A stretch of DNA of 64,000 nt from an uncultured Clostridia bacterium (GTDB lineage: Bacteria > Bacillota > Clostridia > Oscillospirales > Acutalibacteraceae). Made by a program: the position numbers and the translations under genes. Under the pieces are notes generated by a model that made no database searches, was not told the DNA's origin, and was given only the letters and a program-made list of their open reading frames with translations. The stretch spans positions 1-64,000 of the forward strand of contig CAKMIX010000002.1 in NCBI GenBank assembly GCA_927362715.1, read 5' to 3'. This document shows, one piece after another, positions 1 through 64,000 of this stretch. Position 1 is the stretch's first letter; each line of letters begins with the position of its first letter.

Positions 1-146
1 GCGCAAATTAAGCGATGCTTTCCACGGTTAACAGAGCGAAGCAAATGCCGGGATGCGCTTGCCCGTTTCCGCGTTCTGTGTTAAAAAACTGAAAATATAC
101 CGGTATTCCTGCACGATTTCAGCATTGGAGTCCGGCGCTCGGCTGC
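1..146. other. no gene recognised at left edge
   Basis: This stretch lies downstream of the minus-strand metallophosphoesterase. I see no convincing coding sequence, no strong hairpin with a T tract and no tRNA. A gene could be truncated at the window edge, but nothing supports one. Confidence 0.5.
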
Positions 147-1706
147 TTATCTCCAGGCGACCGTTTCCTGCACGGTGGTCTGCCCGCTGTTGTCCACGGA
201 CAGAATTTCAACGCCCTCGGGCGTCAAGGTGAGCATAGACGCGACATAGCTGTTTGTACCGTTTGCATTCCAGCCGCCGTCAATAAGCGTAGGATAGCTG
301 TGCTCCGTTTTAAACTCCGTTGTATGCCAGTGCCCGCTGACCAAAAGGCTGACGCCTAAGCTGTCCAGCTTTTCATGCGCGGCGGCGGAAAGATCTTCTT
401 CTATACAGATCTCTTCGAAATGTGAAAGCGCAATCGTTTTTTCACCGTTTGGATTTTCAAGAGACTGGAGCCACGTTACCATATCTCGGCGGCTTTGCTC
501 ATAATCCGTCATCCCGCCGTATTCGGGATGATCATCCGCCTTATCCTCACCGCTGTCGAGTATAATGAAATGATATTGCCCGAACTGCGCCGTATAATAC
601 AGACTGTCCATTCCCAAATATTCGGGCAAATTCGAAGCCTCTTTGCCGCGCGTCTCATGGTTGCCGCGGGCAAAAAGAACCGGCTTTTGCCCGCCTGTAA
701 GCGTTGCGCCGAAGTCGAGAATATACGCGGCGACTTCCTCCGGCTGCATGAGCCCTGTGGCGCTGTCGCCCAGCATGATCAGCGCGTCAAAGCTTCCGAG
801 CTGCTGCGCCGTATCCAGTGCAAGCCGGTTTTGCATATGCCAATCCGAAAGCGTGAGCAGCTTTACTTCATCGGAAAATGTACCCCCGAAAGCAATGGAT
901 TCACTTTCGATCGTTTTGCCGCTGCGCCCGCCGTAGCTGAGTTCATCCAGAACACGTGTCGCACCGACTTTGTAGGTGTTGTTTGTCAATTCTTCATACG
1001 GTACGCAAATGGTGTGGATGCAGCTGCCCCCGTTTTTGCGCCCGCCGGATGCGTCATAGCGGCGGACGGTCTCACCGGAAATCTCATATTCTATATATGC
1101 CGTGCCGATATCGTTTGTTGCAAACACCACGCTGTATGCACTGCCCGTGTCGAATACGACCGGCAGTGCGGTAAAACGGAACGGCGTCAGCGGGAAAAAC
1201 GCAGCATAAACGGCAATCAGAAGACAAACGCAAAGGATACCTGAAAAAATACGCTTCAGGCGGTCTTTATGTATGTATGGAAGAAGCAGCGCCGCGGCTG
1301 CCAGCGCCAGCGCGCCGAGCCACATCGGCAGAGACTTTTTACACAGCCTGAGTCCCACAAGCAGGCTTTCCGAGCCGCCGATGAACAGGTTGCCGAACGA
1401 AAACCCGAACGCTATAACGGCAAGCACGATGGCAAGTATGCCGCCGAGTACCGCAAGAACACGGTAAGCCTTGCCCTTTGTGCGTTCGGGGGCTTGCAGA
1501 CGTGTGCTCCAAAGACAGAACAGAAGCGCCGTATCTAAAACGGCGGCTATAAACAGCGCGAAGGAGAAGCCTGAAAATATAACGGTATCTACAAAAACGT
1601 TGGTATTGCGGAAGCCGTGCAGCAAAAGCGCTGAGATCGCAGCGAGCAGTGTAAATACGGGCACGGCTGCTTTGCCGAAAAACAGCGCGTTGAAAAACCG
1701 CTTCAA
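147..1706 (-). CDS. membrane-anchored metallophosphoesterase
   Basis: A 519-residue protein with about five hydrophobic segments in residues 12-172 (roughly 12-30, 41-66, 82-108, 125-144, 152-172), then a beta-rich linker and a calcineurin-like phosphoesterase domain from about residue 280. The metal-binding signatures are all visible: D288-W-H290, G313-D, G348-NHE, a later ALSHFEE histidine and GHWH near residue 457. The catalytic domain probably faces outward and hydrolyses a phosphoester of unknown identity. The start is a TTG codon with AGGAGG eight bases upstream; no ATG lies nearer that site. It stands alone, and the next gene upstream (YbjQ family) reads the same way. Confidence 0.85.
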   Translation of the reverse strand: MKRFFNALFFGKAAVPVFTLLAAISALLLHGFRNTNVFVDTVIFSGFSFALFIAAVLDTALLFCLWSTRLQAPERTKGKAYRVLAVLGGILAIVLAVIAFGFSFGNLFIGGSESLLVGLRLCKKSLPMWLGALALAAAALLLPYIHKDRLKRIFSGILCVCLLIAVYAAFFPLTPFRFTALPVVFDTGSAYSVVFATNDIGTAYIEYEISGETVRRYDASGGRKNGGSCIHTICVPYEELTNNTYKVGATRVLDELSYGGRSGKTIESESIAFGGTFSDEVKLLTLSDWHMQNRLALDTAQQLGSFDALIMLGDSATGLMQPEEVAAYILDFGATLTGGQKPVLFARGNHETRGKEASNLPEYLGMDSLYYTAQFGQYHFIILDSGEDKADDHPEYGGMTDYEQSRRDMVTWLQSLENPNGEKTIALSHFEEICIEEDLSAAAHEKLDSLGVSLLVSGHWHTTEFKTEHSYPTLIDGGWNANGTNSYVASMLTLTPEGVEILSVDNSGQTTVQETVAWR

Positions 1707-1749
1707 ATGAAAAACCTCCTTAACAAAAGTGCAAACGCCGCATAATCGG

Positions 1750-2067
1750 TCAGAGTATGACTGCCGTGCCCGAAACAGTCACCATCATCATGTTGCCGCC
1801 CTGCCCGAGCACCTCGTAATCCACATCAATGCCGACTACGGCGTTCGCGCCCATCTGCTCGGCACGCTGCACAAGTTCCTCGATTGCCTGTGCACGCGCG
1901 TCGGTCAGCTCGTTTTCATACGAAGCCGAGCGCCCGCCGAAAAAGTTGCGCATCCCGGCTGCAAAATCCTTGACAAAATCCACGCCGGAAATGACCTCGC
2001 CGCAGACAAGCCCCAGATAGTTTTGGATCGGATGACCTTCAACGGTCGGTGTAGTGGTCAAAAGCAT
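1750..2067 (-). CDS. YbjQ/UPF0145 family protein
   Basis: A 105-residue protein of the YbjQ (UPF0145, heavy-metal-binding-like) family. Family features are the N-terminal [11 protein letters not shown] stretch, the central GGRSASYE segment, an alpha-helix ending in [13 protein letters not shown], and the C-terminal [11 protein letters not shown] strand. Members form small homo-oligomers; no biochemical role is firmly established. The open frame extends far upstream (to 2640), but that part overlaps another gene and has Arg/Cys-rich shadow composition. The start at 2067 is fixed by the GGGAGG site just upstream and by family length. Confidence 0.88.
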
Positions 2068-2146
2068 ATAGTTTCCTCCCTTTATTTGGTAGGAATATTG
2101 TAGCATAAATACAAAAGCGCTGCAACCGCCGTTTTGACCGCCGCGT

Positions 2147-2881
2147 TCAGAATGCAGGCGGCGCGCACAGGTCGGACAGCGCGGCATATACGGGCGAAAG
2201 CCGGTCCGAAAGCCAATCTGCAAAGCAGGCGCGCGTCCCGGCGGGGCAGAGCGCGTCCTGCCCGCTGCGCCGTATCGAAAAGGCAAGCGTCGCCTGCCTG
2301 CCCGCGCAGCCCGAAAGCAGCCGCCCGCCGTGCGCGTCCGCTGTGCGGCGCGCAAAACAAAGCCCGCTGCCCGGCCGGCTTGCGGCGCATGCGAGCGCGT
2401 CTGCCGGAACGCTTGCGGGCGCACTGACCGCAAAGCCGGCAAAGTCTTTGTGCGCAAACACGCGCAGCAGGATCGGTGCGCCGCCGGACAGCCGCAGCGC
2501 ACAGGCAAGCATCTCCAGCGCCGCCCACAAAAGCGCACGCGGCGCGCATACCGTCTGTACCATGCGTGTCGGGCAAAAAACCACGCGCCCTTCGCCGCAC
2601 AGCAGGTTGCAGCAAAAGGTAAGATCCTCGAAAAAAGCATTCAGTTCCAAACGCACACGCCCAGCCTGTGCGGTGGGGCTTTGTGCGTTGTAAAAGGCAC
2701 GCAGCGTGCGCATGCCGCGGCGGTACGCGTCCTCCAGCAGCCTTGGCGGCGCACCGCTGCCTGCCTGATACAGCAGCTCGTCGAAATACCCCTGCAAACG
2801 GTCGCGCAGCGCGTCTGTGGCGCTGCCGCTTTGCAGGATGCGTTCCATATCCTCGATCTCCTCCAAAAGCGTGTTCTGCAT
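2147..2881 (-). CDS. degenerate histidine-kinase-like (GHKL ATPase) protein
   Basis: About 244 residues. A helical N-terminal part (ILQSG through LLYQAG, then a segment with an [10 protein letters not shown] helix) is followed by a region resembling the ATPase half of a sensor kinase: an [15 protein letters not shown] helix where the N-box would lie, and [16 protein letters not shown] resembling the G-box and following helix. The canonical N-box asparagine and DxGxG motif are not visible, so it may be inactive or very divergent. Very high GC. The start at 2881 has AGGGGAAA upstream; an alternative start at 2911 lacks a clear site. It could also be a hypothetical protein with only fold-level resemblance. 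Confidence 0.6.
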
Positions 2882-3044
2882 ATTTTCCCCTTCTCGGCCG
2901 AATTTTTCCATGCGCGGCGGGTATACTGAAAACGACCGCCGCCGCGCAGTTATGGGAATAGCATACCCTTTTTCGCCGGTGATACGAATATTTTAGGCAG
3001 TACGACAAAGTTTTCACAAAGCACGGGGAAATTTGGAAAACTTC

Positions 3045-3073
3045 TTGCAAATTTCCGGCATTCGGTATAAAAT
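3045..3073 (+). promoter_or_regulatory. sigma-A promoter of gap
   Basis: TTGCAA (3045-3050) and TAAAAT (3068-3073) are separated by 17 bp, about 45 bp before the gap start codon. Confidence 0.6.
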
Positions 3074-3115
3074 GTTAAACGCAAAAGTAAAAATACTTTT
3101 TTGGAGGTAATTCCT

Positions 3116-4153
3116 ATGTCCGTAAAAGTTGCAATCAACGGCTTCGGCCGTATCGGCCGTCTGGCGTTCCGTCAGATGTTCGGCGCAGAAGGCTATGAGG
3201 TCGTCGCGATCAACGATCTGACCAAGCCCTCGATGCTCGCGCACCTGCTCAAGTACGATACCGCACAGGGCGGCTACTGCGGCAAGATCGGCGAAAATCT
3301 GCACACGATCTCCGCGGATGACGAAGCCGGCACCATCACCGTGGACGGCAAGACCCTGAAGATCTATGCGATGGCGAACGCTGCGGAGCTTCCGTGGGGC
3401 GAGATCGGCGTGGACGTCGTGCTCGAGTGCACGGGCTTCTACTGCTCGAAGGCGAAGAGCCAGGCGCACATCGACGCCGGTGCAAAGAAAGTCGTTATTT
3501 CCGCGCCTGCGGGCAACGACCTGAAGACCATCGTTTACAGCGTCAACGAAAAGACCCTGACTGCGGAGGACACCATCATTTCCGCCGCTTCCTGCACGAC
3601 CAACTGCCTGGCGCCCATGGCGAAAGCGCTCAATGACTATGCGCCTATCCAGAGCGGTATCATGAGCACCATCCATGCTTACACCGGCGATCAGATGATC
3701 CTCGACGGCCCGCACAGAAAGGGCGACCTTCGCCGCGCACGTGCCGGCGCTGCCAACATCGTTCCGAACTCCACCGGTGCTGCAAAAGCCATCGGTCTGG
3801 TTATCCCGGAACTCAACGGCAAGCTCATCGGTTCCGCACAGCGCGTGCCCGTTCCGACCGGCTCGACCACGATCCTGACCGCAGTTGTCAAGGGCGCGGA
3901 CGTCACGGTTGAGGGCATCAATGCTGCGATGAAGGCGGCTGCGAGCGAGAGCTTCGGCTACAACGAGGACCCGATCGTCTCCTCCGACGTCATCGGCATG
4001 CGTTACGGCTCGCTGTTTGATGCGACCCAGACCATGGTCTCGAAGATTGCCGACGATCTGTATGAAGTGCAGGTCGTTTCCTGGTACGACAACGAGAACT
4101 CCTACACCAGCCAGATGGTTCGCACCATCAAGTATTTCGCGGAGCTTGCGTAA
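3116..4153 (+). CDS. gap: type I glyceraldehyde-3-phosphate dehydrogenase
   Basis: A 345-residue GAPDH converting glyceraldehyde-3-phosphate, NAD and phosphate to 1,3-bisphosphoglycerate in cytosolic glycolysis. The N-terminal Rossmann motif NGFGRIGR, the catalytic [12 protein letters not shown] with active-site cysteine, HAYTGDQ and the C-terminal WYDNENSY are all intact. The frame opens at a TTG at 3101, but that codon lies inside the ribosome binding site (TTGGAGG); the ATG at 3116 gives the standard N-terminus [11 protein letters not shown]. Monocistronic, with its own promoter and terminator. In contrast to many Clostridia, pgk and tpi do not follow it. Confidence 0.97.
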
Positions 4154-4175
4154 GCAAACCGAATACGACCTCTTG

Positions 4176-4203
4176 CGGGGACGCATTTTGCGTCCCCGTT
4201 TTT
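4176..4203 (+). terminator. intrinsic terminator of gap
   Basis: A perfect 10-bp stem CGGGGACGCA / TGCGTCCCCG with a TTT loop is followed by five T residues, 23 bp after the gap stop codon. Confidence 0.9.
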
Positions 4204-4793
4204 GCGTGTCAAAAAGCCGATTTTGTTTTCTCAACAAAGGAAGAAAGACTCACGCGGATGACCGGCTATCTAATAGGAAACGTTAAAAGATTCTGCCGTA
4301 GGAGCGGGTGATTCCCCCTGTTAGGAGAAATGTGTGTGCAACGGACAAATGGATACCGCGTTCAGTGCATTTCTATGCCCGCCCGCGAACAGAGTTCAGA
4401 ATTTAGAAGGCATAGGTCAGATGTGCGGTGGCGCGGCTTTCCGCAAAACGGAAAACAGCACACATCTGTAGGGGCGGGTCTCTGCGCCCGCCCGAGGACA
4501 GTTCGACGAGACAACGGTTTAGGTCTTTCAAGAAAACCATATGTCTGTTTTTCGCCACAACAAACTGCAAAATCTTAGTTTCATACGGGCGGGCGCAGAG
4601 ACCCGCCCCTACAAACGAAAGCAGAACTTTCGGTGCTGTGTTTTTGTTTCGTTTTGTGCTGTGCTGACCTTTTCTATATTGTCAGAGAGGGGAACAAGCA
4701 GCTTTGGTAGTTTGTGTGTCCCCTCTTTTTTATTGCGAAGCGGTGCGGGATTTGGTATACTGAGCTTAAACGAAAGCGAAAGGAATGGCGCGT
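4204..4793. repeat. intergenic region with long inverted repeat
   Basis: About 590 bp without a credible gene. It holds a perfect 27-bp inverted repeat: the left arm at 4468-4494 and the right arm at 4586-4612, 91 bp apart. Each arm is GC-rich and internally near-palindromic (GGGGCGGGTCTCTGCGCCCG core). The sequence just outside the right arm (GTGCTGTGTTTT) loosely mirrors that outside the left (AAAACAGCAC), so the element may be about 160-190 bp. This resembles a MITE or REP-like dispersed repeat. The short open frames across it carry Arg/Cys-rich shadow sequences. Confidence 0.7.
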
Positions 4794-5288
4794 ATGACGC
4801 GGGAACGGTATATGCGGCTGGCAGAGCCCTTTCAAAAGCATCAGGCGCTTTTGCGCGCGCTGCGCATGACGGATAAGGTGCTGACGGCGCTCGTATATCT
4901 TGCATACCCCGTGCTGCTTTGCGTGCTTTTCTTTACGCGGGACACGCGCTTTTGGCGGTGCGTGCTCGTGCCGGGCGTGTCGTTCGCGGTGGTGAGCGTC
5001 CTGCGCCGCGTGATCAATGCCAAACGCCCGTATGAGGTGCTGGAATTTTCACCGCTGCTTCAAAAGGATAAGCAAGGCGAATCCTTTCCGAGCCGTCACG
5101 TGTTTTCGGTGTTTGTCATTGCGTTTGCCTTCTATTATACGTTCGTGCCCGTCGGGATCGTGCTGACCGTGCTCGGCGTGCTGCTCGCCGTCGTCCGTGT
5201 GGTTGGTGGGGTGCATTTCCCGCGTGACGTGCTCTGCGGCGCGGCGATCGGGATGCTTTGCGGCGCGGTCGGCTTTTTCCTGCTGTAA
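4794..5288 (+). CDS. PAP2-family phosphatase (small integral membrane)
   Basis: A 164-residue membrane phosphatase of the PAP2 superfamily, with several hydrophobic segments. The three signature motifs are present: KRPYEV (from the K-x6-RP motif), SFPSRH, and VVGGVHFPRD carrying the catalytic histidine and aspartate. Such proteins dephosphorylate lipid phosphates such as undecaprenyl pyrophosphate or phosphatidyl-glycerophosphate; the actual substrate is not deducible. Two ATG codons compete: 4785 abuts the AGGA box, while 4794 lies nine bases from it and is preferred. Monocistronic. Confidence 0.85.
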   Translation: MTRERYMRLAEPFQKHQALLRALRMTDKVLTALVYLAYPVLLCVLFFTRDTRFWRCVLVPGVSFAVVSVLRRVINAKRPYEVLEFSPLLQKDKQGESFPSRHVFSVFVIAFAFYYTFVPVGIVLTVLGVLLAVVRVVGGVHFPRDVLCGAAIGMLCGAVGFFLL

Positions 5289-5342
5289 GCGGCGGGGAAA
5301 ACATATCAAAGGTGTCCCGCTTGTCCGAAAGCCTTGCGCGCC

Positions 5343-5372
5343 TTGACACACGTAAGTCATGTGTGTTAGGAT
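5343..5372 (+). promoter_or_regulatory. putative promoter with overlapping inverted repeat
   Basis: TTGACA (5343-5348) and a TAGGAT-like -10 (5367-5372) 18 bp apart. The spacer region carries an ACACAC/GTGTGT inverted repeat that could be an operator. It lies about 40 bp before the small membrane protein gene. Confidence 0.45.
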
Positions 5373-5409
5373 ATAGAAGAAAGCATGGGATAAGAAAGGG
5401 GTATGAGAG

Positions 5410-5625
5410 ATGCTTGAGAAGAAAAAACTGGTTTTGGCGATCCTCAAGTCTATGGTAGGGCTTGCGGTGCTGCTTGCGGGCGTCGTGTGCGGCGCGATGC
5501 AGTTCATTTACGGTGCGATCCCGCTGGCGGTCATCGGGCTTGCGGTGTGCCTGTTTTCGTATTTGAACCTGCGCATCGAAGTGGAGCACGAGGAAGAAAA
5601 CGTGCAGAACGACGCGGAACAATAA
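5410..5625 (+). CDS. small two-helix membrane protein, hypothetical
   Basis: A 71-residue protein with two hydrophobic helices (about residues 8-31 and 34-53) and an acidic C-terminal tail EVEHEEENVQNDAEQ. I do not recognise a family. The ATG at 5410 follows AAAGGGG with reasonable spacing. It has its own upstream promoter-like sequence and is followed by a strong hairpin, so it is probably transcribed alone. Confidence 0.65.
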   Translation: MLEKKKLVLAILKSMVGLAVLLAGVVCGAMQFIYGAIPLAVIGLAVCLFSYLNLRIEVEHEEENVQNDAEQ

Positions 5626-5653
5626 ACCGTATTGCGGCAGCCGTGAAAAAATG

Positions 5654-5692
5654 ACCCGCCCCGCACATCCAAAGATGTGCGGGGCGGGTTTT
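5654..5692. terminator. bidirectional intrinsic terminator
   Basis: A perfect 16-bp stem (5654-5669 with 5674-5689), loop CAAA, with TTTT following on the plus strand and a T run on the minus strand. It serves the 71-residue protein and the convergent proline-rich protein. Confidence 0.9.
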
Positions 5693-5717
5693 CGTTCATG
5701 GGAAAGCCGGCCGGGCT

Positions 5718-6839
5718 TTATGCAGCCGCCCAGCCTGTATTTGCGCTCTCGAATTGATGCATCTGCTCGGCAATGGCATACGCCTGCTCCTGCAGCCCTA
5801 GGGCCATACAGCAGTCGTAGTATTCCTCAAGATTCAGATACATTTCCTCATATGAGGTGGAAGCGGCAATCAGCGCGTCAAAGCCGCGCACGATCACCTG
5901 CGCCTGTTCCTCGGTCGGCACAAAATAGTCGTTTTCAATATAATAGACGAATGTGCTTGAGGTCATGTAATAATACTCGGTTACAGGGTCATATTCCAGC
6001 ATCTTTTCCGTAAAGATGCGCACGTAGTTGTCGTAATCCCCGTTTTGTAGCATCAGCACGAAGTAGTCTGCCATGAATGTATTATAGCAGGCAAAAGCGT
6101 TTTCGTAGATGTCCGCGCAGCTTGTGGAAGGGAAGGTATTATAAAAGAGGTCGGGATCGCGCGTGACCTCTGCAAAACACGATTGCAAGCCCGCCGTATC
6201 GCCGATGCTCATCAAAAACGTATCATAAAGGTCGCAGACCCCCATCAGTGTGGCAAAATCCCCGGACTCGGCATACGCCGCAAGCTGGGTTTGGGGCGAG
6301 AGTGCCTTGCGTGCGAACAGAAAACCACCGACGCCGAACAGGAGGCCGAGCACGACAAGGACGGAAACTACAATGGCGACGATCTTGCCGGCGGAAAGCT
6401 TTTTCTTTTGCGGCTGTGCCGCCATATACGGATACGGCTGCTGCGCAGTGCCATACGGGATATACGGCTGCTGTGCGGGATTCGGCTGCACGCCGTAGGG
6501 AACTTGCCCCGCCGCACCATAGGGCTGCTGCGTGGGATTGGGCTGTGCACCGTAGGGGGCTTGCCCTGCCGCGCCGTAGGGCTGCTGCGTGGGATTGGGC
6601 TGTGCACCGTAGGGGGCTTGCCCTGCCGCACCGTAAGGCGTCTGCTGTGCAGGATTGGGCTGTGCACCGTAGGGAATTTGCCCCGCCGCGCCATAAGGCG
6701 CTTGCTGTGCGGGAGCCGGCTGTGCGCTGTCAGACGGCTGCTGCGCAGGGTATGCTTGTTCCGCAGACGCATTTGCCGCCGGGCTGGGCTGCGTATCGTC
6801 CGTTGCGGGAGTGTTCGGTAATTTATTGGGTTGATCCAT
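5718..6839 (-). CDS. proline/glutamine-rich repeat membrane protein
   Basis: A 373-residue protein. The N-terminal 150 residues are a low-complexity P/Q/G/Y region with about five tandem copies of a 17-23 residue unit (QQPYGAAGQAPYGAQPNP type). A single transmembrane helix at about 165-185 (KIVAIVVSVLVVLGLLFGVG) precedes a 190-residue C-terminal region rich in F, Y, D and E. The P/G/Y-rich segment before a single helix is common in Firmicutes proteins with a disordered cytoplasmic head. The start at 6839 has AAGGAGG seven bases upstream; the in-frame ATG at 6908 lies beyond that site. Function unknown. Confidence 0.8.
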   Translation of the reverse strand: MDQPNKLPNTPATDDTQPSPAANASAEQAYPAQQPSDSAQPAPAQQAPYGAAGQIPYGAQPNPAQQTPYGAAGQAPYGAQPNPTQQPYGAAGQAPYGAQPNPTQQPYGAAGQVPYGVQPNPAQQPYIPYGTAQQPYPYMAAQPQKKKLSAGKIVAIVVSVLVVLGLLFGVGGFLFARKALSPQTQLAAYAESGDFATLMGVCDLYDTFLMSIGDTAGLQSCFAEVTRDPDLFYNTFPSTSCADIYENAFACYNTFMADYFVLMLQNGDYDNYVRIFTEKMLEYDPVTEYYYMTSSTFVYYIENDYFVPTEEQAQVIVRGFDALIAASTSYEEMYLNLEEYYDCCMALGLQEQAYAIAEQMHQFESANTGWAAA

Positions 6840-6975
6840 GGTATCCTCCTTGCCTTGCGGCAGAACTTTCTCTATCCTCATAGTACAGGAAAGCACGGCG
6901 CGCGTCAAGCGAATAAATTTTACAAATATTTACAAACCATCTGTACGAACACAAGCGATATCAAAAATTCGGCAG

Positions 6976-7004
6976 TTGACTTTTTGGGTGATCCGGTTTA
7001 TACT
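6976..7004 (+). promoter_or_regulatory. sigma-A promoter of the thiamine-precursor operon
   Basis: TTGACT (6976-6981) and TATACT (6999-7004) with a 17-bp spacer, directly upstream of the TPP riboswitch. Confidence 0.85.
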
Positions 7005-7024
7005 GCATATAAAGTCTTATGACA

Positions 7025-7120
7025 AGAAACAGGGGGGCTGGCGCCAAGCCGGCTGAGATAAAGGATAGCGCTCCTTTGACCCTACGACCTGATGCGGGTA
7101 ATGCCGCCGTAGGAAGCTTT
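7025..7120 (+). ncRNA. TPP riboswitch (THI element)
   Basis: The conserved TPP-aptamer core is readable: the GGGG strand (7031-7037), GGCTGAGA (7051-7058), then CCTACGACCTGATGCGGGTA and ATGCC (7080-7105), closing with GTAGGAAGC. It binds thiamine pyrophosphate. The strand CGTAGG near its end closes the P1/P2 region, and an intrinsic terminator lies 25 bp beyond, implying transcriptional attenuation of the downstream genes when TPP is plentiful. Confidence 0.95.
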
Positions 7121-7144
7121 TTGTTTTGCGTGAAAACATCGAAA

Positions 7145-7178
7145 GCCTTACGACAGCTTGCCGTAAGGCTTATCTTTT
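7145..7178 (+). terminator. riboswitch-controlled attenuator
   Basis: AAGCCTTACG and CGTAAGGCTT form a 10-bp stem followed by ATCTTTTTG, placed between the TPP aptamer and the first gene. This is the expected expression platform. The alternative antiterminator pairing is not resolved here. Confidence 0.8.
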
Positions 7179-7198
7179 TGCAAACGGAGGAAAAAACA

Positions 7199-7498
7199 AT
7201 GAAAGCAAGCGTAGCTATCCAGGTCCTGCCCGGCGTGCAGGACACGAAAGAAGTCGTGCGTATCGTAGATGAGGTCATCGACTATATCGCGTCCACGGGA
7301 CTTCACTATTCTGTCGGCCCCTTTGAGACGACCATCGAGGGCGAGGATTACGATCAGCTCATGGAGATCGTCCGCGAGTGCCAGCACGTAGCCGTGCGCG
7401 CAGGTGCGCCGTCGGTTTCCGCCTATGTCAAAATTTCGTACAAGCCCGAGGGCGGGGTGCTGACCATTGACGAAAAAGTTACAAAACATCACAAATAA
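7199..7498 (+). CDS. thiamine-binding protein (MTH1187/YkoF type)
   Basis: A 99-residue protein of the thiamine-binding/MTH1187 family. It begins MKASVAIQVLPG and has the family's VDEVIDYIASTGLHYSVGPFETTIEG segment. Members form tetramers that bind thiamine or its pyrimidine precursor. The position right after a TPP riboswitch and before an ABC transporter supports a role in thiamine-precursor handling. The ATG at 7199 follows CGGAGG; the open frame begins earlier, inside the riboswitch. Its end overlaps the next gene by about 30 bases. Confidence 0.9.
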   Translation: MKASVAIQVLPGVQDTKEVVRIVDEVIDYIASTGLHYSVGPFETTIEGEDYDQLMEIVRECQHVAVRAGAPSVSAYVKISYKPEGGVLTIDEKVTKHHK

Positions 7499-8243
7499 GC
7501 TTTCACCCATCGCGGCGCTGCTTGTGGTCGTGGCGCTTTGGGCGGCGGCGACGGGCTTTTCGTGGGTACCGTCATTCATGCTGCCGTCTCCGCGCGCGGT
7601 GGTGGACGCATTCGTTTCGGATTTCCCGCTGCTCTTGCAGCATGCGGGCGTGACGCTGTGCGAAGCGTTCGCGGGGCTCTCTATCGGGGTGCTGCTCGCC
7701 TTTGTGCTGGCGGCGTTGATGAACCGCTTTGCGTTTCTTTACAAGGCGCTTTACCCGGTGCTGGTCATCACGCAGACCATCCCGACCATCGCCATCGCGC
7801 CGCTTTTGGTGCTGTGGATGGGCTTCGGTATGGCGCCGAAGATCACGCTGGTCGTCATCACGACCTTTTTCCCGATCGCCGTGAGCTTGCTGGACGGTTT
7901 CCGCAGTGCCGACGCGGATGCGGTCAATCTGCTGCGCAGTATGGGCGCGGGCAGACTTAAGATCTTCCGCCATGTGCTGATGCCTTCGGCGCTCGGCTCA
8001 TTTTTTGCGGGCTTAAAGGTCTCCGCCTCTTACGCGGTGGTGGGCGCCGTCATATCGGAATGGCTCGGCGGCTTTGAGGGCTTGGGCGTATATATGACGC
8101 GCGTGCAAAAAGCATATGCGTTTGACAAGATGTTTTCCGTGATTTTGTTCATCACGCTCATCAGCCTTTTGCTGATGTGGGGCGTGACGCTGCTGCGGTA
8201 TCTTGTGATGCCGTGGGAACGAAAGGAGAAAGAGCGTAAATGA
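7467..8243 (+). CDS. thiX: ABC transporter permease, ThiX-like
   Basis: A 258-residue inner-membrane permease of the SsuC/TauC/ThiX type with about six hydrophobic segments. The permease EAA-like loop is seen around SLLDGFRSADADAVNLLRSMGAG. It forms the channel of the importer with the adjacent lipoprotein and ATPase. The start is a TTG overlapping the end of the preceding gene, with a GGCGGGG stretch upstream; the start is less certain than the gene. Membership in a TPP-riboswitch operon argues for a pyrimidine (HMP or formylaminopyrimidine) substrate rather than a sulfonate. Confidence 0.88.
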   Translation: MTKKLQNITNKLSPIAALLVVVALWAAATGFSWVPSFMLPSPRAVVDAFVSDFPLLLQHAGVTLCEAFAGLSIGVLLAFVLAALMNRFAFLYKALYPVLVITQTIPTIAIAPLLVLWMGFGMAPKITLVVITTFFPIAVSLLDGFRSADADAVNLLRSMGAGRLKIFRHVLMPSALGSFFAGLKVSASYAVVGAVISEWLGGFEGLGVYMTRVQKAYAFDKMFSVILFITLISLLLMWGVTLLRYLVMPWERKEKERK

Positions 8244-9265
8244 AATCGACTTTAAAAAAACTCGGCGCACTGCTTTTGTGTGCAGCGATGCTGTTTTCAA
8301 TGGCGGCGTGCGCAGGGGATCAGACGAACAGCGGCCAGTCGAGCGGGGACCTGACGGAGATCACCCTGTCGCTCGACTGGACGCCGAATACCAACCATAC
8401 CGGCATTTATGTGGCGCTTGCCAAGGGCTATTTTGAAGAAGCGGGACTTTCCGTGACCGTGGTGCAGCCGCCGGAAACGGGCGCGGCGGCCATGTGCGCA
8501 GCGGGGCAGGCGCAGTTTGCCGTAGAAGCGCAGGATACGCTTGCCGCAGCGTTTGTGACCGACGAGCCTTTAGGTGTTACGGCGGTTGCCGCGCTTTTGC
8601 AGCATAATACCTCCGGTATCATCTCGCGCGCGGGCGAGGGGATGGACAGACCGAAAGGCCTGGAGAACCACACCTATTCCACCTGGGATTCGCCTATCGA
8701 GCTTGCCACGCTGCGCGCGGTCGTTGAGCGCGACGGCGGGGACTTTGACAAGGTGAATCTGATTCCGAACACCATTACCGATGAAGCGGGCGCCCTGCGC
8801 GAGCATTTGACGGACGCGATCTGGGTGTTTTACGGCTGGGGCTGCATCGCGGCCGAGCTTTCGGGTTTGGATTTTGACTATTTCAATTTCAGAGATATAG
8901 ACCCCGTGTTCGACTACTACACGCCGGTTCTCATTGCAAACAATACGTTTTTGGAAGAGCATCCCGACGAGACGCGGGCATTCCTCGATGCTTTGCGCAG
9001 GGGCTATGAATATGCCATTGAAAATCCCGAAGAGGCGGCACAGATCCTTGTGGACGGTGACACCACCGGGTCGCTTCGCGATTCGCTGGAGCTTGTGACC
9101 GCAAGCCAGAAGTGGATCTCCGAGCAGTATAAGGCGGAGGTCGAACAGTGGGGCTACATCGATCCCGCGCGCTGGGATGCATTTTATGCTTGGCTTTGGG
9201 ACAACGGGCTTATCGAAAAAGAGCTGCCCGCAGGAACGGGGTATACGAATGCCTATCTCTCCTGA
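8240..9265 (+). CDS. thiY: ABC transporter substrate-binding lipoprotein, ThiY/NMT1-like
   Basis: A 341-residue secreted lipoprotein. The signal peptide ends in the lipobox FSMAAC at residue 23, and the mature protein starts with an acidic and polar linker. The motif SLDWTPNTNHTGIYVALAKG is typical of the NMT1/THI5-like family that binds formylaminopyrimidine or related thiamine precursors. The start codon overlaps the permease stop (ATGA). It delivers substrate to the ThiX-like permease. Confidence 0.92.
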   Translation: MKSTLKKLGALLLCAAMLFSMAACAGDQTNSGQSSGDLTEITLSLDWTPNTNHTGIYVALAKGYFEEAGLSVTVVQPPETGAAAMCAAGQAQFAVEAQDTLAAAFVTDEPLGVTAVAALLQHNTSGIISRAGEGMDRPKGLENHTYSTWDSPIELATLRAVVERDGGDFDKVNLIPNTITDEAGALREHLTDAIWVFYGWGCIAAELSGLDFDYFNFRDIDPVFDYYTPVLIANNTFLEEHPDETRAFLDALRRGYEYAIENPEEAAQILVDGDTTGSLRDSLELVTASQKWISEQYKAEVEQWGYIDPARWDAFYAWLWDNGLIEKELPAGTGYTNAYLS

Positions 9266-10004
9266 CGCGGTGCTGCGCGCCGAGCACATTTCTAAAAGCT
9301 TCGGCGACCACAAGGTGCTCGATGATGTAAGCATTTCCCTGCAAAAAGGGGAGCTTGTCTGTTTGCTCGGCATCAGCGGCGCGGGCAAGACGACGCTGTT
9401 CAATATTTTGTCGGGGCTTATGCAGCCCGACAGCGGGCATGTGTTTGTAAACGGTGCGGAAACGACCGGGCAGCCCGGCAAGATTAGCTACATGCTGCAA
9501 AAGGATTTGCTTTTGCCGTTTCGCACGGTGCTCGACAATGTTGCGCTGCCCTTGATGCTGCGCGGCGTGCCGAAAAAAGAGGCGCGCGAACAGGCAGCGT
9601 CACACTTTGCGCGGTTCGGGCTTGCGGGAACGGAAAAGAAATATCCCGACAAGCTTTCGGGCGGCATGCGCCAGCGCGCGGCGCTTTTGCGCACCTACCT
9701 TGCGTCCGACGGCATCGCGCTTCTCGACGAGCCGTTCAGCGCGCTCGACACCATCACCAAGGGCGCCATTCATGAATGGTACCTTGACATCATGCGCGAC
9801 ATCGAGCTGACGACTTTGTTCATCACGCACGATGTGGACGAGGCGGTCAAGCTGTCCGACCGTGTGTGCATTTTGGGCGGCAGCCCGGGGACGATCTTTG
9901 CGGAAATTCCCATTGAAGAGCCCCGCCCGCGCGCGCATGATTTCATGCTCGGCGAAGCCTTCCTCGGCTACAAGCGGCAAATTTTTGAAGCGCTGCAGCT
10001 GTAA
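9249..10004 (+). CDS. thiZ: ABC transporter ATP-binding protein, ThiZ-like
   Basis: A 251-residue ATPase. Walker A is GISGAGKTT, the Q-loop lies in YMLQKDLLLPF, the signature is LSGGMRQR, Walker B is GIALLDEP and the switch histidine is in FITHDVDEA. It powers the ThiX/ThiY importer. The ATG at 9249 lies 17 bases inside the end of thiY, with GGAACGGGG upstream, implying translational coupling. The open frame extends back to 9177, but that part is a shadow of thiY. Last gene of the operon. Confidence 0.93.
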   Translation: MPISPDAVLRAEHISKSFGDHKVLDDVSISLQKGELVCLLGISGAGKTTLFNILSGLMQPDSGHVFVNGAETTGQPGKISYMLQKDLLLPFRTVLDNVALPLMLRGVPKKEAREQAASHFARFGLAGTEKKYPDKLSGGMRQRAALLRTYLASDGIALLDEPFSALDTITKGAIHEWYLDIMRDIELTTLFITHDVDEAVKLSDRVCILGGSPGTIFAEIPIEEPRPRAHDFMLGEAFLGYKRQIFEALQL

Positions 10005-10020
10005 AAACAAAACCTTATTA

Positions 10021-10066
10021 CGACCGGGCGCCCGTTTTGAAAGAAACGGGCGCCCGGTCGGGATTT
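10021..10066 (+). terminator. intrinsic terminator of the thi operon
   Basis: A 17-bp perfect stem (10021-10037 with 10044-10060) and loop TGAAAG, followed by GGATTTTAT, 16 bp after thiZ. Confidence 0.85.
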
Positions 10067-10071
10067 TATCG

Positions 10072-10103
10072 AAAAAAGGGGATGCCGTATGCGCGGCATC
10101 CCC
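10072..10103 (-). terminator. intrinsic terminator of the GDAV-repeat lipoprotein gene
   Basis: GGGGATGCCG (10078-10087) pairs with CGGCATCCCC (10094-10103), with a six-base A run at 10072-10077 that is the U tract on the minus strand. Confidence 0.88.
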
Positions 10104-10129
10104 TTGTGCTTTTGCCGGCGCGTTGATCG

Positions 10130-10444
10130 TCAGCTTACCGCGTCCGAGACCGCGTCGCCCGCGCCCGTAACGAGATCTTCCGCAACGTCGCCCGCACCGG
10201 ACACAAGATCGCCGGCCGCATCACCTGCGTCGGAGACCGCATCGCCCACGGCGTCGCCCGCGTCTTGTGCCGCGTCGCCCACGGCGTCGCCTGCATCGGA
10301 GACCGCGTCGCCCGCGTGGGTCATCATGTCTTGTGCATCCGTCATCAAATCCGTACCCGCATTGTCGTCATTGCCGCCGCATGCCGCTAAAAACACACAG
10401 AGCACAACGGCGACCGCCGCCAGGATCCAAATGGTTTTTTTCAT
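10130..10444 (-). CDS. repetitive lipoprotein (GDAV/SDAG repeats)
   Basis: A 104-residue lipoprotein. The signal peptide MKKTIWILAAVAVVLCVFLAAC ends in a lipobox. The mature part is almost entirely repeats of GDAVxDA and GDAAGD type, predicted to form acidic amphipathic helices. An alternative upstream ATG at 10510 overlaps the ypeB stop codon, but it would add a charged 22-residue leader before the signal peptide. The ATG at 10444 with AGAGGGA upstream gives a perfect lipoprotein signal. It follows ypeB and is probably co-transcribed; a spore or germination role is inferred from context only. Confidence 0.8.
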   Translation of the reverse strand: MKKTIWILAAVAVVLCVFLAACGGNDDNAGTDLMTDAQDMMTHAGDAVSDAGDAVGDAAQDAGDAVGDAVSDAGDAAGDLVSGAGDVAEDLVTGAGDAVSDAVS

Positions 10445-10506
10445 AGTCAGTCCCTCTTTTTTACGTTTTCGGACGTCTCTATTTTTTGCCGAAAAATCTG
10501 ATTTAT

Positions 10507-11850
10507 TCATTTTGTCAAAACGCCGTCGTCGGCATATAAAAGCAGCAGGATCTCTTCCTCATAGCCCGTTTGCGTGCTGATATAGACTAAGAATTCCTCG
10601 TCGCTTTCGTTTTTGCAGTGGAATTCATAGGTGAGCACTTCCCCGCCGCTGTCGGTCGGGATCACGGCAAGGCGCGTGTCTGTGACTGTCAAAAGGGGAC
10701 TGACATTCGCCTCTGCCGCTTCGCGCGTCACAGCGGGCGCGGTATAGGTGCGCGCCTTGTGGTTCATCACATAACCGCGGCAGTCCGCCGAAAGCACCGT
10801 GCCGTCCGCGAGGCTCACACTGACCTTGATAAGGTCCGGGTAGCAGATATAGCCGTTTTCCGTGTAGGCGTAGTTGATGGTGCAAATGCCGTCGGAGACG
10901 GTGTAATAGCTTTCCTGCATGTCGGTAAACCCGCAGTGCGTCAGAAAGTCGGCGGCGTAAGTGCGCGCATCCTCATATTGAAGCGTTGCCTCGCCCACAA
11001 AGCTGCCTGAAAGCAGATACAGCAAATACCCGCCGCGCTTTGTAACGGCAACGGTCGCGTCCTCCGTCCCGAACACGTAAGCGGCGGAATTGTCCTCCTC
11101 CGTGCCGACAAAGGTCAGCGCATCTTTGTTGAGCCCCAGGATCTCCGCCGCACGCTCGTGCGCCTGCTCCTGCGTGAGCTCCTCGGCTGAGTTTAGCAGC
11201 TCGGATTCCATCTGATTGATATGATCTGAGAACGGGCCGTCATAGATGAGCGACGGATATTCCGTCAGCGCCTGCTCGGTATCCTCCATGTCGCCGGAAA
11301 GCGTGCCGATCTGTTCGGTATCCGCAGCAAGCGTGTTTTCTGCGGCGGTAAAGTCCAAAAACCCTTCGTAAAGCTGTGTGCGCATATCGGAGATCTGGGT
11401 GCTTAAGGTCTCTGCGAAATCCAAAAGCGCAAACATCTGTTGGCGTTCGTCATCGGTGATCTGCTCGCCCGCCTCCACCTTGCGGCTTAAAGACATGACA
11501 AAATCACCGACCTGTGACAGGAATTTATACGTGTTGTCAAGCCGTGTGTCCGAAAGCGGCAGAACCGCAAGGCTGCTTTTTGCCGATGTCGCCTCGCGCC
11601 AAAGCTCGGTCGCCATGGTGCCGAGCATCGGCGCGGTGTTGGCATACACGCCCTTTTGCAGATTCGTCTGCATGCTGCTTAAGGAATCGTCCAATTCTGC
11701 GAGCGCCCGTTCGCCCGAAGCGCGCAGCTGCCGCTCATACCGGTTTGCGCGAACCGTACCGGCTATGGCAAAGACGGACAGCGCAAGCACGACCGCCGCC
11801 GCAAAAGAAAAGAGCCGGATCCGGCTTCGTTTGGACTTTGGTTTCCCCAT
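10507..11850 (-). CDS. ypeB: germination protein YpeB
   Basis: A 447-residue protein with a basic N-terminus, one transmembrane helix (about 12-34, LFSFAAAVVLALSVFAIAG) and the YpeB N-terminal helical region with ASGERALAELDDSLSSMQTNLQKG and the KSSLAVLPLSD segment. Two or three C-terminal PepSY/YpeB repeats follow (LGLNKDALTFVGTEEDNSAAYVF; YCNY-type segments; tail TQTGYEEEILLLL). In Bacillus, YpeB stabilises the spore-cortex hydrolase SleB; here sleB is not adjacent. The start at 11850 follows GAGGTG. The presence of ypeB argues that the organism forms spores. Confidence 0.85.
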   Translation of the reverse strand: MGKPKSKRSRIRLFSFAAAVVLALSVFAIAGTVRANRYERQLRASGERALAELDDSLSSMQTNLQKGVYANTAPMLGTMATELWREATSAKSSLAVLPLSDTRLDNTYKFLSQVGDFVMSLSRKVEAGEQITDDERQQMFALLDFAETLSTQISDMRTQLYEGFLDFTAAENTLAADTEQIGTLSGDMEDTEQALTEYPSLIYDGPFSDHINQMESELLNSAEELTQEQAHERAAEILGLNKDALTFVGTEEDNSAAYVFGTEDATVAVTKRGGYLLYLLSGSFVGEATLQYEDARTYAADFLTHCGFTDMQESYYTVSDGICTINYAYTENGYICYPDLIKVSVSLADGTVLSADCRGYVMNHKARTYTAPAVTREAAEANVSPLLTVTDTRLAVIPTDSGGEVLTYEFHCKNESDEEFLVYISTQTGYEEEILLLLYADDGVLTK

Positions 11851-11926
11851 ATCGTTCACCTCGTGGATAGATTTTGCAGTCACGCCGAAAATATACGAAA
11901 AAAACCGCAGAAATCACGGTTTTTGT

Positions 11927-11955
11927 TTGCCAAAAGGGCGTTCCTCGTGTATAAT
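11927..11955 (+). promoter_or_regulatory. sigma-A promoter of the cysteine desulfurase operon
   Basis: TTGCCA (11927-11932) and a consensus TATAAT (11950-11955) with a 17-bp spacer, about 50 bp before the start codon. Confidence 0.85.
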
Positions 11956-12007
11956 ATAAAATCGGAATCATAGGGTTCCGCAAAACGCCGCAGAAAGGAG
12001 CCGCCGC

Positions 12008-13138
12008 ATGGAATGTTATCTGGACAACAGCGCGACCACAAAGCCCTGCCAAGAGGCGGTGGCTGCCGCCGTGGACGCCATGACCGAGCATTTCGGCAAT
12101 CCGTCATCTTTGCATCAAAACGGTATGGCGGCACAGCAGCTGCTCGAACGCGCGCGAAAAACGATCGCGGACAGCCTTCGCGCCGAAAGCGGCGAGATCG
12201 TCTTTACCCCGAGCGGTACGGCGGCGAACAACACGGCGATCTTCGGCGCTGTGGCCCGATACCGCAGCGGGAAGATCGTGACTTCCGCCATGGAGCATCC
12301 GAGCGTCGAGCAGTGTATGTCCGCGCTTGAAACGCGGGGGTTTACGGTCGTGCGATTGCACCCGGATAAAAACGGGCATATCACCGCCGGGCAGATCGCC
12401 GAAGCGGTAGACGAGCAAACCGTGCTTGTAAGCCTTATGGCGATCAACAACGAGGTGGGCAGCGTTTTGCCGTTTTCAGAGCTTGGACGCATCGTCCGCG
12501 CCAAGAGATCACCTGCACTGGTGCATGTGGACGCGGTGCAGGGCTTTTTGAAGCTGCCTATCGTGCCGAAAAAATGCGGCATCGATTTGTTGAGCGTCAG
12601 CGCGCACAAGGTACACGGACTTAAGGGTGCAGGGGCATTGTATGTGCGCAAGGGCGTGCGTATCAAGCCTTACTTACTCGGCGGCGGGCAGGAAAACGGG
12701 CTTTGCTCGGGCACGCAGCCCATGCCTGCCATTGCGGCGTTTGCGGCGGCGGTGCGCGCTTACGGCGACAGCACGGCGCACCTTGCCTATGTGCGCGCGC
12801 TGCGCGATAGGCTTACACAACATTTGTCAGCGCTTTCGGGCGTGCAGATCAATTCCCCGGCCGATGCGCTGCCGTATATTCTCAACATCTCGCTGCGCGG
12901 TGTGCCTGCGCAGGTCGGTGTCAACGCGCTGTCCGAACGGCAGGTCTGCATTTCGGCGGGCTCTGCGTGCTCGCGCGGGCATCGCAGTGCGGTGCTCACG
13001 GCGATGGGGCTTTCCCCGGAGCGCATAGACACGGCGCTGCGCATCAGCCTCTCGCGCGAGACGACCGAAGCCGAGATCGACGCGTGCGCGGCGGCTGTGG
13101 AGGACGTCCTCAAAACAATCGGCAAAAAAGGAACATAA
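12008..13138 (+). CDS. cysteine desulfurase (NifS/IscS family)
   Basis: A 376-residue PLP enzyme that removes sulfur from cysteine as a persulfide. Landmarks are YLDNSATT at the N-terminus, HVDAVQG, the PLP lysine in SVSAHKVHG, and the active-site cysteine in SAGSACSRG. Directly followed by thiI, this is the arrangement of a dedicated desulfurase (NifZ-like) that feeds sulfur to ThiI for 4-thiouridine in tRNA. The start has AGGAG at good distance. Confidence 0.94.
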   Translation: MECYLDNSATTKPCQEAVAAAVDAMTEHFGNPSSLHQNGMAAQQLLERARKTIADSLRAESGEIVFTPSGTAANNTAIFGAVARYRSGKIVTSAMEHPSVEQCMSALETRGFTVVRLHPDKNGHITAGQIAEAVDEQTVLVSLMAINNEVGSVLPFSELGRIVRAKRSPALVHVDAVQGFLKLPIVPKKCGIDLLSVSAHKVHGLKGAGALYVRKGVRIKPYLLGGGQENGLCSGTQPMPAIAAFAAAVRAYGDSTAHLAYVRALRDRLTQHLSALSGVQINSPADALPYILNISLRGVPAQVGVNALSERQVCISAGSACSRGHRSAVLTAMGLSPERIDTALRISLSRETTEAEIDACAAAVEDVLKTIGKKGT

Positions 13139-13142
13139 GATT

Positions 13143-14321
13143 ATGCAGGAAATCATACTCATCAAAAACGGAGAGCTCGCGCTCAAGGGGCTTAACCGGG
13201 CGACGTTTGAAAGCGTTTTGGTAAAAAATATCAAACGGCGCCTCCGAGATTTGGGACATTTCGTCATAAACCGTTCACAATCTACGATTACAATAGAACC
13301 GACGGGATCGGATTTCGATACGGATGAGGCGGTGGAACGTCTGCGCCGCGTGTTCGGCATTGCTGCATTCCAGCGTGCCGCTGCGGTGGAAAAGCGCATG
13401 GACGCGATTTTGGAAACGGCAAGCACCTATCTCCGGGAAGATCTGGCGGGCATTTCCGCGTTCAAGGTGGAGTCCAAGCGTTCGGACAAAACGTTCCCTC
13501 TGACTTCGCCGCAGATCAGCGCGGAAGTCGGCGGCAAGCTGCTGGAAGCCTTCCCACATCTGCATGTGGATGTGCATCATCCCGAAAAGATCGTCACGGT
13601 CGAGGTGCGTGAGCACGCGGCGTATATCCACTGCGACCAGCTGAAGGGCGCGGGCGGCATGCCCGTCGGCACGGGCGGCAAGGCAATGCTGCTCATTTCC
13701 GGCGGCATCGACAGCCCTGTTGCGGGCTGGATGATGTCCAAGCGCGGCATCGTGCTTGATGCGGTGCATTTTGCATCTCCCCCGTACACTTCGCCGCAGT
13801 CGGAAATGAAGGTGCACGATCTGCTCGAGCAGGTCGCACGCTATTCCGGGGACATCGGGCTTTACACCGTGCCGTTTACCGAAATTCAGGAGCAGATCCG
13901 CGACAACTGCCCGGAAGCGCTGTTCACGCTGGTGATGCGGCGGTTCATGATGCGCATTGCCGAGCGTATAGCGCGCCGCGAAAAATGTGATGCGCTCATC
14001 ACGGGCGAAAGCGTGGGACAGGTCGCAAGCCAGACCATGCTCGCCTTAGGCTGCACGGACGCCGCGGCAACACTGCCCGTGTTCCGTCCGCTCATCGGGA
14101 TGGACAAAGACGAGATCATCGTCCGCGCGCGGCAGATCGAGACGTTTGACATCTCCATCCGCCCGTATGAGGATTGCTGCACGGTCTTTACCCCGCGCCA
14201 CCCGCGCACGCGCCCGTCGCTCTCGCTTGTGGAAGCAGCGGAGCAGAAGCTCAATGTGGAAGCGCTCGTTTCCCGCGCAGCGCAGAACGCGAAATTTGAG
14301 ATCATAAGGAACGGTCGATAA
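13143..14321 (+). CDS. thiI: tRNA 4-thiouridine synthase ThiI
   Basis: A 392-residue ThiI with an N-terminal ferredoxin-like domain, a THUMP domain (about 60-165) and a PP-loop adenylation domain with SGGIDSPVAG. It lacks the C-terminal rhodanese domain of E. coli ThiI, as is usual in Firmicutes; the cysteine desulfurase partner lies just upstream. It catalyses s4U8 formation in tRNA and may also supply sulfur for thiazole. The ATG lies 4 bases after the upstream stop. Confidence 0.95.
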   Translation: MQEIILIKNGELALKGLNRATFESVLVKNIKRRLRDLGHFVINRSQSTITIEPTGSDFDTDEAVERLRRVFGIAAFQRAAAVEKRMDAILETASTYLREDLAGISAFKVESKRSDKTFPLTSPQISAEVGGKLLEAFPHLHVDVHHPEKIVTVEVREHAAYIHCDQLKGAGGMPVGTGGKAMLLISGGIDSPVAGWMMSKRGIVLDAVHFASPPYTSPQSEMKVHDLLEQVARYSGDIGLYTVPFTEIQEQIRDNCPEALFTLVMRRFMMRIAERIARREKCDALITGESVGQVASQTMLALGCTDAAATLPVFRPLIGMDKDEIIVRARQIETFDISIRPYEDCCTVFTPRHPRTRPSLSLVEAAEQKLNVEALVSRAAQNAKFEIIRNGR

Positions 14322-14322
14322 C

Positions 14323-14802
14323 ATGACGCTTGCTCAACAGGCGGTAAAACAATTAAAAGCCCGGCATAAAACGCTTGTCACGGCGGAATCGTGCACGGGC
14401 GGATGGATCGCCAAGCGCATCACCGATATTGCCGGCGCATCCGAGGTGTTCGAATGCGGCATCGTTTGCTATTCCAACCGCATCAAAACGGAATTGCTCG
14501 GCGTGCGTAAGGAAACACTTGCCGAATTCGGCGCGGTCAGCGAGCAGACCGCGCGGGAAATGGCGCTCGGTGCGCTGGATGTGTCAAAAGCGGATGTGGC
14601 GGTCGCGGTCACAGGGATCGCCGGCCCCGATTCCGACAACACGGGCAAGCCCGTGGGGCTTGTGTATATCGCCGTTGCGGACCGCACGCGCGTGGAAGTG
14701 CACGAGTACCGCAACCACTTTGCGGACAACGTCCGCGACAATAACCGCCGCGCTTCGGCGGACAATGCGCTTGCAGCTTTGGGGAGGTTCTTAGACGCAT
14801 GA
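14323..14802 (+). CDS. pncC: nicotinamide-nucleotide amidohydrolase PncC (CinA C-terminal domain)
   Basis: A 159-residue stand-alone CinA C-terminal domain. The family motif TAESCTGGWIAKRITD with the catalytic serine and the later AVTGIAGPDS are present. It deamidates nicotinamide mononucleotide to nicotinic acid mononucleotide in the pyridine nucleotide cycle. It starts one base after the thiI stop and overlaps the next gene by four bases. The SpoIID-fusion protein three genes downstream carries a degenerate version of this same fold. Confidence 0.92.
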   Translation: MTLAQQAVKQLKARHKTLVTAESCTGGWIAKRITDIAGASEVFECGIVCYSNRIKTELLGVRKETLAEFGAVSEQTAREMALGALDVSKADVAVAVTGIAGPDSDNTGKPVGLVYIAVADRTRVEVHEYRNHFADNVRDNNRRASADNALAALGRFLDA

Positions 14803-15761
14803 GCACACAAAACGAGCAGGCCCCGCGCCCGAGAAAGCGAAAAAAACAGTCCCGCTTCAGCAAAACGGCCAACCGCGTCATCACGATCGTCGCGGTTCTG
14901 GTCCTGCTTGTGTCGGGGGCGGTGTGCGTCAAGTATTTTGTCGAGCTTTACCAGAACAAAAATCAGACCGAGGAGCTTGCCGCGCTCGTGACGGAGTCCG
15001 AAGAAAACTATCCGGACGAACCGGCTTTCGTGCAGCCGAAATACCGGGAGCTTTACAACCAGAACAACGATTTCGTCGGCTGGATCACGGTGCCGAATAC
15101 CGCGATCAACCATCCCGTGATGCAGAGCGACGACAACGAGTATTACCTGCGGCGGGACTTCTATAAAAACTATCTGCGCCGCGGCACGGTGTTCATGGAT
15201 TACCGCAACGACCCGGAAAACCTGAATGTGAACACCATTTTGTACGGGCACAACTATCTGGATTCCACGATGTTTTCCGATCTGGAGAAATATAAGGACA
15301 TCGAGTTTTATAAGACTGCGCCCGTGATTGAATTCAACACGATCTACGCCGATCACAAATGGAAGGTGTTCGCCGTGTTCCTGACGACGGCGTCTCCGGA
15401 GCTTGACAACAACTATGTATTCAATTACATTTACCCGTTCATGACGGAGTCGAGCTTTGAAGAGTTTATCGACGAGGTCGCCAAGCGCAGCCTGTATGAC
15501 ACCGGCGTGGAGGTGCTGCCGACGGATAAGATCCTGACGCTTTCCACCTGCACGCGGGATATGGACATCACAAGCAAGCAGGAAAATGCGCGCTGTGTCG
15601 TGATGGCGCGGCTCGTGCGCGAGGGCGAGGACGAATCGGTGGATACGTCTCAGGCAACGGTAAATCCGAATCCGAAATATCCGCAGCTTTGGTATGACAA
15701 ATACGGGATCGAAAACCCGTATAAGGACGATGAAAAATGGTACCCGAGAGGTGAGGGTTGA
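14799..15761 (+). CDS. class B sortase (first copy)
   Basis: A 320-residue membrane-anchored transpeptidase. A basic cytoplasmic leader (RPRKRKKQSRFSK) precedes one transmembrane helix (about 26-46), then the sortase B barrel. Catalytic residues are visible: the histidine in LYGHNY, the cysteine in LTLSTC and the arginine in CVVMARLV. The last 30 residues carry a YPQ-x-WYDK-x-GI-x-NPY tail shared with the following sortase. No LPxTG-type substrate gene lies close by, so the target is unknown. Confidence 0.9.
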   Translation: MSTQNEQAPRPRKRKKQSRFSKTANRVITIVAVLVLLVSGAVCVKYFVELYQNKNQTEELAALVTESEENYPDEPAFVQPKYRELYNQNNDFVGWITVPNTAINHPVMQSDDNEYYLRRDFYKNYLRRGTVFMDYRNDPENLNVNTILYGHNYLDSTMFSDLEKYKDIEFYKTAPVIEFNTIYADHKWKVFAVFLTTASPELDNNYVFNYIYPFMTESSFEEFIDEVAKRSLYDTGVEVLPTDKILTLSTCTRDMDITSKQENARCVVMARLVREGEDESVDTSQATVNPNPKYPQLWYDKYGIENPYKDDEKWYPRGEG

Positions 15762-17224
15762 TGCCGAAAAACGAAAAAGAACATGCGGAGGATATGCTTT
15801 CCTTCGACGAGCTCAAAGATAAAGTGCAGCCGGATACGGACGAGACCGACCCTGAGGTTGCCGCGCTGCTTGATTCCCTGCGGGATATAGAACCGCCGCC
15901 CGAACCGGCACAGACGCCCGCCGAAGAGGAATCCCCCGCCGAGGCAGCGCCCGAAACGCCGAGTGAAGCGGAGAATTACAAAAGCATTTATAACGACGTG
16001 CTGCGTTCGGTGATGCAAAACGAACAGGAAAGCGAAAAGACCACCCGCAAAGCCAAGTTTTTATCGGATGAGAGCCAATTTGTCGATGTGACCGACCGGT
16101 ATGAGGGGTTCGCCGATCTGCAAAAGCAGCCCGAAGCCGATCCCCCCGCTGCCGCAGCACCGGCGGAAGCGACACGGGAAACCGAAGCAAAAGCGCAAAC
16201 CGAAACGGAAGAAGCGCCCGCCGAGGAAAAGCAGTACCGGACTTTTAATGAGATTTTCAAAAGCGGGCTGCGCAAAATTTTCCCGAATAAGCGCGACACC
16301 GTCGGCGAAGGGATCCGCAAGGTGATCGTCGATCTGTCTGTGCTCGCGCTCGTTGCCTGCGGCGTCTATTTCGGCGTTTACGCCTATCAAAGCCATGCTG
16401 CAAAAGCGCAGCAGGCAGAGATCACCGGGCAGATCATTGCGGAGGATACCGTTGACAGCGAGAGCGATGTGTGGGCGGAATTCTTCGCGCAGTATCCCAA
16501 TATCCAGCTTCCCGAGGGCATGATGGCAAAATACGCCTATCTGTATGCGATCAATCAGGATCTGGTCGGCTGGATCCGGATCCCGAATTCCATCGTCGAT
16601 GTGCAGGTGGTGCAAAGCGAGGAAAACGGCGAATACCTGAAAAAAGATTTTTACGGCAATTACAGCCGCTACGGCTGCCCGTATATGGACTACCGCAACG
16701 ATCCGAAATACCTCGGGCAGAACACCATTATTTACGGGCATCATATGAGCGACGGGCTGGTGTTCGCCGATCTCACCAAGTACAAGACCATAGAAGGCTT
16801 TCAGGAGTCTCCGGTCATTCAGTTCGATACGCTGTACCGCAGCTACACCTTTAAGGTGTATGCCGTGCTCATCACAAACAGCCAGGCGGACGATGATAAC
16901 GGGTATATCTTCAACTACACCGTGACGGACTTCGGCTCCGATGAAAAATTTATGGAATATATTGCGGCAGTGGATGAGCGCAAGCTGTATACGACCGGCG
17001 TGGACATTCAGCCCGGCGACAAGCTTTTGACACTGCAAACGTGCACCTATGAATTCTCCGACGCACGCTTGGTCGTCATCGGCAGGATGGTGCGCGACGG
17101 CGAGAGCACGTCGGTGGACACGAGTCTGGCCGTGGAAAATGCTTCGCCGCGCTACCCGCAGGCGTGGTATGACAAGCAGGGGATCACGAACCCCTATGCG
17201 GACGCTGAAAAATGGATGCCGTAA
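15761..17224 (+). CDS. class B sortase with long cytoplasmic extension (second copy)
   Basis: A 487-residue sortase B paralogue. Before the transmembrane helix (about 192-210) it has a 190-residue acidic, Pro/Glu-rich cytoplasmic head. The catalytic histidine (IYGHHM), cysteine (LTLQTC) and arginine (LVVIGRMV) are intact. The ATG overlaps the stop of the first sortase (TGATG), with GAGGTGAGGG upstream, so the two are translationally coupled. The C-terminal tail YPQAWYDKQGITNPYADAEKW matches that of the first copy. Confidence 0.9.
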   Translation: MPKNEKEHAEDMLSFDELKDKVQPDTDETDPEVAALLDSLRDIEPPPEPAQTPAEEESPAEAAPETPSEAENYKSIYNDVLRSVMQNEQESEKTTRKAKFLSDESQFVDVTDRYEGFADLQKQPEADPPAAAAPAEATRETEAKAQTETEEAPAEEKQYRTFNEIFKSGLRKIFPNKRDTVGEGIRKVIVDLSVLALVACGVYFGVYAYQSHAAKAQQAEITGQIIAEDTVDSESDVWAEFFAQYPNIQLPEGMMAKYAYLYAINQDLVGWIRIPNSIVDVQVVQSEENGEYLKKDFYGNYSRYGCPYMDYRNDPKYLGQNTIIYGHHMSDGLVFADLTKYKTIEGFQESPVIQFDTLYRSYTFKVYAVLITNSQADDDNGYIFNYTVTDFGSDEKFMEYIAAVDERKLYTTGVDIQPGDKLLTLQTCTYEFSDARLVVIGRMVRDGESTSVDTSLAVENASPRYPQAWYDKQGITNPYADAEKWMP

Positions 17225-17252
17225 TCCGAGAGTAAGGGATGGATGAGAGAAC

Positions 17253-19364
17253 ATGGATATGAAACTGCTCGCATTGACGGCGGGGGAGGAGCACGCACAT
17301 CTGCTGGTGCGCATCTCCGGCACGCTCAGCGGGTTTAGCGATACGGATACGGCGTTTGCAACGTATCCGACGCTCAAAACGCTGCTGCCCGCATTTGCCG
17401 AGGCGCTGAAAAAACAGGGTGTGATCGTGCTCGCCGTGGACGGCGCGAAGTACAATGCGATCCGCACTAAACTGTGCGCGGCGCTGTCGCTGGCGACGGT
17501 CGAAGATCGGGCGCTTTATGAACGCTTGTCCGAAAATACGGCGCTGCCGCCCGAGGAGATCGAACAGATCGCCCGCGTGCCGAAAAACGCCGCGCTGTTC
17601 CCGAATTCGGACGGTCTTTATACGGGCCTTGCGGTGGAAAAGGGCAAACAGACCATCGTGTTTTTGCCGCTGGAAGAAGAAAGCCTTACGCATGTGCTCA
17701 AAAACGGGCTGGTGCCGTATCTGATGCGCAAATCGGTCAAGGCGGAGAGCGCAGCGCCCGAAAAGCATGAGATGCCTGCACTCGAAGTGTCTGCCGCCGC
17801 CGGTGAAGTGGTACGGCGTACGGTGAATCTGCTGCGTGAAAACAATGCTACGGTCGCCGTAAGCAGCACCCCGAGCGCGCAGATCATCCGTTCACTCGGC
17901 GCAAACACGCCGGACTTTGAAACGTTCTTCCTGTTTACACCCCATGTCGAGGACAAGGGCGATTACAGCATGACCGACTACGCCGCGCTGCTGGCAAAAT
18001 CCGCCAAGGAGCTTTCGGGTGCAACGTTCGGTGCGTGCATTTCCGATGTGTGTGACGCCGAGGGCGGCACGTATGTCTGCGTCACGGTGGCGGATGACAA
18101 GACCGCCGTGGTGCGCAAGCTCTACAAGGAGGACGACGAGACCGAAAACAGCTTCCTGCACGACGCCGCCGAGGAGCTCGTGGAGCTGATCGGCGAAAAA
18201 GCGGCGGGCAAGGGTATGGTCGGCATTGAGGTCGCGGACGCCGGAAATGAGAAAAGCGGCGGCGGCTTCCTTTCAAGGCCTGCCGGCAAGGTGACGATGT
18301 CTGTTATTGCGCTGGTGCTTGCGGCAGCGGTCACGGTGGGTTGTATCTTCTTTGTGCGCGAACGCCGCGCGCGCGAAGCGCAAAATACCACGCAGCCGCC
18401 TATCGTGACGGAACAGCCCGACACGACCATTGCGCCGGTCGTGACGGACACGGTGACGATCTCGGAGTTTATTTATAATGAAATGCTGAACGGCGTGCAG
18501 GAAACACCAGCCGAAACGACCACCGCCAATTCAGACGGCGTCGCGATCGACACGACCGGCGGCAGCACCGCCACGGGCGACGAGATCCCGACGGAAATGA
18601 TCGTCAACGGCAGGACGCTCGACGCCAAAGAGGCAGTCGCCCGCATGATCGAGGCGGAAATGGACAGCACCTACAATACCGAAGCGCTCAAGGCGCAGAC
18701 GGTGGCGATATACACCTATCTCAAATACCGCAATACGAATTGGAAGATCACGGGCGTTACGCTTGCCGACGACTACAGCGAAGAAGTCTACAATGCGGTA
18801 CGCGCGGTGTTCGGGGAATATCTGAGCTTCAACGGCGCGCCGGCGTTTACGCCGTTCTTCCGTCTTTCGGCAGGCAGGACCGCCGCCTGTGAGACGGTGT
18901 TCGGTACGAGCTATGCGTATCTGCGCGCGGCGGACAGCATTTCCGACCGCACGGAGGACGGGTACTTAACACAGCTCATCATCCCCGCAGACGAGATCCG
19001 GGAGCTCGTAGAAGCCTATGACGCGAGCATCACGCTCGGCGAGGAAACCGCCGACTGGCTGGAGGTAACGGAGCACGACGGCGCGGTGGATACGGGCACG
19101 GGCTACGTGCACACCATCCGTGTCGGCGACCGCGAGATTTCGGGCAGGGAGTTTGTAGACGTGGTCATGGCGGGGAAAAACCTGCCGTCCGTGTGCTTCT
19201 CGGTGATGTACCAGAGCGAAACCAATGAGTTTCTGTTCGAGGTCTATGGCATCGGCTACGGCGTCGGCATGAGCCAGCGCGGCGCGGACCGCATGGCGGC
19301 AACGGGCGCGGAATACACGGAAATATTGTCCCGCTATTACAGCGGTACACAGCTTACGGTTTAA
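17253..19364 (+). CDS. degenerate CinA-like domains fused to membrane helix and SpoIID/LytB domain
   Basis: A 703-residue protein with three parts. Residues 1-165 resemble the N-terminal MoCF-like half of CinA (SGTLSGFSDTDTAF in place of SGGLGPTKDDLT; PEEIEQIARVPKNAALFPN; TIVFLPLEEESLTHVLKNG). Residues 185-340 resemble the CinA C-terminal (PncC) half (TVAVSSTPS in place of the AESCTGG motif; LSGATFGACISDVCDAEGG; YVCVTVADD). Catalytic motifs in both halves are lost. A transmembrane helix at about 346-369 leads to a Thr-rich linker and a SpoIID domain (about 450-703) with AVARMIEAEMDSTYNTEALKA and GYGVGMSQRGADRMA. The SpoIID part should act on peptidoglycan outside the membrane. Architecture reading is from pattern recognition, not a search. 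Confidence 0.8.
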   Translation: MDMKLLALTAGEEHAHLLVRISGTLSGFSDTDTAFATYPTLKTLLPAFAEALKKQGVIVLAVDGAKYNAIRTKLCAALSLATVEDRALYERLSENTALPPEEIEQIARVPKNAALFPNSDGLYTGLAVEKGKQTIVFLPLEEESLTHVLKNGLVPYLMRKSVKAESAAPEKHEMPALEVSAAAGEVVRRTVNLLRENNATVAVSSTPSAQIIRSLGANTPDFETFFLFTPHVEDKGDYSMTDYAALLAKSAKELSGATFGACISDVCDAEGGTYVCVTVADDKTAVVRKLYKEDDETENSFLHDAAEELVELIGEKAAGKGMVGIEVADAGNEKSGGGFLSRPAGKVTMSVIALVLAAAVTVGCIFFVRERRAREAQNTTQPPIVTEQPDTTIAPVVTDTVTISEFIYNEMLNGVQETPAETTTANSDGVAIDTTGGSTATGDEIPTEMIVNGRTLDAKEAVARMIEAEMDSTYNTEALKAQTVAIYTYLKYRNTNWKITGVTLADDYSEEVYNAVRAVFGEYLSFNGAPAFTPFFRLSAGRTAACETVFGTSYAYLRAADSISDRTEDGYLTQLIIPADEIRELVEAYDASITLGEETADWLEVTEHDGAVDTGTGYVHTIRVGDREISGREFVDVVMAGKNLPSVCFSVMYQSETNEFLFEVYGIGYGVGMSQRGADRMAATGAEYTEILSRYYSGTQLTV

Positions 19365-19392
19365 ACATAATTTTTTTCGGGAGGAATGAACT

Positions 19393-20409
19393 ATGGCAAT
19401 TCTGGTAACAGGCGGCACGGGCTTTATCGGCTCGCACACCTGCATCGCACTCACTGAGGCGGGGTATGACGCCGTCATCGTGGATAACTACTACAATTCC
19501 AGTCCCAAGTCGCTCGAACGCATCAACGAGCTGTGCGGCAAGGAACTGAAATTCTATGAGTGTGATATCCGCGACCGCGAGGGGATGACGCGCGTTTTCA
19601 AGGAAAACAAGATCGACGCGGTGATCCATTTCGCGGGGCTCAAAGCGGTGGGCGAATCCTGCCAAAAGCCGATGGAATATTATGACAACAACATCGGCGG
19701 CACGCTGACGCTCTGTGAAGTCATGCGCGACTGCGGCTGCAAAAACATCGTTTTCAGCTCATCCGCGACTGTGTACGGCATGCACAACGTCTCTCCGCTC
19801 AAGGAAACCATGCCCGCAGGCGGCACGACCAACCCCTACGGCACGACCAAATACATGATCGAGATCATTTTGGAAGACATTTACAAGGCGGACAATGACT
19901 GGAATGTGACACTGCTTCGCTATTTTAACCCGATCGGGGCGCATAAAAGCGGCAGAATCGGTGAAAATCCGAACGGGATCCCGAATAACCTTATGCCCTA
20001 CATCACGCAGGTCGCAGTCGGCAAGCTGCCTGAGCTTTCGATCTACGGCGACGATTACGACACCAAGGACGGCACCGGCGTGCGCGATTACATCCATGTG
20101 GTCGACCTCGCGGAGGGGCATGTCAAGGCGCTCGACAATATTTTGTCCGGCAAACGCGGTGTACAGATCTTCAACCTCGGCACCGGCGTCGGGTACAGCG
20201 TTTTGGACATCGTGCATGCCTTTGAAGAAGCAAACGGCGTAAAGATCCCGTATAAGATCGTCGGCAGACGCCCCGGCGACATCGCCACCTGCTACTCCGA
20301 TCCCACCAAGGCGAAAGAGGTGCTCGGCTGGCAGGCAAAGCGCGGCCTTGCCGAGATGTGCGAGGACTCATGGCGCTGGCAGAAGCAGAATCCCAACGGA
20401 TTTGAATAA
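19393..20409 (+). CDS. galE: UDP-glucose 4-epimerase
   Basis: A 338-residue short-chain dehydrogenase-type epimerase. The NAD-binding GGTGFIGSH lies at the N-terminus, the catalytic SSATVYG and YGTTK (Tyr-x3-Lys) are intact, and the C-terminal part has the GalE signature NLGTGVGYSVLD and GRRPGD. It interconverts UDP-glucose and UDP-galactose for surface polysaccharides or galactose use. GGAGGAATGAACT precedes the ATG. It stands between the SpoIID-fusion gene and lemA without other galactose genes. Confidence 0.95.
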   Translation: MAILVTGGTGFIGSHTCIALTEAGYDAVIVDNYYNSSPKSLERINELCGKELKFYECDIRDREGMTRVFKENKIDAVIHFAGLKAVGESCQKPMEYYDNNIGGTLTLCEVMRDCGCKNIVFSSSATVYGMHNVSPLKETMPAGGTTNPYGTTKYMIEIILEDIYKADNDWNVTLLRYFNPIGAHKSGRIGENPNGIPNNLMPYITQVAVGKLPELSIYGDDYDTKDGTGVRDYIHVVDLAEGHVKALDNILSGKRGVQIFNLGTGVGYSVLDIVHAFEEANGVKIPYKIVGRRPGDIATCYSDPTKAKEVLGWQAKRGLAEMCEDSWRWQKQNPNGFE

Positions 20410-20459
20410 GCGATCCCCCGTATAATTTTGCGGCGCATTGCCGCAGCAGGAGGAAAAAT

Positions 20460-21035
20460 ATGAAAAGCAAAAAGTCTCTTTGGATCGCGCTTGCCGTGGT
20501 GGCGGTCGTCGTGATCGCCGCGGTGGGCTGGATCATGTCCACTTACAACGGGCTTGTGGAAACACGCGAGCAGGTGACGGCACAGCAGGCAAACGTGCAA
20601 AGCCAGCTGCAAAGACGCGCCGACTTGATCCCGAATCTGGTCAGCACGGTGCAGGCTTACGCCACGCATGAGGAAGAGGTCTACACCGCCCTTGCCGACG
20701 CACGCGCGGCGCTCGCGGGCGCGAGCACGGTCGACGAGCTCAATGCGGCAAACAGCGCCCTGGATTCCGCGCTCTCGCGGCTGCTCGTGGTGGTAGAAAA
20801 CTACCCGGAACTGCAGGCAAGCCAGAATTTCATCAATTTGCAGGATGAGCTGGCGGGCACCGAAAACCGCATTGTGCAGGCACGCAATACGTACAACGAT
20901 ATGGCGCGTGAATACAATACACGGATCCAGCGTTTCCCGTCCTCGCTGATCGCAAGCATCGGTAATTTTGAGCAGGTGGATTATTTCGAGGCGTCTGAAG
21001 AGTCACAAACCGTTCCGGAAGTGAGCTTCGACTGA
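20460..21035 (+). CDS. lemA: LemA family protein
   Basis: A 191-residue membrane protein with an N-terminal helix (about 5-27) and the long alpha-helical LemA domain. Typical features are YNGLVETREQV, RRADLIPNLVSTVQAYATHEEEV, and ARNTYNDMAREYNTRIQRFPSSLIA. The molecular function is not established; members are often paired with TPM-domain proteins, as here (22-bp gap). Confidence 0.94.
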   Translation: MKSKKSLWIALAVVAVVVIAAVGWIMSTYNGLVETREQVTAQQANVQSQLQRRADLIPNLVSTVQAYATHEEEVYTALADARAALAGASTVDELNAANSALDSALSRLLVVVENYPELQASQNFINLQDELAGTENRIVQARNTYNDMAREYNTRIQRFPSSLIASIGNFEQVDYFEASEESQTVPEVSFD

Positions 21036-21057
21036 TCCCGGGGCTTGGAGGAGAAGA

Positions 21058-21852
21058 ATGAAACGAATTTCGGCGCTTGTGCTGGGGCTTTTGGCGGCGG
21101 CGCTTTTGGTGCTGCCCGCTTCGGCGGCGCGAACGGAATACCCCGAGCCGACAAGTGACTTTTTCGTCAACGACTTCGCGGGCTGCTTAAATGCCGAGGA
21201 TGCACAGGAGATGCAAGCTTTGGGCGAGGCGCTGTACCGTGCGACGGGGGCGCAGGCGGTCGTGGTGACGGTGGAGTCTTTGAACGGTGCATCCATTGAG
21301 GATTACGGCTATGACCTTGCCAACGGCTGGGGCATCGGCGATGAGAGCGCGGACTCCGGCGTTCTGCTGCTGCTTTCCACCGGCGACCGGCAGGTGCGCA
21401 TCGAGGTCGGCAGCGGCCTTGAAGGCAGGCTGACCGACGGTAAAACGGGGCGTATACTCGATACATACGCCATACCGTATTTGCGCGCGGACGATTTTTC
21501 CACCGGGCTTTTGGAGGCGTATAAGGCCATTGTCAATGAGGTCTATATCGAATATGATATGGAGCCTTCCGACGGGTATGTCCCTATAGAGGAAGATTAT
21601 GAGATCACAGACGGGGATCTGGCCCGCTTTGCGGGTGCGATATTCCCGATACTCACGGTCCTCGTACTCATCTTTATTGTCGCTACGCGCCGGCATTGGG
21701 GCGGAGGCGGCGGTGGCTTTTACGGCGGCTATCACGGCGGCGGTTTCCATGGTGGCGGCTTCTCCGGCGGGGGCGGTTTTTCCGGCGGCGGAGGCGGCTT
21801 CTCGGGCGGAGGCGGCGGCTTCTCCGGCGGCGGCAGCTCGCGCGGGTTCTGA
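21058..21852 (+). CDS. TPM-domain (YgcG-like) membrane protein with Gly-rich tail
   Basis: A 264-residue protein. It has a signal peptide (about 1-23), a TPM domain (about 30-160) with VNDFAGCLNAEDAQEM, GWGIGDESADSGVLLLLS and the RQVRIEVGSGLEG motif, a transmembrane helix near 195-215, and a tail of about 45 residues composed almost only of Gly, Phe and Ser (GGGFSGGGG repeats). The lemA-TPM pairing is widespread; a role in membrane or cell-envelope quality control has been proposed, without firm proof. Terminator follows. Confidence 0.92.
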   Translation: MKRISALVLGLLAAALLVLPASAARTEYPEPTSDFFVNDFAGCLNAEDAQEMQALGEALYRATGAQAVVVTVESLNGASIEDYGYDLANGWGIGDESADSGVLLLLSTGDRQVRIEVGSGLEGRLTDGKTGRILDTYAIPYLRADDFSTGLLEAYKAIVNEVYIEYDMEPSDGYVPIEEDYEITDGDLARFAGAIFPILTVLVLIFIVATRRHWGGGGGGFYGGYHGGGFHGGGFSGGGGFSGGGGGFSGGGGGFSGGGSSRGF

Positions 21853-21875
21853 CAGAATACAGAATATCAAAGCAA

Positions 21876-21912
21876 AAACGGACTTCGGTTTTTCCGAAGT
21901 CCGTTTCGTTTT
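21876..21912. terminator. bidirectional intrinsic terminator
   Basis: AAACGGACTTCGG pairs with CCGAAGTCCGTTT around a TTTTT loop (21876-21906). T tracts exist on both strands. It separates the TPM-domain gene from the convergent citrate synthase gene. Confidence 0.92.
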
Positions 21913-21931
21913 GCTGTATATCGTCCGGCGC

Positions 21932-23293
21932 TTATCGCTCTGTAAGCGGCACATACGGCTTTACGCCGGAGACGCTTTTGTATGCGGGGCGGATGATCTT
22001 GTCGACATTCGTCAATTCTTCGAGCATATGTGCGCTCCAGCCCACGATGCGCGCCATCGCAAAGATCGGCGTGTAAAGCTCGGGCGGAATGTCCAGCATG
22101 CTGTAAACGAATCCGCTGTAAAAGTCCACGTTGGGGCTGACGCCCTTGTAAATGCGCCGGCGTTCGGCGATGACCTGCGGGCCTAAGCGCGCGATCATGC
22201 TGTACAGCGCAAAATCCTCGCCGCGCTTTTTCTCCTGCGCGAGCTTCTGCACGAAGCCCTCAAAAATCTCTGCGCGTGGGTCGGAAATGGAGTATACCGC
22301 GTGCCCCATGCCGTAAATCAAGCCCTTTTTATCAAAAGCTTCACGGTTAAGCAGCTTTTCAAGATATGCGCGCACCTCATCCTCGTCATGCACATCCCGC
22401 ACATGGCGCTTGATGTCCTTGACCATTTCCACGACCTTGATGTTTGCGCCGCCGTGCTTCGGACCTTTGAGCGAGCAAAGCGCCGCCGCCATGACCGAAA
22501 AGGTGTCCGACCCGGAGGAGGCGACCACGTGCGTCGTGAACGATGAGTTGTTGCCGCCGCCGTGCTCCATATGTAAGATCAGCGCGATGTCGAGTACCTG
22601 TGCTTCGAGCGCGGTGTATTTTTTGTCGGGACGCAGCAGCCGCAGGATGTTTTCCGCTGCCGAGAGCCTGGCGTCGGGGTGGTGGATATACAGGCTGTCG
22701 TTGCAGATATAGTGGTTGTACGCCTGATACCCGTACACGGCGAGCATCGGGAAGCGGCTGATGAGCGACAGGCACTGCCGCAGCACGTTTTCCTGCGTCA
22801 TCTCCGTCGGGTTGCTGTCATATGCCGAAAGCGTCAGCACGCTGCGCGTCAGGCTGTTCATGATGTCCTTGCTCGGCGCTTTCATCACGACGTCGCGCAC
22901 AAAGTTGCGCGGCAGGCAGCGCATGGTCGCAAGTATATCGCAAAACTCCGAAAGCTGCGCTTTGTTCGGCAGCGCCCCGAACAAAAGCAGGTACGCCGCC
23001 TCCTCAAAGCCAAAACGCTTTTCCCGAATACAGCCGCGCACAAGCTCCGTAACGTTGATGCCGCGGTAGCGAAGCTCGCCGGCGCAGGGCTTGCGTCCTT
23101 CCGGCGTCTCTTCGTATGCTTTGACATTGGAAATCGTCGTTAAGCCTGCTAAAACGCCCACGCCGTTTTTGTCGCGCAAACCGCGCTTTACGGCATATTG
23201 TTCATATAGCTCGGGATCAATGGTGCTGCATGCGGTGTTCTCTAAACTCATCTTTGCGGCATAATCCATGATCTCCGCTTTGCTCTTTCGCAT
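21932..23293 (-). CDS. citrate synthase (citrate/methylcitrate synthase family)
   Basis: A 453-residue citrate synthase condensing oxaloacetate with acetyl-CoA. The family landmarks are LRYRGINVTELV, the catalytic histidine in MEHGGGNNSSFT, the second histidine in GPKHGGANIKV, GMGHAVYSISDPRA and the aspartate region VDFYSGFVYSML. The start at 23293 is fixed by a full AGGAGG; the 19 residues before it are not conserved-looking. In anaerobes this enzyme usually feeds 2-oxoglutarate and glutamate synthesis. Divergent from a MarR regulator. Confidence 0.93.
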   Translation of the reverse strand: MRKSKAEIMDYAAKMSLENTACSTIDPELYEQYAVKRGLRDKNGVGVLAGLTTISNVKAYEETPEGRKPCAGELRYRGINVTELVRGCIREKRFGFEEAAYLLLFGALPNKAQLSEFCDILATMRCLPRNFVRDVVMKAPSKDIMNSLTRSVLTLSAYDSNPTEMTQENVLRQCLSLISRFPMLAVYGYQAYNHYICNDSLYIHHPDARLSAAENILRLLRPDKKYTALEAQVLDIALILHMEHGGGNNSSFTTHVVASSGSDTFSVMAAALCSLKGPKHGGANIKVVEMVKDIKRHVRDVHDEDEVRAYLEKLLNREAFDKKGLIYGMGHAVYSISDPRAEIFEGFVQKLAQEKKRGEDFALYSMIARLGPQVIAERRRIYKGVSPNVDFYSGFVYSMLDIPPELYTPIFAMARIVGWSAHMLEELTNVDKIIRPAYKSVSGVKPYVPLTER

Positions 23294-23346
23294 CTTGCAT
23301 CCTCCTTTTTTGTTCTGATTTTGTTGTCTTGATCCTCTGATTCTAA

Positions 23347-23375
23347 TCATAATGGAAAATGCCCTTGGGTGTCAA
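23347..23375 (-). promoter_or_regulatory. promoter of citrate synthase
   Basis: On the minus strand TTGACA (plus 23370-23375) and TTATGA (plus 23347-23352) with a 17-bp spacer. Confidence 0.65.
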
Positions 23376-23415
23376 CGCCTAAATTGTAAACATTATATGA
23401 ACTGTCGTGATTTTG

Positions 23416-23444
23416 TTGACAGATTATAGGGAAAGGTATATATT
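23416..23444 (+). promoter_or_regulatory. promoter of the MarR gene
   Basis: TTGACA (23416-23421) and TATATT (23439-23444), 17 bp apart, 24 bp upstream of the marR start. The AT-rich flanks contain short TTATAG repeats that could be an autoregulatory operator. Confidence 0.75.
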
Positions 23445-23467
23445 ATAGACAAATAGGGGGCGGTTTG

Positions 23468-23899
23468 ATGCCAAAAACTGCGCGGCAGGAAGCTGCCGAA
23501 ATGCTTACCGAGTTGTTGTTCCGCTTTTACAGCGCAGGTCAGCGCCACCCGCGCGTAACGCAGGGGCCGAAGATCCACACCCATGCGTTCCATGTGCTGT
23601 ATCTGCTTGCTCGTGCGCATGACAAGCGGCTGTCTTTAAGTTTTCTGCTTACGGAATTGCAGGTGACCAAGCAGCAGCTTTCCAAGCTCATCAACGAGCT
23701 GGAGGATTTCGGGTATGTCGAGCGGGTGCGCACCGGGCGTGACCGCCGCAACGTGATGCTGTGCCTGACGGAGGCGGGCGAGCGGTATTATGCCGAACGC
23801 GAACAGGCGGTCGCCGACCAGATCGCTGCATTCCTCGAAAAATATCCGCCCGAAAAAACCGAGTTTTTGCATGAGCTGCTTGTGCAGCTGGGCTCGTGA
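23468..23899 (+). CDS. MarR family transcriptional regulator
   Basis: A 143-residue winged-helix regulator. The recognition helix region LLTELQVTKQQLSKLINELEDFGYVERVRTGRDRRNVMLCLTEAG shows the MarR helix-turn-helix and the beta-wing with the conserved D-R-R-N. It is divergent from citrate synthase and may control itself or that gene. The ATG at 23468 follows a GGGGG run; a TTG three bases upstream is less likely. Ligand unknown. Confidence 0.9.
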   Translation: MPKTARQEAAEMLTELLFRFYSAGQRHPRVTQGPKIHTHAFHVLYLLARAHDKRLSLSFLLTELQVTKQQLSKLINELEDFGYVERVRTGRDRRNVMLCLTEAGERYYAEREQAVADQIAAFLEKYPPEKTEFLHELLVQLGS

Positions 23900-23923
23900 A
23901 CGCAAAAACAACAAACTGCACAG

Positions 23924-23952
23924 AGCTTCCCCGCTTGCGGGGGAGCTTTTTA
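23924..23952 (+). terminator. intrinsic terminator of the MarR gene
   Basis: AGCTTCCCC and GGGGGAGCT form a GC-rich stem (with one T-G pair) followed by TTTTTA, 24 bp after the stop codon. Confidence 0.88.
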
Positions 23953-23967
23953 TGTCTTAGACAAACT

Positions 23968-24026
23968 GCACAATATATTGCGCAAAATTTCGCCGCATTT
24001 CCGATTGCACACTAAATTTAGTGGTG
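23968..24026 (+). promoter_or_regulatory. NrdR box pair upstream of nrdG
   Basis: Two near-palindromes match the NrdR-box pattern: CAATATATTG at 23971-23980 and CACTAAATTTAGTG at 24010-24023. Their centres are 41 bp apart, about four helical turns. They lie 80-130 bp before nrdG, in the position where the ATP/dATP-sensing repressor NrdR would act. Confidence 0.75.
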
Positions 24027-24103
24027 CTATAATAATAAAGCTTTCCTTTCCGCCGCGCGGGTGTGCTGCGGAAAGAATTTTATCTTGAACGAGGGGGAGC
24101 GCT

Positions 24104-24802
24104 ATGAAAATCAGCGGCCTTCAAACCCTGACTTTGCTGGATTTTCCGGGCAAGGTCGCCTGCACGGTGTTCACGAGCGGCTGCAACATGCGCTGCCCGT
24201 TTTGCCATAATGCAGGGCTGGTGCTCGAGCCTGACGAACCCGCGCAGATGACCGAGGACGAATTTTTTGCCTTTCTTAAAAAACGCAGCGGCGTGCTCGA
24301 TGGCGTTTGCGTAACGGGCGGCGAGCCATTGCTGCAAACGGATCTGATTCTGTTTTTTCAAAGGGTAAAGGAGCTTGGCTTTACGACGAAGCTCGACACC
24401 AACGGCTTTTTGACCGATCGCCTGCGGCAGACCGTGGAAAGCGGCGCGGTGGATTATGTGGCGATGGATGTCAAAAACGACCCGAGCCGCTATGCCGAAA
24501 CGGTCGGCATCCCGAATTTTTCCATGGAACCGATTTTCGAAAGCGTGCAGTATTTGATGTCCTGCGGCGTAGACTATGAATTCCGCACCACAGTCGTCCG
24601 CGAGCTGCACCGCGCCGGCAATCTTACGGCGATCGCCGAATGGCTGCAGGGTGCAAAGCGGTATTTTTTGCAGGGCTTCCGCGATTCGGGCGAGATTTTA
24701 GGCGGCACCATGCACGCCTATTCTCCGCAGGAGATGCGCGACCTGCTTCATAAGGTGCAGAGCGTTTTGCCGCAGACGGAACTGCGCGGCGTAGAGGTAT
24801 AA
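24104..24802 (+). CDS. nrdG: anaerobic ribonucleotide reductase activating protein (radical SAM)
   Basis: A 232-residue radical-SAM activase. The iron-sulfur motif CNMRCPFC (residues about 26-33) follows FTSGC, and the GGEPLLQ motif is present. It uses S-adenosylmethionine to install the glycyl radical on NrdD. It is somewhat longer than classic NrdG and of the type annotated as anaerobic ribonucleoside-triphosphate reductase activating protein. Unlike the common nrdD-nrdG order, it precedes nrdD and has its own control region. GGGGGAG lies before the ATG. Confidence 0.93.
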   Translation: MKISGLQTLTLLDFPGKVACTVFTSGCNMRCPFCHNAGLVLEPDEPAQMTEDEFFAFLKKRSGVLDGVCVTGGEPLLQTDLILFFQRVKELGFTTKLDTNGFLTDRLRQTVESGAVDYVAMDVKNDPSRYAETVGIPNFSMEPIFESVQYLMSCGVDYEFRTTVVRELHRAGNLTAIAEWLQGAKRYFLQGFRDSGEILGGTMHAYSPQEMRDLLHKVQSVLPQTELRGVEV

Positions 24803-24803
24803 A

Positions 24804-24852
24804 CAACAATATATTGTGCTTCGCAAGAATAAATTTAACAACATATTGTGAA
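24804..24852 (+). promoter_or_regulatory. NrdR box pair upstream of nrdD
   Basis: CAATATATTG at 24807-24816 and CAACATATTG at 24839-24848 have centres 32 bp apart (three helical turns), the classic NrdR spacing. They directly precede a TTGACA element. Confidence 0.82.
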
Positions 24853-24858
24853 AACGGC

Positions 24859-24887
24859 TTGACAGCTCCAAGCGGCTGTGATAGTAT
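24859..24887 (+). promoter_or_regulatory. promoter of nrdD
   Basis: TTGACA (24859-24864) with a weak -10 TAGTAT at 24882-24887 (17-bp spacer); TATAGA at 24885 is an alternative. It sits immediately downstream of the NrdR boxes. Confidence 0.6.
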
Positions 24888-24961
24888 AGATCATACAGGC
24901 GTTTCGGAGAAACACGATTTTAGAAACATAAAAACTTTTTAATAAAAGCGAGGGAAAAGGA

Positions 24962-27331
24962 ATGTATCAGGTCATCAAGCGAGACGGCAAACATGTGGAT
25001 TTTGACCTCTCCAAGATCACGGAAGCGATCCGCAAGGCGTTTGAAGCGCAGGAACGGCAGTACAATATGGACATCATCGAGCTGCTGGCGCTCAAGGTCA
25101 CCGCGGATTTTGAGAAAAAGATCAAGGACGGTCTCATCGGCGTGGAGGACATTCAGGACAGCGTTGAGGCAGTGCTCATCGCGGCGGACTATGCCGACGT
25201 GGCGAAAGGTTATATCCTTTACAGAAAGCAGCGCGAAAAGATCCGCAATATGAAGTCCACCGTGCTCGATTACAAGGAGATCGTGGACAATTACGTGCAT
25301 CTGACAGACTGGCGCGTGAAGGAAAACTCCACTGTGACCTATTCCGTCGGCGGCCTGATCTTAAGCAACTCCGGCGCGATCACGGCGAACTATTGGCTTT
25401 CGGAGATCTATGACAACGAGATCGCCGAGGCGCACCGCAACGCAGACATCCACATCCATGACCTGTCCATGCTCACGGGCTACTGCGCGGGCTGGTCGTT
25501 AAAGCAGCTTATCCAGGAGGGTCTGGGCGGCATCCCCGGCAAGATCACCTCTTCGCCCGCGTCGCACCTTTCGACGCTGTGCAACCAGATGGTCAACTTC
25601 CTCGGCATCATGCAGAACGAATGGGCGGGCGCGCAGGCGTTCTCCTCCTTCGATACCTACCTTGCCCCATTTGTAAAGGTTGACAACTTGTCATACAAGG
25701 AAGTCAAGCAGTGCATCCAGTCCTTCGTCTACGGCGTCAATACGCCCAGCCGCTGGGGCACGCAGTCGCCGTTTACGAACATCACGCTGGACTGGACAGT
25801 CCCCGCGGACCTTGCCGAGCTCAACGCGATCGTCGGCGGCAAGGAAATGGACTTCAAATACAAAGACTGCAAAAAAGAGATGGACATGGTCAACAAGGCG
25901 TTCATCGAGATCATGGTCGAGGGCGACGCCAACGGCCGCGGCTTCCAGTACCCCATCCCGACCTATTCCATCACCAAGGACTTTGACTGGTCCGAGACCG
26001 AAAACAACAAGCTCCTGTTTGAAATGACCGCGAAGTACGGCACGCCGTATTTCTCGAACTACATCAACAGCGATATGGAGCCTTCGGACGTCCGTTCCAT
26101 GTGCTGCCGCCTGCGTCTGGATCTGCGCGAACTGCGCAAGAAATCCGGCGGTTACTTCGGCAGCGGCGAAAGCACCGGCTCCGTTGGCGTGGTCACGATC
26201 AACATGCCGCGCATCGCATATCTCTCGAAAACCGAGGAAGAATTCTATAAGCGGCTCGATCGCATGATGGATATTTCCGCGCGTTCTTTGAAGGTCAAGC
26301 GCGACATCATTTCGCGGCTTTTGGACGAGGGACTGTATCCGTACACCAAGCGCTACCTCGGCACGTTCAACAACCACTTCTCGACCATCGGGCTTATCGG
26401 CATGAACGAAGCCTGCCTGAACGCCGGCTGGATCGGCGAGGATTTAAGCCACGAGCGTGCACAGCAGTTTACAAAGGATGTGCTCAACCACATGCGCGAG
26501 CGCCTTTCCGATTATCAGGAGCAGTACGGCGACCTGTATAACCTTGAGGCGACGCCCGCAGAGTCTACGACCTACCGCCTTGCGAAGCACGACGTCGCGC
26601 GTTATCCCGACATCATTACGGCGGCGGGCGACTGCGGCACCCCGTACTACACGAACTCTTCGCACCTGCCGGTGGACTTCACCGCCGACATTTTCGAGGC
26701 GCTGGATATCCAGGACGATCTGCAGACGCTCTATACCTCCGGTACGGTGTTCCATGCCTTCCTCGGCGAAAAGCTGCCGAGCTGGCAGTCTGCGGCGAAT
26801 CTGGTGCGCAAGATCGCCGAGAACTACAAGCTGCCCTATTACACCATGTCGCCGACCTACTCCGTGTGCAAGGAGCACGGCTACATCACGGGCGAGCATT
26901 ACACCTGCCCCGAGTGCGGCGGTGTGACCGAAGTGTACAGCCGCATCACCGGCTACTATCGTCCGGTGCAGAACTGGAACGACGGCAAGGCGGAAGAATT
27001 CAAGCATCGCAAGCTGTATGACATTGCGAACTCGCATCTGCGCCGTCACGGCGTCCCTGCGGAAAGCGCGGAAGCTCCGTCGGCAGCCGCAGAAAATAAA
27101 GCGGGCGAGCTGCTTCTGTTCACCACCAAGACCTGCCCGAACTGCAAGCTTGCGAAAGCGGCGCTCGACAAGGCGGGCGTAGCCTATACCGTGATTGACG
27201 CGGAGGAAAACGCCGCGCTCACAGACAAATACGGCGTGCGCCAGGCGCCGACGCTGGTGTCGGTCGCGGGCGACAGCTTTGAGACTTTTGCGAACGCCTC
27301 CAACATCAAGGCCTTCGCGGAAAGGGCATAA
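24962..27331 (+). CDS. nrdD: anaerobic ribonucleoside-triphosphate reductase with C-terminal glutaredoxin-like domain
   Basis: A 789-residue class III reductase making deoxyribonucleotides without oxygen. An N-terminal ATP-cone domain (MYQVIKRDGKHVDFD, residues 1-90) precedes the catalytic barrel, with LSTLCNQMVNFLG, MCCRLRLDLRE and LYNLEATPAESTTYRLA. A zinc-binding segment (VCKEHGYITGEHYTCPECG) leads to the glycyl-radical site RITGYYRPVQNW (Gly about 664). From about residue 714 a glutaredoxin/thioredoxin-like domain is fused, with FTTKTCPNC (cysteines about 725 and 728) and the cis-Pro segment RQAPTLV. trxB follows three bases later. The fusion suggests thioredoxin-type rather than formate-driven reduction. 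Confidence 0.96.
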   Translation: MYQVIKRDGKHVDFDLSKITEAIRKAFEAQERQYNMDIIELLALKVTADFEKKIKDGLIGVEDIQDSVEAVLIAADYADVAKGYILYRKQREKIRNMKSTVLDYKEIVDNYVHLTDWRVKENSTVTYSVGGLILSNSGAITANYWLSEIYDNEIAEAHRNADIHIHDLSMLTGYCAGWSLKQLIQEGLGGIPGKITSSPASHLSTLCNQMVNFLGIMQNEWAGAQAFSSFDTYLAPFVKVDNLSYKEVKQCIQSFVYGVNTPSRWGTQSPFTNITLDWTVPADLAELNAIVGGKEMDFKYKDCKKEMDMVNKAFIEIMVEGDANGRGFQYPIPTYSITKDFDWSETENNKLLFEMTAKYGTPYFSNYINSDMEPSDVRSMCCRLRLDLRELRKKSGGYFGSGESTGSVGVVTINMPRIAYLSKTEEEFYKRLDRMMDISARSLKVKRDIISRLLDEGLYPYTKRYLGTFNNHFSTIGLIGMNEACLNAGWIGEDLSHERAQQFTKDVLNHMRERLSDYQEQYGDLYNLEATPAESTTYRLAKHDVARYPDIITAAGDCGTPYYTNSSHLPVDFTADIFEALDIQDDLQTLYTSGTVFHAFLGEKLPSWQSAANLVRKIAENYKLPYYTMSPTYSVCKEHGYITGEHYTCPECGGVTEVYSRITGYYRPVQNWNDGKAEEFKHRKLYDIANSHLRRHGVPAESAEAPSAAAENKAGELLLFTTKTCPNCKLAKAALDKAGVAYTVIDAEENAALTDKYGVRQAPTLVSVAGDSFETFANASNIKAFAERA

Positions 27332-27334
27332 CCT

Positions 27335-28246
27335 ATGCAGGACATCCTGATCGTCGGCGCGGGCACGGCGGGCTTGACCGCCGCGATCTATGCGGCGCGC
27401 GCGGGAAAGACCGTGACCGTGCTCGAAAACGAAGCCGTCGGCGGGCAGATCGCCACCTCGCCGCAGGTCGAGAACTACCCCGGCTTTGAAAGCATCAGCG
27501 GAGCAGAATTTTCGGATCGCCTCTTTACCCAGGCGACCGTGCTCGGCGTGTCCGTGGAGCTCGAAAAAGCACAGGCTGTGCGTGCGCAGGACGGTATGTT
27601 CACCGTCGAAACGAGTGGCGAAAGCTATTCGGCGCGGGCGCTTATCCTCGCGACGGGCGTAAAACACCGCCGGCTCGGGCTTGCGGAAGAAGCGTCCTAT
27701 CTCGGGCGCGGGCTGTCCTATTGCGCGGTGTGCGACGGGGCGTTTTTCAAAAACCGCACCGTAGCCGTCGTAGGCGGCGGCAACGCCGCGCTGCAAAGTG
27801 CGATCTATCTTGCCGACGTCGCCGAAAAGGTGTATCTGATCCATCGCCGCACGCAGTACCGCGCGGAGGAGGCCGTGATCCGTGCCATGGAAGCAAAGCC
27901 GAACATCGAACTCGTTTTGAACAAAACGGTGGCGGCGCTCTCCGGCGAACCGCTTTTGCAGTCGCTCACCTTGCGCGATACGCAGACGGGCGAAACTTCG
28001 GAACTCCCGGTAAACGGCGTGTTTGTTTCCATCGGCAAAGTCCCCGCAAACGATTTTTGCCGTGACATAGTGACGCTCGACGACGCCGGCTTTATCGTAG
28101 CGGACGAATCGTGTAAAACGAATGTGCCCGGGCTGTTCGCCGCAGGCGACTGCCGCACAAAGACTGTGCGTCAGCTGACCACCGCCGCTTCGGACGGCAG
28201 CATTGCCGCCCTTGCCGCGTGCGATTATCTGAACGCGAACGCATAA
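27335..28246 (+). CDS. trxB: thioredoxin reductase
   Basis: A 303-residue flavoprotein reductase. It has the FAD-binding GAGTAGLTAAIYAARAG, the redox pair CAVC (about residue 130), the NADPH-binding GGGNAALQSA and the C-terminal FAD motif GLFAAGDCR. It starts three bases after nrdD, so NADPH-dependent recharging of the NrdD-fused glutaredoxin-like domain is a reasonable inference. Terminator follows. Confidence 0.95.
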   Translation: MQDILIVGAGTAGLTAAIYAARAGKTVTVLENEAVGGQIATSPQVENYPGFESISGAEFSDRLFTQATVLGVSVELEKAQAVRAQDGMFTVETSGESYSARALILATGVKHRRLGLAEEASYLGRGLSYCAVCDGAFFKNRTVAVVGGGNAALQSAIYLADVAEKVYLIHRRTQYRAEEAVIRAMEAKPNIELVLNKTVAALSGEPLLQSLTLRDTQTGETSELPVNGVFVSIGKVPANDFCRDIVTLDDAGFIVADESCKTNVPGLFAAGDCRTKTVRQLTTAASDGSIAALAACDYLNANA

Positions 28247-28252
28247 CAAATC

Positions 28253-28285
28253 AAAGCCCTTTGCGCAAAAGCAAAGGGCTTTTTC
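28253..28285 (+). terminator. intrinsic terminator of nrdD-trxB
   Basis: AAAGCCCTTTGC pairs with GCAAAGGGCTTT around GCAAAA, followed by TT and C; 12-bp perfect stem. Confidence 0.92.
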
Positions 28286-28312
28286 GTCTCTGTATGGGCA
28301 CAAAGGAGCAGT

Positions 28313-29206
28313 ATGAGATCCTTTACAACTCGAACGGAAATTACAAAGGGCTGGTCGGGCGACAAAAAATACTGCGTGACGGAGCAAAACGGCACACGGT
28401 ATTTTCTGCGTGTTTCCCCGCGTGCGCAATATGAAGAAAAACAGCAGGAATTCGAGCTGATGCGCCGTGTTTTCGCGCTCGGCGTGCCCACGCCGCAGCC
28501 GCTGGAATTCGGGCTGTGCGCCGAGGGCGTATACAGCCTGCAAGCTTGGATCGACGGCGACGACGCAGAGGACGTGATCGGGCGTTTTCCCGAAACACAG
28601 CAGTATATCTATGGCCTCGCGGCGGGGCGCGCCTTGCAAAAGATCCACTCTATCCCCGCACCTGAAAACGCCGAACCATGGGAAACGCGTTTTAACCGCA
28701 AAATCGACCGTAAGATCCAACTGTATACCGCCTGCGGGCTGCGCTATGCAGAGGATGAGCCGTTTTTCACCTACTTGCGTGAAAACCGCAGCCTTTTGAA
28801 AGACCGTCCGCAGACCTTGCAGCACGGCGATTTCCACATCGGCAACATGATGCTCGACCGTACGGGAAAGCTGTGGATCATCGACTTCAACCGCCGCGAC
28901 TACGGCGACCCGTGGGAAGAATTCAATCGCATCGTCTGGGCGGCGCAAAAGTCACCCAACTTTGCAAGCGGCATGGTGGACGGGTATTTTGACGGCGACG
29001 TACCGATGAAATTTTGGCGGCTGTTGGCGCTGTATATTTCGAGCAACACGCTTGGCTCCCTGCCGTGGGCGATCCCGTTCGGGGAGAAAAAGATCTACAT
29101 CATGCGCGCGCAGGCAAGCGAAATTTTGCAGTGGTACGACCACATGCGCATCGTCGTGCCGCGGTGGTACCGCCCGCAATATAGAAAACGGAGGGACGAT
29201 ATATGA
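28313..29206 (+). CDS. aminoglycoside phosphotransferase-family kinase (APH/choline-kinase fold)
   Basis: A 297-residue small-molecule kinase of the APH superfamily. The catalytic loop is LQHGDFHIGNMM and the metal-binding segment WIIDFNRRDYGDPWEE; the N-lobe holds YCVTEQNGTRYFLRV with the ATP-contacting lysine-equivalent region. Chromosomal members of this type often phosphorylate sugars or amino-alcohols; antibiotic resistance cannot be assumed. AAAGGAG precedes the ATG. The stop codon overlaps the next gene's start by four bases. Confidence 0.88.
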   Translation: MRSFTTRTEITKGWSGDKKYCVTEQNGTRYFLRVSPRAQYEEKQQEFELMRRVFALGVPTPQPLEFGLCAEGVYSLQAWIDGDDAEDVIGRFPETQQYIYGLAAGRALQKIHSIPAPENAEPWETRFNRKIDRKIQLYTACGLRYAEDEPFFTYLRENRSLLKDRPQTLQHGDFHIGNMMLDRTGKLWIIDFNRRDYGDPWEEFNRIVWAAQKSPNFASGMVDGYFDGDVPMKFWRLLALYISSNTLGSLPWAIPFGEKKIYIMRAQASEILQWYDHMRIVVPRWYRPQYRKRRDDI

Positions 29207-30129
29207 TCCTCTCCGTTTCCCGTCGTACGGATATTCCGGGCCGGTATGCGGACTGGTTTATGAACCGCATTCGCGCGGGGTTCGTGCTGACGCAGAATCC
29301 TATGAATCCCGCGCAGGTGCAAAGGCTGCCGCTTTCCGAGGACACCGTGGATTGTATCGTCTTTTGGACAAAGGACGCCACGCCGCTGCTGCCGTATTTG
29401 GATGAGCTTGACCGTCTTGGCTATACCTATTATTTCCAGTTCACCCTAACGCCGTATCCGCACGCGCTCGAACCGGGACTGCGCCCGAAAACAGAGATCG
29501 TGCAGACCTTTCGCGCGCTGTCCGAGCGTCTGGGACGCGAGCGGGTGGTTTGGCGGTACGATCCGATCCTGCTTAGCACAGGGATAGACACTGCATTTCA
29601 TAAGCAGGCATTCCGGGCTTTGTGCGAACGGCTATCCGACTGTACCGACACAGTTACGATCAGCTTTTTAGACATATATCAAAAGATAAAAACCGTACCT
29701 GTGCGCCCGCCGAACGAGAGTGAAACAGCCGAGCTGGCGGCGTTTATCGGCGAGACGGCAAGGCGTTACGGGCTGCGCGCGACGGCGTGCTGTGAGGCGG
29801 CGGATTTAACCGTGTACGGAATTTCACGTGCCGCCTGTATCGACAAAGCGCGCATCGAACGCATCTGCGGGTGTGCGCTGGATCTTACCGCCGAAAAAAA
29901 CCAGCGCGGCATGTGCGGCTGTTCGGAGAGCGTGGACATCGGCGTATACGACACCTGCCCGAACGGCTGTGTGTATTGCTACGCGAACCGAAGCAAAGCT
30001 GCCGTCGAAAAACACCGTGCCGCCTATGACCCGAATTCGCCCCTGCTTTGCAGTGCAACAGACGAAAGAAAGACTTATCCCGAACGGCGGGTGCGGTCGA
30101 ACAAAACAGGGCAGACCAAGCTGTTTTAG
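29203..30129 (+). CDS. DUF1848 family protein
   Basis: A 308-residue member of the DUF1848 family, recognised by MILSVSRRTDIPGRYADWF at the start, DCIVFWTKDA and YYFQFTLTPY. The C-terminal part holds a cysteine cluster (CGC, CGCSESVD, DTCPNGCVYCYAN), where CxxxCxxC resembles a radical-SAM-type iron-sulfur site placed at the wrong end of the protein. Function unknown. It overlaps the APH-like kinase gene by four bases, so the two are co-expressed. Confidence 0.88.
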   Translation: MILSVSRRTDIPGRYADWFMNRIRAGFVLTQNPMNPAQVQRLPLSEDTVDCIVFWTKDATPLLPYLDELDRLGYTYYFQFTLTPYPHALEPGLRPKTEIVQTFRALSERLGRERVVWRYDPILLSTGIDTAFHKQAFRALCERLSDCTDTVTISFLDIYQKIKTVPVRPPNESETAELAAFIGETARRYGLRATACCEAADLTVYGISRAACIDKARIERICGCALDLTAEKNQRGMCGCSESVDIGVYDTCPNGCVYCYANRSKAAVEKHRAAYDPNSPLLCSATDERKTYPERRVRSNKTGQTKLF

Positions 30130-30274
30130 CTGCACGGGATATTCGTCTCTTTTTTACAATTTTTTCCGCATGGTATTCGACAAAAAACTTTCCTGTTTTT
30201 TCGGTATAAAATCTCCAATCAAACAGACAATAACACAGAACAATTTTGAAAAAAGAAAAAAGGAGATTTTATAT

Positions 30275-30814
30275 ATGAAAGCCACAGGCATTGTCAGAAG
30301 AATCGACGACCTCGGGCGCGTGGTCATCCCCAAGGAGATCCGCCGCACCATGCGCATCCGCGAGGGCGACCCGCTGGAAATTTACACCGCGGCGGACGGC
30401 GAGGTCATTTTTAAAAAGTATTCGCCCATCGGCGAGCTGTCGCAGATCGCTGCGCAGTATGCGGAGGTGCTCAACCGCGCCATCCAGCTGCCCGTGCTCA
30501 TCACGGATCGCGACCACGTGATCGCAGTCTCCGGCGCGCCCAAGCGCGATTTTGCCGACCGCCGCGTCAGTGAGGAGCTCGAAGCGCTGATGACCGAGCG
30601 CGCGACCTACACCGCGACGCCCGATACCCCGCCCTTGTACCCCGTTTCGGGCTATGAAAAGGAGGCGGCGCTGGCGTTCCCGATCATCGGCAGCGGCGAC
30701 GTTTCGGGCTCTGTTGTGCTGATGCTTCGCGAAGACGGCTCCATGCCTACGGCGGAGGAGACGAAGCTTTTGCAGGTCGCGGCGTCCTTCCTCGGCAAGC
30801 AGATGGAGGATTGA
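30275..30814 (+). CDS. spoVT: stage V sporulation protein T (AbrB-family regulator)
   Basis: A 179-residue regulator with an N-terminal AbrB swapped-hairpin DNA-binding domain (MKATGIVRRIDDLGRVVIPKEIRRTMRI, residues 1-50) and a C-terminal GAF-like domain (about 55-178). This matches SpoVT, which in Bacillus tunes forespore sigma-G gene expression. The ATG at 30275 follows AAAGGAG; the longer frame from 29828 is a shadow. AbrB-GAF proteins of this length in Clostridia are almost always SpoVT. Confidence 0.94.
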   Translation: MKATGIVRRIDDLGRVVIPKEIRRTMRIREGDPLEIYTAADGEVIFKKYSPIGELSQIAAQYAEVLNRAIQLPVLITDRDHVIAVSGAPKRDFADRRVSEELEALMTERATYTATPDTPPLYPVSGYEKEAALAFPIIGSGDVSGSVVLMLREDGSMPTAEETKLLQVAASFLGKQMED

Positions 30815-30880
30815 CGGCAGCGCGCAGCTTGAAACAGGAAGAGAACGAGAGATTTTTCCCGATTTGTTGCGTACGGTCCT

Positions 30881-31044
30881 TAAAAGTTTTACTCGATTTT
30901 TTACAAAAAATCGCGGATTCCAAAGGCAGAGCCGCTGCGGCGTCCCGCAGGACGCGAAATTCCATTCCTGCATAAAGCGCAGAAGGGGCGCAAAACGTCC
31001 CGGCGGGACGTTTTGCGTTGGGGAAACCTCGCCGGGGTTTCCCC
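30881..31044 (+). repeat. multi-hairpin intergenic repeat, copy A
   Basis: This 164-bp element has a second copy at 54405-54569. It holds four hairpins: 30894-30913 (CGATTTTTT, AC, AAAAAATCG), 30940-30955 (GCGTCC, CGCA, GGACGC), 30989-31017 (13-bp stem) and 31020-31044 (9-bp stem or more). The two copies differ mostly in stems and keep the pairing by compensatory changes. It lies between spoVT and the next terminator, in a stretch of 280 bp without a gene. Confidence 0.8.
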
Positions 31045-31093
31045 GAACGGAATAGAAGTTCCTTCTATTTCGTTTGTGTAAAATTCAAAATCG

Positions 31094-31130
31094 AAAAAAC
31101 GGGAGAAAGCATCTGCTCTCTCCCGTTCTT
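31094..31130 (-). terminator. intrinsic terminator of the threonylcarbamoyl-AMP synthase gene
   Basis: AACGGGAGA and TCTCCCGTT form a stem with a T run (TTTTTTCG) on the minus strand; a weaker T run exists on the plus strand. Confidence 0.8.
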
Positions 31131-31144
31131 TTGTGTTTGGTATT

Positions 31145-32185
31145 TTATTTTTCCGTATGATCTAAGTCTATCAAATGAAATCCCGCCGCGCGAATTAAGC
31201 GGTTATAGACCGCAAGCCCCATGCCGTCGAGCTCCGGACAGCGCGCATACACGGTCGCCGCGCCATGCTCGTCGAGTTCGCGCAGGGCGTCGAAAAGCCG
31301 CGCCGCCTGTGACGCGCCGTCGTGCGCTTTGCCATAGGTCACAGCGTGTGGAAAATGCGATTCCTCTCCCTGAAAGCAGAGGACAGTTGCATCCTTACCG
31401 GCGACGTAGTCACAGAATTGTTCAAACGTGCCTCTTAAGATCGTGATATCCGCGCGCGGGGCATAGTGCTTGTATTTCATTCCCGGTGAAGCGGCGACTG
31501 CGCCGTCCTTGAGCTTATGCAGCACGGCGTCATCCACCTCGACTTCGCCGAGCGCACCGCGCAGCTGCTCCACGGTCACGCCGCCCGGCCGCAGCACGCG
31601 CGGCACATCGCCCGTCAAAGAGACGACCGTGGATTCCACGCCGACCTTACATGCGCCGCCGTCCAAGATCAGCGGGATGCGCCCGCGCATATCCGCCAGC
31701 ACATACGCCGCGTTCGTGGGGCTCGGACTGCCCGAAAGGTTGGCGCTCGGCGCGGCAAGCGGTACGCCGGCTGCACGGATGACGGCCGCTGCCGCAGGGT
31801 GGACGGGCATGCGCACCGCCACGGTCGGAAGTCCCGCCGAAACTCCGGCGGGCACGCGGTCGCTTCTCGGCAATATCATGGTCAGGGGACCGGGCCAAAA
31901 CGCCTTGGCAAGACGCTTGGCGCTTTCCGGCACGTCGGTGACCAGCTGTGCCAGCTCGTCTATGGCGGCGATATGGACGATCAGCGGGTTGTCCTGCGGG
32001 CGGCCTTTTGCAGAAAATATTTTGGCGACTGCCGATTCGTCAAAGGCGTTTGCCGCAAGCCCGTAGACCGTTTCCGTCGGGATGGCGACAACCTCCCCGT
32101 TGAGAAGCCGAGAAGCCGCCTTTTTTACGGCGGCTTCATTTATAGTACCATCGGGCGAAATGACTTGTAAAACTTCCGTTTCCAT
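31145..32185 (-). CDS. L-threonylcarbamoyladenylate synthase (Sua5 type)
   Basis: A 346-residue Sua5/YwlC enzyme that makes threonylcarbamoyl-AMP from threonine, bicarbonate and ATP for the t6A37 modification of tRNA. The catalytic YrdC domain (about 15-205) shows the KKAASRLLNGEVVAIPTETVYGLAANA and KGRPQDNPLIVH motifs and SANLSGSPSPTN. A linker and a C-terminal Sua5 domain (about 230-345) follow, starting at SPGMKYKHYAP. The start has a weak AGAGAAAA site. Confidence 0.94.
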   Translation of the reverse strand: METEVLQVISPDGTINEAAVKKAASRLLNGEVVAIPTETVYGLAANAFDESAVAKIFSAKGRPQDNPLIVHIAAIDELAQLVTDVPESAKRLAKAFWPGPLTMILPRSDRVPAGVSAGLPTVAVRMPVHPAAAAVIRAAGVPLAAPSANLSGSPSPTNAAYVLADMRGRIPLILDGGACKVGVESTVVSLTGDVPRVLRPGGVTVEQLRGALGEVEVDDAVLHKLKDGAVAASPGMKYKHYAPRADITILRGTFEQFCDYVAGKDATVLCFQGEESHFPHAVTYGKAHDGASQAARLFDALRELDEHGAATVYARCPELDGMGLAVYNRLIRAAGFHLIDLDHTEK

Positions 32186-32204
32186 AGTTTTCTCTTTTCT
32201 GTGT

Positions 32205-33038
32205 TTATCCGACCAGCGCGCGGATCGTGAAATAGCCGATCACCACGACGCCCAATACAATGCGATACCAGCCGAACACCTTAAAGTCGTGCTTTTTGAT
32301 ATAGGACATCAGGAATTTGATGATGAACAGCGACACGACAAACGCCGTTACAAGCCCCACCAGCAGAATGGCGATCTCCTGCCCCGTATAAGAAAAGCCA
32401 TACTGCACAAGCTTTAAGGCGCTTGCACCGAACATCACGGGTACGGCAAGGAAAAACGTGAACTCTGCGGCAACGGTGCGTGATACGCCCAAAAGCAGCG
32501 CGCCCACGATCGTTGCGCCCGAACGCGAGGTGCCGGGGAATATGGCGGCGATCAGCTGGAAAAGGCCGATGTAGAAAGCAATCGGATAGGTGATCTCGGC
32601 GATGGAGTTGATTTTCGGGGTACGCTTTTTGTTATAGTTTTCAATCACGATGAAGCAGATACCGACCAAAATAAGCATAACGGAGACCGTTTGCCAATTG
32701 TAAAACAGCGCTTCGAGCTCTTCATCGAACAAAAGCCCCACAATAGCGGCGGGGATGCAGGCAACCAGGACCTTGAACCACATCGTAAAGATCGGTTTTT
32801 TGATGAGCAGCTTTTTTTCTTTCATGCCGAAGGGCCACAGCTTTTTCCAGAACATCACGACGACCGCTAAAATCGCGCCGAGCTGGATGACCACTAAAAA
32901 CATGCTGCGGAATTCATCCGAAACATTGAGCTTTATAAATTCATCGACTAAGATCATGTGCCCCGTACTGCTGACGGGCAGCCATTCGGTGATGCCCTCC
33001 ACAAGGCCCAAGATAAACGCTTTAAGAATTTCCAACAT
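32205..33038 (-). CDS. uppP: undecaprenyl-diphosphatase (UppP/BacA)
   Basis: A 277-residue polytopic membrane enzyme recycling undecaprenyl pyrophosphate for peptidoglycan synthesis. The two family motifs are EGITEWLPVSSTGH near the N-terminus and PGTSRSGATIVGALL near residue 170. About seven to eight hydrophobic segments. AAGGAAAAG precedes the ATG. It lies 19 bp upstream of the minus-strand threonylcarbamoyl-AMP synthase gene in the same orientation. Confidence 0.96.
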   Translation of the reverse strand: MLEILKAFILGLVEGITEWLPVSSTGHMILVDEFIKLNVSDEFRSMFLVVIQLGAILAVVVMFWKKLWPFGMKEKKLLIKKPIFTMWFKVLVACIPAAIVGLLFDEELEALFYNWQTVSVMLILVGICFIVIENYNKKRTPKINSIAEITYPIAFYIGLFQLIAAIFPGTSRSGATIVGALLLGVSRTVAAEFTFFLAVPVMFGASALKLVQYGFSYTGQEIAILLVGLVTAFVVSLFIIKFLMSYIKKHDFKVFGWYRIVLGVVVIGYFTIRALVG

Positions 33039-33155
33039 AACGCTTTTCCTTTCTTTGCGTCAAATATGGGATCATTTTTGTTCCAACTCAGTATATCAGA
33101 CTTTTCACAGAAAGAAAACCATAAAACCGAAAAAAATTTGCCGCTTGCCGCCGCG

Positions 33156-33184
33156 TTGCTTTTTTTGTATGGACATGATACAAT
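33156..33184 (+). promoter_or_regulatory. promoter of mutS2
   Basis: TTGCTT (33156-33161) and extended -10 TGATACAAT with TACAAT at 33179-33184, spacer 17 bp. Confidence 0.7.
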
Positions 33185-33216
33185 AAACACGAATATAAAC
33201 AAAGGATTAAAAACGG

Positions 33217-35598
33217 ATGAACAAGCATTATGAAGCATTGGAGCTTCCGAAAATTTTAGAAAAACTCGCGAATCTTACCGCCTGTGCAGACGCGCACGAG
33301 GCGGCGCTCGCACTTGAGCCGCAAACCGAGTATTACGAGGCGCAAAGGCTGCTGCGGGAAACCGAAGCGGCGCATATCCTCATCGCCAAATTCGGCGCGC
33401 CGTCGTTCGGCGGGCTTCAAAACGTCAACGGTGCGCTGCGCCGCGCCGAGGCGGGGGCGACGCTCACCATGCGCGCGCTTTTGGATATCGCCGGCGTACT
33501 GCGCGCCGTGCGCGGCATTTGCACCTGGCGCGAGAAAAGCGCAGGGACCGAGAGCGCGCTCGACGACCTGTTCGGCAGTCTCTATGCGAACAAGTATTTA
33601 GAGGATCTGATCTGCAATGCGATCCTTTCCGAGGAGGAAATGTCCGACAACGCCTCGCCGCAGCTTAAGGACATCCGCCGCAAAAAGCGTGCGCAGGATG
33701 CGCGTATCCGCGAACAGCTCGAACGCCTTTTGCGCTCGCCGGCTTACAAAAACAGCTTGCAGGACGCACTTGTGACCCAAAGGGGCGGGCGGTTTGTCGT
33801 CCCCGTCAAGGCGGAGCACCGCGCCGAGGTGCCGGGGCTTGTGCACGATACATCGTCAAGCGGCTCTACGGTGTTCATCGAACCCGCCGCCGTGGTGGAG
33901 GCGAACAACGAGATCAAGGTGCTCGAAAGCCGCGAGCGCGACGAGATCGAACGCATCTTAACGGAGCTCTCCGCCCAAGCCGGCAGCTTTGCGGACAGCA
34001 TCCGCATAAGCTACCAAAGCGCCGTGGCGCTCAATCTGATCTTTGCAAAGGCGAGCCTTGCTTATCAAATGAAAGCGAGCCTGCCCGTGCTCAATGCCGA
34101 CGGCGAGATCGAATTAAAAAAAGCGCGGCACCCGCTGATCCCCGCCGACCGCGTCGTGCCGGTGGACATCCGCTTGGGTACGGATTTTGACGCGCTGGTG
34201 ATCACGGGCCCGAACACGGGCGGCAAGACCGTCTCCATCAAAACGCTGGGGCTCTTAACCCTGATGGCGGCGTGCGGGCTGTATATCCCTGCTTCAGACA
34301 ACTCCCGCGTGGCGGTGTTCGGCAAGGTGCTGGCAGATATCGGCGACGAGCAGAGCATCGAGCAGTCGCTTTCTACCTTTTCGGCGCATATGACGAACCT
34401 TGTGCGCATTGACCGTGAAACGGACGACAACACATTGGTGCTCATCGACGAGCTCGGCGCGGGCACGGACCCCGTGGAGGGCGCGGCGCTCGCCGTGGCG
34501 GTGATCGAAGCGCTGCGCAAAAAGGGCGCGCGGCTTGCGGCGACCACGCACTATTCGGAGCTCAAGGAATACGCGCTGCACACCGACCGTGTGGAAAATG
34601 CCTCGTGCGAATTCTCGGTCGAAACGCTTTCGCCGACGTACCGGCTGCTCATCGGCGTGCCGGGGCGTTCCAACGCCTTTGCCATTTCCGAACGGCTGGG
34701 GCTTCGCCGCGAGATCCTGGATGACGCCGAAGCGCTGGTCTCCTCGGAGAACCGCCGCTTTGAAGATGTGGTAGACGCGCTGGAGCGTTCGCGCGCAGAG
34801 TTAGAGCAGGAAAAGGCGCGCGTGCTCGAACGGGAAGCGCAGATCGACCGTCTGCGCGCGCAGGCGGAAGAGGTAAAACGGGAGGCTGCCGAAAAAGGGC
34901 AGCGGGAATTGGAACGTGCAAAGCGTGAGGCGGCGGCGCTGACCGAAAATGCCCGCCGTGCCGCAAACAGCCTGCTTTTGGAGGTCGAGCGTCTGAAAAA
35001 GGAGCAGGCCAAGGAAAAGGACGCCGCAGCTGCCGCACGCAAGGCGCGCGCCGCCATGAAAGCGAAGCTCGGCGAGCTCGATGACCTAACGGCTGAGTCG
35101 TTCGGTACGGCGGACGACGGCGAATACACCCTGCCGCGTGAGCTGCGCGTAGGCGATACGGTATTTGTCACGACTCTCGGTACGCAGGCGACCGTGGTAT
35201 CCGTACCCGACGCGCGCAAAAACGTTGAAGTGCAGGCGGGCGCAATGAAAATGAAGGTCGGGCAGGATGTCCTGCGGCTTATGAAGGGGAAACCAAAGAC
35301 TTCTCCCGCGCCGCGCCGTCCCGTTTCCGAAGGCAGCCGCGCCGCCGCACAGAGTACGGCGATGCGTGTAGATCTGCGCGGCAAAAACGCCGAAGAGGCG
35401 ATCCTTGATTTGGATATGTTTCTTGACAGCGCCGTTCGTGCAGGGCTTAATGAAGTCACCATCGTGCACGGCAAGGGCACCGGCGTGCTGCGCAAGGCGG
35501 TGCAGGCGCATTTGCGAAAGCACCCCAATATCCGGACGTTCCGCACCGGCGTATACGGCGAAGGGGAAGAGGGCGTGACCATTGCCGAGCTGAAATAA
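33217..35598 (+). CDS. mutS2: MutS2 endonuclease/ATPase
   Basis: A 793-residue MutS2. An N-terminal core and lever (about 1-310) lead to the ATPase domain with Walker A GPNTGGKT and Walker B VLIDELGAGTDP. A long coiled coil (about 515-630) rich in E, R and A precedes the C-terminal Smr nuclease domain starting at VDLRGKNAEEAILDLD with HGKGTGVLR. MutS2 suppresses homologous recombination and binds collided ribosomes in Bacillus (MutS2/RqcU). Length is standard. Confidence 0.96.
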   Translation: MNKHYEALELPKILEKLANLTACADAHEAALALEPQTEYYEAQRLLRETEAAHILIAKFGAPSFGGLQNVNGALRRAEAGATLTMRALLDIAGVLRAVRGICTWREKSAGTESALDDLFGSLYANKYLEDLICNAILSEEEMSDNASPQLKDIRRKKRAQDARIREQLERLLRSPAYKNSLQDALVTQRGGRFVVPVKAEHRAEVPGLVHDTSSSGSTVFIEPAAVVEANNEIKVLESRERDEIERILTELSAQAGSFADSIRISYQSAVALNLIFAKASLAYQMKASLPVLNADGEIELKKARHPLIPADRVVPVDIRLGTDFDALVITGPNTGGKTVSIKTLGLLTLMAACGLYIPASDNSRVAVFGKVLADIGDEQSIEQSLSTFSAHMTNLVRIDRETDDNTLVLIDELGAGTDPVEGAALAVAVIEALRKKGARLAATTHYSELKEYALHTDRVENASCEFSVETLSPTYRLLIGVPGRSNAFAISERLGLRREILDDAEALVSSENRRFEDVVDALERSRAELEQEKARVLEREAQIDRLRAQAEEVKREAAEKGQRELERAKREAAALTENARRAANSLLLEVERLKKEQAKEKDAAAAARKARAAMKAKLGELDDLTAESFGTADDGEYTLPRELRVGDTVFVTTLGTQATVVSVPDARKNVEVQAGAMKMKVGQDVLRLMKGKPKTSPAPRRPVSEGSRAAAQSTAMRVDLRGKNAEEAILDLDMFLDSAVRAGLNEVTIVHGKGTGVLRKAVQAHLRKHPNIRTFRTGVYGEGEEGVTIAELK

Positions 35599-35609
35599 GT
35601 GTTTTTCGG

Positions 35610-35638
35610 TTGCAAAGTGTGCGGGAATATGTTAAAAT
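35610..35638 (+). promoter_or_regulatory. promoter of Asn/Gly-rich lipoprotein gene
   Basis: TTGCAA (35610-35615) and TAAAAT (35633-35638), spacer 17 bp. Confidence 0.65.
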
Positions 35639-35700
35639 AACTATGATCAGCCGCTTGATCGGCGGTTCCATCAACACAGACGGCTTCGGAGGCGTTGGAT

Positions 35701-36126
35701 ATGAAGAAAAAGATTATTGCTGCGGCGCTCGCAATGCTTGCGGTCGCCTGTGTCATCACCGCGTGCGGCGGGGACGAGACAACATATGAACCCGTGGAAT
35801 ACACAACAGACGCAAACGGCGAGCTGTATGTGACCAATATCTACGGCGATCTGATCCCTGTGACCACAGGCGTTGACGGCTCCATGGAGCTGTTGGAGGA
35901 CCTGTATACCAAGACTGCCGAGCAGGTGTCGGAGGATGTCGAGCGCATGGATCAGGAATCCGATGCGAACAGCAACGGCGGCACCACGACCGCGAATCCC
36001 GGTGACAACGGCAACAACGGCGGCAACAACGGCGGCGATAACGGCGGCGGCAGCTCCGGCGGGATACAGATCGGCTCCGAATCTCCGCAGTTGGATGAGG
36101 ATCACGAGGCGGTCATCGTCTGGTAA
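35701..36126 (+). CDS. lipoprotein with Asn/Gly-rich low-complexity segment
   Basis: A 141-residue predicted lipoprotein. The signal MKKKIIAAALAMLAVACVITAC ends in a lipobox at Cys22. The middle has EPVEYTTDANGELYVTNIYGDLIPV, and the C-terminal third is a flexible tract of N, G, D and S. No family recognised. The ATG at 35701 lies at good distance from GGAGG; a TTG six bases upstream falls in that site. It is separated from mutS2 by its own promoter. Confidence 0.8.
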   Translation: MKKKIIAAALAMLAVACVITACGGDETTYEPVEYTTDANGELYVTNIYGDLIPVTTGVDGSMELLEDLYTKTAEQVSEDVERMDQESDANSNGGTTTANPGDNGNNGGNNGGDNGGGSSGGIQIGSESPQLDEDHEAVIVW

Positions 36127-36150
36127 CGCGCACTTTCGTCAAAATACCGC

Positions 36151-36179
36151 TTGACAAGGCGGGAAATCTTTAGTATAAT
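36151..36179 (+). promoter_or_regulatory. strong sigma-A promoter of the ylxM-ffh operon
   Basis: Consensus TTGACA (36151-36156) and TATAAT (36174-36179) with a 17-bp spacer. A 13-bp perfect hairpin (36181-36193 with 36201-36213) overlaps the predicted transcription start and may stabilise the 5' end or terminate the upstream gene. Confidence 0.92.
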
Positions 36180-36241
36180 ACCCCTCTGTAAAGGCTTCTG
36201 CTTTACAGAGGGGCTTATTTCGGAAAGGATGGTTTCACAAA

Positions 36242-36604
36242 ATGGCAAATAATGTGGAAATCACGATCCTTTTGGATTTCTATGGGGAAATGCTCACGCA
36301 AAAGCAGCGCGATTTTCTCGGCTATTATTACAACGATGACCTTTCGCTTTCGGAGATCGCCGAAAACGAGGGCATCACGCGCCAAGGCGTGCGCGACGCC
36401 ATCAAGCGCGCCGAAACGCTTTTGTATGAAATGGAAAGCAAGCTCGGCTTTGCCAAGCGGCTCGACCAGATCCGCGACCATTTGCAGCAGATCATCGAAT
36501 GTGCCGAGAGCATCAACGCCTACAACCTTGACCACGGGCTTTCCCGCGAGATCAACGAGACCACCGTGCGCATCAAATCGCTCGCGCTGGACATCATCGA
36601 ATAA
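36242..36604 (+). CDS. ylxM: YlxM family DNA-binding/SRP-associated protein
   Basis: A 120-residue helical protein with a sigma-factor-like helix-turn-helix: LTQKQRDFLGYYYNDDLSLSEIAENEGITRQGVRDAIKRAE. The ylxM-ffh pairing is conserved in Firmicutes; YlxM stimulates Ffh/FtsY GTPase activity in streptococci. It ends 14 bases before ffh. Confidence 0.94.
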   Translation: MANNVEITILLDFYGEMLTQKQRDFLGYYYNDDLSLSEIAENEGITRQGVRDAIKRAETLLYEMESKLGFAKRLDQIRDHLQQIIECAESINAYNLDHGLSREINETTVRIKSLALDIIE

Positions 36605-36618
36605 GCAGAGGGTTTTCT

Positions 36619-37959
36619 ATGGCATTTGAAGGATTGTCCGACCGGCTCGAAGCCGCTTTTAAACGGCTCCGCAGCAAAGGCAGCCTGACGGAAACAGACG
36701 TCAAGGAGGCCATGCGCGAGGTGCGCTTGGCACTTCTCGAGGCGGATGTCAACTACAAGGTTGCGAAAGATTTTACAAATAAGGTGACCGAACGCGCCAT
36801 CGGCGCGCAGGTCATGGAAAGCCTGACGCCCGCGCAGATGGTCATCAAGATCGTCAACGAGGAACTGACCGAGCTCATGGGCGGTACGGGCAGCCGGCTC
36901 GCTTATGCGTCACACCCGCCTACGATCGTGATGATGTGCGGCCTGCAGGGTTCGGGTAAAACCACGCACTGCGCCAAGATCGCGCGCAAGCTTAAGTCCG
37001 AGGGGCACCGTCCGCTGCTTGCGGCGTGCGACGTATATCGTCCCGCGGCGATCAAGCAGCTGCAGGTCGTTGGCGAGCAGGTGGATGTTCCCGTGTTTGA
37101 AATGGGGCAGGGGAACCCGGTCGAGATCGCGGAAAATGCCGTGAAGCTTGCCAAAGATCACGGCTATGACTATGTATTTTTGGACACGGCGGGGCGTTTG
37201 CACATAGACGAAACGCTCATGCAGGAATTAAAGGACATCAAGGCAAAGATCCATCCGCATGAAATTTTGCTGGTGGTGGACGCCATGACCGGTCAGGACG
37301 CCGTCACGGTCGCGTCCTCGTTTGACGAGGCGCTGGGCATCGACGGCATCGTGCTGACCAAAATGGACGGCGATACGCGCGGCGGTGCGGCGCTTTCCGC
37401 AAGGGCGGTCACAGGCAAGCCGATCAAATTTGTCGGCACGGGCGAAAAGCTTGATGAGCTCGATTATTTCTACCCCGACCGCATGGCTTCGCGCATCCTC
37501 GGCATGGGCGATGTGCTTTCCCTCATCGAAAAAGCGGAGACAGCGCTCGATGAGAAAAAGGCGCAGGAGCTCGAAAAAAAGCTGCGCAAAAACAAATTTG
37601 ATCTCAACGACCTGTTAGACCAGCTCCAGCAGGTGCGCAAAATGGGTTCGATGAAGGATATTTTGTCCATGCTGCCCGGCGTCGGCGGCAAGATCAAGGA
37701 TCTCGACATCGACGAGCACCAGTTTGACCGCGTGCAGGCGATCATTTATTCCATGACGCCGGAGGAGAGAAGCAAGCCGGAGCTGATCAATCCCTCGCGC
37801 AAGCGGCGCATCGCCGCAGGCTGCGGGATGAAGGTCGAGGATGTCAATAAGCTTCTCAACCAGCATAAGCAGATGCTGAAAATGTTTAAGCAGTTCAATT
37901 CTAAAGGTGCCAAGCGGCGCTTCGGGCGCATGGGCGGCTTCGGGCAGTTCGGCGGTTGA
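36619..37959 (+). CDS. ffh: signal recognition particle protein Ffh
   Basis: A 446-residue SRP54 GTPase. The NG domain shows GLQGSGKTT (G1), DVYRPAA, DTAGR (G3) and TKMDGDTRGG (G4), followed by a methionine-rich M domain (about 300-446) with MGSMKDILSMLPG and the RNA-binding PSRKRRIAAGCG. It binds signal sequences and 4.5S RNA for co-translational targeting to the membrane. Confidence 0.97.
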   Translation: MAFEGLSDRLEAAFKRLRSKGSLTETDVKEAMREVRLALLEADVNYKVAKDFTNKVTERAIGAQVMESLTPAQMVIKIVNEELTELMGGTGSRLAYASHPPTIVMMCGLQGSGKTTHCAKIARKLKSEGHRPLLAACDVYRPAAIKQLQVVGEQVDVPVFEMGQGNPVEIAENAVKLAKDHGYDYVFLDTAGRLHIDETLMQELKDIKAKIHPHEILLVVDAMTGQDAVTVASSFDEALGIDGIVLTKMDGDTRGGAALSARAVTGKPIKFVGTGEKLDELDYFYPDRMASRILGMGDVLSLIEKAETALDEKKAQELEKKLRKNKFDLNDLLDQLQQVRKMGSMKDILSMLPGVGGKIKDLDIDEHQFDRVQAIIYSMTPEERSKPELINPSRKRRIAAGCGMKVEDVNKLLNQHKQMLKMFKQFNSKGAKRRFGRMGGFGQFGG

Positions 37960-38040
37960 GTTTTCGCATTATTTTCGTATCCGACACGGATTTGTGTTTG
38001 GTATAAATTACAGCTTATCATATGTTTGGAGGAACAACAA

Positions 38041-38286
38041 ATGGCAGTAAAAATCAGACTGCGCCGCATGGGCGCAAAGCGTGCACCGTTCTATCGTGTG
38101 GTCGTGGCGGATTCCAAGTCCCCGCGTGACGGCAAGTTCATCGAGGAGATCGGCACGTATGATCCGATGAAGGATCCCGCCGAGATCAAGATCGACGTCG
38201 AAAAGGCGCAGCAGTGGATCAAGAACGGTGCGCAGCCGACCGACACGGCGAAGGCACTGCTCAAGAAGTGCGGCGCGATCCAGTAA
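38041..38286 (+). CDS. rpsP: 30S ribosomal protein S16
   Basis: An 81-residue S16 with the signature [38 protein letters not shown]. The ATG at 38041 follows GGAGGAACAA; the frame opens 15 bases earlier within the ribosome binding site. Position after ffh and before khpA-rimM-trmD is the standard Firmicutes order. Confidence 0.98.
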
Positions 38287-38307
38287 AACGCAGGAGGTCT
38301 CAAAGCT

Positions 38308-38541
38308 TTGGAAGAACTTCTGAAAGCAATTGCACAGGGACTTGTGGATAATCCCGACGCCGTGGAGGTCACGGCGGATGAACCCGATGCGCGCGGCAAC
38401 ATCGTTTATCATCTGCATGTTGCAGGAGAGGATATGGGTCGCGTTATCGGTAAGCAGGGCAGGATTGCCAAGGCGATCCGCACTGTGATGAAGGCGCGCG
38501 CCACAAAAGAGGGCGTGCGTGTGCAGGTGGATATTGACTAA
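38308..38541 (+). CDS. khpA: KH-domain RNA-binding protein KhpA (YlqC)
   Basis: A 77-residue single KH-domain protein with the GKQG loop in GRVIGKQGRIAKAIRTVMKA. In streptococci KhpA pairs with KhpB/Jag to regulate cell division by binding small RNAs. The start is TTG with AGGAGGT nine bases upstream. Confidence 0.95.
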   Translation: MEELLKAIAQGLVDNPDAVEVTADEPDARGNIVYHLHVAGEDMGRVIGKQGRIAKAIRTVMKARATKEGVRVQVDID

Positions 38542-38602
38542 ACCAATGGAAAAGCGCGCGCGTATTTCGTGCGTGCTTTTTTCTTTCGTTGCAGGAGATA
38601 AC

Positions 38603-39145
38603 ATGGAGAAACCATTTTTAGAGGCGGGACAGTGTGTGGGTACACACGGTGTACGCGGGGAAGTGAAGATCCATCCATGGTGTGACACCCCCGATTTTTT
38701 GTGCGGATTTTCCACACTGTATTTGGACGAACAAGGCAAAACGGCGCTGCAAGCGAGGAAGCTTCGCGTGCATAAAAACATGGTGCTGGGGCTTTTTGAG
38801 GGGATTGATACAGTCGAAAAAGCGCAGGCGCTGCGCGGCAGGACCGTCTATATCTCCCGTGCGGAAGCCGACCTCCCCGAGGGGAAGTGGTTCGTGCAGG
38901 ATCTGCTCGGCTGTAAAGTTAAAGACATTGACAGCGGTGCAGAATATGGTACGCTTACGGAGGTCATCCCGGGCGCGGGCGCCAACGACGTGTGGGCGGT
39001 CAAAGGAGCAAACGGCGAGACGGTGCTCGTTCCGGCGATCCCGGATGTGGTGCTTGAAACCGACGTAGCAGCGGGCATTGTGCGCATTCGACCGCTCCGG
39101 GGGCTCTTTGACGGTGCAGCCGTGGAGGTGCGCGATGCGGATTGA
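38603..39145 (+). CDS. rimM: ribosome maturation factor RimM
   Basis: A 180-residue protein with the RimM N-terminal barrel (GTHGVRGEVKIHPW) and a C-terminal PRC-barrel (PEGKWFVQDLLGCKVKD, NDVWAVKG, LVPAIPDVVLETD). It assists 30S head assembly around S19. GCAGGAGATAAC precedes the ATG at 38603; the longer open frame from 38519 overlaps khpA and is not supported. It overlaps trmD by 11 bases. Confidence 0.96.
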   Translation: MEKPFLEAGQCVGTHGVRGEVKIHPWCDTPDFLCGFSTLYLDEQGKTALQARKLRVHKNMVLGLFEGIDTVEKAQALRGRTVYISRAEADLPEGKWFVQDLLGCKVKDIDSGAEYGTLTEVIPGAGANDVWAVKGANGETVLVPAIPDVVLETDVAAGIVRIRPLRGLFDGAAVEVRDAD

Positions 39146-39878
39146 TATTATGACGCTTTTCCCCGAAATGTGCGAAGCGGTGCTCTCGGAAAGCATCATC
39201 GGCCGCGCGCGTGCAAAGGGGCTTGTGGATCTGCGATGTGTAAACATCCGCGACTTTACAGAGGATAAACACAACCGCGTGGACGACGCACCCTACGGCG
39301 GGGGCATGGGGATGCTTATGCAGACCCAGCCGATCTACGACTGCTATCAGTCCTTATGTGCGGAGGACGAAAAGCCCTATCTTATCTATCTTTCTCCGCA
39401 GGGGAAAACGCTCACGCAGGAAACGGTCAAGGCTTTGAGCCGCCGTCCGCGCTTGGCGCTTTTGTGCGGGCATTACGAGGGCGTGGATGAACGCGTGATC
39501 GAAGAGATCGTGGACGAGGAAATTTCGATCGGCGATTATGTGCTCACGGGCGGCGAGCTGCCCGCGCTGGTGCTTACGGACGCAGTCTGCCGCATGCTCG
39601 ACGGCGTTTTGCCGAACGACGAGGCAAAATCCTTAGAGAGCCACTATAACGGCTTGCTCGAATACCCGCAGTACACGCGCCCGCCCGTCTGGCATAATCG
39701 TGAGGTGCCGGCAGTGCTGCTGTCGGGGCACCACGAGAACATAGAAAAATGGCGGCGCGAACAATCGCTTCGCCGAACAGCCTTGCGGCGGCCCGATCTG
39801 CTCGAACACGCGCCGCTTAACGACAAGGATCGAAAAATCCTGCAATCATTGCAAGAGGAAACAAGTAACGGGGTGTAA
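39135..39878 (+). CDS. trmD: tRNA (guanine-N1)-methyltransferase TrmD
   Basis: A 247-residue SPOUT methyltransferase forming m1G37 in tRNA. Landmarks are MRIDIMTLFPEM, DAPYGGGMGM, YLSPQGKTLTQ, LLCGHYEGVDERV and IGDYVLTGGELPALV with the trefoil-knot SAM site. GGAGGTG lies before the ATG inside the end of rimM. rplS, which usually follows, is absent here. Confidence 0.97.
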   Translation: MRIDIMTLFPEMCEAVLSESIIGRARAKGLVDLRCVNIRDFTEDKHNRVDDAPYGGGMGMLMQTQPIYDCYQSLCAEDEKPYLIYLSPQGKTLTQETVKALSRRPRLALLCGHYEGVDERVIEEIVDEEISIGDYVLTGGELPALVLTDAVCRMLDGVLPNDEAKSLESHYNGLLEYPQYTRPPVWHNREVPAVLLSGHHENIEKWRREQSLRRTALRRPDLLEHAPLNDKDRKILQSLQEETSNGV

Positions 39879-39942
39879 ACAGAACCGCCAAAAGGACACA
39901 GGAAGCCGCATTTACACAGCAGAGCTTTGGAAAGGTGATTTT

Positions 39943-41331
39943 GTGGAGAAAAAACTGAGCGCAAAAAACTATGTCGGCTATACACTGGTGGATTTCGCAA
40001 ACAACCTTGCGTTTTGCGTGATGAGCTCGTACTTGACGCTGTACTGCACGGACATTCTCGGGATGTCGGGCGCGGTCATCAGTGCGATCCTTATTATTGC
40101 GCGCATCTGGGACGCGGTCAATGACCCGATGATGGGTTTTTTAGCGCAGAGGAGGAAGCCCGGCAAAAACGGCAAATACAAGCCGTTTATCCTCTGGGGC
40201 GGCATCCCGCTTTCCTTGACCGCCGTGCTCGTCTTTACCAAGGTCAGCGACAGCGTGGCGTTCAATACCGCGTGGGTAGCGGTGTTCTACATCGCCTACG
40301 GGATGCTGTATACCGTGCTGCTTGTGCCTTACGGCTCGCTTGCCTCTGTCATGACGAACAGGGAAAACGAGCGCTCGATTTTATCCATTTGCCGCTCTAT
40401 CGGTGCAGGGATCGGAAACCTGCCGACTTTTATCTTCCCCATCGTCGTGATGTCGGCGGGCACGGGCGGCAACCAGATGGATGAAACACGCCTGTTTTGG
40501 GCAGTGGTCGTCATTGCCGTCTCGATGTGCATGATCTATGCTGTGTCTTACAAATGCATTGACGAGCGTGTGCTTGTTGAAACCTCCGCACAGAAGACCG
40601 GGGTGCTCACCGTGCTCAAGCACATTTTCAAAGACCGCGCGTTCATCGTTATGAGCCTGCTCGGCTGCCTTTTGATGGCGGTGCAGATGTATACGAACAC
40701 CGTCAATCTGTACCTGTTCAAGGACTATTTCCAAAACAGCTCTATGAACACGGTCTATATGGTCGTTTCCTACGCGCCGATGGTCATCATGATGCCGTTC
40801 GTGAATGTGCTGATCAAAAAGTTCGGCAAAAAGGAGATCTGCGTCGCGGGGCTTGCCGTCTCCACGGTCGCAAGCTTCCTTACATACATCTTGAAAGTCG
40901 GCATGGACAATGTCTGGCTGTTCATCATCCTTGCGGTGTTCGTCAACATCGGCATCGGCTTCCTCACACTGGAGGTCTGGGCGATGGCGGCGGACATCAT
41001 CGACCACCAGGAGTGGGTCACGGGCAGGCGCGAGGAGGCGTCGAACTACGCGATCTTCACCTTTATGCGTAAAGTGGGGCAGGCGCTCGCCGCGCTCGCG
41101 CCTTGGTTCGTCAGTCTTGCGGGGTATGACAGCTCCAAAGCCGGTACGGGCATTTCGCAGGGTGAAGCGGTGCTTTCGGGCATGTACGACATCGCGACCC
41201 TCGTCCCCGTCGTGCTGTTCGCTATCATGCTGATCCTTGCAATTTTGTACCCGCTCAATAAAAAGACGACCGAAAAAATGCACGCCGAACTTGCCGTGCT
41301 GCATGAAAGCCAGCATGTCGAAACGGTTTAA
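39943..41331 (+). CDS. GPH-family glycoside/cation symporter (MelB-like)
   Basis: A 462-residue 12-helix transporter of the glycoside-pentoside-hexuronide family. Landmarks are YVGYTLVDFANNLAF, IIARIWDAVNDPMMGFLAQR with the conserved D-x4-PMMG, and KYKPFILWGGIPL. It imports sugars or glycosides with a cation. The start is GTG with AAAGGTG upstream. A sulfatase gene follows 11 bases later, so a sulfated sugar is a reasonable substrate guess. Confidence 0.9.
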   Translation: MEKKLSAKNYVGYTLVDFANNLAFCVMSSYLTLYCTDILGMSGAVISAILIIARIWDAVNDPMMGFLAQRRKPGKNGKYKPFILWGGIPLSLTAVLVFTKVSDSVAFNTAWVAVFYIAYGMLYTVLLVPYGSLASVMTNRENERSILSICRSIGAGIGNLPTFIFPIVVMSAGTGGNQMDETRLFWAVVVIAVSMCMIYAVSYKCIDERVLVETSAQKTGVLTVLKHIFKDRAFIVMSLLGCLLMAVQMYTNTVNLYLFKDYFQNSSMNTVYMVVSYAPMVIMMPFVNVLIKKFGKKEICVAGLAVSTVASFLTYILKVGMDNVWLFIILAVFVNIGIGFLTLEVWAMAADIIDHQEWVTGRREEASNYAIFTFMRKVGQALAALAPWFVSLAGYDSSKAGTGISQGEAVLSGMYDIATLVPVVLFAIMLILAILYPLNKKTTEKMHAELAVLHESQHVETV

Positions 41332-41342
41332 GGAGGGGGAAC

Positions 41343-42758
41343 ATGGCAAAACGACCGAACCTCATCTATGTGTTCGCAGATCAGCTGCGTTTTTCGAGCG
41401 TCGGCTTTAACGGCGACGAATACGCGCATACGCCGTTTCTCGACAGCTTTTCGGATGCGTGCGTCAACATGGAAAACGCCGTTTCGGGGCATCCCGTATG
41501 CGCGCCGTACCGTGCCTCGCTCTTAACGGGGAAATACACCACGGGCGGCACGGGTATGGTCATCAACGAACTGCGCATCAATCCGAACCACCGCACGCTT
41601 GCCCACGTGCTCACCGAAAACGGCTACGGCACGTCCTACATCGGCAAATGGCATATGTACGCTGCGCAGCTCGGGCACCACTACGATACGAAAAATTCCT
41701 ATATCCCGAAAGGTGAAAACCGCCTCGGCTTTGACGAATACTTCGCGGCGTACAATTTCCACCACGAGTATTACGCCCCCAAGGCGTATTATCATCTGGA
41801 TTCGCCCGAAAAAATCTACTGCAAGGGCTACGAGCCCGACGACCAGACCGGCCTTGCCATGGAACGTATCCGTGCGCACAAGGCGGACGGGCGGCCGTTC
41901 GCGCTGTTTTTGTCCTACGGCACGCCGCACGACCCGTGGACGCGCGAGAACGTTCCGGAAGAATATTACGACCTGTTTTGCGATACCGAATTTCCCGTAC
42001 CGCCCAATTACAAAGCGCACAATGATCCCCACGCCGACGGCTGGGCGCGGTTTTTACCCGGCAAGCGCAAAAAGCTCAACGACTGGAAGCGCGCCTATTA
42101 TGCCATGGTGGCGAACCTGGATTATAACGTCGGCAGGCTTTGGGATTTTATAAAGGAACAGAGGCTTGCCGACAACACGATCTTCGTCTTCACCTCCGAC
42201 CACGGCGAGATGTTCGGCGCGCACGGGCGGCACGCGAAGAATATTTTTTATGAAGAGTCCGTCCGCGTGCCGTTCCTCATCAAATGGGGCGACCGCCTGC
42301 CTGCCGGGCGCAACCAAACGCCCGTAAACACGGTGGACATCGCGCCGACGCTGCTTTCCATGCTGGGGCTTCCTACGCCGCAGGAAATGCAGGGAGAAGA
42401 TTTGAGCGACGCGGTGCGAAGCGGCGCATTCCGAAAGAACGACTGCCTGTTGATGGGCACGGGCCCCACTGCCATTTACGGCAACGGCACGGAGTGGCGC
42501 GGTATCCGTTCCGAACGCTTCACCTACGCCGTCTACAAGACAGGGAGACAGGAATTCCTGTTTGACAATCTCCAAGACCCCTATCAGCTGCACAATCTCC
42601 TCCGTGACCCGGCGTTTGCCGATACCGTAAATGCCCTGCGCGCGGAGATGTATGCGAAAATGGACGCTGTCGGCGATAAATTCCGCTGGAACAGCTATTA
42701 CAGGCGCCACTGGGTCAAGGATCGCAAGATCCTCGTCACCACAGGCGAAGAAAAATAA
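41343..42758 (+). CDS. type I sulfatase (formylglycine-dependent)
   Basis: A 471-residue arylsulfatase-family hydrolase. The formylglycine motif is CAPYR in PVCAPYRASLLTGK (Cys-x-Pro-x-Arg, cysteine type), and metal ligands are seen in IYVFADQLR and TSDHGEMFGAHG. No signal peptide is present, so it should act in the cytoplasm on a sulfated sugar imported by the neighbouring GPH transporter. Cysteine-type sulfatases in anaerobes need an anSME maturase, which is not in the window. AAGGAGGGGG precedes the ATG. Confidence 0.93.
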   Translation: MAKRPNLIYVFADQLRFSSVGFNGDEYAHTPFLDSFSDACVNMENAVSGHPVCAPYRASLLTGKYTTGGTGMVINELRINPNHRTLAHVLTENGYGTSYIGKWHMYAAQLGHHYDTKNSYIPKGENRLGFDEYFAAYNFHHEYYAPKAYYHLDSPEKIYCKGYEPDDQTGLAMERIRAHKADGRPFALFLSYGTPHDPWTRENVPEEYYDLFCDTEFPVPPNYKAHNDPHADGWARFLPGKRKKLNDWKRAYYAMVANLDYNVGRLWDFIKEQRLADNTIFVFTSDHGEMFGAHGRHAKNIFYEESVRVPFLIKWGDRLPAGRNQTPVNTVDIAPTLLSMLGLPTPQEMQGEDLSDAVRSGAFRKNDCLLMGTGPTAIYGNGTEWRGIRSERFTYAVYKTGRQEFLFDNLQDPYQLHNLLRDPAFADTVNALRAEMYAKMDAVGDKFRWNSYYRRHWVKDRKILVTTGEEK

Positions 42759-42764
42759 AAAACC

Positions 42765-42793
42765 GCCCCGCGTACGTTTAAAGTGCGCGGGGC
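42765..42793. terminator. bidirectional terminator
   Basis: GCCCCGCG (42765-42772) pairs with CGCGGGGC (42786-42793), extended by AC/GT. A six-T run follows on the minus strand, so it mainly serves the convergent membrane protein gene. Confidence 0.8.
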
Positions 42794-42829
42794 ATTATCT
42801 TTGCTGTGTTGATGGGAGAAAGCGGTTTC

Positions 42830-44515
42830 CTATTCCGTGTCCACGGGCGCGGGCGGTGCTTGCGTATAACCGAAAGAGCTCCATTCCAGCACAACGCCTT
42901 CCTGCACGGGCGACGAAATAAAAGTGTGTGAATCGAGCCGCGCGTTGGCGTTCTCCGCAAGCCCCAGCCCGTCGGGGGAAAGCGGCAGCCGCTGCGAAGT
43001 GTAAAGCCACCCTATAGCCACCTGTCTGTCCCAGCCGCTCCCGCCCCCGAAATGGCGGGTGGCGGCAATGTATACGCGGCGGTTCGTGCTGCCGCGCGGA
43101 AAAGCGTATTCGCAGCCGATCGGGGCAAACGCGCCGATGGAATCGTAATTGCTCTGCTCGTCCCAGCTTTCCTGAAACGGCGTGACACGCACGGTTTCCC
43201 CCGCCTTGTCTGCCAGCACAAGGCAAAGCCGGGAGGGCGTTTCGTCTTGGGAAAGAATAAAAATCTCGCGGTCATATTGAAAATACAGGCTTTCGCGGAA
43301 GTGCGCCGCGTAGGTTTCGGGGTATTGCAGACAAAACAAGGTGCGTACAGCATTGTTTTCCCAACTGTCTCCCCAAAATTGATAGGCGCGCATCGTCATA
43401 TCCGGCCCGTACCAATTTTCCGCAGAGATGCTGTCCGTGATGACCTGCATGGTTGCCATATCCGTATACAAAAGCACCTCGCTGTCCGGCAGGTCTGCGG
43501 CGATGTCCGCGGGCAGCCCCAGCGAAACAAGATGCTCGCGCGCGGCGGCCGCGTCCATGTTCTGCGCGTCCGCCTGCATATACGGCGCGGTACTTGGTAC
43601 GCGCAACGCGGCGGCGGCCATCCCCAAGATCGGCAGCAGGGCAAACACAAGGATAACCGCCGTAAACCGCCGCCTGCTTTTTCGGGTGAACGGCTCTAAA
43701 ATCGTTTCCTGCGGCTCGCCGCTGCAAATGACGCGGCGCATGCGCCAAAACAGCACGGTAAACACCACAGCGGCACACACCTCATAAATGAGGCCTTCGT
43801 TGCCCAGCCAAAAGCCGGACGTATTTCGATATATTTCATTGGAATCTGCGTCCCACCACGCAAGGCAATAGAAAAAATCCCCAAACAGCGGAAGGAATAG
43901 GGCGGGCAAAATGCCCGGTGTCAACGGATCGCCCGGCTCATAGGCGCTATTGTAAATTTCGCACAGCGCCGGATACAGCGCGCAGAGGAAAATGCCGTCC
44001 GCCACCCACGCCGCGATGTGCGTGACCGCAGCGGGAACCGTCAAAATGCCGAAATACATGGTTGCGCAAAATGCGAAAACCTGTAAAAACAGCGCAGCAG
44101 GCTGCAAAAAGAAAATTTTATGCGCCTTTTGGCTGACCGTGCGCAGGCGCAGCATCGAAAACAGCACCAAAAGCCCGCCTGCGACCTGAAACAGCAGGTC
44201 GGTATTCGGCGAAATAAACAGGCAGAGGTGCGAAAGCAGCAGCCCAAGCCCCAAACAGTCCATGGTCACATGCATCGGGCGCGGCTCGACGCCGCCGTAC
44301 AGGTCTGCATACCGCGCTTGCAGTGTTTTTAATTTTCCCATGTGCGCCACGGCGTTCTCGGCGGCTTCTTTTTCTTCCATCCCTGTGGCGAGATTCTGCT
44401 CGTAAACCGTTTCCAAATGGTCGAGCAGCTCGTCCTCGGCTGCCCGCCGCTGTTTGCGCGCCCGGATCGGTTCAACGGCTTCGCGTGCGAAATCAGCGAT
44501 CTCACGTGGCAGCAT
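42830..44515 (-). CDS. permease-prefix-domain membrane protein
   Basis: A 561-residue membrane protein. The N-terminal 70 residues form the helical permease prefix/HAAS-like domain (REAVEPIRARKQRRAAEDELLDHLETVYEQNLATGMEEKEAAENAVAHMG). About eight hydrophobic segments follow up to residue 320. The last 230 residues are a soluble, probably extracytoplasmic part (about 325-561) with repeated Trp/Tyr and no recognised enzyme motif. The start at 44515 follows GGGAGGGG and overlaps the PadR gene by 14 bases. The PadR-prefix-domain pairing is typical of membrane-stress or efflux-like systems. Confidence 0.85.
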   Translation of the reverse strand: MLPREIADFAREAVEPIRARKQRRAAEDELLDHLETVYEQNLATGMEEKEAAENAVAHMGKLKTLQARYADLYGGVEPRPMHVTMDCLGLGLLLSHLCLFISPNTDLLFQVAGGLLVLFSMLRLRTVSQKAHKIFFLQPAALFLQVFAFCATMYFGILTVPAAVTHIAAWVADGIFLCALYPALCEIYNSAYEPGDPLTPGILPALFLPLFGDFFYCLAWWDADSNEIYRNTSGFWLGNEGLIYEVCAAVVFTVLFWRMRRVICSGEPQETILEPFTRKSRRRFTAVILVFALLPILGMAAAALRVPSTAPYMQADAQNMDAAAAREHLVSLGLPADIAADLPDSEVLLYTDMATMQVITDSISAENWYGPDMTMRAYQFWGDSWENNAVRTLFCLQYPETYAAHFRESLYFQYDREIFILSQDETPSRLCLVLADKAGETVRVTPFQESWDEQSNYDSIGAFAPIGCEYAFPRGSTNRRVYIAATRHFGGGSGWDRQVAIGWLYTSQRLPLSPDGLGLAENANARLDSHTFISSPVQEGVVLEWSSFGYTQAPPAPVDTE

Positions 44516-44849
44516 TTTGCACCCCTCCCAAAACGCGGTTGACCGCCGTCTGATATGTGTCCCATGCCTCGCGTTCGTCGGCAAGCTCCTTCCTGCCCTT
44601 GTCGGTGATCCGGTAGTATTTGCGCTTTCGCGCGCTGCCCTCCACCTGCACCCAGCGCGCGGTCAAAAGCCCGTCCATTTCCAGCGCGTGCAAAATGGGG
44701 TAGAGCGTGCCCTCATTCATCTGAAAGACTTGCCGGCTCTCAAGCTCCACAGTCTTGATGATCTGATAGCCGTACATCTCTCCGCGTGCGAGCACCCCCA
44801 GCACCAAAAGCGGCGTGCTGCCCTTTGCGAGCTCTTTGCGGATTTTCAT
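44502..44849 (-). CDS. PadR family transcriptional regulator
   Basis: A 115-residue winged-helix regulator: LLVLGVLARGEMYGYQIIKTVELESRQVFQMNEGTLYPILHALEMDGLLTARW is the PadR signature, followed by a short dimerisation helix. The strong AAAGGAGG places the start at 44849; the Lys/Arg-rich extension to 44903 is not supported. It most likely represses its own operon, which includes the permease-prefix membrane protein, through the palindromes at 44904-44949. Confidence 0.94.
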   Translation of the reverse strand: MKIRKELAKGSTPLLVLGVLARGEMYGYQIIKTVELESRQVFQMNEGTLYPILHALEMDGLLTARWVQVEGSARKRKYYRITDKGRKELADEREAWDTYQTAVNRVLGGVQNAAT

Positions 44850-44903
44850 CGGTTTTCCTCCTTTCCACTTGCGCTTTTTCATTTTTCTTTTCTTGCGGTG
44901 CAA

Positions 44904-44955
44904 AGATACCTTTAGTATCTATGTATAAAATAACACGGAATACATAGATTGTCAA
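44904..44955 (-). promoter_or_regulatory. PadR promoter with palindromic operators
   Basis: On the minus strand, TTGACA (plus 44950-44955) and TATTTT (plus 44927-44932) form a promoter with a 17-bp spacer. A perfect 10-bp inverted repeat ATCTATGTAT / ATACATAGAT (44917-44926 and 44940-44949) brackets the -10 element, and a second palindrome AGATAC-CTTTA-GTATCT (44904-44920) adjoins it. The ATGT/ACAT core matches known PadR sites. Confidence 0.85.
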
Positions 44956-45052
44956 GGTATATTTCCGCGAAAGAAAGATAAAGAAAAACAGGCTGCGCGT
45001 AGCAGTGCGCTCTGCAAATCTTGCCGAAAGAGCGAAAAATCCCGAAAAAGGC

Positions 45053-45081
45053 TTGACGCGGCGGGATTTGTTTGTTACAAT
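45053..45081 (+). promoter_or_regulatory. sigma-A promoter of rpsF-ssb-rpsR
   Basis: TTGACG (45053-45058) and TACAAT (45076-45081) with a 17-bp spacer. Confidence 0.85.
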
Positions 45082-45087
45082 ATGAAA

Positions 45088-45160
45088 CCGCTGTAAAAGA
45101 AAAACGTTTTACGGCTCCTTCCCGCGGGGAAACAGATCGCCCGCGGGCGAAAGTCCATAA
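45088..45160 (+). promoter_or_regulatory. probable S6:S18 autoregulatory leader
   Basis: The 5' leader of rpsF starts with CCG followed by an 8-bp stem (CTGTAAAA, loop, TTTTACGG at 45091-45114). Further down, CCCGCGGG occurs twice and can form a stem (45121-45150). A CCG next to a stem is the recognition feature of the known S6:S18 leader motif, so translational feedback by the ribosomal proteins is plausible; this is pattern recognition only. Confidence 0.4.
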
Positions 45161-45175
45161 GGAGGTGCAAAAAGA

Positions 45176-45454
45176 ATGTCGAAGTATGAAGCTGTGGTCG
45201 TGTTCTCCGCTGCGGGGATCGAGGAAGCCACACAGGGCCTTGTTGAAAAGTTCAAGGCGCTCATTGAAGCGAACGGCACTCTCGAAAGCGTTGACGAATG
45301 GGGCAAGCGCCGTCTTGCTTATGAGATCAACGACGAGGCTGAAGGGTACTATGTCGTCTTCAATTTTGACTGCGAACCCGCATTCCCGGCGGAGTTCGAG
45401 CGCATTGCCGGTATCACCGACGGCGTGCTGCGTTCGCTCGTTGTGAAGAACTGA
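45176..45454 (+). CDS. rpsF: 30S ribosomal protein S6
   Basis: A 92-residue S6 with MSKYEAVVVFS, the helix EEATQGLVEKFKALIEANG, WGKRRLAYEIN and the C-terminal GVLRSLVV. It binds 16S rRNA together with S18. AAGGAGG precedes the ATG. First gene of the conserved rpsF-ssb-rpsR operon. Confidence 0.98.
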   Translation: MSKYEAVVVFSAAGIEEATQGLVEKFKALIEANGTLESVDEWGKRRLAYEINDEAEGYYVVFNFDCEPAFPAEFERIAGITDGVLRSLVVKN

Positions 45455-45471
45455 AAGCGGAGGGAAACAGC

Positions 45472-45945
45472 ATGTTGAATTGCGCAGTTATCATGGGCAG
45501 ACTGACCGCTGACCCCGAGCTTCGCACAACGAACAGCGGGATCTCGGTCACGAGCTTTTCCGTCGCCGTGGACAGACGGTATTCGCGCCAAAGCGAAGAG
45601 CGGCAGACGGACTTTATCAACGTAGTCGCATGGCGGCAGACCGCCGAATTTGTAACGCGCTATTTCCACAAGGGTTCCATGATCGCGGTGCAGGGCTCTA
45701 TCCAGACCCGCAATTATGAGGACCGCAACGGCAATAAGCGCACCGCTTTTGAGATCGTCGCGGACAATGTTTCGTTCTGCGGCAGCAAGGCGGAGACCGG
45801 TACGGGTGCTGCGCCCGCTGCGGCGGCACGTCCCGCGCCCGCGTACCAAAGCGGCAACGCCGAGGGCTTCTCGGTTCTGCCGACCAACGATGACGATGCG
45901 TTCCCCTTCGCGGGGACGGATGACGACGACGGGCTTCCGTTCTGA
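45472..45945 (+). CDS. ssb: single-stranded DNA-binding protein
   Basis: A 157-residue SSB. The OB fold (about 1-105) shows MLNCAVIMGRLTADPELR, SFSVAVDRRY and DFINVVAWRQTAEF; a Gly/Ala/Pro linker ends in the acidic tip DDDDGLPF, the protein-interaction tail. Placement between rpsF and rpsR is conserved in Firmicutes. Confidence 0.97.
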   Translation: MLNCAVIMGRLTADPELRTTNSGISVTSFSVAVDRRYSRQSEERQTDFINVVAWRQTAEFVTRYFHKGSMIAVQGSIQTRNYEDRNGNKRTAFEIVADNVSFCGSKAETGTGAAPAAAARPAPAYQSGNAEGFSVLPTNDDDAFPFAGTDDDDGLPF

Positions 45946-45978
45946 GCCTGCCGAACTTGAAACAAGGAGGATTCCATC

Positions 45979-46218
45979 ATGGCTTATGATAGACAGGGCG
46001 GCCGCGGCAGAAAGCGCAGAAAAGTTTGCTCTTTCTGTGTCGAGAAGGTCGAAAAGATCGATTACAAGGATGCGGCGAAGCTGCGCCGTTATACCTCGGA
46101 GCGTGCAAAGATCCTGCCCCGCCGCGTGACGGGCACCTGCGCGAAGCATCAGCGTGAGCTGACCACCGCCATCAAGCGCGCCAGAGCAATCGCGATCCTG
46201 CCCTATACGGCGGACTAA
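45979..46218 (+). CDS. rpsR: 30S ribosomal protein S18
   Basis: A 79-residue S18 with a basic N-terminus ([14 protein letters not shown]), [51 protein letters not shown]. It retains cysteines in a zinc-type arrangement (C-x2-C and C-x3-H). Terminator follows. Confidence 0.98.
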
Positions 46219-46242
46219 GGTGAAACACAAAAGCAAAACGAA

Positions 46243-46275
46243 CCCCCAAGCGACTAAATCGCTTGGGGGCTTTCT
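46243..46275 (+). terminator. intrinsic terminator of rpsF-ssb-rpsR
   Basis: CCCCCAAGCGA pairs with TCGCTTGGGGG around CTAAA, followed by CTTTCT. Confidence 0.9.
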
Positions 46276-46289
46276 ACTTGCATATTCTG

Positions 46290-46514
46290 CTATTTTTTAG
46301 GTGGGTAGGGCGTTTCCACATCTGTCAGCCCCAGCAAGTAATCTGTGCTGGTGTGATGGAACTTTGCCAAGGCAACAAGCACTTCGGTCGGGATGTCGCG
46401 TTTCCCGAGCTCATAGCGGGAATACGCAACCTGCGTGCAATGTAGATAATCCGCCATATCCTTTTGCAATAAATCTTTGTCCTCCCGCAAATCGCGGATA
46501 CGGTTGTATACCAA
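46290..46514 (-). CDS. HTH XRE-family regulator
   Basis: A 74-residue Cro/CI-like regulator. The helix-turn-helix is visible in IRDLREDKDLLQKDMADYLHCTQVAYSRYELGKRDIPTEVLVALAKFHHTSTDYLLGLTD. The start is not certain: a TTG at 46514 with AAAGGTG five bases upstream is preferred; a GTG at 46523 lies within that site; the ATG at 46607 would overlap the operator. It is divergent from the zinc-ribbon membrane protein and probably represses both genes. Confidence 0.82.
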   Translation of the reverse strand: MVYNRIRDLREDKDLLQKDMADYLHCTQVAYSRYELGKRDIPTEVLVALAKFHHTSTDYLLGLTDVETPYPPKK

Positions 46515-46575
46515 ACAGGTCACCTTTCTAAAGGGGTACAAATAACAATGAAAAGCTGGTATCTTTATTATAGAC

Positions 46576-46620
46576 AAACCATTTTGGTATATTGACAGAT
46601 AAACCAAAATGGTTTATACT
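46576..46620. promoter_or_regulatory. promoter and inverted operator pair for the HTH/zinc-ribbon module
   Basis: A 16-bp inverted repeat with one mismatch (arms 46576-46591 and 46600-46615, each with a CCATTTTGG core or its complement) is 8 bp apart. TTGACA (46592-46597) lies between the arms and TATACT (46615-46620) follows, giving a consensus plus-strand promoter with a 17-bp spacer. A minus-strand TATAAT (plus 46567-46572) serves the regulator gene. Confidence 0.85.
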
Positions 46621-46669
46621 GCAAGTACACCATGAAAATGATATGCTTTGGTTGGAAAGGGGAAAGAAC

Positions 46670-47548
46670 ATGGGACAGCAACAGACAATATTGCCGGAAC
46701 CGATTGTTCCGAATCAAACGGAGGAACCCAAAAAGGGCATTCATTTTTGTACAAACTGCGGCGCGCTTTCACAAAAAAAGGTTTGCGCAAATTGTGGGGT
46801 GAAACGCAACAAAACGCATAGATTTTGTGCATGGTGCGGTTTGGCAATCGATCCAAACGCTAAAAAGTGCCCGCATTGCCAAGAGCCGGTGCGGTCAACC
46901 GTTATCGAAAAGATTTTCTCTGTTTTTACTGTTGTTTATTGCTTTTTTGTTTTTGTATTTGCAATTTACGGGAGCTGGGGGGCAGCAGATATTGCAGAAG
47001 AAAAGCAGAACTATGCGGTTCTTACGCGCATAGCTTATCTGCTGGCGGGTGTTACAATCTTATTCGCAACAAGAAAGATCATTTTTAGATGGACACATAA
47101 CAAATATAAAATACGGTTTGCCGTGCGTGTTTTGTGCGTACTTGCGAGCTTTGTATTCCTCGGCTGTGCTAATGCGTTGGAGGATAAGGTTTATTACCAA
47201 GTTGACAGAGACATTGCTATAGAAAAAGCGCTTCCATATGCCAATCTAGCACCGGATGATACAGCCTCAGAGCCTGTTGTCAGCGTAGATGAAAACATTT
47301 CATCCGATGAAACAGCTCAAGCTGTGTACGAGTTCTACGGATTAGACAGATATGACACCGACATTGTCATTATAGAATTTGATGTGGATTACGGGGATAA
47401 TAGAAATAATGTGGACTGGGCGGAATACACGGTGTATTTTTTGTTTAATCGTTTGACGGGTGAATATATCCCGTTTGACAGAATGTGTTATGTGGAAAGC
47501 ACCAATTCGTTTACAAACTATAATATAACGTTTCATCTGGTTCAGTAG
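46670..47548 (+). CDS. zinc-ribbon transmembrane protein
   Basis: A 292-residue protein of clearly lower GC than its neighbours. Two to three zinc-ribbon knuckles (CTNCGALSQKKVCANCG; CAWCGLAIDPNAKKCPHCQ) occupy residues 25-80. Three hydrophobic helices follow (about 90-112, 123-143, 155-170), then a 120-residue polar, acidic C-terminal domain. Function unknown. Start at 46670 after AAAGGGGAAAG; the longer frame from 46592 begins within the operator. Base composition and the adjacent divergent HTH gene suggest an acquired module. Confidence 0.8.
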   Translation: MGQQQTILPEPIVPNQTEEPKKGIHFCTNCGALSQKKVCANCGVKRNKTHRFCAWCGLAIDPNAKKCPHCQEPVRSTVIEKIFSVFTVVYCFFVFVFAIYGSWGAADIAEEKQNYAVLTRIAYLLAGVTILFATRKIIFRWTHNKYKIRFAVRVLCVLASFVFLGCANALEDKVYYQVDRDIAIEKALPYANLAPDDTASEPVVSVDENISSDETAQAVYEFYGLDRYDTDIVIIEFDVDYGDNRNNVDWAEYTVYFLFNRLTGEYIPFDRMCYVESTNSFTNYNITFHLVQ

Positions 47549-47573
47549 TAACATCCAAGCATAAATAACCAAC

Positions 47574-47603
47574 AAAAAGCTCGACCTGCGGGTCGGGCTT
47601 TTT
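47574..47603 (+). terminator. intrinsic terminator of zinc-ribbon protein gene
   Basis: AAAAAGC-T-CGACC pairs with GGTCG-G-GCTTTTT around TGCG, with T residues at the 3' end. Confidence 0.88.
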
Positions 47604-47635
47604 GACTCTCGCATAAAAATACAAACAATTCATTA

Positions 47636-47718
47636 AATTTTGCATAAATAAACCGAAATAATGCATATTTATTCAGTGAAATCCGATAAACATACAAAAA
47701 CACCGAATAAAAACGCGA
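47636..47718 (+). promoter_or_regulatory. ArgR-box-like sites upstream of argG
   Basis: Three AT-rich sites resemble the Gram-positive ARG box (TGAATAAAAATTCA): TGCATAAATA at 47641-47650, ATGCATATTTATTCA at 47661-47675 (reverse orientation, 12 of 14 matches) and CGAATAAAAACGCG at 47704-47717 just before the -35. No argR gene is in the window. Confidence 0.45.
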
Positions 47719-47725
47719 ACACACC

Positions 47726-47753
47726 TTGATTTTAACGGGAAATGGTGTATAAT
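47726..47753 (+). promoter_or_regulatory. promoter of argG
   Basis: TTGATT (47726-47731) and consensus TATAAT (47748-47753) with a 16-bp spacer. Confidence 0.75.
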
Positions 47754-47794
47754 CTCAAGGTAATCATTTCTACCGAAAGTTGGAGGAACGTGAT

Positions 47795-49027
47795 ATGAAC
47801 AAAAAAGACATCAAAAAGGTCGTCCTGGCGTATTCCGGGGGACTTGATACGTCCATCATCATCCCGTGGCTGAAAGAAAACTACAACAACTGCGAAGTCA
47901 TCGCCGTTTCGGGCGACGTCGGGCAGGGGACGGAGCTCGACGGGTTGGAGGAAAAGGCGCTCAAGACCGGCGCTTCCAAGCTCTATGTGCTCGACCTCAA
48001 GAAAGAATATGTCGAGGAATACATTTGGCCCTGCTTAAAAGCGGGCGCGGATTATGAGACCTATCTGCTCGGCACGTCGCACGCGCGTCCCTGCATTGCA
48101 AAAGGGCTTGCCGAGATCGCCAAAAAAGAGGGCGCGGATGCCATTTGTCACGGCTGCACCGGCAAGGGCAACGACCAGGTGCGTTTTGAGCTGACGCTCA
48201 AGGCCTTCGCCCCCGAAATGGAGATCATCGCCCCGTGGCGCGAGTGGGATATCAAGTCCCGCGAGGAGGAGATCGAGTACGCCGAAGCGCACAACATCCC
48301 GCTGAAGATCAACCGCGAGACCAACTATTCCAAGGATAAAAACGTTTGGCACCTCTCGCACGAGGGGCTTGACCTTGAAGATCCCGCCAACGAGCCGCAA
48401 TACGCGAAGCCCGGCTTCCTCGAAATGGGCGTTGCGCCCGAGCAGGCGCCGGACGAGCCGACCTATGTGACCATCCACTTCGAAAAGGGCGTACCTACCG
48501 CCATTGACGGCGAAGCAATGGAAGGCCTTGCCATTGTCGAAAAGCTCAACGAGCTGGGCGGCAAAAACGGCATCGGGCTTCTCGATATCGTGGAAAACCG
48601 CCTTGTCGGCATGAAGAGCCGCGGCGTGTATGAGACGCCCGGCGGCACGATCCTTTACAAGGCGCATGAGCTTCTCGAAATGCTCACGCTCGACCGCGAG
48701 ACCTCGCACTATAAAAAGCTGGTCGCGCAGAAGTTCGGCGAGCTTGTGTACTTCGGCCAGTGGTTCACGCCGCTGCGCGAGGCGCTTTCCGCCTTCGTGG
48801 ACAAGACGCAGGAGACCGTCACGGGCGACGTGAAGCTGAAGCTCTATAAGGGCAATATCATCAACGCAGGCGTCACCTCGCCTTACACGCTGTATGACGA
48901 GAACGTCGCCTCGTTCGGCGAGGACGGCGGCGCTTACAACCAGGCGGACGCTGCGGGCTTTATCAACCTGTTCGGCCTGCCGATCAAGGTGAAAGCCCTG
49001 CTCGACGCGAAGCGCGAGGAGAAATAA
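47795..49027 (+). CDS. argG: argininosuccinate synthase
   Basis: A 410-residue ATP pyrophosphatase joining citrulline and aspartate. The PP-loop [15 protein letters not shown] lies at residues 12-26, and [25 protein letters not shown] and the citrulline-binding segments are intact. The ATG at 47795 has GGAGG upstream; the frame opening at 47780 lies within that site. First gene of the arginine cluster. Confidence 0.97.
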
Positions 49028-49064
49028 CACGCTTTGCGTGTGACGGAGGGAGAGAAAGCCAATA

Positions 49065-49180
49065 GCGAACTACCCCTCAGTCTCGCTTCGCTCGACAGCC
49101 GCCAACGGCGGCCGTCCCCTTTGTCGCTTCGCGACATTTCCCCGCACTGCGGGGAATCACCCCTGACAAGGGGAGCAAAA
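49065..49180. repeat. multi-hairpin intergenic repeat between argG and argH
   Basis: The 226-bp gap between argG and argH holds a compact set of small hairpins: GCCGCC-AAC-GGCGGC, GTCGC-TTC-GCGAC, TTCCCCGC-ACT-GCGGGGAA and CCCCT-GACA-AGGGG. The arrangement resembles dispersed REP-like repeats common in Oscillospirales; a matching frame (SLRDISPHCGESPLTRGA) is one I recall from misannotated proteins in that group, unverified. Nothing here is coding. Confidence 0.7.
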
Positions 49181-49253
49181 TTCGCTTTTTCGGGATGCTC
49201 ATTCGAAAGGGCGTTTTCGCGCATTGCAAGGGATAAAACAGGAGAGACAGTTT

Positions 49254-50633
49254 ATGCAGCAGCTTTGGCAGGGGCGCTTTCAGAAAGCGCTTGACCCTAA
49301 GACCAACGACTTCAATTCCTCGATCAAATTTGACAGCCGCATGTTCCGAGAGGACATTGACGGCAGCATCGCGCACGCGACGATGCTCTGCGCGCAGGGG
49401 ATCTTGTCGGCGGAGGATTTAAAGGCTATTGTAGATGGGCTTACGGCGATCCGCAGTGAGATCGAAAACGGTACGCTTGCAATCGACCCCAACGCCGAGG
49501 ACATCCACACCTTTGTAGAGGGGGAACTGACCGCGCGTGTCGGCGCGGCGGGCAAGCGTTTGCATACCGCGCGCAGCCGAAACGATCAGGTCGCGCTGGA
49601 CATTCGGCTGTATCTCCGCAAAGCGTGCGAGGCGCTGTATCAACAGTTGACCGAACTCATAGGCGTGCTCTGCAAAAAAGCGGAGCAATATGCCGATGCG
49701 GTCATGCCGGGCTATACGCATCTCCAGCGCGCGCAGCCCATCACGTTCGGGCACCATCTGCTCGCCTATGCCGAAATGCTGCTGCGCGACAAAGCAAGGC
49801 TTCAGGACGCCGCCGAGCGCATGAATCAGTCGCCCTTAGGCGCGTGTGCGCTGGCGGGCACGACCTACAACACCGACCGCGAAAAGACGGCGCGCGACCT
49901 CGGCTTTTCAGGCGTGATGCACAATTCACTCGACGCCGTTTCCGACCGCGATTTCTGCATGGAATTGGCAAGCACGCTTTCCATTTTGATGGTGCACCTC
50001 TCCCGTTTCTCGGAGGAGATCGTGCTGTGGTGCTCGTGGGAATTCAAATTCGTCGAGCTCGACGACGCGTTTTCTACCGGCTCGTCCATCATGCCGCAAA
50101 AAAAGAACCCCGACATCACGGAACTCATCCGCGGCAAATCCGGGCGCGTGTTCGGCGATCTCGTGACGCTGCTTACCATGATGAAGGGCTTGCCGCTGGC
50201 TTACAACAAGGACATGCAGGAGGACAAGGAAGCGATCTTTGATGCGTTCGACACCGTCAAAATGTGCCTGACCGCGTTCATCCCGATGCTTGACACGATG
50301 ACGGCGCTCCCCGAAAATATGCGCAAGGCGGCGGCGGGCGGCTTCATCAACGCCACCGACTGCGCCGATTATTTGGTCGGCAAGGGCCTGCCGTTTCGCG
50401 ACGCGTACAAGGCGACGGGCGAACTCGTCGCCAAGTGCATCGGGGCGGGGCTGACGCTCGAGACCCTGCCGCTCGACAAATACAAGGCGGTGTGCGACCT
50501 GTTTGACGAGGGCGTGTACGATGCGATCAACCTCGACAAATGCGTGCGCGACAGGACCTCCCTCGGCGGCCCCGCACCGCAGAATGTGCGCGCGGAAGTC
50601 GAGCGCGTGCGGGAGTTGAACCAAAACAAATAA
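49254..50633 (+). CDS. argH: argininosuccinate lyase
   Basis: A 459-residue lyase releasing arginine and fumarate. Motifs are the N-terminal LWQGRFQKALDP, TARSRNDQVALD, GYTHLQRAQPITFGHHLLAY and the catalytic-serine loop GSSIMPQKKNPD. The start at 49254 follows CAGGAGAG; the ten residues before it in the frame are not supported. Separated from argG by a repeat element. Confidence 0.97.
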   Translation: MQQLWQGRFQKALDPKTNDFNSSIKFDSRMFREDIDGSIAHATMLCAQGILSAEDLKAIVDGLTAIRSEIENGTLAIDPNAEDIHTFVEGELTARVGAAGKRLHTARSRNDQVALDIRLYLRKACEALYQQLTELIGVLCKKAEQYADAVMPGYTHLQRAQPITFGHHLLAYAEMLLRDKARLQDAAERMNQSPLGACALAGTTYNTDREKTARDLGFSGVMHNSLDAVSDRDFCMELASTLSILMVHLSRFSEEIVLWCSWEFKFVELDDAFSTGSSIMPQKKNPDITELIRGKSGRVFGDLVTLLTMMKGLPLAYNKDMQEDKEAIFDAFDTVKMCLTAFIPMLDTMTALPENMRKAAAGGFINATDCADYLVGKGLPFRDAYKATGELVAKCIGAGLTLETLPLDKYKAVCDLFDEGVYDAINLDKCVRDRTSLGGPAPQNVRAEVERVRELNQNK

Positions 50634-50700
50634 AAACCGAGCGTTCCTTCCATCTTTCGAGGGAGGTGGGGCGGGAGACCGCCGCCCCGGAAGGAGAGAA

Positions 50701-51486
50701 ATGAGACTTCCGCGATTTCTTTTGATTCGTAAGCTGCAAAAGTGGGACAATTACCTGCCCTTTGTGGAAAAGACGGACTTGCACGCATTACCGCCGTTGA
50801 CCGTCGGCTCTACGGATGACCTGCCCGAAACGACCCCCGAAACGATTTTCGAGCAGCTTCCGATGTACCGCCTGCTTTCGGAAAAATATGATCTGCCGAC
50901 CGTAGCGGGTTCAGGCAGCGATTTTGAAAAGGCCGTCCGTGTAATGCAGTGGCTGACCGACCACACGCTTTACAGCGGTGCGTCGGCGACGTGGAAAGCG
51001 GATAACAGCCCGGAAATTTTGGACTTCGCCTACGATCAGGATTTTTCCCATGCAATCAACTGCCGCGAAAAGGCGATCGTACTTACGGACTGCCTTTTGG
51101 CGCTGAAGGTATATGCCTATCCCGTTTGTATGCTCAACAGGCAGGGCGGCGGCTGCCATTTTACCGTGCATGTATTCCTGCGTGAGCAAAAGCAGTGGGC
51201 GCTGTTTGACCCCTCCTTTAACTGCTGGTTTTCCAAAGAGGGCGAACCGCTGAACGCATGGACACTGCGCGACCTGTTTTTGGCAGGCGGCGAACCTGTT
51301 TTGGAAGGGTATACATTCAACCATACGGATAAATGCCGGGATGTGTATCTGCTTGCTTTCGTAAAGCAGAATTTAACGAATCTTACCACCTGGCAGGACA
51401 ATTCCATGGATCGCCGTGGGTATAAGAAAAACGATTGGAACAGCAAAAAGGAATTTAAGGCAAAACTGCCGGAATGGATACTTTAA
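50701..51486 (+). CDS. transglutaminase-like protein
   Basis: A 261-residue cytoplasmic-looking protein with a transglutaminase/protease fold core. The catalytic triad is suggested by NCREKAIVLTDCLLALKVYA (Cys), HFTVHVF (His) and WALFDPSF (Asp). It is in the middle of the arginine cluster but is not a known arginine enzyme. Substrate unknown. GGAAGGAGAG precedes the ATG. Confidence 0.8.
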   Translation: MRLPRFLLIRKLQKWDNYLPFVEKTDLHALPPLTVGSTDDLPETTPETIFEQLPMYRLLSEKYDLPTVAGSGSDFEKAVRVMQWLTDHTLYSGASATWKADNSPEILDFAYDQDFSHAINCREKAIVLTDCLLALKVYAYPVCMLNRQGGGCHFTVHVFLREQKQWALFDPSFNCWFSKEGEPLNAWTLRDLFLAGGEPVLEGYTFNHTDKCRDVYLLAFVKQNLTNLTTWQDNSMDRRGYKKNDWNSKKEFKAKLPEWIL

Positions 51487-51506
51487 CATAAAGTGAGAAA
51501 AAGTCT

Positions 51507-52439
51507 ATGACCAACGTATTCATCGACGGTGCGCAGGGCACGACGGGCTTAAAGATCTTTGACCGTCTCCAAGCGCGCACCGATATTACACTCATCACCC
51601 TGCCCGAAGCGCGCCGCAAGGACGCTGCGGCGCGCAAAGAAGCGTTAAACGCCGCGGACATCGCGTTTTTGTGCCTGCCGGACGCGGCGGCGCGCGAAGC
51701 GGTCGGGCTGATTGAAAATGACAAAACCGTGGTGCTCGACACCTCCACCGCCCACCGCACCGAAGCGGACTGGGCTTACGGCTTCCCGGAGCTTTCGAAG
51801 GCTTTGGAACAAAAGCTGCTTTCCTCTAACCGCATCGCCGTGCCGGGCTGTTATGCAAGCGGCTTCATCGCGCTTGTAAAGCCTTTGGTGGATGCTGGCT
51901 TTGTTCCAGCAGACTTCGGCTTTGCCTGCCATGCCATGTCCGGCTACAGCGGCGCGGGCAAAAAGGGTATTGCGCAGTATGAGGCGGCTGAGCGCGACCC
52001 GCTTTTGGACGCACCGCGCGAATACGCGCTCACCCAAGAGCACAAGCACTTAAAGGAAATGCGCATGATCTCCGGGCTTGCGGTCACACCTATTTTCTGC
52101 CCGTACATCTGCGACTATTTCAGCGGGATGCTCGTGACCGTGCCGCTTTTTGCAAAGGATTTGCAGAGTGGCGCGACGGCCGACGACATCTGCGCGCTTT
52201 ACAAATCGCTTTACCATACGCCCATCGTTTCGTACAAGGACGCGCCCGACGAAGCGGGCTTCCTTTCGGCGGTGGCGCTTGAGGGCTCCGACCGCATGGA
52301 AATTTCGGTGTTCGGCAACGGCGAACGCATTTTGCTCGCCGCACGCTACGACAACCTCGGGAAAGGCGCTTCGGGCGCGGCGCTCGAGTGCATGAACCTG
52401 AAAATGGGGCTTGCCCCCGAATACGGTTTGGAGCTGTAG
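51507..52439 (+). CDS. argC: N-acetyl-gamma-glutamyl-phosphate reductase (short type)
   Basis: A 310-residue ArgC of the shorter type-2 class. The NADP-binding FIDGAQGTTGLKIFDRL lies at the N-terminus, the active-site cysteine in AVPGCYASG, and the histidine region in FACHAMSGYSGAGKKG. It reduces N-acetylglutamyl-phosphate to the semialdehyde in arginine synthesis. Confidence 0.94.
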   Translation: MTNVFIDGAQGTTGLKIFDRLQARTDITLITLPEARRKDAAARKEALNAADIAFLCLPDAAAREAVGLIENDKTVVLDTSTAHRTEADWAYGFPELSKALEQKLLSSNRIAVPGCYASGFIALVKPLVDAGFVPADFGFACHAMSGYSGAGKKGIAQYEAAERDPLLDAPREYALTQEHKHLKEMRMISGLAVTPIFCPYICDYFSGMLVTVPLFAKDLQSGATADDICALYKSLYHTPIVSYKDAPDEAGFLSAVALEGSDRMEISVFGNGERILLAARYDNLGKGASGAALECMNLKMGLAPEYGLEL

Positions 52440-53138
52440 ATGTACGCGCATAAGCGGGAGAAAAAGCCCCGCCAGATGTCCGAATCCCTCCTCGTGGGGC
52501 TGTTGCTCGCCTTTTCCGGCGGGCTGATGGATGCGTATACCTATGTTTTGCGCGATCACGTTTTCGCAAACGCGCAGACGGGCAACATCATTTTGTTCGC
52601 CATTTCCCTGTTTGAGGGCAGTGCCCCGGCGGCTGTGCGCTATTTGCTGCCGATCCTGTCGTTCACACTCGGCGTGCTTTCGGCGCAGGGGGTGCGGCTG
52701 CGCTTCGGCCAGGCAAGATTCCACTGGCGGCAGGGGATGCTGCTTTTCGAGATCGCCGTTTTATTTGTTGTGGCGTTTATCCCGACAACGTACAACCTCC
52801 CCGCGAACTGTATGGTGTCGCTCGTCTGCGGCATCCAGATGCAGAGCTTTCAAAAGATTCGCGGCAACGCGCTCGCTACGACGATGTGCGTCGGCAATTT
52901 GCGCACGGCAACGGGCTACCTTTGCAGCGCGGTATATTCGAAAGACCGTGTACTTTTGAAGCGTGCGGGGCTTTATTACGGCATCATCGCCGTGTTCGCC
53001 CTCGGCGCGGTGTGCGGGAATTTCTTAGTGCGCGCGGTCGGGCAATATGCGATTTTCTTAAGCGTGCTGCTGCTTTGTGCGGCGTTTGCGCTTTTGTTTA
53101 AACGAAAAACGGACAAAGAAGAGAAGGAGAACCCATGA
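52440..53138 (+). CDS. YoaK/DUF1275 family membrane protein
   Basis: A 232-residue membrane protein with six hydrophobic segments, DUF1275 (YoaK) type: LLLAFSGGLMDAYTYVLRDHVFANAQTGNIILFA and CGIQMQSFQKIRGNALATTMCVGNLRTATGYL are family signatures. It starts directly after the argC stop and overlaps the argJ start (ATGA). Function unknown; the tight packing suggests it is expressed with the arg genes. Confidence 0.9.
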   Translation: MYAHKREKKPRQMSESLLVGLLLAFSGGLMDAYTYVLRDHVFANAQTGNIILFAISLFEGSAPAAVRYLLPILSFTLGVLSAQGVRLRFGQARFHWRQGMLLFEIAVLFVVAFIPTTYNLPANCMVSLVCGIQMQSFQKIRGNALATTMCVGNLRTATGYLCSAVYSKDRVLLKRAGLYYGIIAVFALGAVCGNFLVRAVGQYAIFLSVLLLCAAFALLFKRKTDKEEKENP

Positions 53139-54364
53139 GCTTTTCTATCAAGGTCGATATCAACGGCGGCGTCACATCGCCGCAAGGATTCCGGGCGAAC
53201 GGTATCCACTGCGGCATTCGCAAAAATAAGGAAAAAAAGGACTTGATGCTGCTTGTGTCCGATACGCTTTGCGACGCGGCGGCGGTCTATACGCAGAACC
53301 TCGTCTGCGGCGCGCCCATCACGGTCACGCGCGAGCACTTGAAAAACGGCAAGGCGCGCGCGGTCATCTGCAACAGCGGCATCGCCAACACCTGCAATGC
53401 GGACGGTGTGGAAAAAGCTGCCGCCATGTGCGACCTCACATCCCGCTTTACGGGGATCCCCGCTGATGACGTTATCGTCGCGTCCACGGGCGTGATCGGG
53501 CAGCCTATTGACCTTGCGCCGATCGAAAACGGAATGCAGGCGCTCGCAGACGGGCTTTCCGCAGACGGCGCGGACGCGGCGGCGCAGGCGATCATGACGA
53601 CCGATACCGTGCAAAAAAGCATGGCGGTGCGCTTCGAGCTTGACGGCAAGTCCTGCACGATCGGCGCCATGGCAAAGGGCAGCGGCATGATCCACCCGAA
53701 TATGGCGACCATGCTTTCCTTTATCACGACCGATGCGAACATCACGACCGAGATGCTGCAAGAAGCGCTCAATTGGTGCGTGCACCGCAGCTACAATATG
53801 CTTTCGGTCGACGGCGACACCTCTACGAACGATACCGTGGCGATTTTGGCGAACGGGCACTGCGGCAACACGCGCATTGAAACGCAAAACGAGGACTATG
53901 CCAAATTTTGCCGCGCGCTTTTTAAGGTCTGCAATTATATGGTGCGCATGCTTGCGAAAGACGGCGAGGGCGCGACCAAGCTGGTGCTGTGCGAGGTGCA
54001 AAACGCGCCCGACGAGGAGACGGCGCGCACTTGCGCAAAATCCGTGATCCGTTCGCCGCTCGTAAAAACCGCCATGTTCGGTGCGGATGCAAACTGGGGC
54101 AGAGTGCTTTGCGCACTGGGCTATGCGGGCGCTAAGATCGACGTTTCCAAGATCGATGTGTGCTTTTCGTCCGAAAAAGGCGAAATTGCCGTCTGCGAAA
54201 ACGGCGCGGGCACCCCGTTCTCCGAAGAAAAGGCGAAAGAGATCTTACTCGCCGACGAGATCACCATTCTTGTGGACTTGAAGGACGGCGAAGCCCAGGC
54301 CACGGCATACGGCTGTGATCTGACATATGATTACGTCAAGATCAACGGGGATTATCGTACCTGA
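53135..54364 (+). CDS. argJ: bifunctional glutamate N-acetyltransferase/ornithine acetyltransferase
   Basis: A 409-residue ArgJ. The autocleavage site is seen in KGSGMIHPNMATMLSF, where threonine of the alpha/beta junction is the nucleophile. Other landmarks are NSGIANTCNADG, VASTGVIGQ, SVDGDTSTNDT and DANWGRVLCALGYAG. It transfers the acetyl group from N-acetylornithine to glutamate, making the pathway cyclic; argA and argE are thus not needed. Confidence 0.96.
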   Translation: MSFSIKVDINGGVTSPQGFRANGIHCGIRKNKEKKDLMLLVSDTLCDAAAVYTQNLVCGAPITVTREHLKNGKARAVICNSGIANTCNADGVEKAAAMCDLTSRFTGIPADDVIVASTGVIGQPIDLAPIENGMQALADGLSADGADAAAQAIMTTDTVQKSMAVRFELDGKSCTIGAMAKGSGMIHPNMATMLSFITTDANITTEMLQEALNWCVHRSYNMLSVDGDTSTNDTVAILANGHCGNTRIETQNEDYAKFCRALFKVCNYMVRMLAKDGEGATKLVLCEVQNAPDEETARTCAKSVIRSPLVKTAMFGADANWGRVLCALGYAGAKIDVSKIDVCFSSEKGEIAVCENGAGTPFSEEKAKEILLADEITILVDLKDGEAQATAYGCDLTYDYVKINGDYRT

Positions 54365-54404
54365 TTCCCAATCACGGTGCAGCTTGCCGAAAGTAAGGTG
54401 CATA

Positions 54405-54569
54405 TAAAAGTTTTCGTCCACCTTTTACAAAAGGTGGCGGGGTCGAGGGGCGGCGTCCCTCGTCGCGTCCCGCAGGACGCGAAACCCTTTTCTGTGGAAA
54501 AGCGCAGGAGAGGACGTCAAATCGTCCTGCGGACGGTTTGACGCGGAGAACCCTCGCCGGGGGTTCTCC
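54405..54569 (+). repeat. multi-hairpin intergenic repeat, copy B
   Basis: The 287-bp argJ-argB gap holds this second copy of the 30881-31044 repeat. Hairpins: 54418-54437 (CCACCTTTT, AC, AAAAGGTGG), 54465-54480 (GCGTCC, CGCA, GGACGC), 54515-54543 (13-bp stem with one T-G pair) and 54545-54569 (9-bp stem). Relative to copy A, stem changes are compensated on both strands. Confidence 0.8.
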
Positions 54570-54651
54570 GATGCGGCGATTTACGCCGCATTTGCTGAAA
54601 AATAAACCATTTCCGCAAGGAAAGAAAGAAAACGGCAATACGGAGGCTTTC

Positions 54652-55521
54652 ATGGACATTTCAAAAATTTCCCACGCGGACCGTTCCGAGGTGCTGGTGC
54701 AGGCGCTGCCCTATATCCAGACCTACAACGGCAAGACCGTGGTGATCAAATACGGCGGCAACGCTATGGTCAATGAAGAATTGCAGGATGCGGTCATGAC
54801 CGACATCGTACTGCTGCGCTCGGTGGGCGTGCATGTGGTGCTCGTCCACGGCGGCGGGCCCGAAATTTCGGAAATGCTGAAAAAGATCGGCAAAGAAAGC
54901 CGCTTTGTCGGCGGGCTGCGCTATACGGACGAAGAGACGATGGACATAGTGCAAATGGTGCTTGCGGGCAAGGTCAACAAGCACCTTGTGCAGCTTCTGA
55001 CGCTGCACGGCGGTAAGGCGATCGGGCTTTGCGGGCTTGACGGCGACCTTCTGCAGGCGGTGCGGCACAAGGCGGACGGCGACATCGGCTTTGTCGGCGA
55101 TATCGACCGCGTGAACACCGGGATCCTGACCGATATGCTTGAGGGCGGCTATATCCCCGTTGTCTCCTCCGTTGCGGGCGGCGAAAACGGTGCGGTCTAC
55201 AATATCAATGCCGACACGGCAGCCGCACAGATCGCGGCGTGCCTGCATGCCGAAAAGCTGCTTTTGATGACCGACATCCCGGGGCTGCTGCGCGACAAGG
55301 ATGACCCCTCGACCCTTATCCCCGAGGTCAAAGTGTCCGAGATCCCCGCGCTTAAAGCACAGGGGATCATCTCGGGCGGCATGATCCCGAAGATCGACTG
55401 CTGTGTTGAGGCGGTGCGCCGCGGGGTGAAGCACACAAATATCATCGACGGCCGTGTGCCGCACGCGATTTTAATGGAGCTGTTCTCCGACGCGGGCTTC
55501 GGCACGATGTTTTCAGCATAA
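54652..55521 (+). CDS. argB: acetylglutamate kinase
   Basis: A 289-residue amino-acid kinase. Motifs are TVVIKYGGNAM near residue 26, VLVHGGGPEIS, GLCGLDGDLL, and NINADTAAAQIAA. It phosphorylates N-acetylglutamate and is usually feedback-inhibited by arginine in cyclic pathways. The ATG at 54652 follows ACGGAGG; the upstream frame from 54538 crosses repeat B and is not supported. Confidence 0.97.
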   Translation: MDISKISHADRSEVLVQALPYIQTYNGKTVVIKYGGNAMVNEELQDAVMTDIVLLRSVGVHVVLVHGGGPEISEMLKKIGKESRFVGGLRYTDEETMDIVQMVLAGKVNKHLVQLLTLHGGKAIGLCGLDGDLLQAVRHKADGDIGFVGDIDRVNTGILTDMLEGGYIPVVSSVAGGENGAVYNINADTAAAQIAACLHAEKLLLMTDIPGLLRDKDDPSTLIPEVKVSEIPALKAQGIISGGMIPKIDCCVEAVRRGVKHTNIIDGRVPHAILMELFSDAGFGTMFSA

Positions 55522-55540
55522 AGTATAAGGAATGAGTCCT

Positions 55541-56716
55541 ATGACGTTTGAAGAGATCAAACAAACCGCAGACACCTATTTGATGCCGACCTACGCACAT
55601 TTCCCCGTCGCGCTCGAACGCGGCGAAAACGCGACGTATTATGACGTTGACGGTAAGCCGTATATCGATTTTACCGCGGGTATCGGCGTCAATATCTTCG
55701 GCACGAATGACGAAAAATGGAAATCGGCTGTTAAAGCACAGCTCGACAAGCTCCAGCACACGTCGAATCTGTATTATAACGAGACCGTAGCGCGCGCCGC
55801 AAAACTGCTTTGTGAGAAATCGGGCTTTTCGAAGGTGCTGTTCTGCAATTCCGGCGCGGAGGCGAATGAGTGCGCTATCAAGCTCGCACGCAAATACAGC
55901 TTTGACCGCTTCGGCGAGGGGCGCAGCACCATCGTGAGCCTGCAAAACTCCTTCCACGGGCGCACCATCGCCACCATCACCGCCACGGGGCAGGCGCATT
56001 ACCACGAATATTTCATGCCGTTTTTGCAGGGTTTCCGCTATGCGGATGCGGGCAAAATCGAGCAGTTGGAAGAACTGGTCTCCGACGGCACGGTCTGTGC
56101 CGTGCTTTTGGAGGTCATTCAAGGCGAAGGCGGTGTTGTGCCGCTTCCCGACGAATATTTGCGTGCCGTGCGCGCGCTTTGCGACCGGCACGACCTGCTT
56201 TTGATGATCGACGAGGTGCAGACCGGGATCGGCAGGACGGGCAGCCTGTTTGCGTTCCAAAACGCAGGAATCACGCCCGACGTTGTCACCTGTGCAAAGG
56301 GCATCGGCGGGGGGCTGCCGATGGGGGCGTGCCTTTGCGCCGAAAAGCTGGGCAACACCCTCACCGCAGGGACGCACGGCACGACGTTCGGCGGCAATCC
56401 TGTTGCCTGCGCCGGGTCGATCGAGATCTTGAACCGTCTGGACGACGAATTCTTGCAATCCGTGCGCGAAAAGGGCGACTACATCCGTGAAAAGGTTTCA
56501 ACCTTTACGGGCGTAAAGTCCGTACACGGCGCGGGCCTGATGCTCGGCATCGACCTGACCGAGAAAAAAGCCGGCGAAGTGGCGGCGCGCTGCTGCGAAA
56601 AAGGACTGTTGATCCTGACCGCCAAAGCGGCGCTGCGCATGCTGCCGCCGCTGACCATCACCTATGACGAGATCGATAAGGGACTCGGCATTCTTGCCGA
56701 CGTACTTTCCGAATAA
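55541..56716 (+). CDS. argD: acetylornithine aminotransferase
   Basis: A 391-residue PLP transaminase. Landmarks are FTAGIGVNIFG, FCNSGAEANECAIKLARKYS, SFHGRTIATITATG, DEVQTGIGRTG and the PLP lysine in VTCAKGIGGGLPMGA. It makes N-acetylornithine. Two ATG codons compete; the one at 55541 lies nine bases from AAGGA and is preferred to the one at 55532, which abuts it. Confidence 0.95.
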   Translation: MTFEEIKQTADTYLMPTYAHFPVALERGENATYYDVDGKPYIDFTAGIGVNIFGTNDEKWKSAVKAQLDKLQHTSNLYYNETVARAAKLLCEKSGFSKVLFCNSGAEANECAIKLARKYSFDRFGEGRSTIVSLQNSFHGRTIATITATGQAHYHEYFMPFLQGFRYADAGKIEQLEELVSDGTVCAVLLEVIQGEGGVVPLPDEYLRAVRALCDRHDLLLMIDEVQTGIGRTGSLFAFQNAGITPDVVTCAKGIGGGLPMGACLCAEKLGNTLTAGTHGTTFGGNPVACAGSIEILNRLDDEFLQSVREKGDYIREKVSTFTGVKSVHGAGLMLGIDLTEKKAGEVAARCCEKGLLILTAKAALRMLPPLTITYDEIDKGLGILADVLSE

Positions 56717-56729
56717 AGGAGAAAAGCAT

Positions 56730-57638
56730 ATGAAACATCTGTTGAGCCTGCTGACCACCACCCCGCAGGAGATCGAGGACCTTTTGAACCTCGCTGATCA
56801 GCTCAAGTACGAAAACAAGCACGGCATCTCGCACCACCGCTTAAAAGGGCAGACGCTCGGGATGATCTTTCAGAAATCCTCCACGCGCACGCGCGTTTCG
56901 TTTGAAACGGGCATGTACCAGCTCGGCGGGCAGGCGCTGTTTCTGTCGAGCCGTGATCTGCAGATCGGGCGCGGCGAGCCGGTCGAAGACACCGCGCGTG
57001 TGCTCTCGCGCTATCTCGACGGTATCATGATCCGTACATTCGCACAAAGCGAGGTGGAAGCACTCGCCAAATACGGCAGCATCCCGATCATCAACGGGCT
57101 TACGGATTTTTGCCATCCCTGCCAGGTGCTTGCAGACCTCCTGACCGTCCGCGAACACAAGGGACATCTCGACGGCCTTAAAATGTGCTATATCGGCGAC
57201 GGCAACAACATGGCAAATTCTCTGATCGTCGGCGGTTTGAAAACGGGTATGCGCGTTTCCGTCGCGTGCCCCGAGGGGTATGACCCCGACAAACAGGTTT
57301 TGGATTTTGCAAAATCCTATCAAGGCTTCCAGCTTTACAGAGACCCCGTGCAGGCGGCAGCCGGCGCGGACGTGATCTTCACTGACGTTTGGGCATCCAT
57401 GGGGCAGGAGGACGAGGCTGCTGCGCGCCGCAAGGTGTTTGAGGGCGTGTACCAGGTCAATAAGAAGCTGCTTTCCGCCGCGAACAGCGGCTGCATGGTG
57501 CAGCACTGCCTGCCTGCGCACCGCGGCGAGGAGATCACCGCCGACGTGTTTGAAGCGCACGCCGATGAAATTTTCGACGAGGCGGAAAACCGCCTGCATG
57601 CGCAAAAGGCGGTCATGGTCACGCTTATGGAGCGGTAA
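56730..57638 (+). CDS. argF: ornithine carbamoyltransferase
   Basis: A 302-residue OTCase with the carbamoyl-phosphate site SSTRTRVSFETGM, the FCHPCQVLADLLT segment, and the ornithine-binding HCLPAHRGEEI. It makes citrulline from ornithine and carbamoyl phosphate. Start at 56730 after AAAGGAG; the frame opening at 56664 lies inside argD. Last arginine gene of the cluster. Confidence 0.96.
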   Translation: MKHLLSLLTTTPQEIEDLLNLADQLKYENKHGISHHRLKGQTLGMIFQKSSTRTRVSFETGMYQLGGQALFLSSRDLQIGRGEPVEDTARVLSRYLDGIMIRTFAQSEVEALAKYGSIPIINGLTDFCHPCQVLADLLTVREHKGHLDGLKMCYIGDGNNMANSLIVGGLKTGMRVSVACPEGYDPDKQVLDFAKSYQGFQLYRDPVQAAAGADVIFTDVWASMGQEDEAAARRKVFEGVYQVNKKLLSAANSGCMVQHCLPAHRGEEITADVFEAHADEIFDEAENRLHAQKAVMVTLMER

Positions 57639-57640
57639 AC

Positions 57641-58438
57641 ATGCAAATGCAGTTTGCAGGCGTCGACCACGGCAAAGCGTTCGACTGGGGCGAAACGTCG
57701 GCAGAATACGCACAGTACCGCGATATTTATCCGCCCGTATTTTATAAGCGTGCTTTTTTAGACGCAGGCATAGGCGCTGCGGGGCAGACCTGCCTTGATC
57801 TCGGCACGGGGACGGGCGTTTTGCCGCGTGTTATGGCTTCATACGGTGCGAAATGGTACGGCGCGGATATTACGGGACAGCAGATCCTGTATGCGCGCAA
57901 ACTTGCCGCAAAGCAGGGACTTACGATCGAATTTTCCGTTGCGTCTGCCGAAGATACGGGCTTTTCCGACGGGATGTTCGATGTCGTCACCGCCTGCCAG
58001 TGCTTCGGGTATTTCGACAAAAGCCGCGCCTTGCCGGAGATTTTCCGTATCCTAAAGCCGCATGGGCATTTTCTGGTTTTGTATATGGCGTGGCTGCCGC
58101 AGGAAAGCGAGATCGCCCGAAAAAGCGAACAGCTTGTGCTGCAATTCAATCCCGCATGGAGCGGCGGCGGATTTCAGCGCAAAACGGAAACGCCGCCCGT
58201 GTGGGCGAAGCCCTGTTTTGACTGTGTACGCTGTGAGAGCTTTGCGGCGGACGTTCCCTTTACCCGTGAAACGTGGGACGGGCGCATGTACGCCTGCCGC
58301 GGTATCGGTGCCGCATCGCTGCCCGAAGCAAAGAAAGCAGAATTTCGCAAAGCGCACCGGGAAATGCTGCGAGCGTTCCCGGAGGTCTTTACCGTCCCGC
58401 ATTGGATCTCTATATTGGACTTTGTGAAAAAAGCATAA
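57641..58438 (+). CDS. SAM-dependent methyltransferase
   Basis: A 265-residue class I methyltransferase. The SAM-binding motif I is CLDLGTGTGVLPRVMA, motif II GADITGQQILYARKLA, and motif III SAEDTGFSDGMFDVVTACQCFGYFD. Family resembles UbiE/methyltransferase-11. The ATG is two bases after argF, so it is co-transcribed; substrate unknown. Confidence 0.9.
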   Translation: MQMQFAGVDHGKAFDWGETSAEYAQYRDIYPPVFYKRAFLDAGIGAAGQTCLDLGTGTGVLPRVMASYGAKWYGADITGQQILYARKLAAKQGLTIEFSVASAEDTGFSDGMFDVVTACQCFGYFDKSRALPEIFRILKPHGHFLVLYMAWLPQESEIARKSEQLVLQFNPAWSGGGFQRKTETPPVWAKPCFDCVRCESFAADVPFTRETWDGRMYACRGIGAASLPEAKKAEFRKAHREMLRAFPEVFTVPHWISILDFVKKA

Positions 58439-58454
58439 ATAGCCGGAATAGCTA

Positions 58455-58492
58455 AAAAATTGTACCCCGCACGACAAGCTCGTGCGGGGTAC
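58455..58492 (-). terminator. terminator between convergent genes
   Basis: A 13-bp perfect stem (58462-58474 with 58480-58492), loop CAAGC, and a T-rich run AATTTTTTAG on the minus strand. It mainly ends the membrane protein gene at 58518. Confidence 0.88.
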
Positions 58493-58517
58493 AGATGTTT
58501 TGCGTCCGTTTTTACGT

Positions 58518-59138
58518 TTATTCGGCTTTGCGGGAAAAATACCGAATCATCAGGCAGGCGAGTATGATTGCGAGCACGCCGAACAGCAAATGCAGTGCGT
58601 TGAACAGCGCGAAAAACGATACGGAGCTGTCCCCAACCAGAAACGCGGAAATAAGGCTCAGCAGGGCTTGAGGAAGCTCAATAATGGATTGCGCACCAAC
58701 AAAAATCAGAAGAAACCCAAGCGCTTTCCGAAAGCGTTTGTAGGCGATCAGCCCGGCGAAGAAGCTTATTGCCAGTGTCAAAAAGATGCTGACTGCGGAT
58801 TGCAGCCACGGTATTATGTTGACCGAAAATGAATTGTACCCCTGTGTGTTTACAACATAGTTGTTATACAGTATGTTGATGACCGACTGCGCAATGCTCG
58901 ATAGGATAAACGCCACGACCATCATAACGTATGGTAAAGCGCGCGACTGTGCTTTTTGCGGCGCGGGAGGAACGGCGTTCACGGGCGGGACAACAGGTGC
59001 AGCCGTTGCGGGCGCCACAGGAGGAGAGACCGGCGCTTTGGCAGCCGGGGCGGGTGCTGCCTCCGGCGCTGCGGCGGCAGCTTCCGGCTTCGATGTTTCC
59101 TGCACATTCTTCGGAACCCCTTGTTCGAACTCTTTCAT
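58518..59138 (-). CDS. Ala/Pro-rich membrane protein
   Basis: A 206-residue protein. A cytoplasmic head (about 1-65) consists largely of A and P (AAAAAPEAAPAPAAK, PATAAPVVPPV), and four hydrophobic helices follow (about 70-92, 108-130, 138-158, 172-195). No family recognised. AAGGGG precedes the ATG. It is divergent from an HTH regulator and shares its palindromic operators, so that regulator likely controls it. Confidence 0.78.
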   Translation of the reverse strand: MKEFEQGVPKNVQETSKPEAAAAAPEAAPAPAAKAPVSPPVAPATAAPVVPPVNAVPPAPQKAQSRALPYVMMVVAFILSSIAQSVINILYNNYVVNTQGYNSFSVNIIPWLQSAVSIFLTLAISFFAGLIAYKRFRKALGFLLIFVGAQSIIELPQALLSLISAFLVGDSSVSFFALFNALHLLFGVLAIILACLMIRYFSRKAE

Positions 59139-59160
59139 AAAAATACCCCTTCATTTTATT

Positions 59161-59233
59161 TTGCACCTGTATAAGTGCAAATATAGTATAACATACTTAC
59201 AATAAAGTCAACAACTGCACTTATATAGGTGCA
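59161..59233. promoter_or_regulatory. paired palindromic operators of the HTH/membrane-protein pair
   Basis: Two closely similar palindromes: TTGCAC-CTGTATAA-GTGCAA at 59161-59180 and TGCAC-TTATATAG-GTGCA at 59216-59233, one the near reverse complement of the other, centres 54 bp apart. A minus-strand promoter (TTGACT, plus 59206-59211; TACTAT or TATACT about 17 or 15 bp further) lies between them. Confidence 0.8.
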
Positions 59234-59248
59234 TTCTAAGGCGGTAGC

Positions 59249-59485
59249 ATGAACGCGGAATACGAAAAGATCTTCGGGCAGAATATCAGGCGGCTGCGGG
59301 AAAGCCGGCACATGACGCAGGAGCAGCTTGCCGTAAAGCTCCAGCTTAACGGCTGCGATATGACCAGAAGCGCCCTTGCTAAGATCGAGGTGGGGCAGCG
59401 GCATGTCTATCCCGACGAAATCAGGCTGCTCAAAGAATTGCTCGGTGCGAGCTTTGAGGAATTGTTTTATACACCGCAGAGGTAA
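59249..59485 (+). CDS. HTH XRE-family regulator
   Basis: A 78-residue Cro/CI-like protein: FGQNIRRLRESRHMTQEQLAVKLQLNGCDMTRSALAKIEVGQRHVYPDEIRLLKELLGASFEELF is a full HTH domain with nothing else. It lies 110 bp from the divergent Ala/Pro-rich membrane protein, with two palindromes in between that are the obvious operators. No strong AGGAGG; GGCGG lies before the ATG. Confidence 0.88.
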   Translation: MNAEYEKIFGQNIRRLRESRHMTQEQLAVKLQLNGCDMTRSALAKIEVGQRHVYPDEIRLLKELLGASFEELFYTPQR

Positions 59486-59539
59486 CGCGCTGTTTCCCGC
59501 TGAGCGTGGACATTGGCGCCATAGCGGAAAAGCGATATT

Positions 59540-59580
59540 AAAACCCCCGAAAGGCTTTGTAACCTTTCGGGGGTTTTATT
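59540..59580. terminator. bidirectional terminator
   Basis: AAAACCCCCGAAAGG pairs with CCTTTCGGGGGTTTT (59540-59554, 59563-59577), loop of eight bases, with T runs on both strands. It ends the HTH gene and groEL. Confidence 0.92.
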
Positions 59581-59601
59581 TCAGGTGTGTCGGCGTTTGG
59601 C

Positions 59602-61581
<1,980 letters not shown>

Positions 61582-61608
61582 TTAGCACTCGAACTTCCTG
61601 AGTGCTAA
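61582..61608. promoter_or_regulatory. CIRCE operator (HrcA)
   Basis: Perfect TTAGCACTC, nine-base spacer, GAGTGCTAA, immediately upstream of groES on the minus strand. Confidence 0.97.
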
Positions 61609-61613
61609 ATTCT

Positions 61614-61641
61614 ATTTTAACCATTATTTAGAAAAAATCAA
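61614..61641 (-). promoter_or_regulatory. groESL promoter
   Basis: On the minus strand TTGATT (plus 61636-61641) and TAAAAT (plus 61614-61619), spacer 16 bp, directly before CIRCE. Confidence 0.75.
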
Positions 61642-61768
61642 CCCCTTTTTTGAAAGTTCACAAAATTGTCATAATTTCCGCTTTTTATATGCGCACCGCC
61701 GCACGCTTTTGACAAAGTTCCGGTTTTGATTTTGTCTGTTTCATCTATATACAAAAAGGCAAAGCGTA

Positions 61769-61777
61769 TGCTACAAT
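61769..61777 (+). promoter_or_regulatory. extended -10 promoter before the structured element
   Basis: TGCTACAAT is an extended -10 element (TG-n-TACAAT). No good -35 lies 17 bp upstream, as is common for extended -10 promoters. Transcription would begin near 61784. Confidence 0.5.
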
Positions 61778-61783
61778 AAAACT

Positions 61784-62135
61784 GCAAAAGCGCGGCACCG
61801 ATTGCGGCAGGTGTTTAGGGCATTTAAGCTACCGAGAGTCGAACCCGATATGCCGAAAACGCGCCGGCACGGCGGTCTTTCCCTTTTTCACTCTTGGCAG
61901 GCGACAGCCTGCCTGCGTGCTCAAAACGAAAATCCCATCCCTGCCGACATCGTTTTCGGTGCGCAGCAGTTTTCAGCGAGGGGATTTTTGTGCGGGAAAG
62001 GCACAAAAGCGCAGGAATACTATCGTATTTCAAGCTTTTTAACGCAACCCGCGCGGGAAGCACCCGCTGAAAACCATATTGTGTTCGATTCTCGGTAGCT
62101 TAAGAGCAGTCGGTTCCCGGCTGCTCTTTTGCGTT
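61784..62135 (+). ncRNA. candidate structured non-coding RNA or structured MITE
   Basis: A 29-bp closing helix joins 61824-61852 and 62075-62103 with 28 pairs (two of them G-U) and one mismatch. Inside are further hairpins, for example GGCAGGC-GACA-GCCTGCC (about 61895-61912) and TTTTGTGC-GGGAAAG-GCACAAAA (about 61985-62008), and GAAAACG/CGTTTTC pairings. The arms contain tRNA T-arm-like sequence (GTTCGATTC and its partner). A terminator ends it at 62135. No known RNA family is recognised; the 98-codon frame across it (61802-62098) is probably not translated. Confidence 0.5.
62102..62135 (+). terminator. intrinsic terminator of the structured element
   Basis: AAGAGCAG-T-CGG pairs with CCG-G-CTGCTCTT around TTC (12 pairs including T-G), followed by TTTTGCGTTTT. 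Confidence 0.8.
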
Positions 62136-62183
62136 TTGTTTGGCGGACTTTGAAAAACGGGCATGGAAAGGGGAGACGGTTCT

Positions 62184-62657
62184 ATGAAAAAGCAAACGAA
62201 AAAGCGGATTTTGATTGCAGTGGCGGTGCTGCTCTTGCTGGCAGTTCTCGCCGCAGGCGGTGGCGCGCTGTATCTTAGAAGCTTGCCGTCGCCATTGGCA
62301 AAATACGACTTTACCGGCTGCACGGTGGAGCTTTATGCCAAATGGGCGGATGCGACCTATATGGAGATGACGGAAATCGATACCGAAGTTTTTAAAAACG
62401 GTTTGCAAGGTGTTCGGGTCTTTCCGTTGGAAATGCGCAACCCGCCGGATGGTGTCGCCGGCGGTCCACTGCACCAGTTTCGCGTGCGCTTTTCGGATGG
62501 CAGTACGTTAGATATTGGCGTCGTGCATGACAGTTTGATCCTTGGAGAGAAGTGGTATCGCTGTGATCCGGATACGACCCTTACGCTGTATTGGCTCGAA
62601 CAGGCGTACAATGCGCAATATTACGAGCAGTACGCCGCACCGGCAAGCGCATTTTAG
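62184..62657 (+). CDS. small membrane-anchored protein, hypothetical
   Basis: A 157-residue protein with a basic N-terminus (MKKQTKKR), one hydrophobic helix (about 9-30) and a soluble 125-residue domain with GCTVELYAKWADATYMEMTE and RVRFSDGSTLDIGVVHDSLILGEKWYRCD. I recognise no family. Start at 62184 with AAAGGGGAG upstream; an ATG at 62163 precedes that site and is less likely. Confidence 0.75.
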   Translation: MKKQTKKRILIAVAVLLLLAVLAAGGGALYLRSLPSPLAKYDFTGCTVELYAKWADATYMEMTEIDTEVFKNGLQGVRVFPLEMRNPPDGVAGGPLHQFRVRFSDGSTLDIGVVHDSLILGEKWYRCDPDTTLTLYWLEQAYNAQYYEQYAAPASAF

Positions 62658-62800
62658 ATGTCAGATATCAGACGTTAGATGTCAGAAACGGTTGCAGGTT
62701 TTTGCAAAGCCGCAATATGCAAAAAACCGCGTAGTGGCGGGCTTCCACGCCCGCCGCAGGGCAGGGCTACAACAAAGCAACCTATAGCGACGAGAAACAA
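62654..62800. repeat. short repeats in a geneless stretch
   Basis: The 230-bp gap before the minus-strand gene holds two direct repeats of TTAGATGTCAGA (62654-62665 and 62675-62686) and a GC-rich hairpin GGCGGGC-TTCCAC-GCCCGCC around 62733-62752, similar in style to the 4468-4612 inverted repeat. Confidence 0.6.
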
Positions 62801-62845
62801 AAAAGGCACGTGGGCAAGCGAAATGCTTGCCCGCGTGCCTTTTAC
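62801..62845. terminator. bidirectional terminator
   Basis: A 19-base arm (62801-62819) pairs with 62825-62843 (loop GAAAT) with one mismatch; AAAA/TTTT runs on both sides serve the plus gene upstream and the minus gene at 62888. Confidence 0.88.
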
Positions 62846-62887
62846 GAATGCTGCATAGCTGTTTCCTGTTGGACTGCCCATAAATCT

Positions 62888-63568
62888 TTAAGCAAATGCA
62901 GTTTCATTATTCTTTTCAATCATCACACCATCTTCAAAAAGAAAATATGATTTAGTACCAATGACTTCTATGCTGCCGTCATTTACGAAAAGTGTGACTT
63001 CTTCCGGTAATGCTATGATTTTTCCATGCTTGGATACTTCCAATAAAAATTGTTTGCTTTGCTCCGTTTTATCAACGGTTCCGTTTGTATAATGACATAG
63101 GAGCGATATTCCGTTTAAAATATCAAAACCGTTTGTATCACGCAAATTAACTGTATTGACATCGTCAAGCCGACAAGCATCCAGATCCTTACCAAAGATG
63201 ATAGCACCTGCACTGCCGCCAAAGACAACACCGCCGTTATTCAAATATCTTTTTAGCTTCTCAAAAGCACCGCATGTCTTTAAATCATTTAACAATTTAA
63301 ATGTATTGCCGCCGCCAATAAAGATCGCGCTATACGCATTGAATTCCTTAGTGGATAATTCATCTGTACTTCTTACCATTTCAATGCCGGGAATTTCAAC
63401 GTCTTTTAATTCTTCTGTTATCCACATATAGCAGTCTTCATACAACGCCTGTTCCATGGCTAACGGAATATATAAGCAGGGCTTAGAATGGTCGATCACT
63501 TCGTTTAATCTTTTATTTGCTTCAATGGTTTGAGCGCCATCTCCGCCACCGCACAAAAAAACTTTCAT
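62888..63568 (-). CDS. peptidase S51-like (type 1 glutamine amidotransferase-like) protein
   Basis: A 226-residue protein of the peptidase E/S51 superfamily: MKVFLCGGGDG at the start, AIFIGGGNTFKLL, and the nucleophile elbow GGSAGAIIFG with the catalytic serine. The third triad residue is less clear. Lower GC than its neighbours. Cytosolic; may be an aspartyl dipeptidase or cyanophycinase relative. AGGAGGAAAATCGT precedes the ATG. Confidence 0.85.
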   Translation of the reverse strand: MKVFLCGGGDGAQTIEANKRLNEVIDHSKPCLYIPLAMEQALYEDCYMWITEELKDVEIPGIEMVRSTDELSTKEFNAYSAIFIGGGNTFKLLNDLKTCGAFEKLKRYLNNGGVVFGGSAGAIIFGKDLDACRLDDVNTVNLRDTNGFDILNGISLLCHYTNGTVDKTEQSKQFLLEVSKHGKIIALPEEVTLFVNDGSIEVIGTKSYFLFEDGVMIEKNNETAFA

Positions 63569-63584
63569 ACGATTTTCCTCCTAA

Positions 63585-64000
63585 TTATGTGTTCTCCCCC
63601 AAAAATATCCGAAACGCCGTCGGCAGGGCGTAGGTGCTTTGCAATTCTTCGGGCGTTGCCCAAAGAAAAACTTCGCTCTTTTCGCGGCAGCGGATATGGT
63701 ACCCGACCATTTCCCAACGGATATGCGTAAAAATGTGCGTTTTGTGCGTTTCCCGCAAAAGCTCTATGGGTTTTACGCCAAAGCTTTCCGCCGCTTGCAG
63801 CGCATCGCTCGGCGAAAGCTGCCCCTCTGTGTTCGGGAACTGCCAAAGCCCCGCCAAAAGTCCTTTGCCCTCGCGCCGATGGATAGCGTATGCGCCGTCA
63901 CACTCCAGCAGAAACACCGTGCGCGGCTCTACGCGCTTTTCGCGCTTGGGGAGCTTTTTGGGAAGCGTTGCCTGTGTGCCGTGCGCGTGGGAAAGGCAGA
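63585..64000 (-). CDS. mutY: A/G-specific adenine glycosylase MutY, C-terminal part (partial)
   Basis: The gene continues past the right window edge. The 138 visible residues form the MutY C-terminal NUDIX-like domain: LPKKLPKREKRVEPRTVFLLE, HRREGKGLLAGLWQFPNTEG and the tail with THIRWEMVGYHI. This domain recognises 8-oxoguanine opposite the excised adenine. The catalytic HhH and iron-sulfur part lies outside. The frame stays open to base 64000, so the GTG at 63917 is not the true start. It lies 17 bp upstream of the S51-like gene in the same direction. Confidence 0.88.
   Translation of the reverse strand, partial: CLSHAHGTQATLPKKLPKREKRVEPRTVFLLECDGAYAIHRREGKGLLAGLWQFPNTEGQLSPSDALQAAESFGVKPIELLRETHKTHIFTHIRWEMVGYHIRCREKSEVFLWATPEELQSTYALPTAFRIFLGENT

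Follow-up and report, generated by a model that had tools for sequence, protein, structure and literature searches.

CinA is usually regarded as a soluble salvage enzyme. In the window, i.e. the whole stretch of 64,000 nucleotides analysed here, a single unbroken open reading frame joins an apparent CinA relative to a hydrophobic segment and a SpoIID domain, raising the question of what the CinA-like half is and what it may do at the membrane. A sequence-only reading of this frame had proposed the order MoCF-like domain, PncC-like domain, transmembrane helix and SpoIID, and both the length of the frame and this order were borne out by the frame itself and by profile and structure evidence (Table 1). 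The same continuous frame was found in other genomes, so the proposed fusion is not refuted, and a one-off fusion or an assembly join is ruled out by its occurrence in the genomes of relatives.

Table 1. The fusion gene, its parts and the presumed operon around it (window coordinates).
Feature	Position	Strand	Basis
Sigma-70-like promoter, 11/12, before the first gene	11927..11955	+	Match to consensus only; region has 9 sites of this kind vs 4.6 expected
Cysteine desulfurase (NifS/IscS-like), first gene of presumed operon	12008..13138	+	Pfam Aminotran_5; context
ThiI tRNA sulfurtransferase	13143..14321	+	Pfam/NCBIfam; context
Genuine PncC, single-domain NMN amidohydrolase, AESCTGG intact	14323..14802	+	Pfam CinA E 1.1e-54
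Class B sortase 1, TLSTC intact	14799..15761	+	NCBIfam sortase_srtB E 3.5e-57
Class B sortase 2 with intact TLQTC; helix preceded by a long N-terminal tail	15758..17224	+	Pfam Sortase above cut-off
Pseudo-CinA/TM/SpoIID fusion gene	17253..19364	+	Continuous ORF, 703 aa
MoCF/COG1058-like domain, residues 1-163, without catalytic residues	17253..17741	+	hhalign split 98.7; Foldseek 3kbq_A; alignment columns
PncC-like domain, residues ~180-320, without catalytic residues	17790..18212	+	hhalign split 98.1; Foldseek 5kvk; columns
Predicted transmembrane helix (hydrophobic segment), residues 350-368	18300..18356	+	Hydropathy 2.68
SpoIID main segment, residues 446-654, Glu469 codon 18657-18659	18588..19214	+	Profile and structure-sequence match
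SpoIID C-terminal GxGVGMSQ...YY segment, residues 659-702, canonical order	19227..19358	+	Segment comparison
NAD-dependent epimerase (GalE-like), next downstream	19393..20409	+	Pfam Epimerase E 7.4e-60

CinA ancestry and catalytic positions of the N-terminal half

Pfam recognised SpoIID as the sole domain of the fusion protein (E 1.5e-7), and the NCBIfam CinA models matched far under their family cut-offs (NF001813 at residues 88-165, E 3.5e-4; NF002291 at residues 47-160, E 3.6e-3). A search with residues 1-367 against 200 genomes of the window's family (Acutalibacteraceae in GTDB) gave matches in 104 of them, a mix of fusion-type relatives and genuine CinA, and the alignments were built from 33 fusion-type N-terminal parts, hereafter pseudo-CinA, and 14 genuine CinA proteins from 40 fetched family regions, which were the best and the long-frame matches, so that frequencies among them are not those of a random sample. 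Comparison of the two profiles gave a colinear match over 332 columns (probability 99.5, pairwise E 3.9e-22), with 0.3 and 0.5 for control profiles of the unrelated operon neighbours ThiI and NifS. When the query was split, residues 1-166 matched MoCF (98.7) and residues 180-322 matched PncC (98.1), each its own domain only, while the controls (crossed pairs, KH, ThiI pieces and reversed profiles) stayed at or below 4.8. The in-register resemblance to CinA that the sequence-only reading had noticed is thus upheld by the colinear alignment and the domain split. The KH domain of CinA was absent between the two domains of the fusion (hhalign KH probability 0.1, 4.8 and 2.2). All these hhalign figures are single pairwise comparisons and not database searches, the database-level test being structural.

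An AlphaFold2 model of residues 1-346, made with ten relatives (pLDDT 80.9, pTM 0.49), was searched with Foldseek against 350,542 PDB chains. The top four matches were Thermus CinA (E 2.6e-12 to 2.1e-11), followed by further CinA structures with TM values by target length of 0.72 (3kbq_A), 0.71 (5kvk) and 0.67 (2a9s_B), and a CinA fold is therefore predicted for this half. The whole-chain TM by query length was just 0.37-0.38, a value that we read as due to the lack of KH and to an uncertain placement of the two domains relative to each other. An unrelated fold for residues 1-340 is ruled out by the split profile test and the Foldseek search. The predicted assignment of residues 1-163 and ~180-320 to a two-domain CinA relative without KH is thereby confirmed. 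In the window genome, the Pfam MoCF model PF00994 had no match at E 0.01 (it was present in 14 of 14 control genomes), and the sole match to PF02464 was the upstream PncC.

The loss of GGLGPT and AESCTGG, also claimed from the letters, proved general: both GG.GPT and AESCT were absent in all 36 pseudo-CinA proteins of the fetched loci, and genuine CinA frames in the same loci carried AESCT in 21/21 and GGLGPT in 19/21 cases. Single residues were followed by mapping the columns of the 33 pseudo-CinAs onto CinA positions through the profile alignment, with the roles of these positions taken from the available text of PMC4246079 and PMC3855486. Asp74, the first Asp of the DD pair, is replaced by Tyr or Phe in 33/33, Glu155 by Arg in 21/33, and no Asp occurs at the second position of the pair among the twelve residues listed. 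The PGPPxE Glu is kept in 0/33, the GTE Glu in just 5/33 at a mixed position, and the VGDN Asp in 6/33, with Pro in the window protein. At the NMN site, Arg391 is replaced by Glu in 30/33, the YxNxxK lysine aligns with a gap, the Tyr is kept in 13/33, Ser276 is Thr in 27/33 and Thr350 is Ser or Thr in 30/33. Retained residues include Gly132 (29/33), Gly136 (30/33) and Pro150 (30/33), which form the pocket framework, and Ala334 (31/33). Some catalytic positions therefore carry new conserved residues, a pattern that random decay would not give, and the pseudo-CinA half is well supported as a putative maintained pseudoenzyme, the term already used in the sequence-only reading.

The contrary explanation, a decaying CinA duplicate that was fused by chance and is under no selection, could draw on the low identity of relatives to the window protein (16-30%) and on YfaY and YdeJ of E. 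coli, inactive CinAs that the available part of PMC3855486 discusses in terms of accumulating mutations and gene decay. A profile search bears on this directly. With the 33-sequence profile, 53 of the 200 family genomes matched at E 1e-16, and 44 of the 200 were called as holding a pseudo-CinA at at least 120 bits (our own cut-off, read from the match list). The match crosses stop codons in three of the 44 (G013, G056 and G174), as decay would have it, but the other 41 carry no internal stop. Together with two catalytic positions whose replacement residues recur in 30-33 of 33, and with a gene context retained across genera, this makes decay very improbable.

The pocket could instead have been turned to sensing, as the sequence-only reading had suggested for pyridine nucleotides: the altered pocket would bind a nucleotide, NAD-derived or other, and a signal would cross the membrane to control SpoIID. 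The framework glycines and Pro150 are kept, other pocket positions carry conserved new residues, and the mostly Thr-substituted Ser276, the Ser/Thr at Thr350 and the partly kept Tyr indicate that parts of the NMN pocket persist; CinA domains have also been proposed to move in the reaction cycle (PMC4246079, in the text available). Yet the Mg/ADP-ribose residues are mostly gone, and at the NMN site the lysine is gapped and the arginine turned to Glu. We consider a sensor rather unlikely, all the more so in view of loci where no SpoIID was found (see below).

Predicted membrane helix and SpoIID domain

By our own helix rule, 33/36 pseudo-CinAs carry a hydrophobic segment C-terminal to the CinA-like part, so that the transmembrane segment placed between CinA and SpoIID in the sequence-only reading stands as a predicted helix. 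Lys and Arg, counted over the 15 residues before and after the helix, are more frequent before it in 29/33, equal in 2 and more frequent after it in 2. Three proteins (L049, L072 and L073) were left out of the first topology table and profile, which covered 33 of 36; the charge count was redone on 36. Several relatives (e.g. L054, L055, L058, L063 and L067) stop at most 10 residues past the helix. The charge bias and these short chains fit an N-terminal half that lies in the cytoplasm. The window protein itself is one of the two in which positive charges are more numerous after the helix (4 vs 2), and its topology is therefore assigned by way of its relatives and its SpoIID part. The fusion would accordingly be a single-pass membrane protein with the pseudo-CinA half in the cytoplasm and the SpoIID half outside.

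The SpoIID/LytB domain was confirmed over the curated cut-offs of both databases (Pfam SpoIID 32.4 vs 23; NCBIfam SpoIID_LytB 105.4 vs 83.3, E 4.8e-30). Clostridioides difficile SpoIID (5txu/5i1t) matched the window sequence at E 1.2e-23 (5txu) and shares the catalytic Glu, its Glu101 corresponding to Glu469; the available text of PMC6221140 describes Glu101 as required for activity and sporulation, and two zinc ligands as needed for in vitro activity. The C. difficile protein differs in that its residues ~131-153, to which that text assigns the zinc ligands, have no counterpart in the two aligned stretches of the window protein, and in that it lacks the extra pseudo-CinA half. Among operon-linked SpoIIDs the catalytic Glu is kept in 26/27. 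The exception is a same-genus relative (L034, 7520-9808, minus strand), in which this Glu is lost and the protein carries a 73-residue Thr-rich tail. The outer half is thus probably a SpoIID-type glycan-strand-cleaving domain, with hydrolase activity predicted from its sequence. That it is the sporulation SpoIID is ruled out, since the sporulation equivalog TIGR02870 scored 114.2 against a cut-off of 234.75 and contig C6 of the window genome carries another SpoIID-type gene of canonical order.

Comparison with relatives revealed a rearrangement of this domain. With A denoting the main segment, which holds the catalytic Glu, and B the C-terminal GxGVGMSQ...YY segment, the canonical order A-B was observed in the window protein, L034, four sortase-fused forms and 16/16 non-operon SpoIID-type proteins examined. 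The permuted order B-A was observed in 26 rows, or 21 distinct ones after dropping twice-fetched loci (L075-L077, L080 and L082), with L115 of genome G138 as the 22nd (L035-L046, L057, L060, L062, L065, L068-L070, L078, L081 and L115). The permuted SpoIID occurs both fused to pseudo-CinA, as in L115, and as a separate gene, and the catalytic Glu is retained in 21/21 permuted domains aligned for it. Duplication instead of permutation is ruled out by the presence of one copy of each segment per permuted protein. An AlphaFold2 model of permuted L082 (pLDDT 80.9, pTM 0.68) matched a single PDB entry under E 0.001, SpoIID 5i1t (E 4.5e-6, TM 0.50-0.52). The permutation constitutes a second result beside the fusion, in that the domain ends have moved while single copies of both segments are kept.

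A tree of 42 of 49 SpoIID rows, leaving out six twice-fetched loci and the fragment L057, clustered the operon SpoIIDs with one other row, the long-branched L107. Weakly supported branches place the canonical window pair (itself at 100/98) among permuted sequences, and an AU test did not reject that the permuted form arose once (p 0.234), so the canonical order of the window may be either original or restored. When 245 genomes of the class were searched with the permuted SpoIID profile, 194 had a match, and among the matches listed none ran from the front segment to the end of the profile; one match, in G556, started inside the front segment and was of canonical order when read out.

Operon context and fusions of the same parts

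The genes from NifS to GalE in the window overlap or lie at most 28 bases apart, and the genuine PncC that the sequence-only reading had placed three genes upstream was confirmed there. The second sortase scored slightly below the NCBIfam sortase_srtB cut-off (E 9e-45, 152.8 bits vs 153.75). The fetched regions typically run from NifS through ThiI, CinA or PncC alone and one or two SrtB to pseudo-CinA with or without SpoIID, sometimes followed by GalE. Counted over the fetched stretches of 35 loci with pseudo-CinA (the window and 34 others), PncC/CinA is present in 30/35, a class B sortase in 34/35, a SpoIID-type ORF in 22/35 and GalE in 11/35, although the GalE of L072 is far off on the other strand. 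PncC/CinA was not found in five fetched stretches, three at contig ends (L040, L066 and L067) and two elsewhere (L064 and L069), and the sortase was not found in that of L067. SpoIID was not found in the fetched stretch of 13/35 loci, some of them at contig ends, which argues that a same-chain signal to SpoIID, as a sensor would require, cannot be the general function. One locus (L039, fetched again as L077) contains a tandem pair of pseudo-CinA genes, one with SpoIID and the other with a long low-complexity outer tail.

The same parts are joined in other ways in relatives. In seven fetched loci (L047-L053), CinA is joined via a membrane helix to a class B sortase domain, with AESCT in 7/7, and GGLGPT, YxNxxK and TLxTC each in 5/7; all three CinA motifs are present in 5. 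In L049 and L051-L053, a sortase-like domain is fused to SpoIID, and the TLxTC motif was not found in the sortase-like domains of these fusions. The coupling to cell-wall remodelling that the sequence-only reading had proposed is thus supported at the level of fusion and operon context.

The simplest reading of these arrangements would be that the pseudo-CinA half serves as a mere membrane anchor or scaffold for SpoIID, with co-transcription as the sole tie to CinA/PncC and the sortases. CinA and PncC structures are dimers according to the available text of PMC4246079 and PMC3855486, which would suit a scaffold, and a row of genes may include unrelated ones; indeed, with NifS and ThiI in the same row, neighbourhood alone is no proof of a shared task. 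Against this, the CinA-sortase and sortase-SpoIID fusions tie together exactly these parts, and pseudo-CinA is kept where SpoIID is a separate gene (e.g. L062 and L065) or was not found nearby (e.g. L054, L055 and L058). A mere anchor is therefore regarded as unlikely.

We tentatively favour, at somewhat less than even chances, a docking or regulatory role of the pseudo-CinA half, as the cytoplasmic subunit of a sortase and wall-hydrolase module. If the dimer habit of known CinA is kept, pseudo-CinA may pair with itself or with the PncC/CinA of the same operon; such pairing would bring the class B sortases and the SpoIID domain together at one site, where local wall cutting could then help the sortase-dependent attachment of surface proteins. 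We infer the pairing, its partners and the link to surface anchoring from the CinA homology and fold, the patterned catalytic replacement, the conserved context, the CinA-sortase and sortase-SpoIID fusions and the kept catalytic Glu. Points against docking are the charge bias of the window protein, the loss of Glu in L034, the missing zinc-ligand stretch, the motif gaps in L047-L053 and the presence of NifS and ThiI in the gene row. A broader version is improbable: a family-specific transmembrane device in which inner CinA-type proteins, active or dead, would steer outer sortases and glycan-cutting enzymes, so that pyridine-nucleotide or ADP-ribose status might control surface-protein anchoring, with the glycan-cutting domain circularly permuted in evolution.

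Distribution and comparison with known systems

Of the 44 family genomes with pseudo-CinA, 15 have it in frames of at least 700 aa, all 15 with SpoIID in frame. At the level of the order, 12/197 genomes matched the profile at E 1e-10. Two of these belong to the window's family (the window genome, and G050 with a frame of 1064 aa), and the ten others have frames of 420-479 aa, with one of 1099; confinement of pseudo-CinA to the window's family is likely. Nine records of relatives are metagenome-assembled genomes labelled Oscillospiraceae, Ruminococcaceae, Clostridia, 'uncultured bacterium' or Candidatus Onthovicinus, the last placed by NCBI in Oscillospiraceae, and the sources of the relatives' assemblies include goat cecum and rumen and water-deer cecum. 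In PHROGs there was a single weak match (E 0.027), and among plasmids 11 records matched, the five listed all being matches to the SpoIID part.

Thermus thermophilus CinA (4ct8), an NMN deamidase and ADP-ribose pyrophosphatase, shares with the fusion the order of MoCF and PncC, the predicted folds and a colinear profile. It has the KH domain, GGLGPT and AESCT, whereas the fusion is without these, has the YxNxxK lysine gapped, and carries a membrane helix and an outer domain appended. Inactive CinAs as such are already known from E. coli, namely YfaY and YdeJ (PMC3855486, available text). YfaY (lineage 2.2.1.2) is likewise a two-domain CinA, reported as non-functional and with block P-III gone; in the available text of that paper neither a membrane helix nor a wall enzyme was seen mentioned for it, and the likeness to YfaY is drawn from description only.

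Among 5.39 million open-access papers, a body of literature with most subscription papers and preprints outside it, none was found on SpoIID with circular permutation, none paired SpoIID with CinA, none dealt with CinA, sortase and SpoIID together, class B sortase with CinA or a sortase/SpoIID gene cluster, and none treated CinA as a pseudoenzyme. Like class B sortase loci in general, the window holds sortases with intact TLxTC, here two directly upstream of the fusion; the difference is that they are tied to CinA and SpoIID, and we know of no described sortase locus of such make-up. A bacterial family of gut and rumen assemblies thus appears to maintain, next to a genuine CinA, an inactive one tethered to the membrane, together with sortases and a putative wall hydrolase, and the varied fusions of these parts point to a connection between CinA-type proteins and the display of surface proteins that can be tested.

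Three further observations were made in the same genome. A sortase domain lies in an open frame of 1644 codons (L113, G000:C3:32643-33149). In the window, a small lipoprotein-like ORF on the minus strand (10130-10510), which adjoins a YpeB gene and had no Pfam match at E 0.001, consists mostly of degenerate GDAVSDA-type repeats, and the plus strand at 24962-27331 encodes an anaerobic ribonucleotide reductase with a C-terminal glutaredoxin-like domain.
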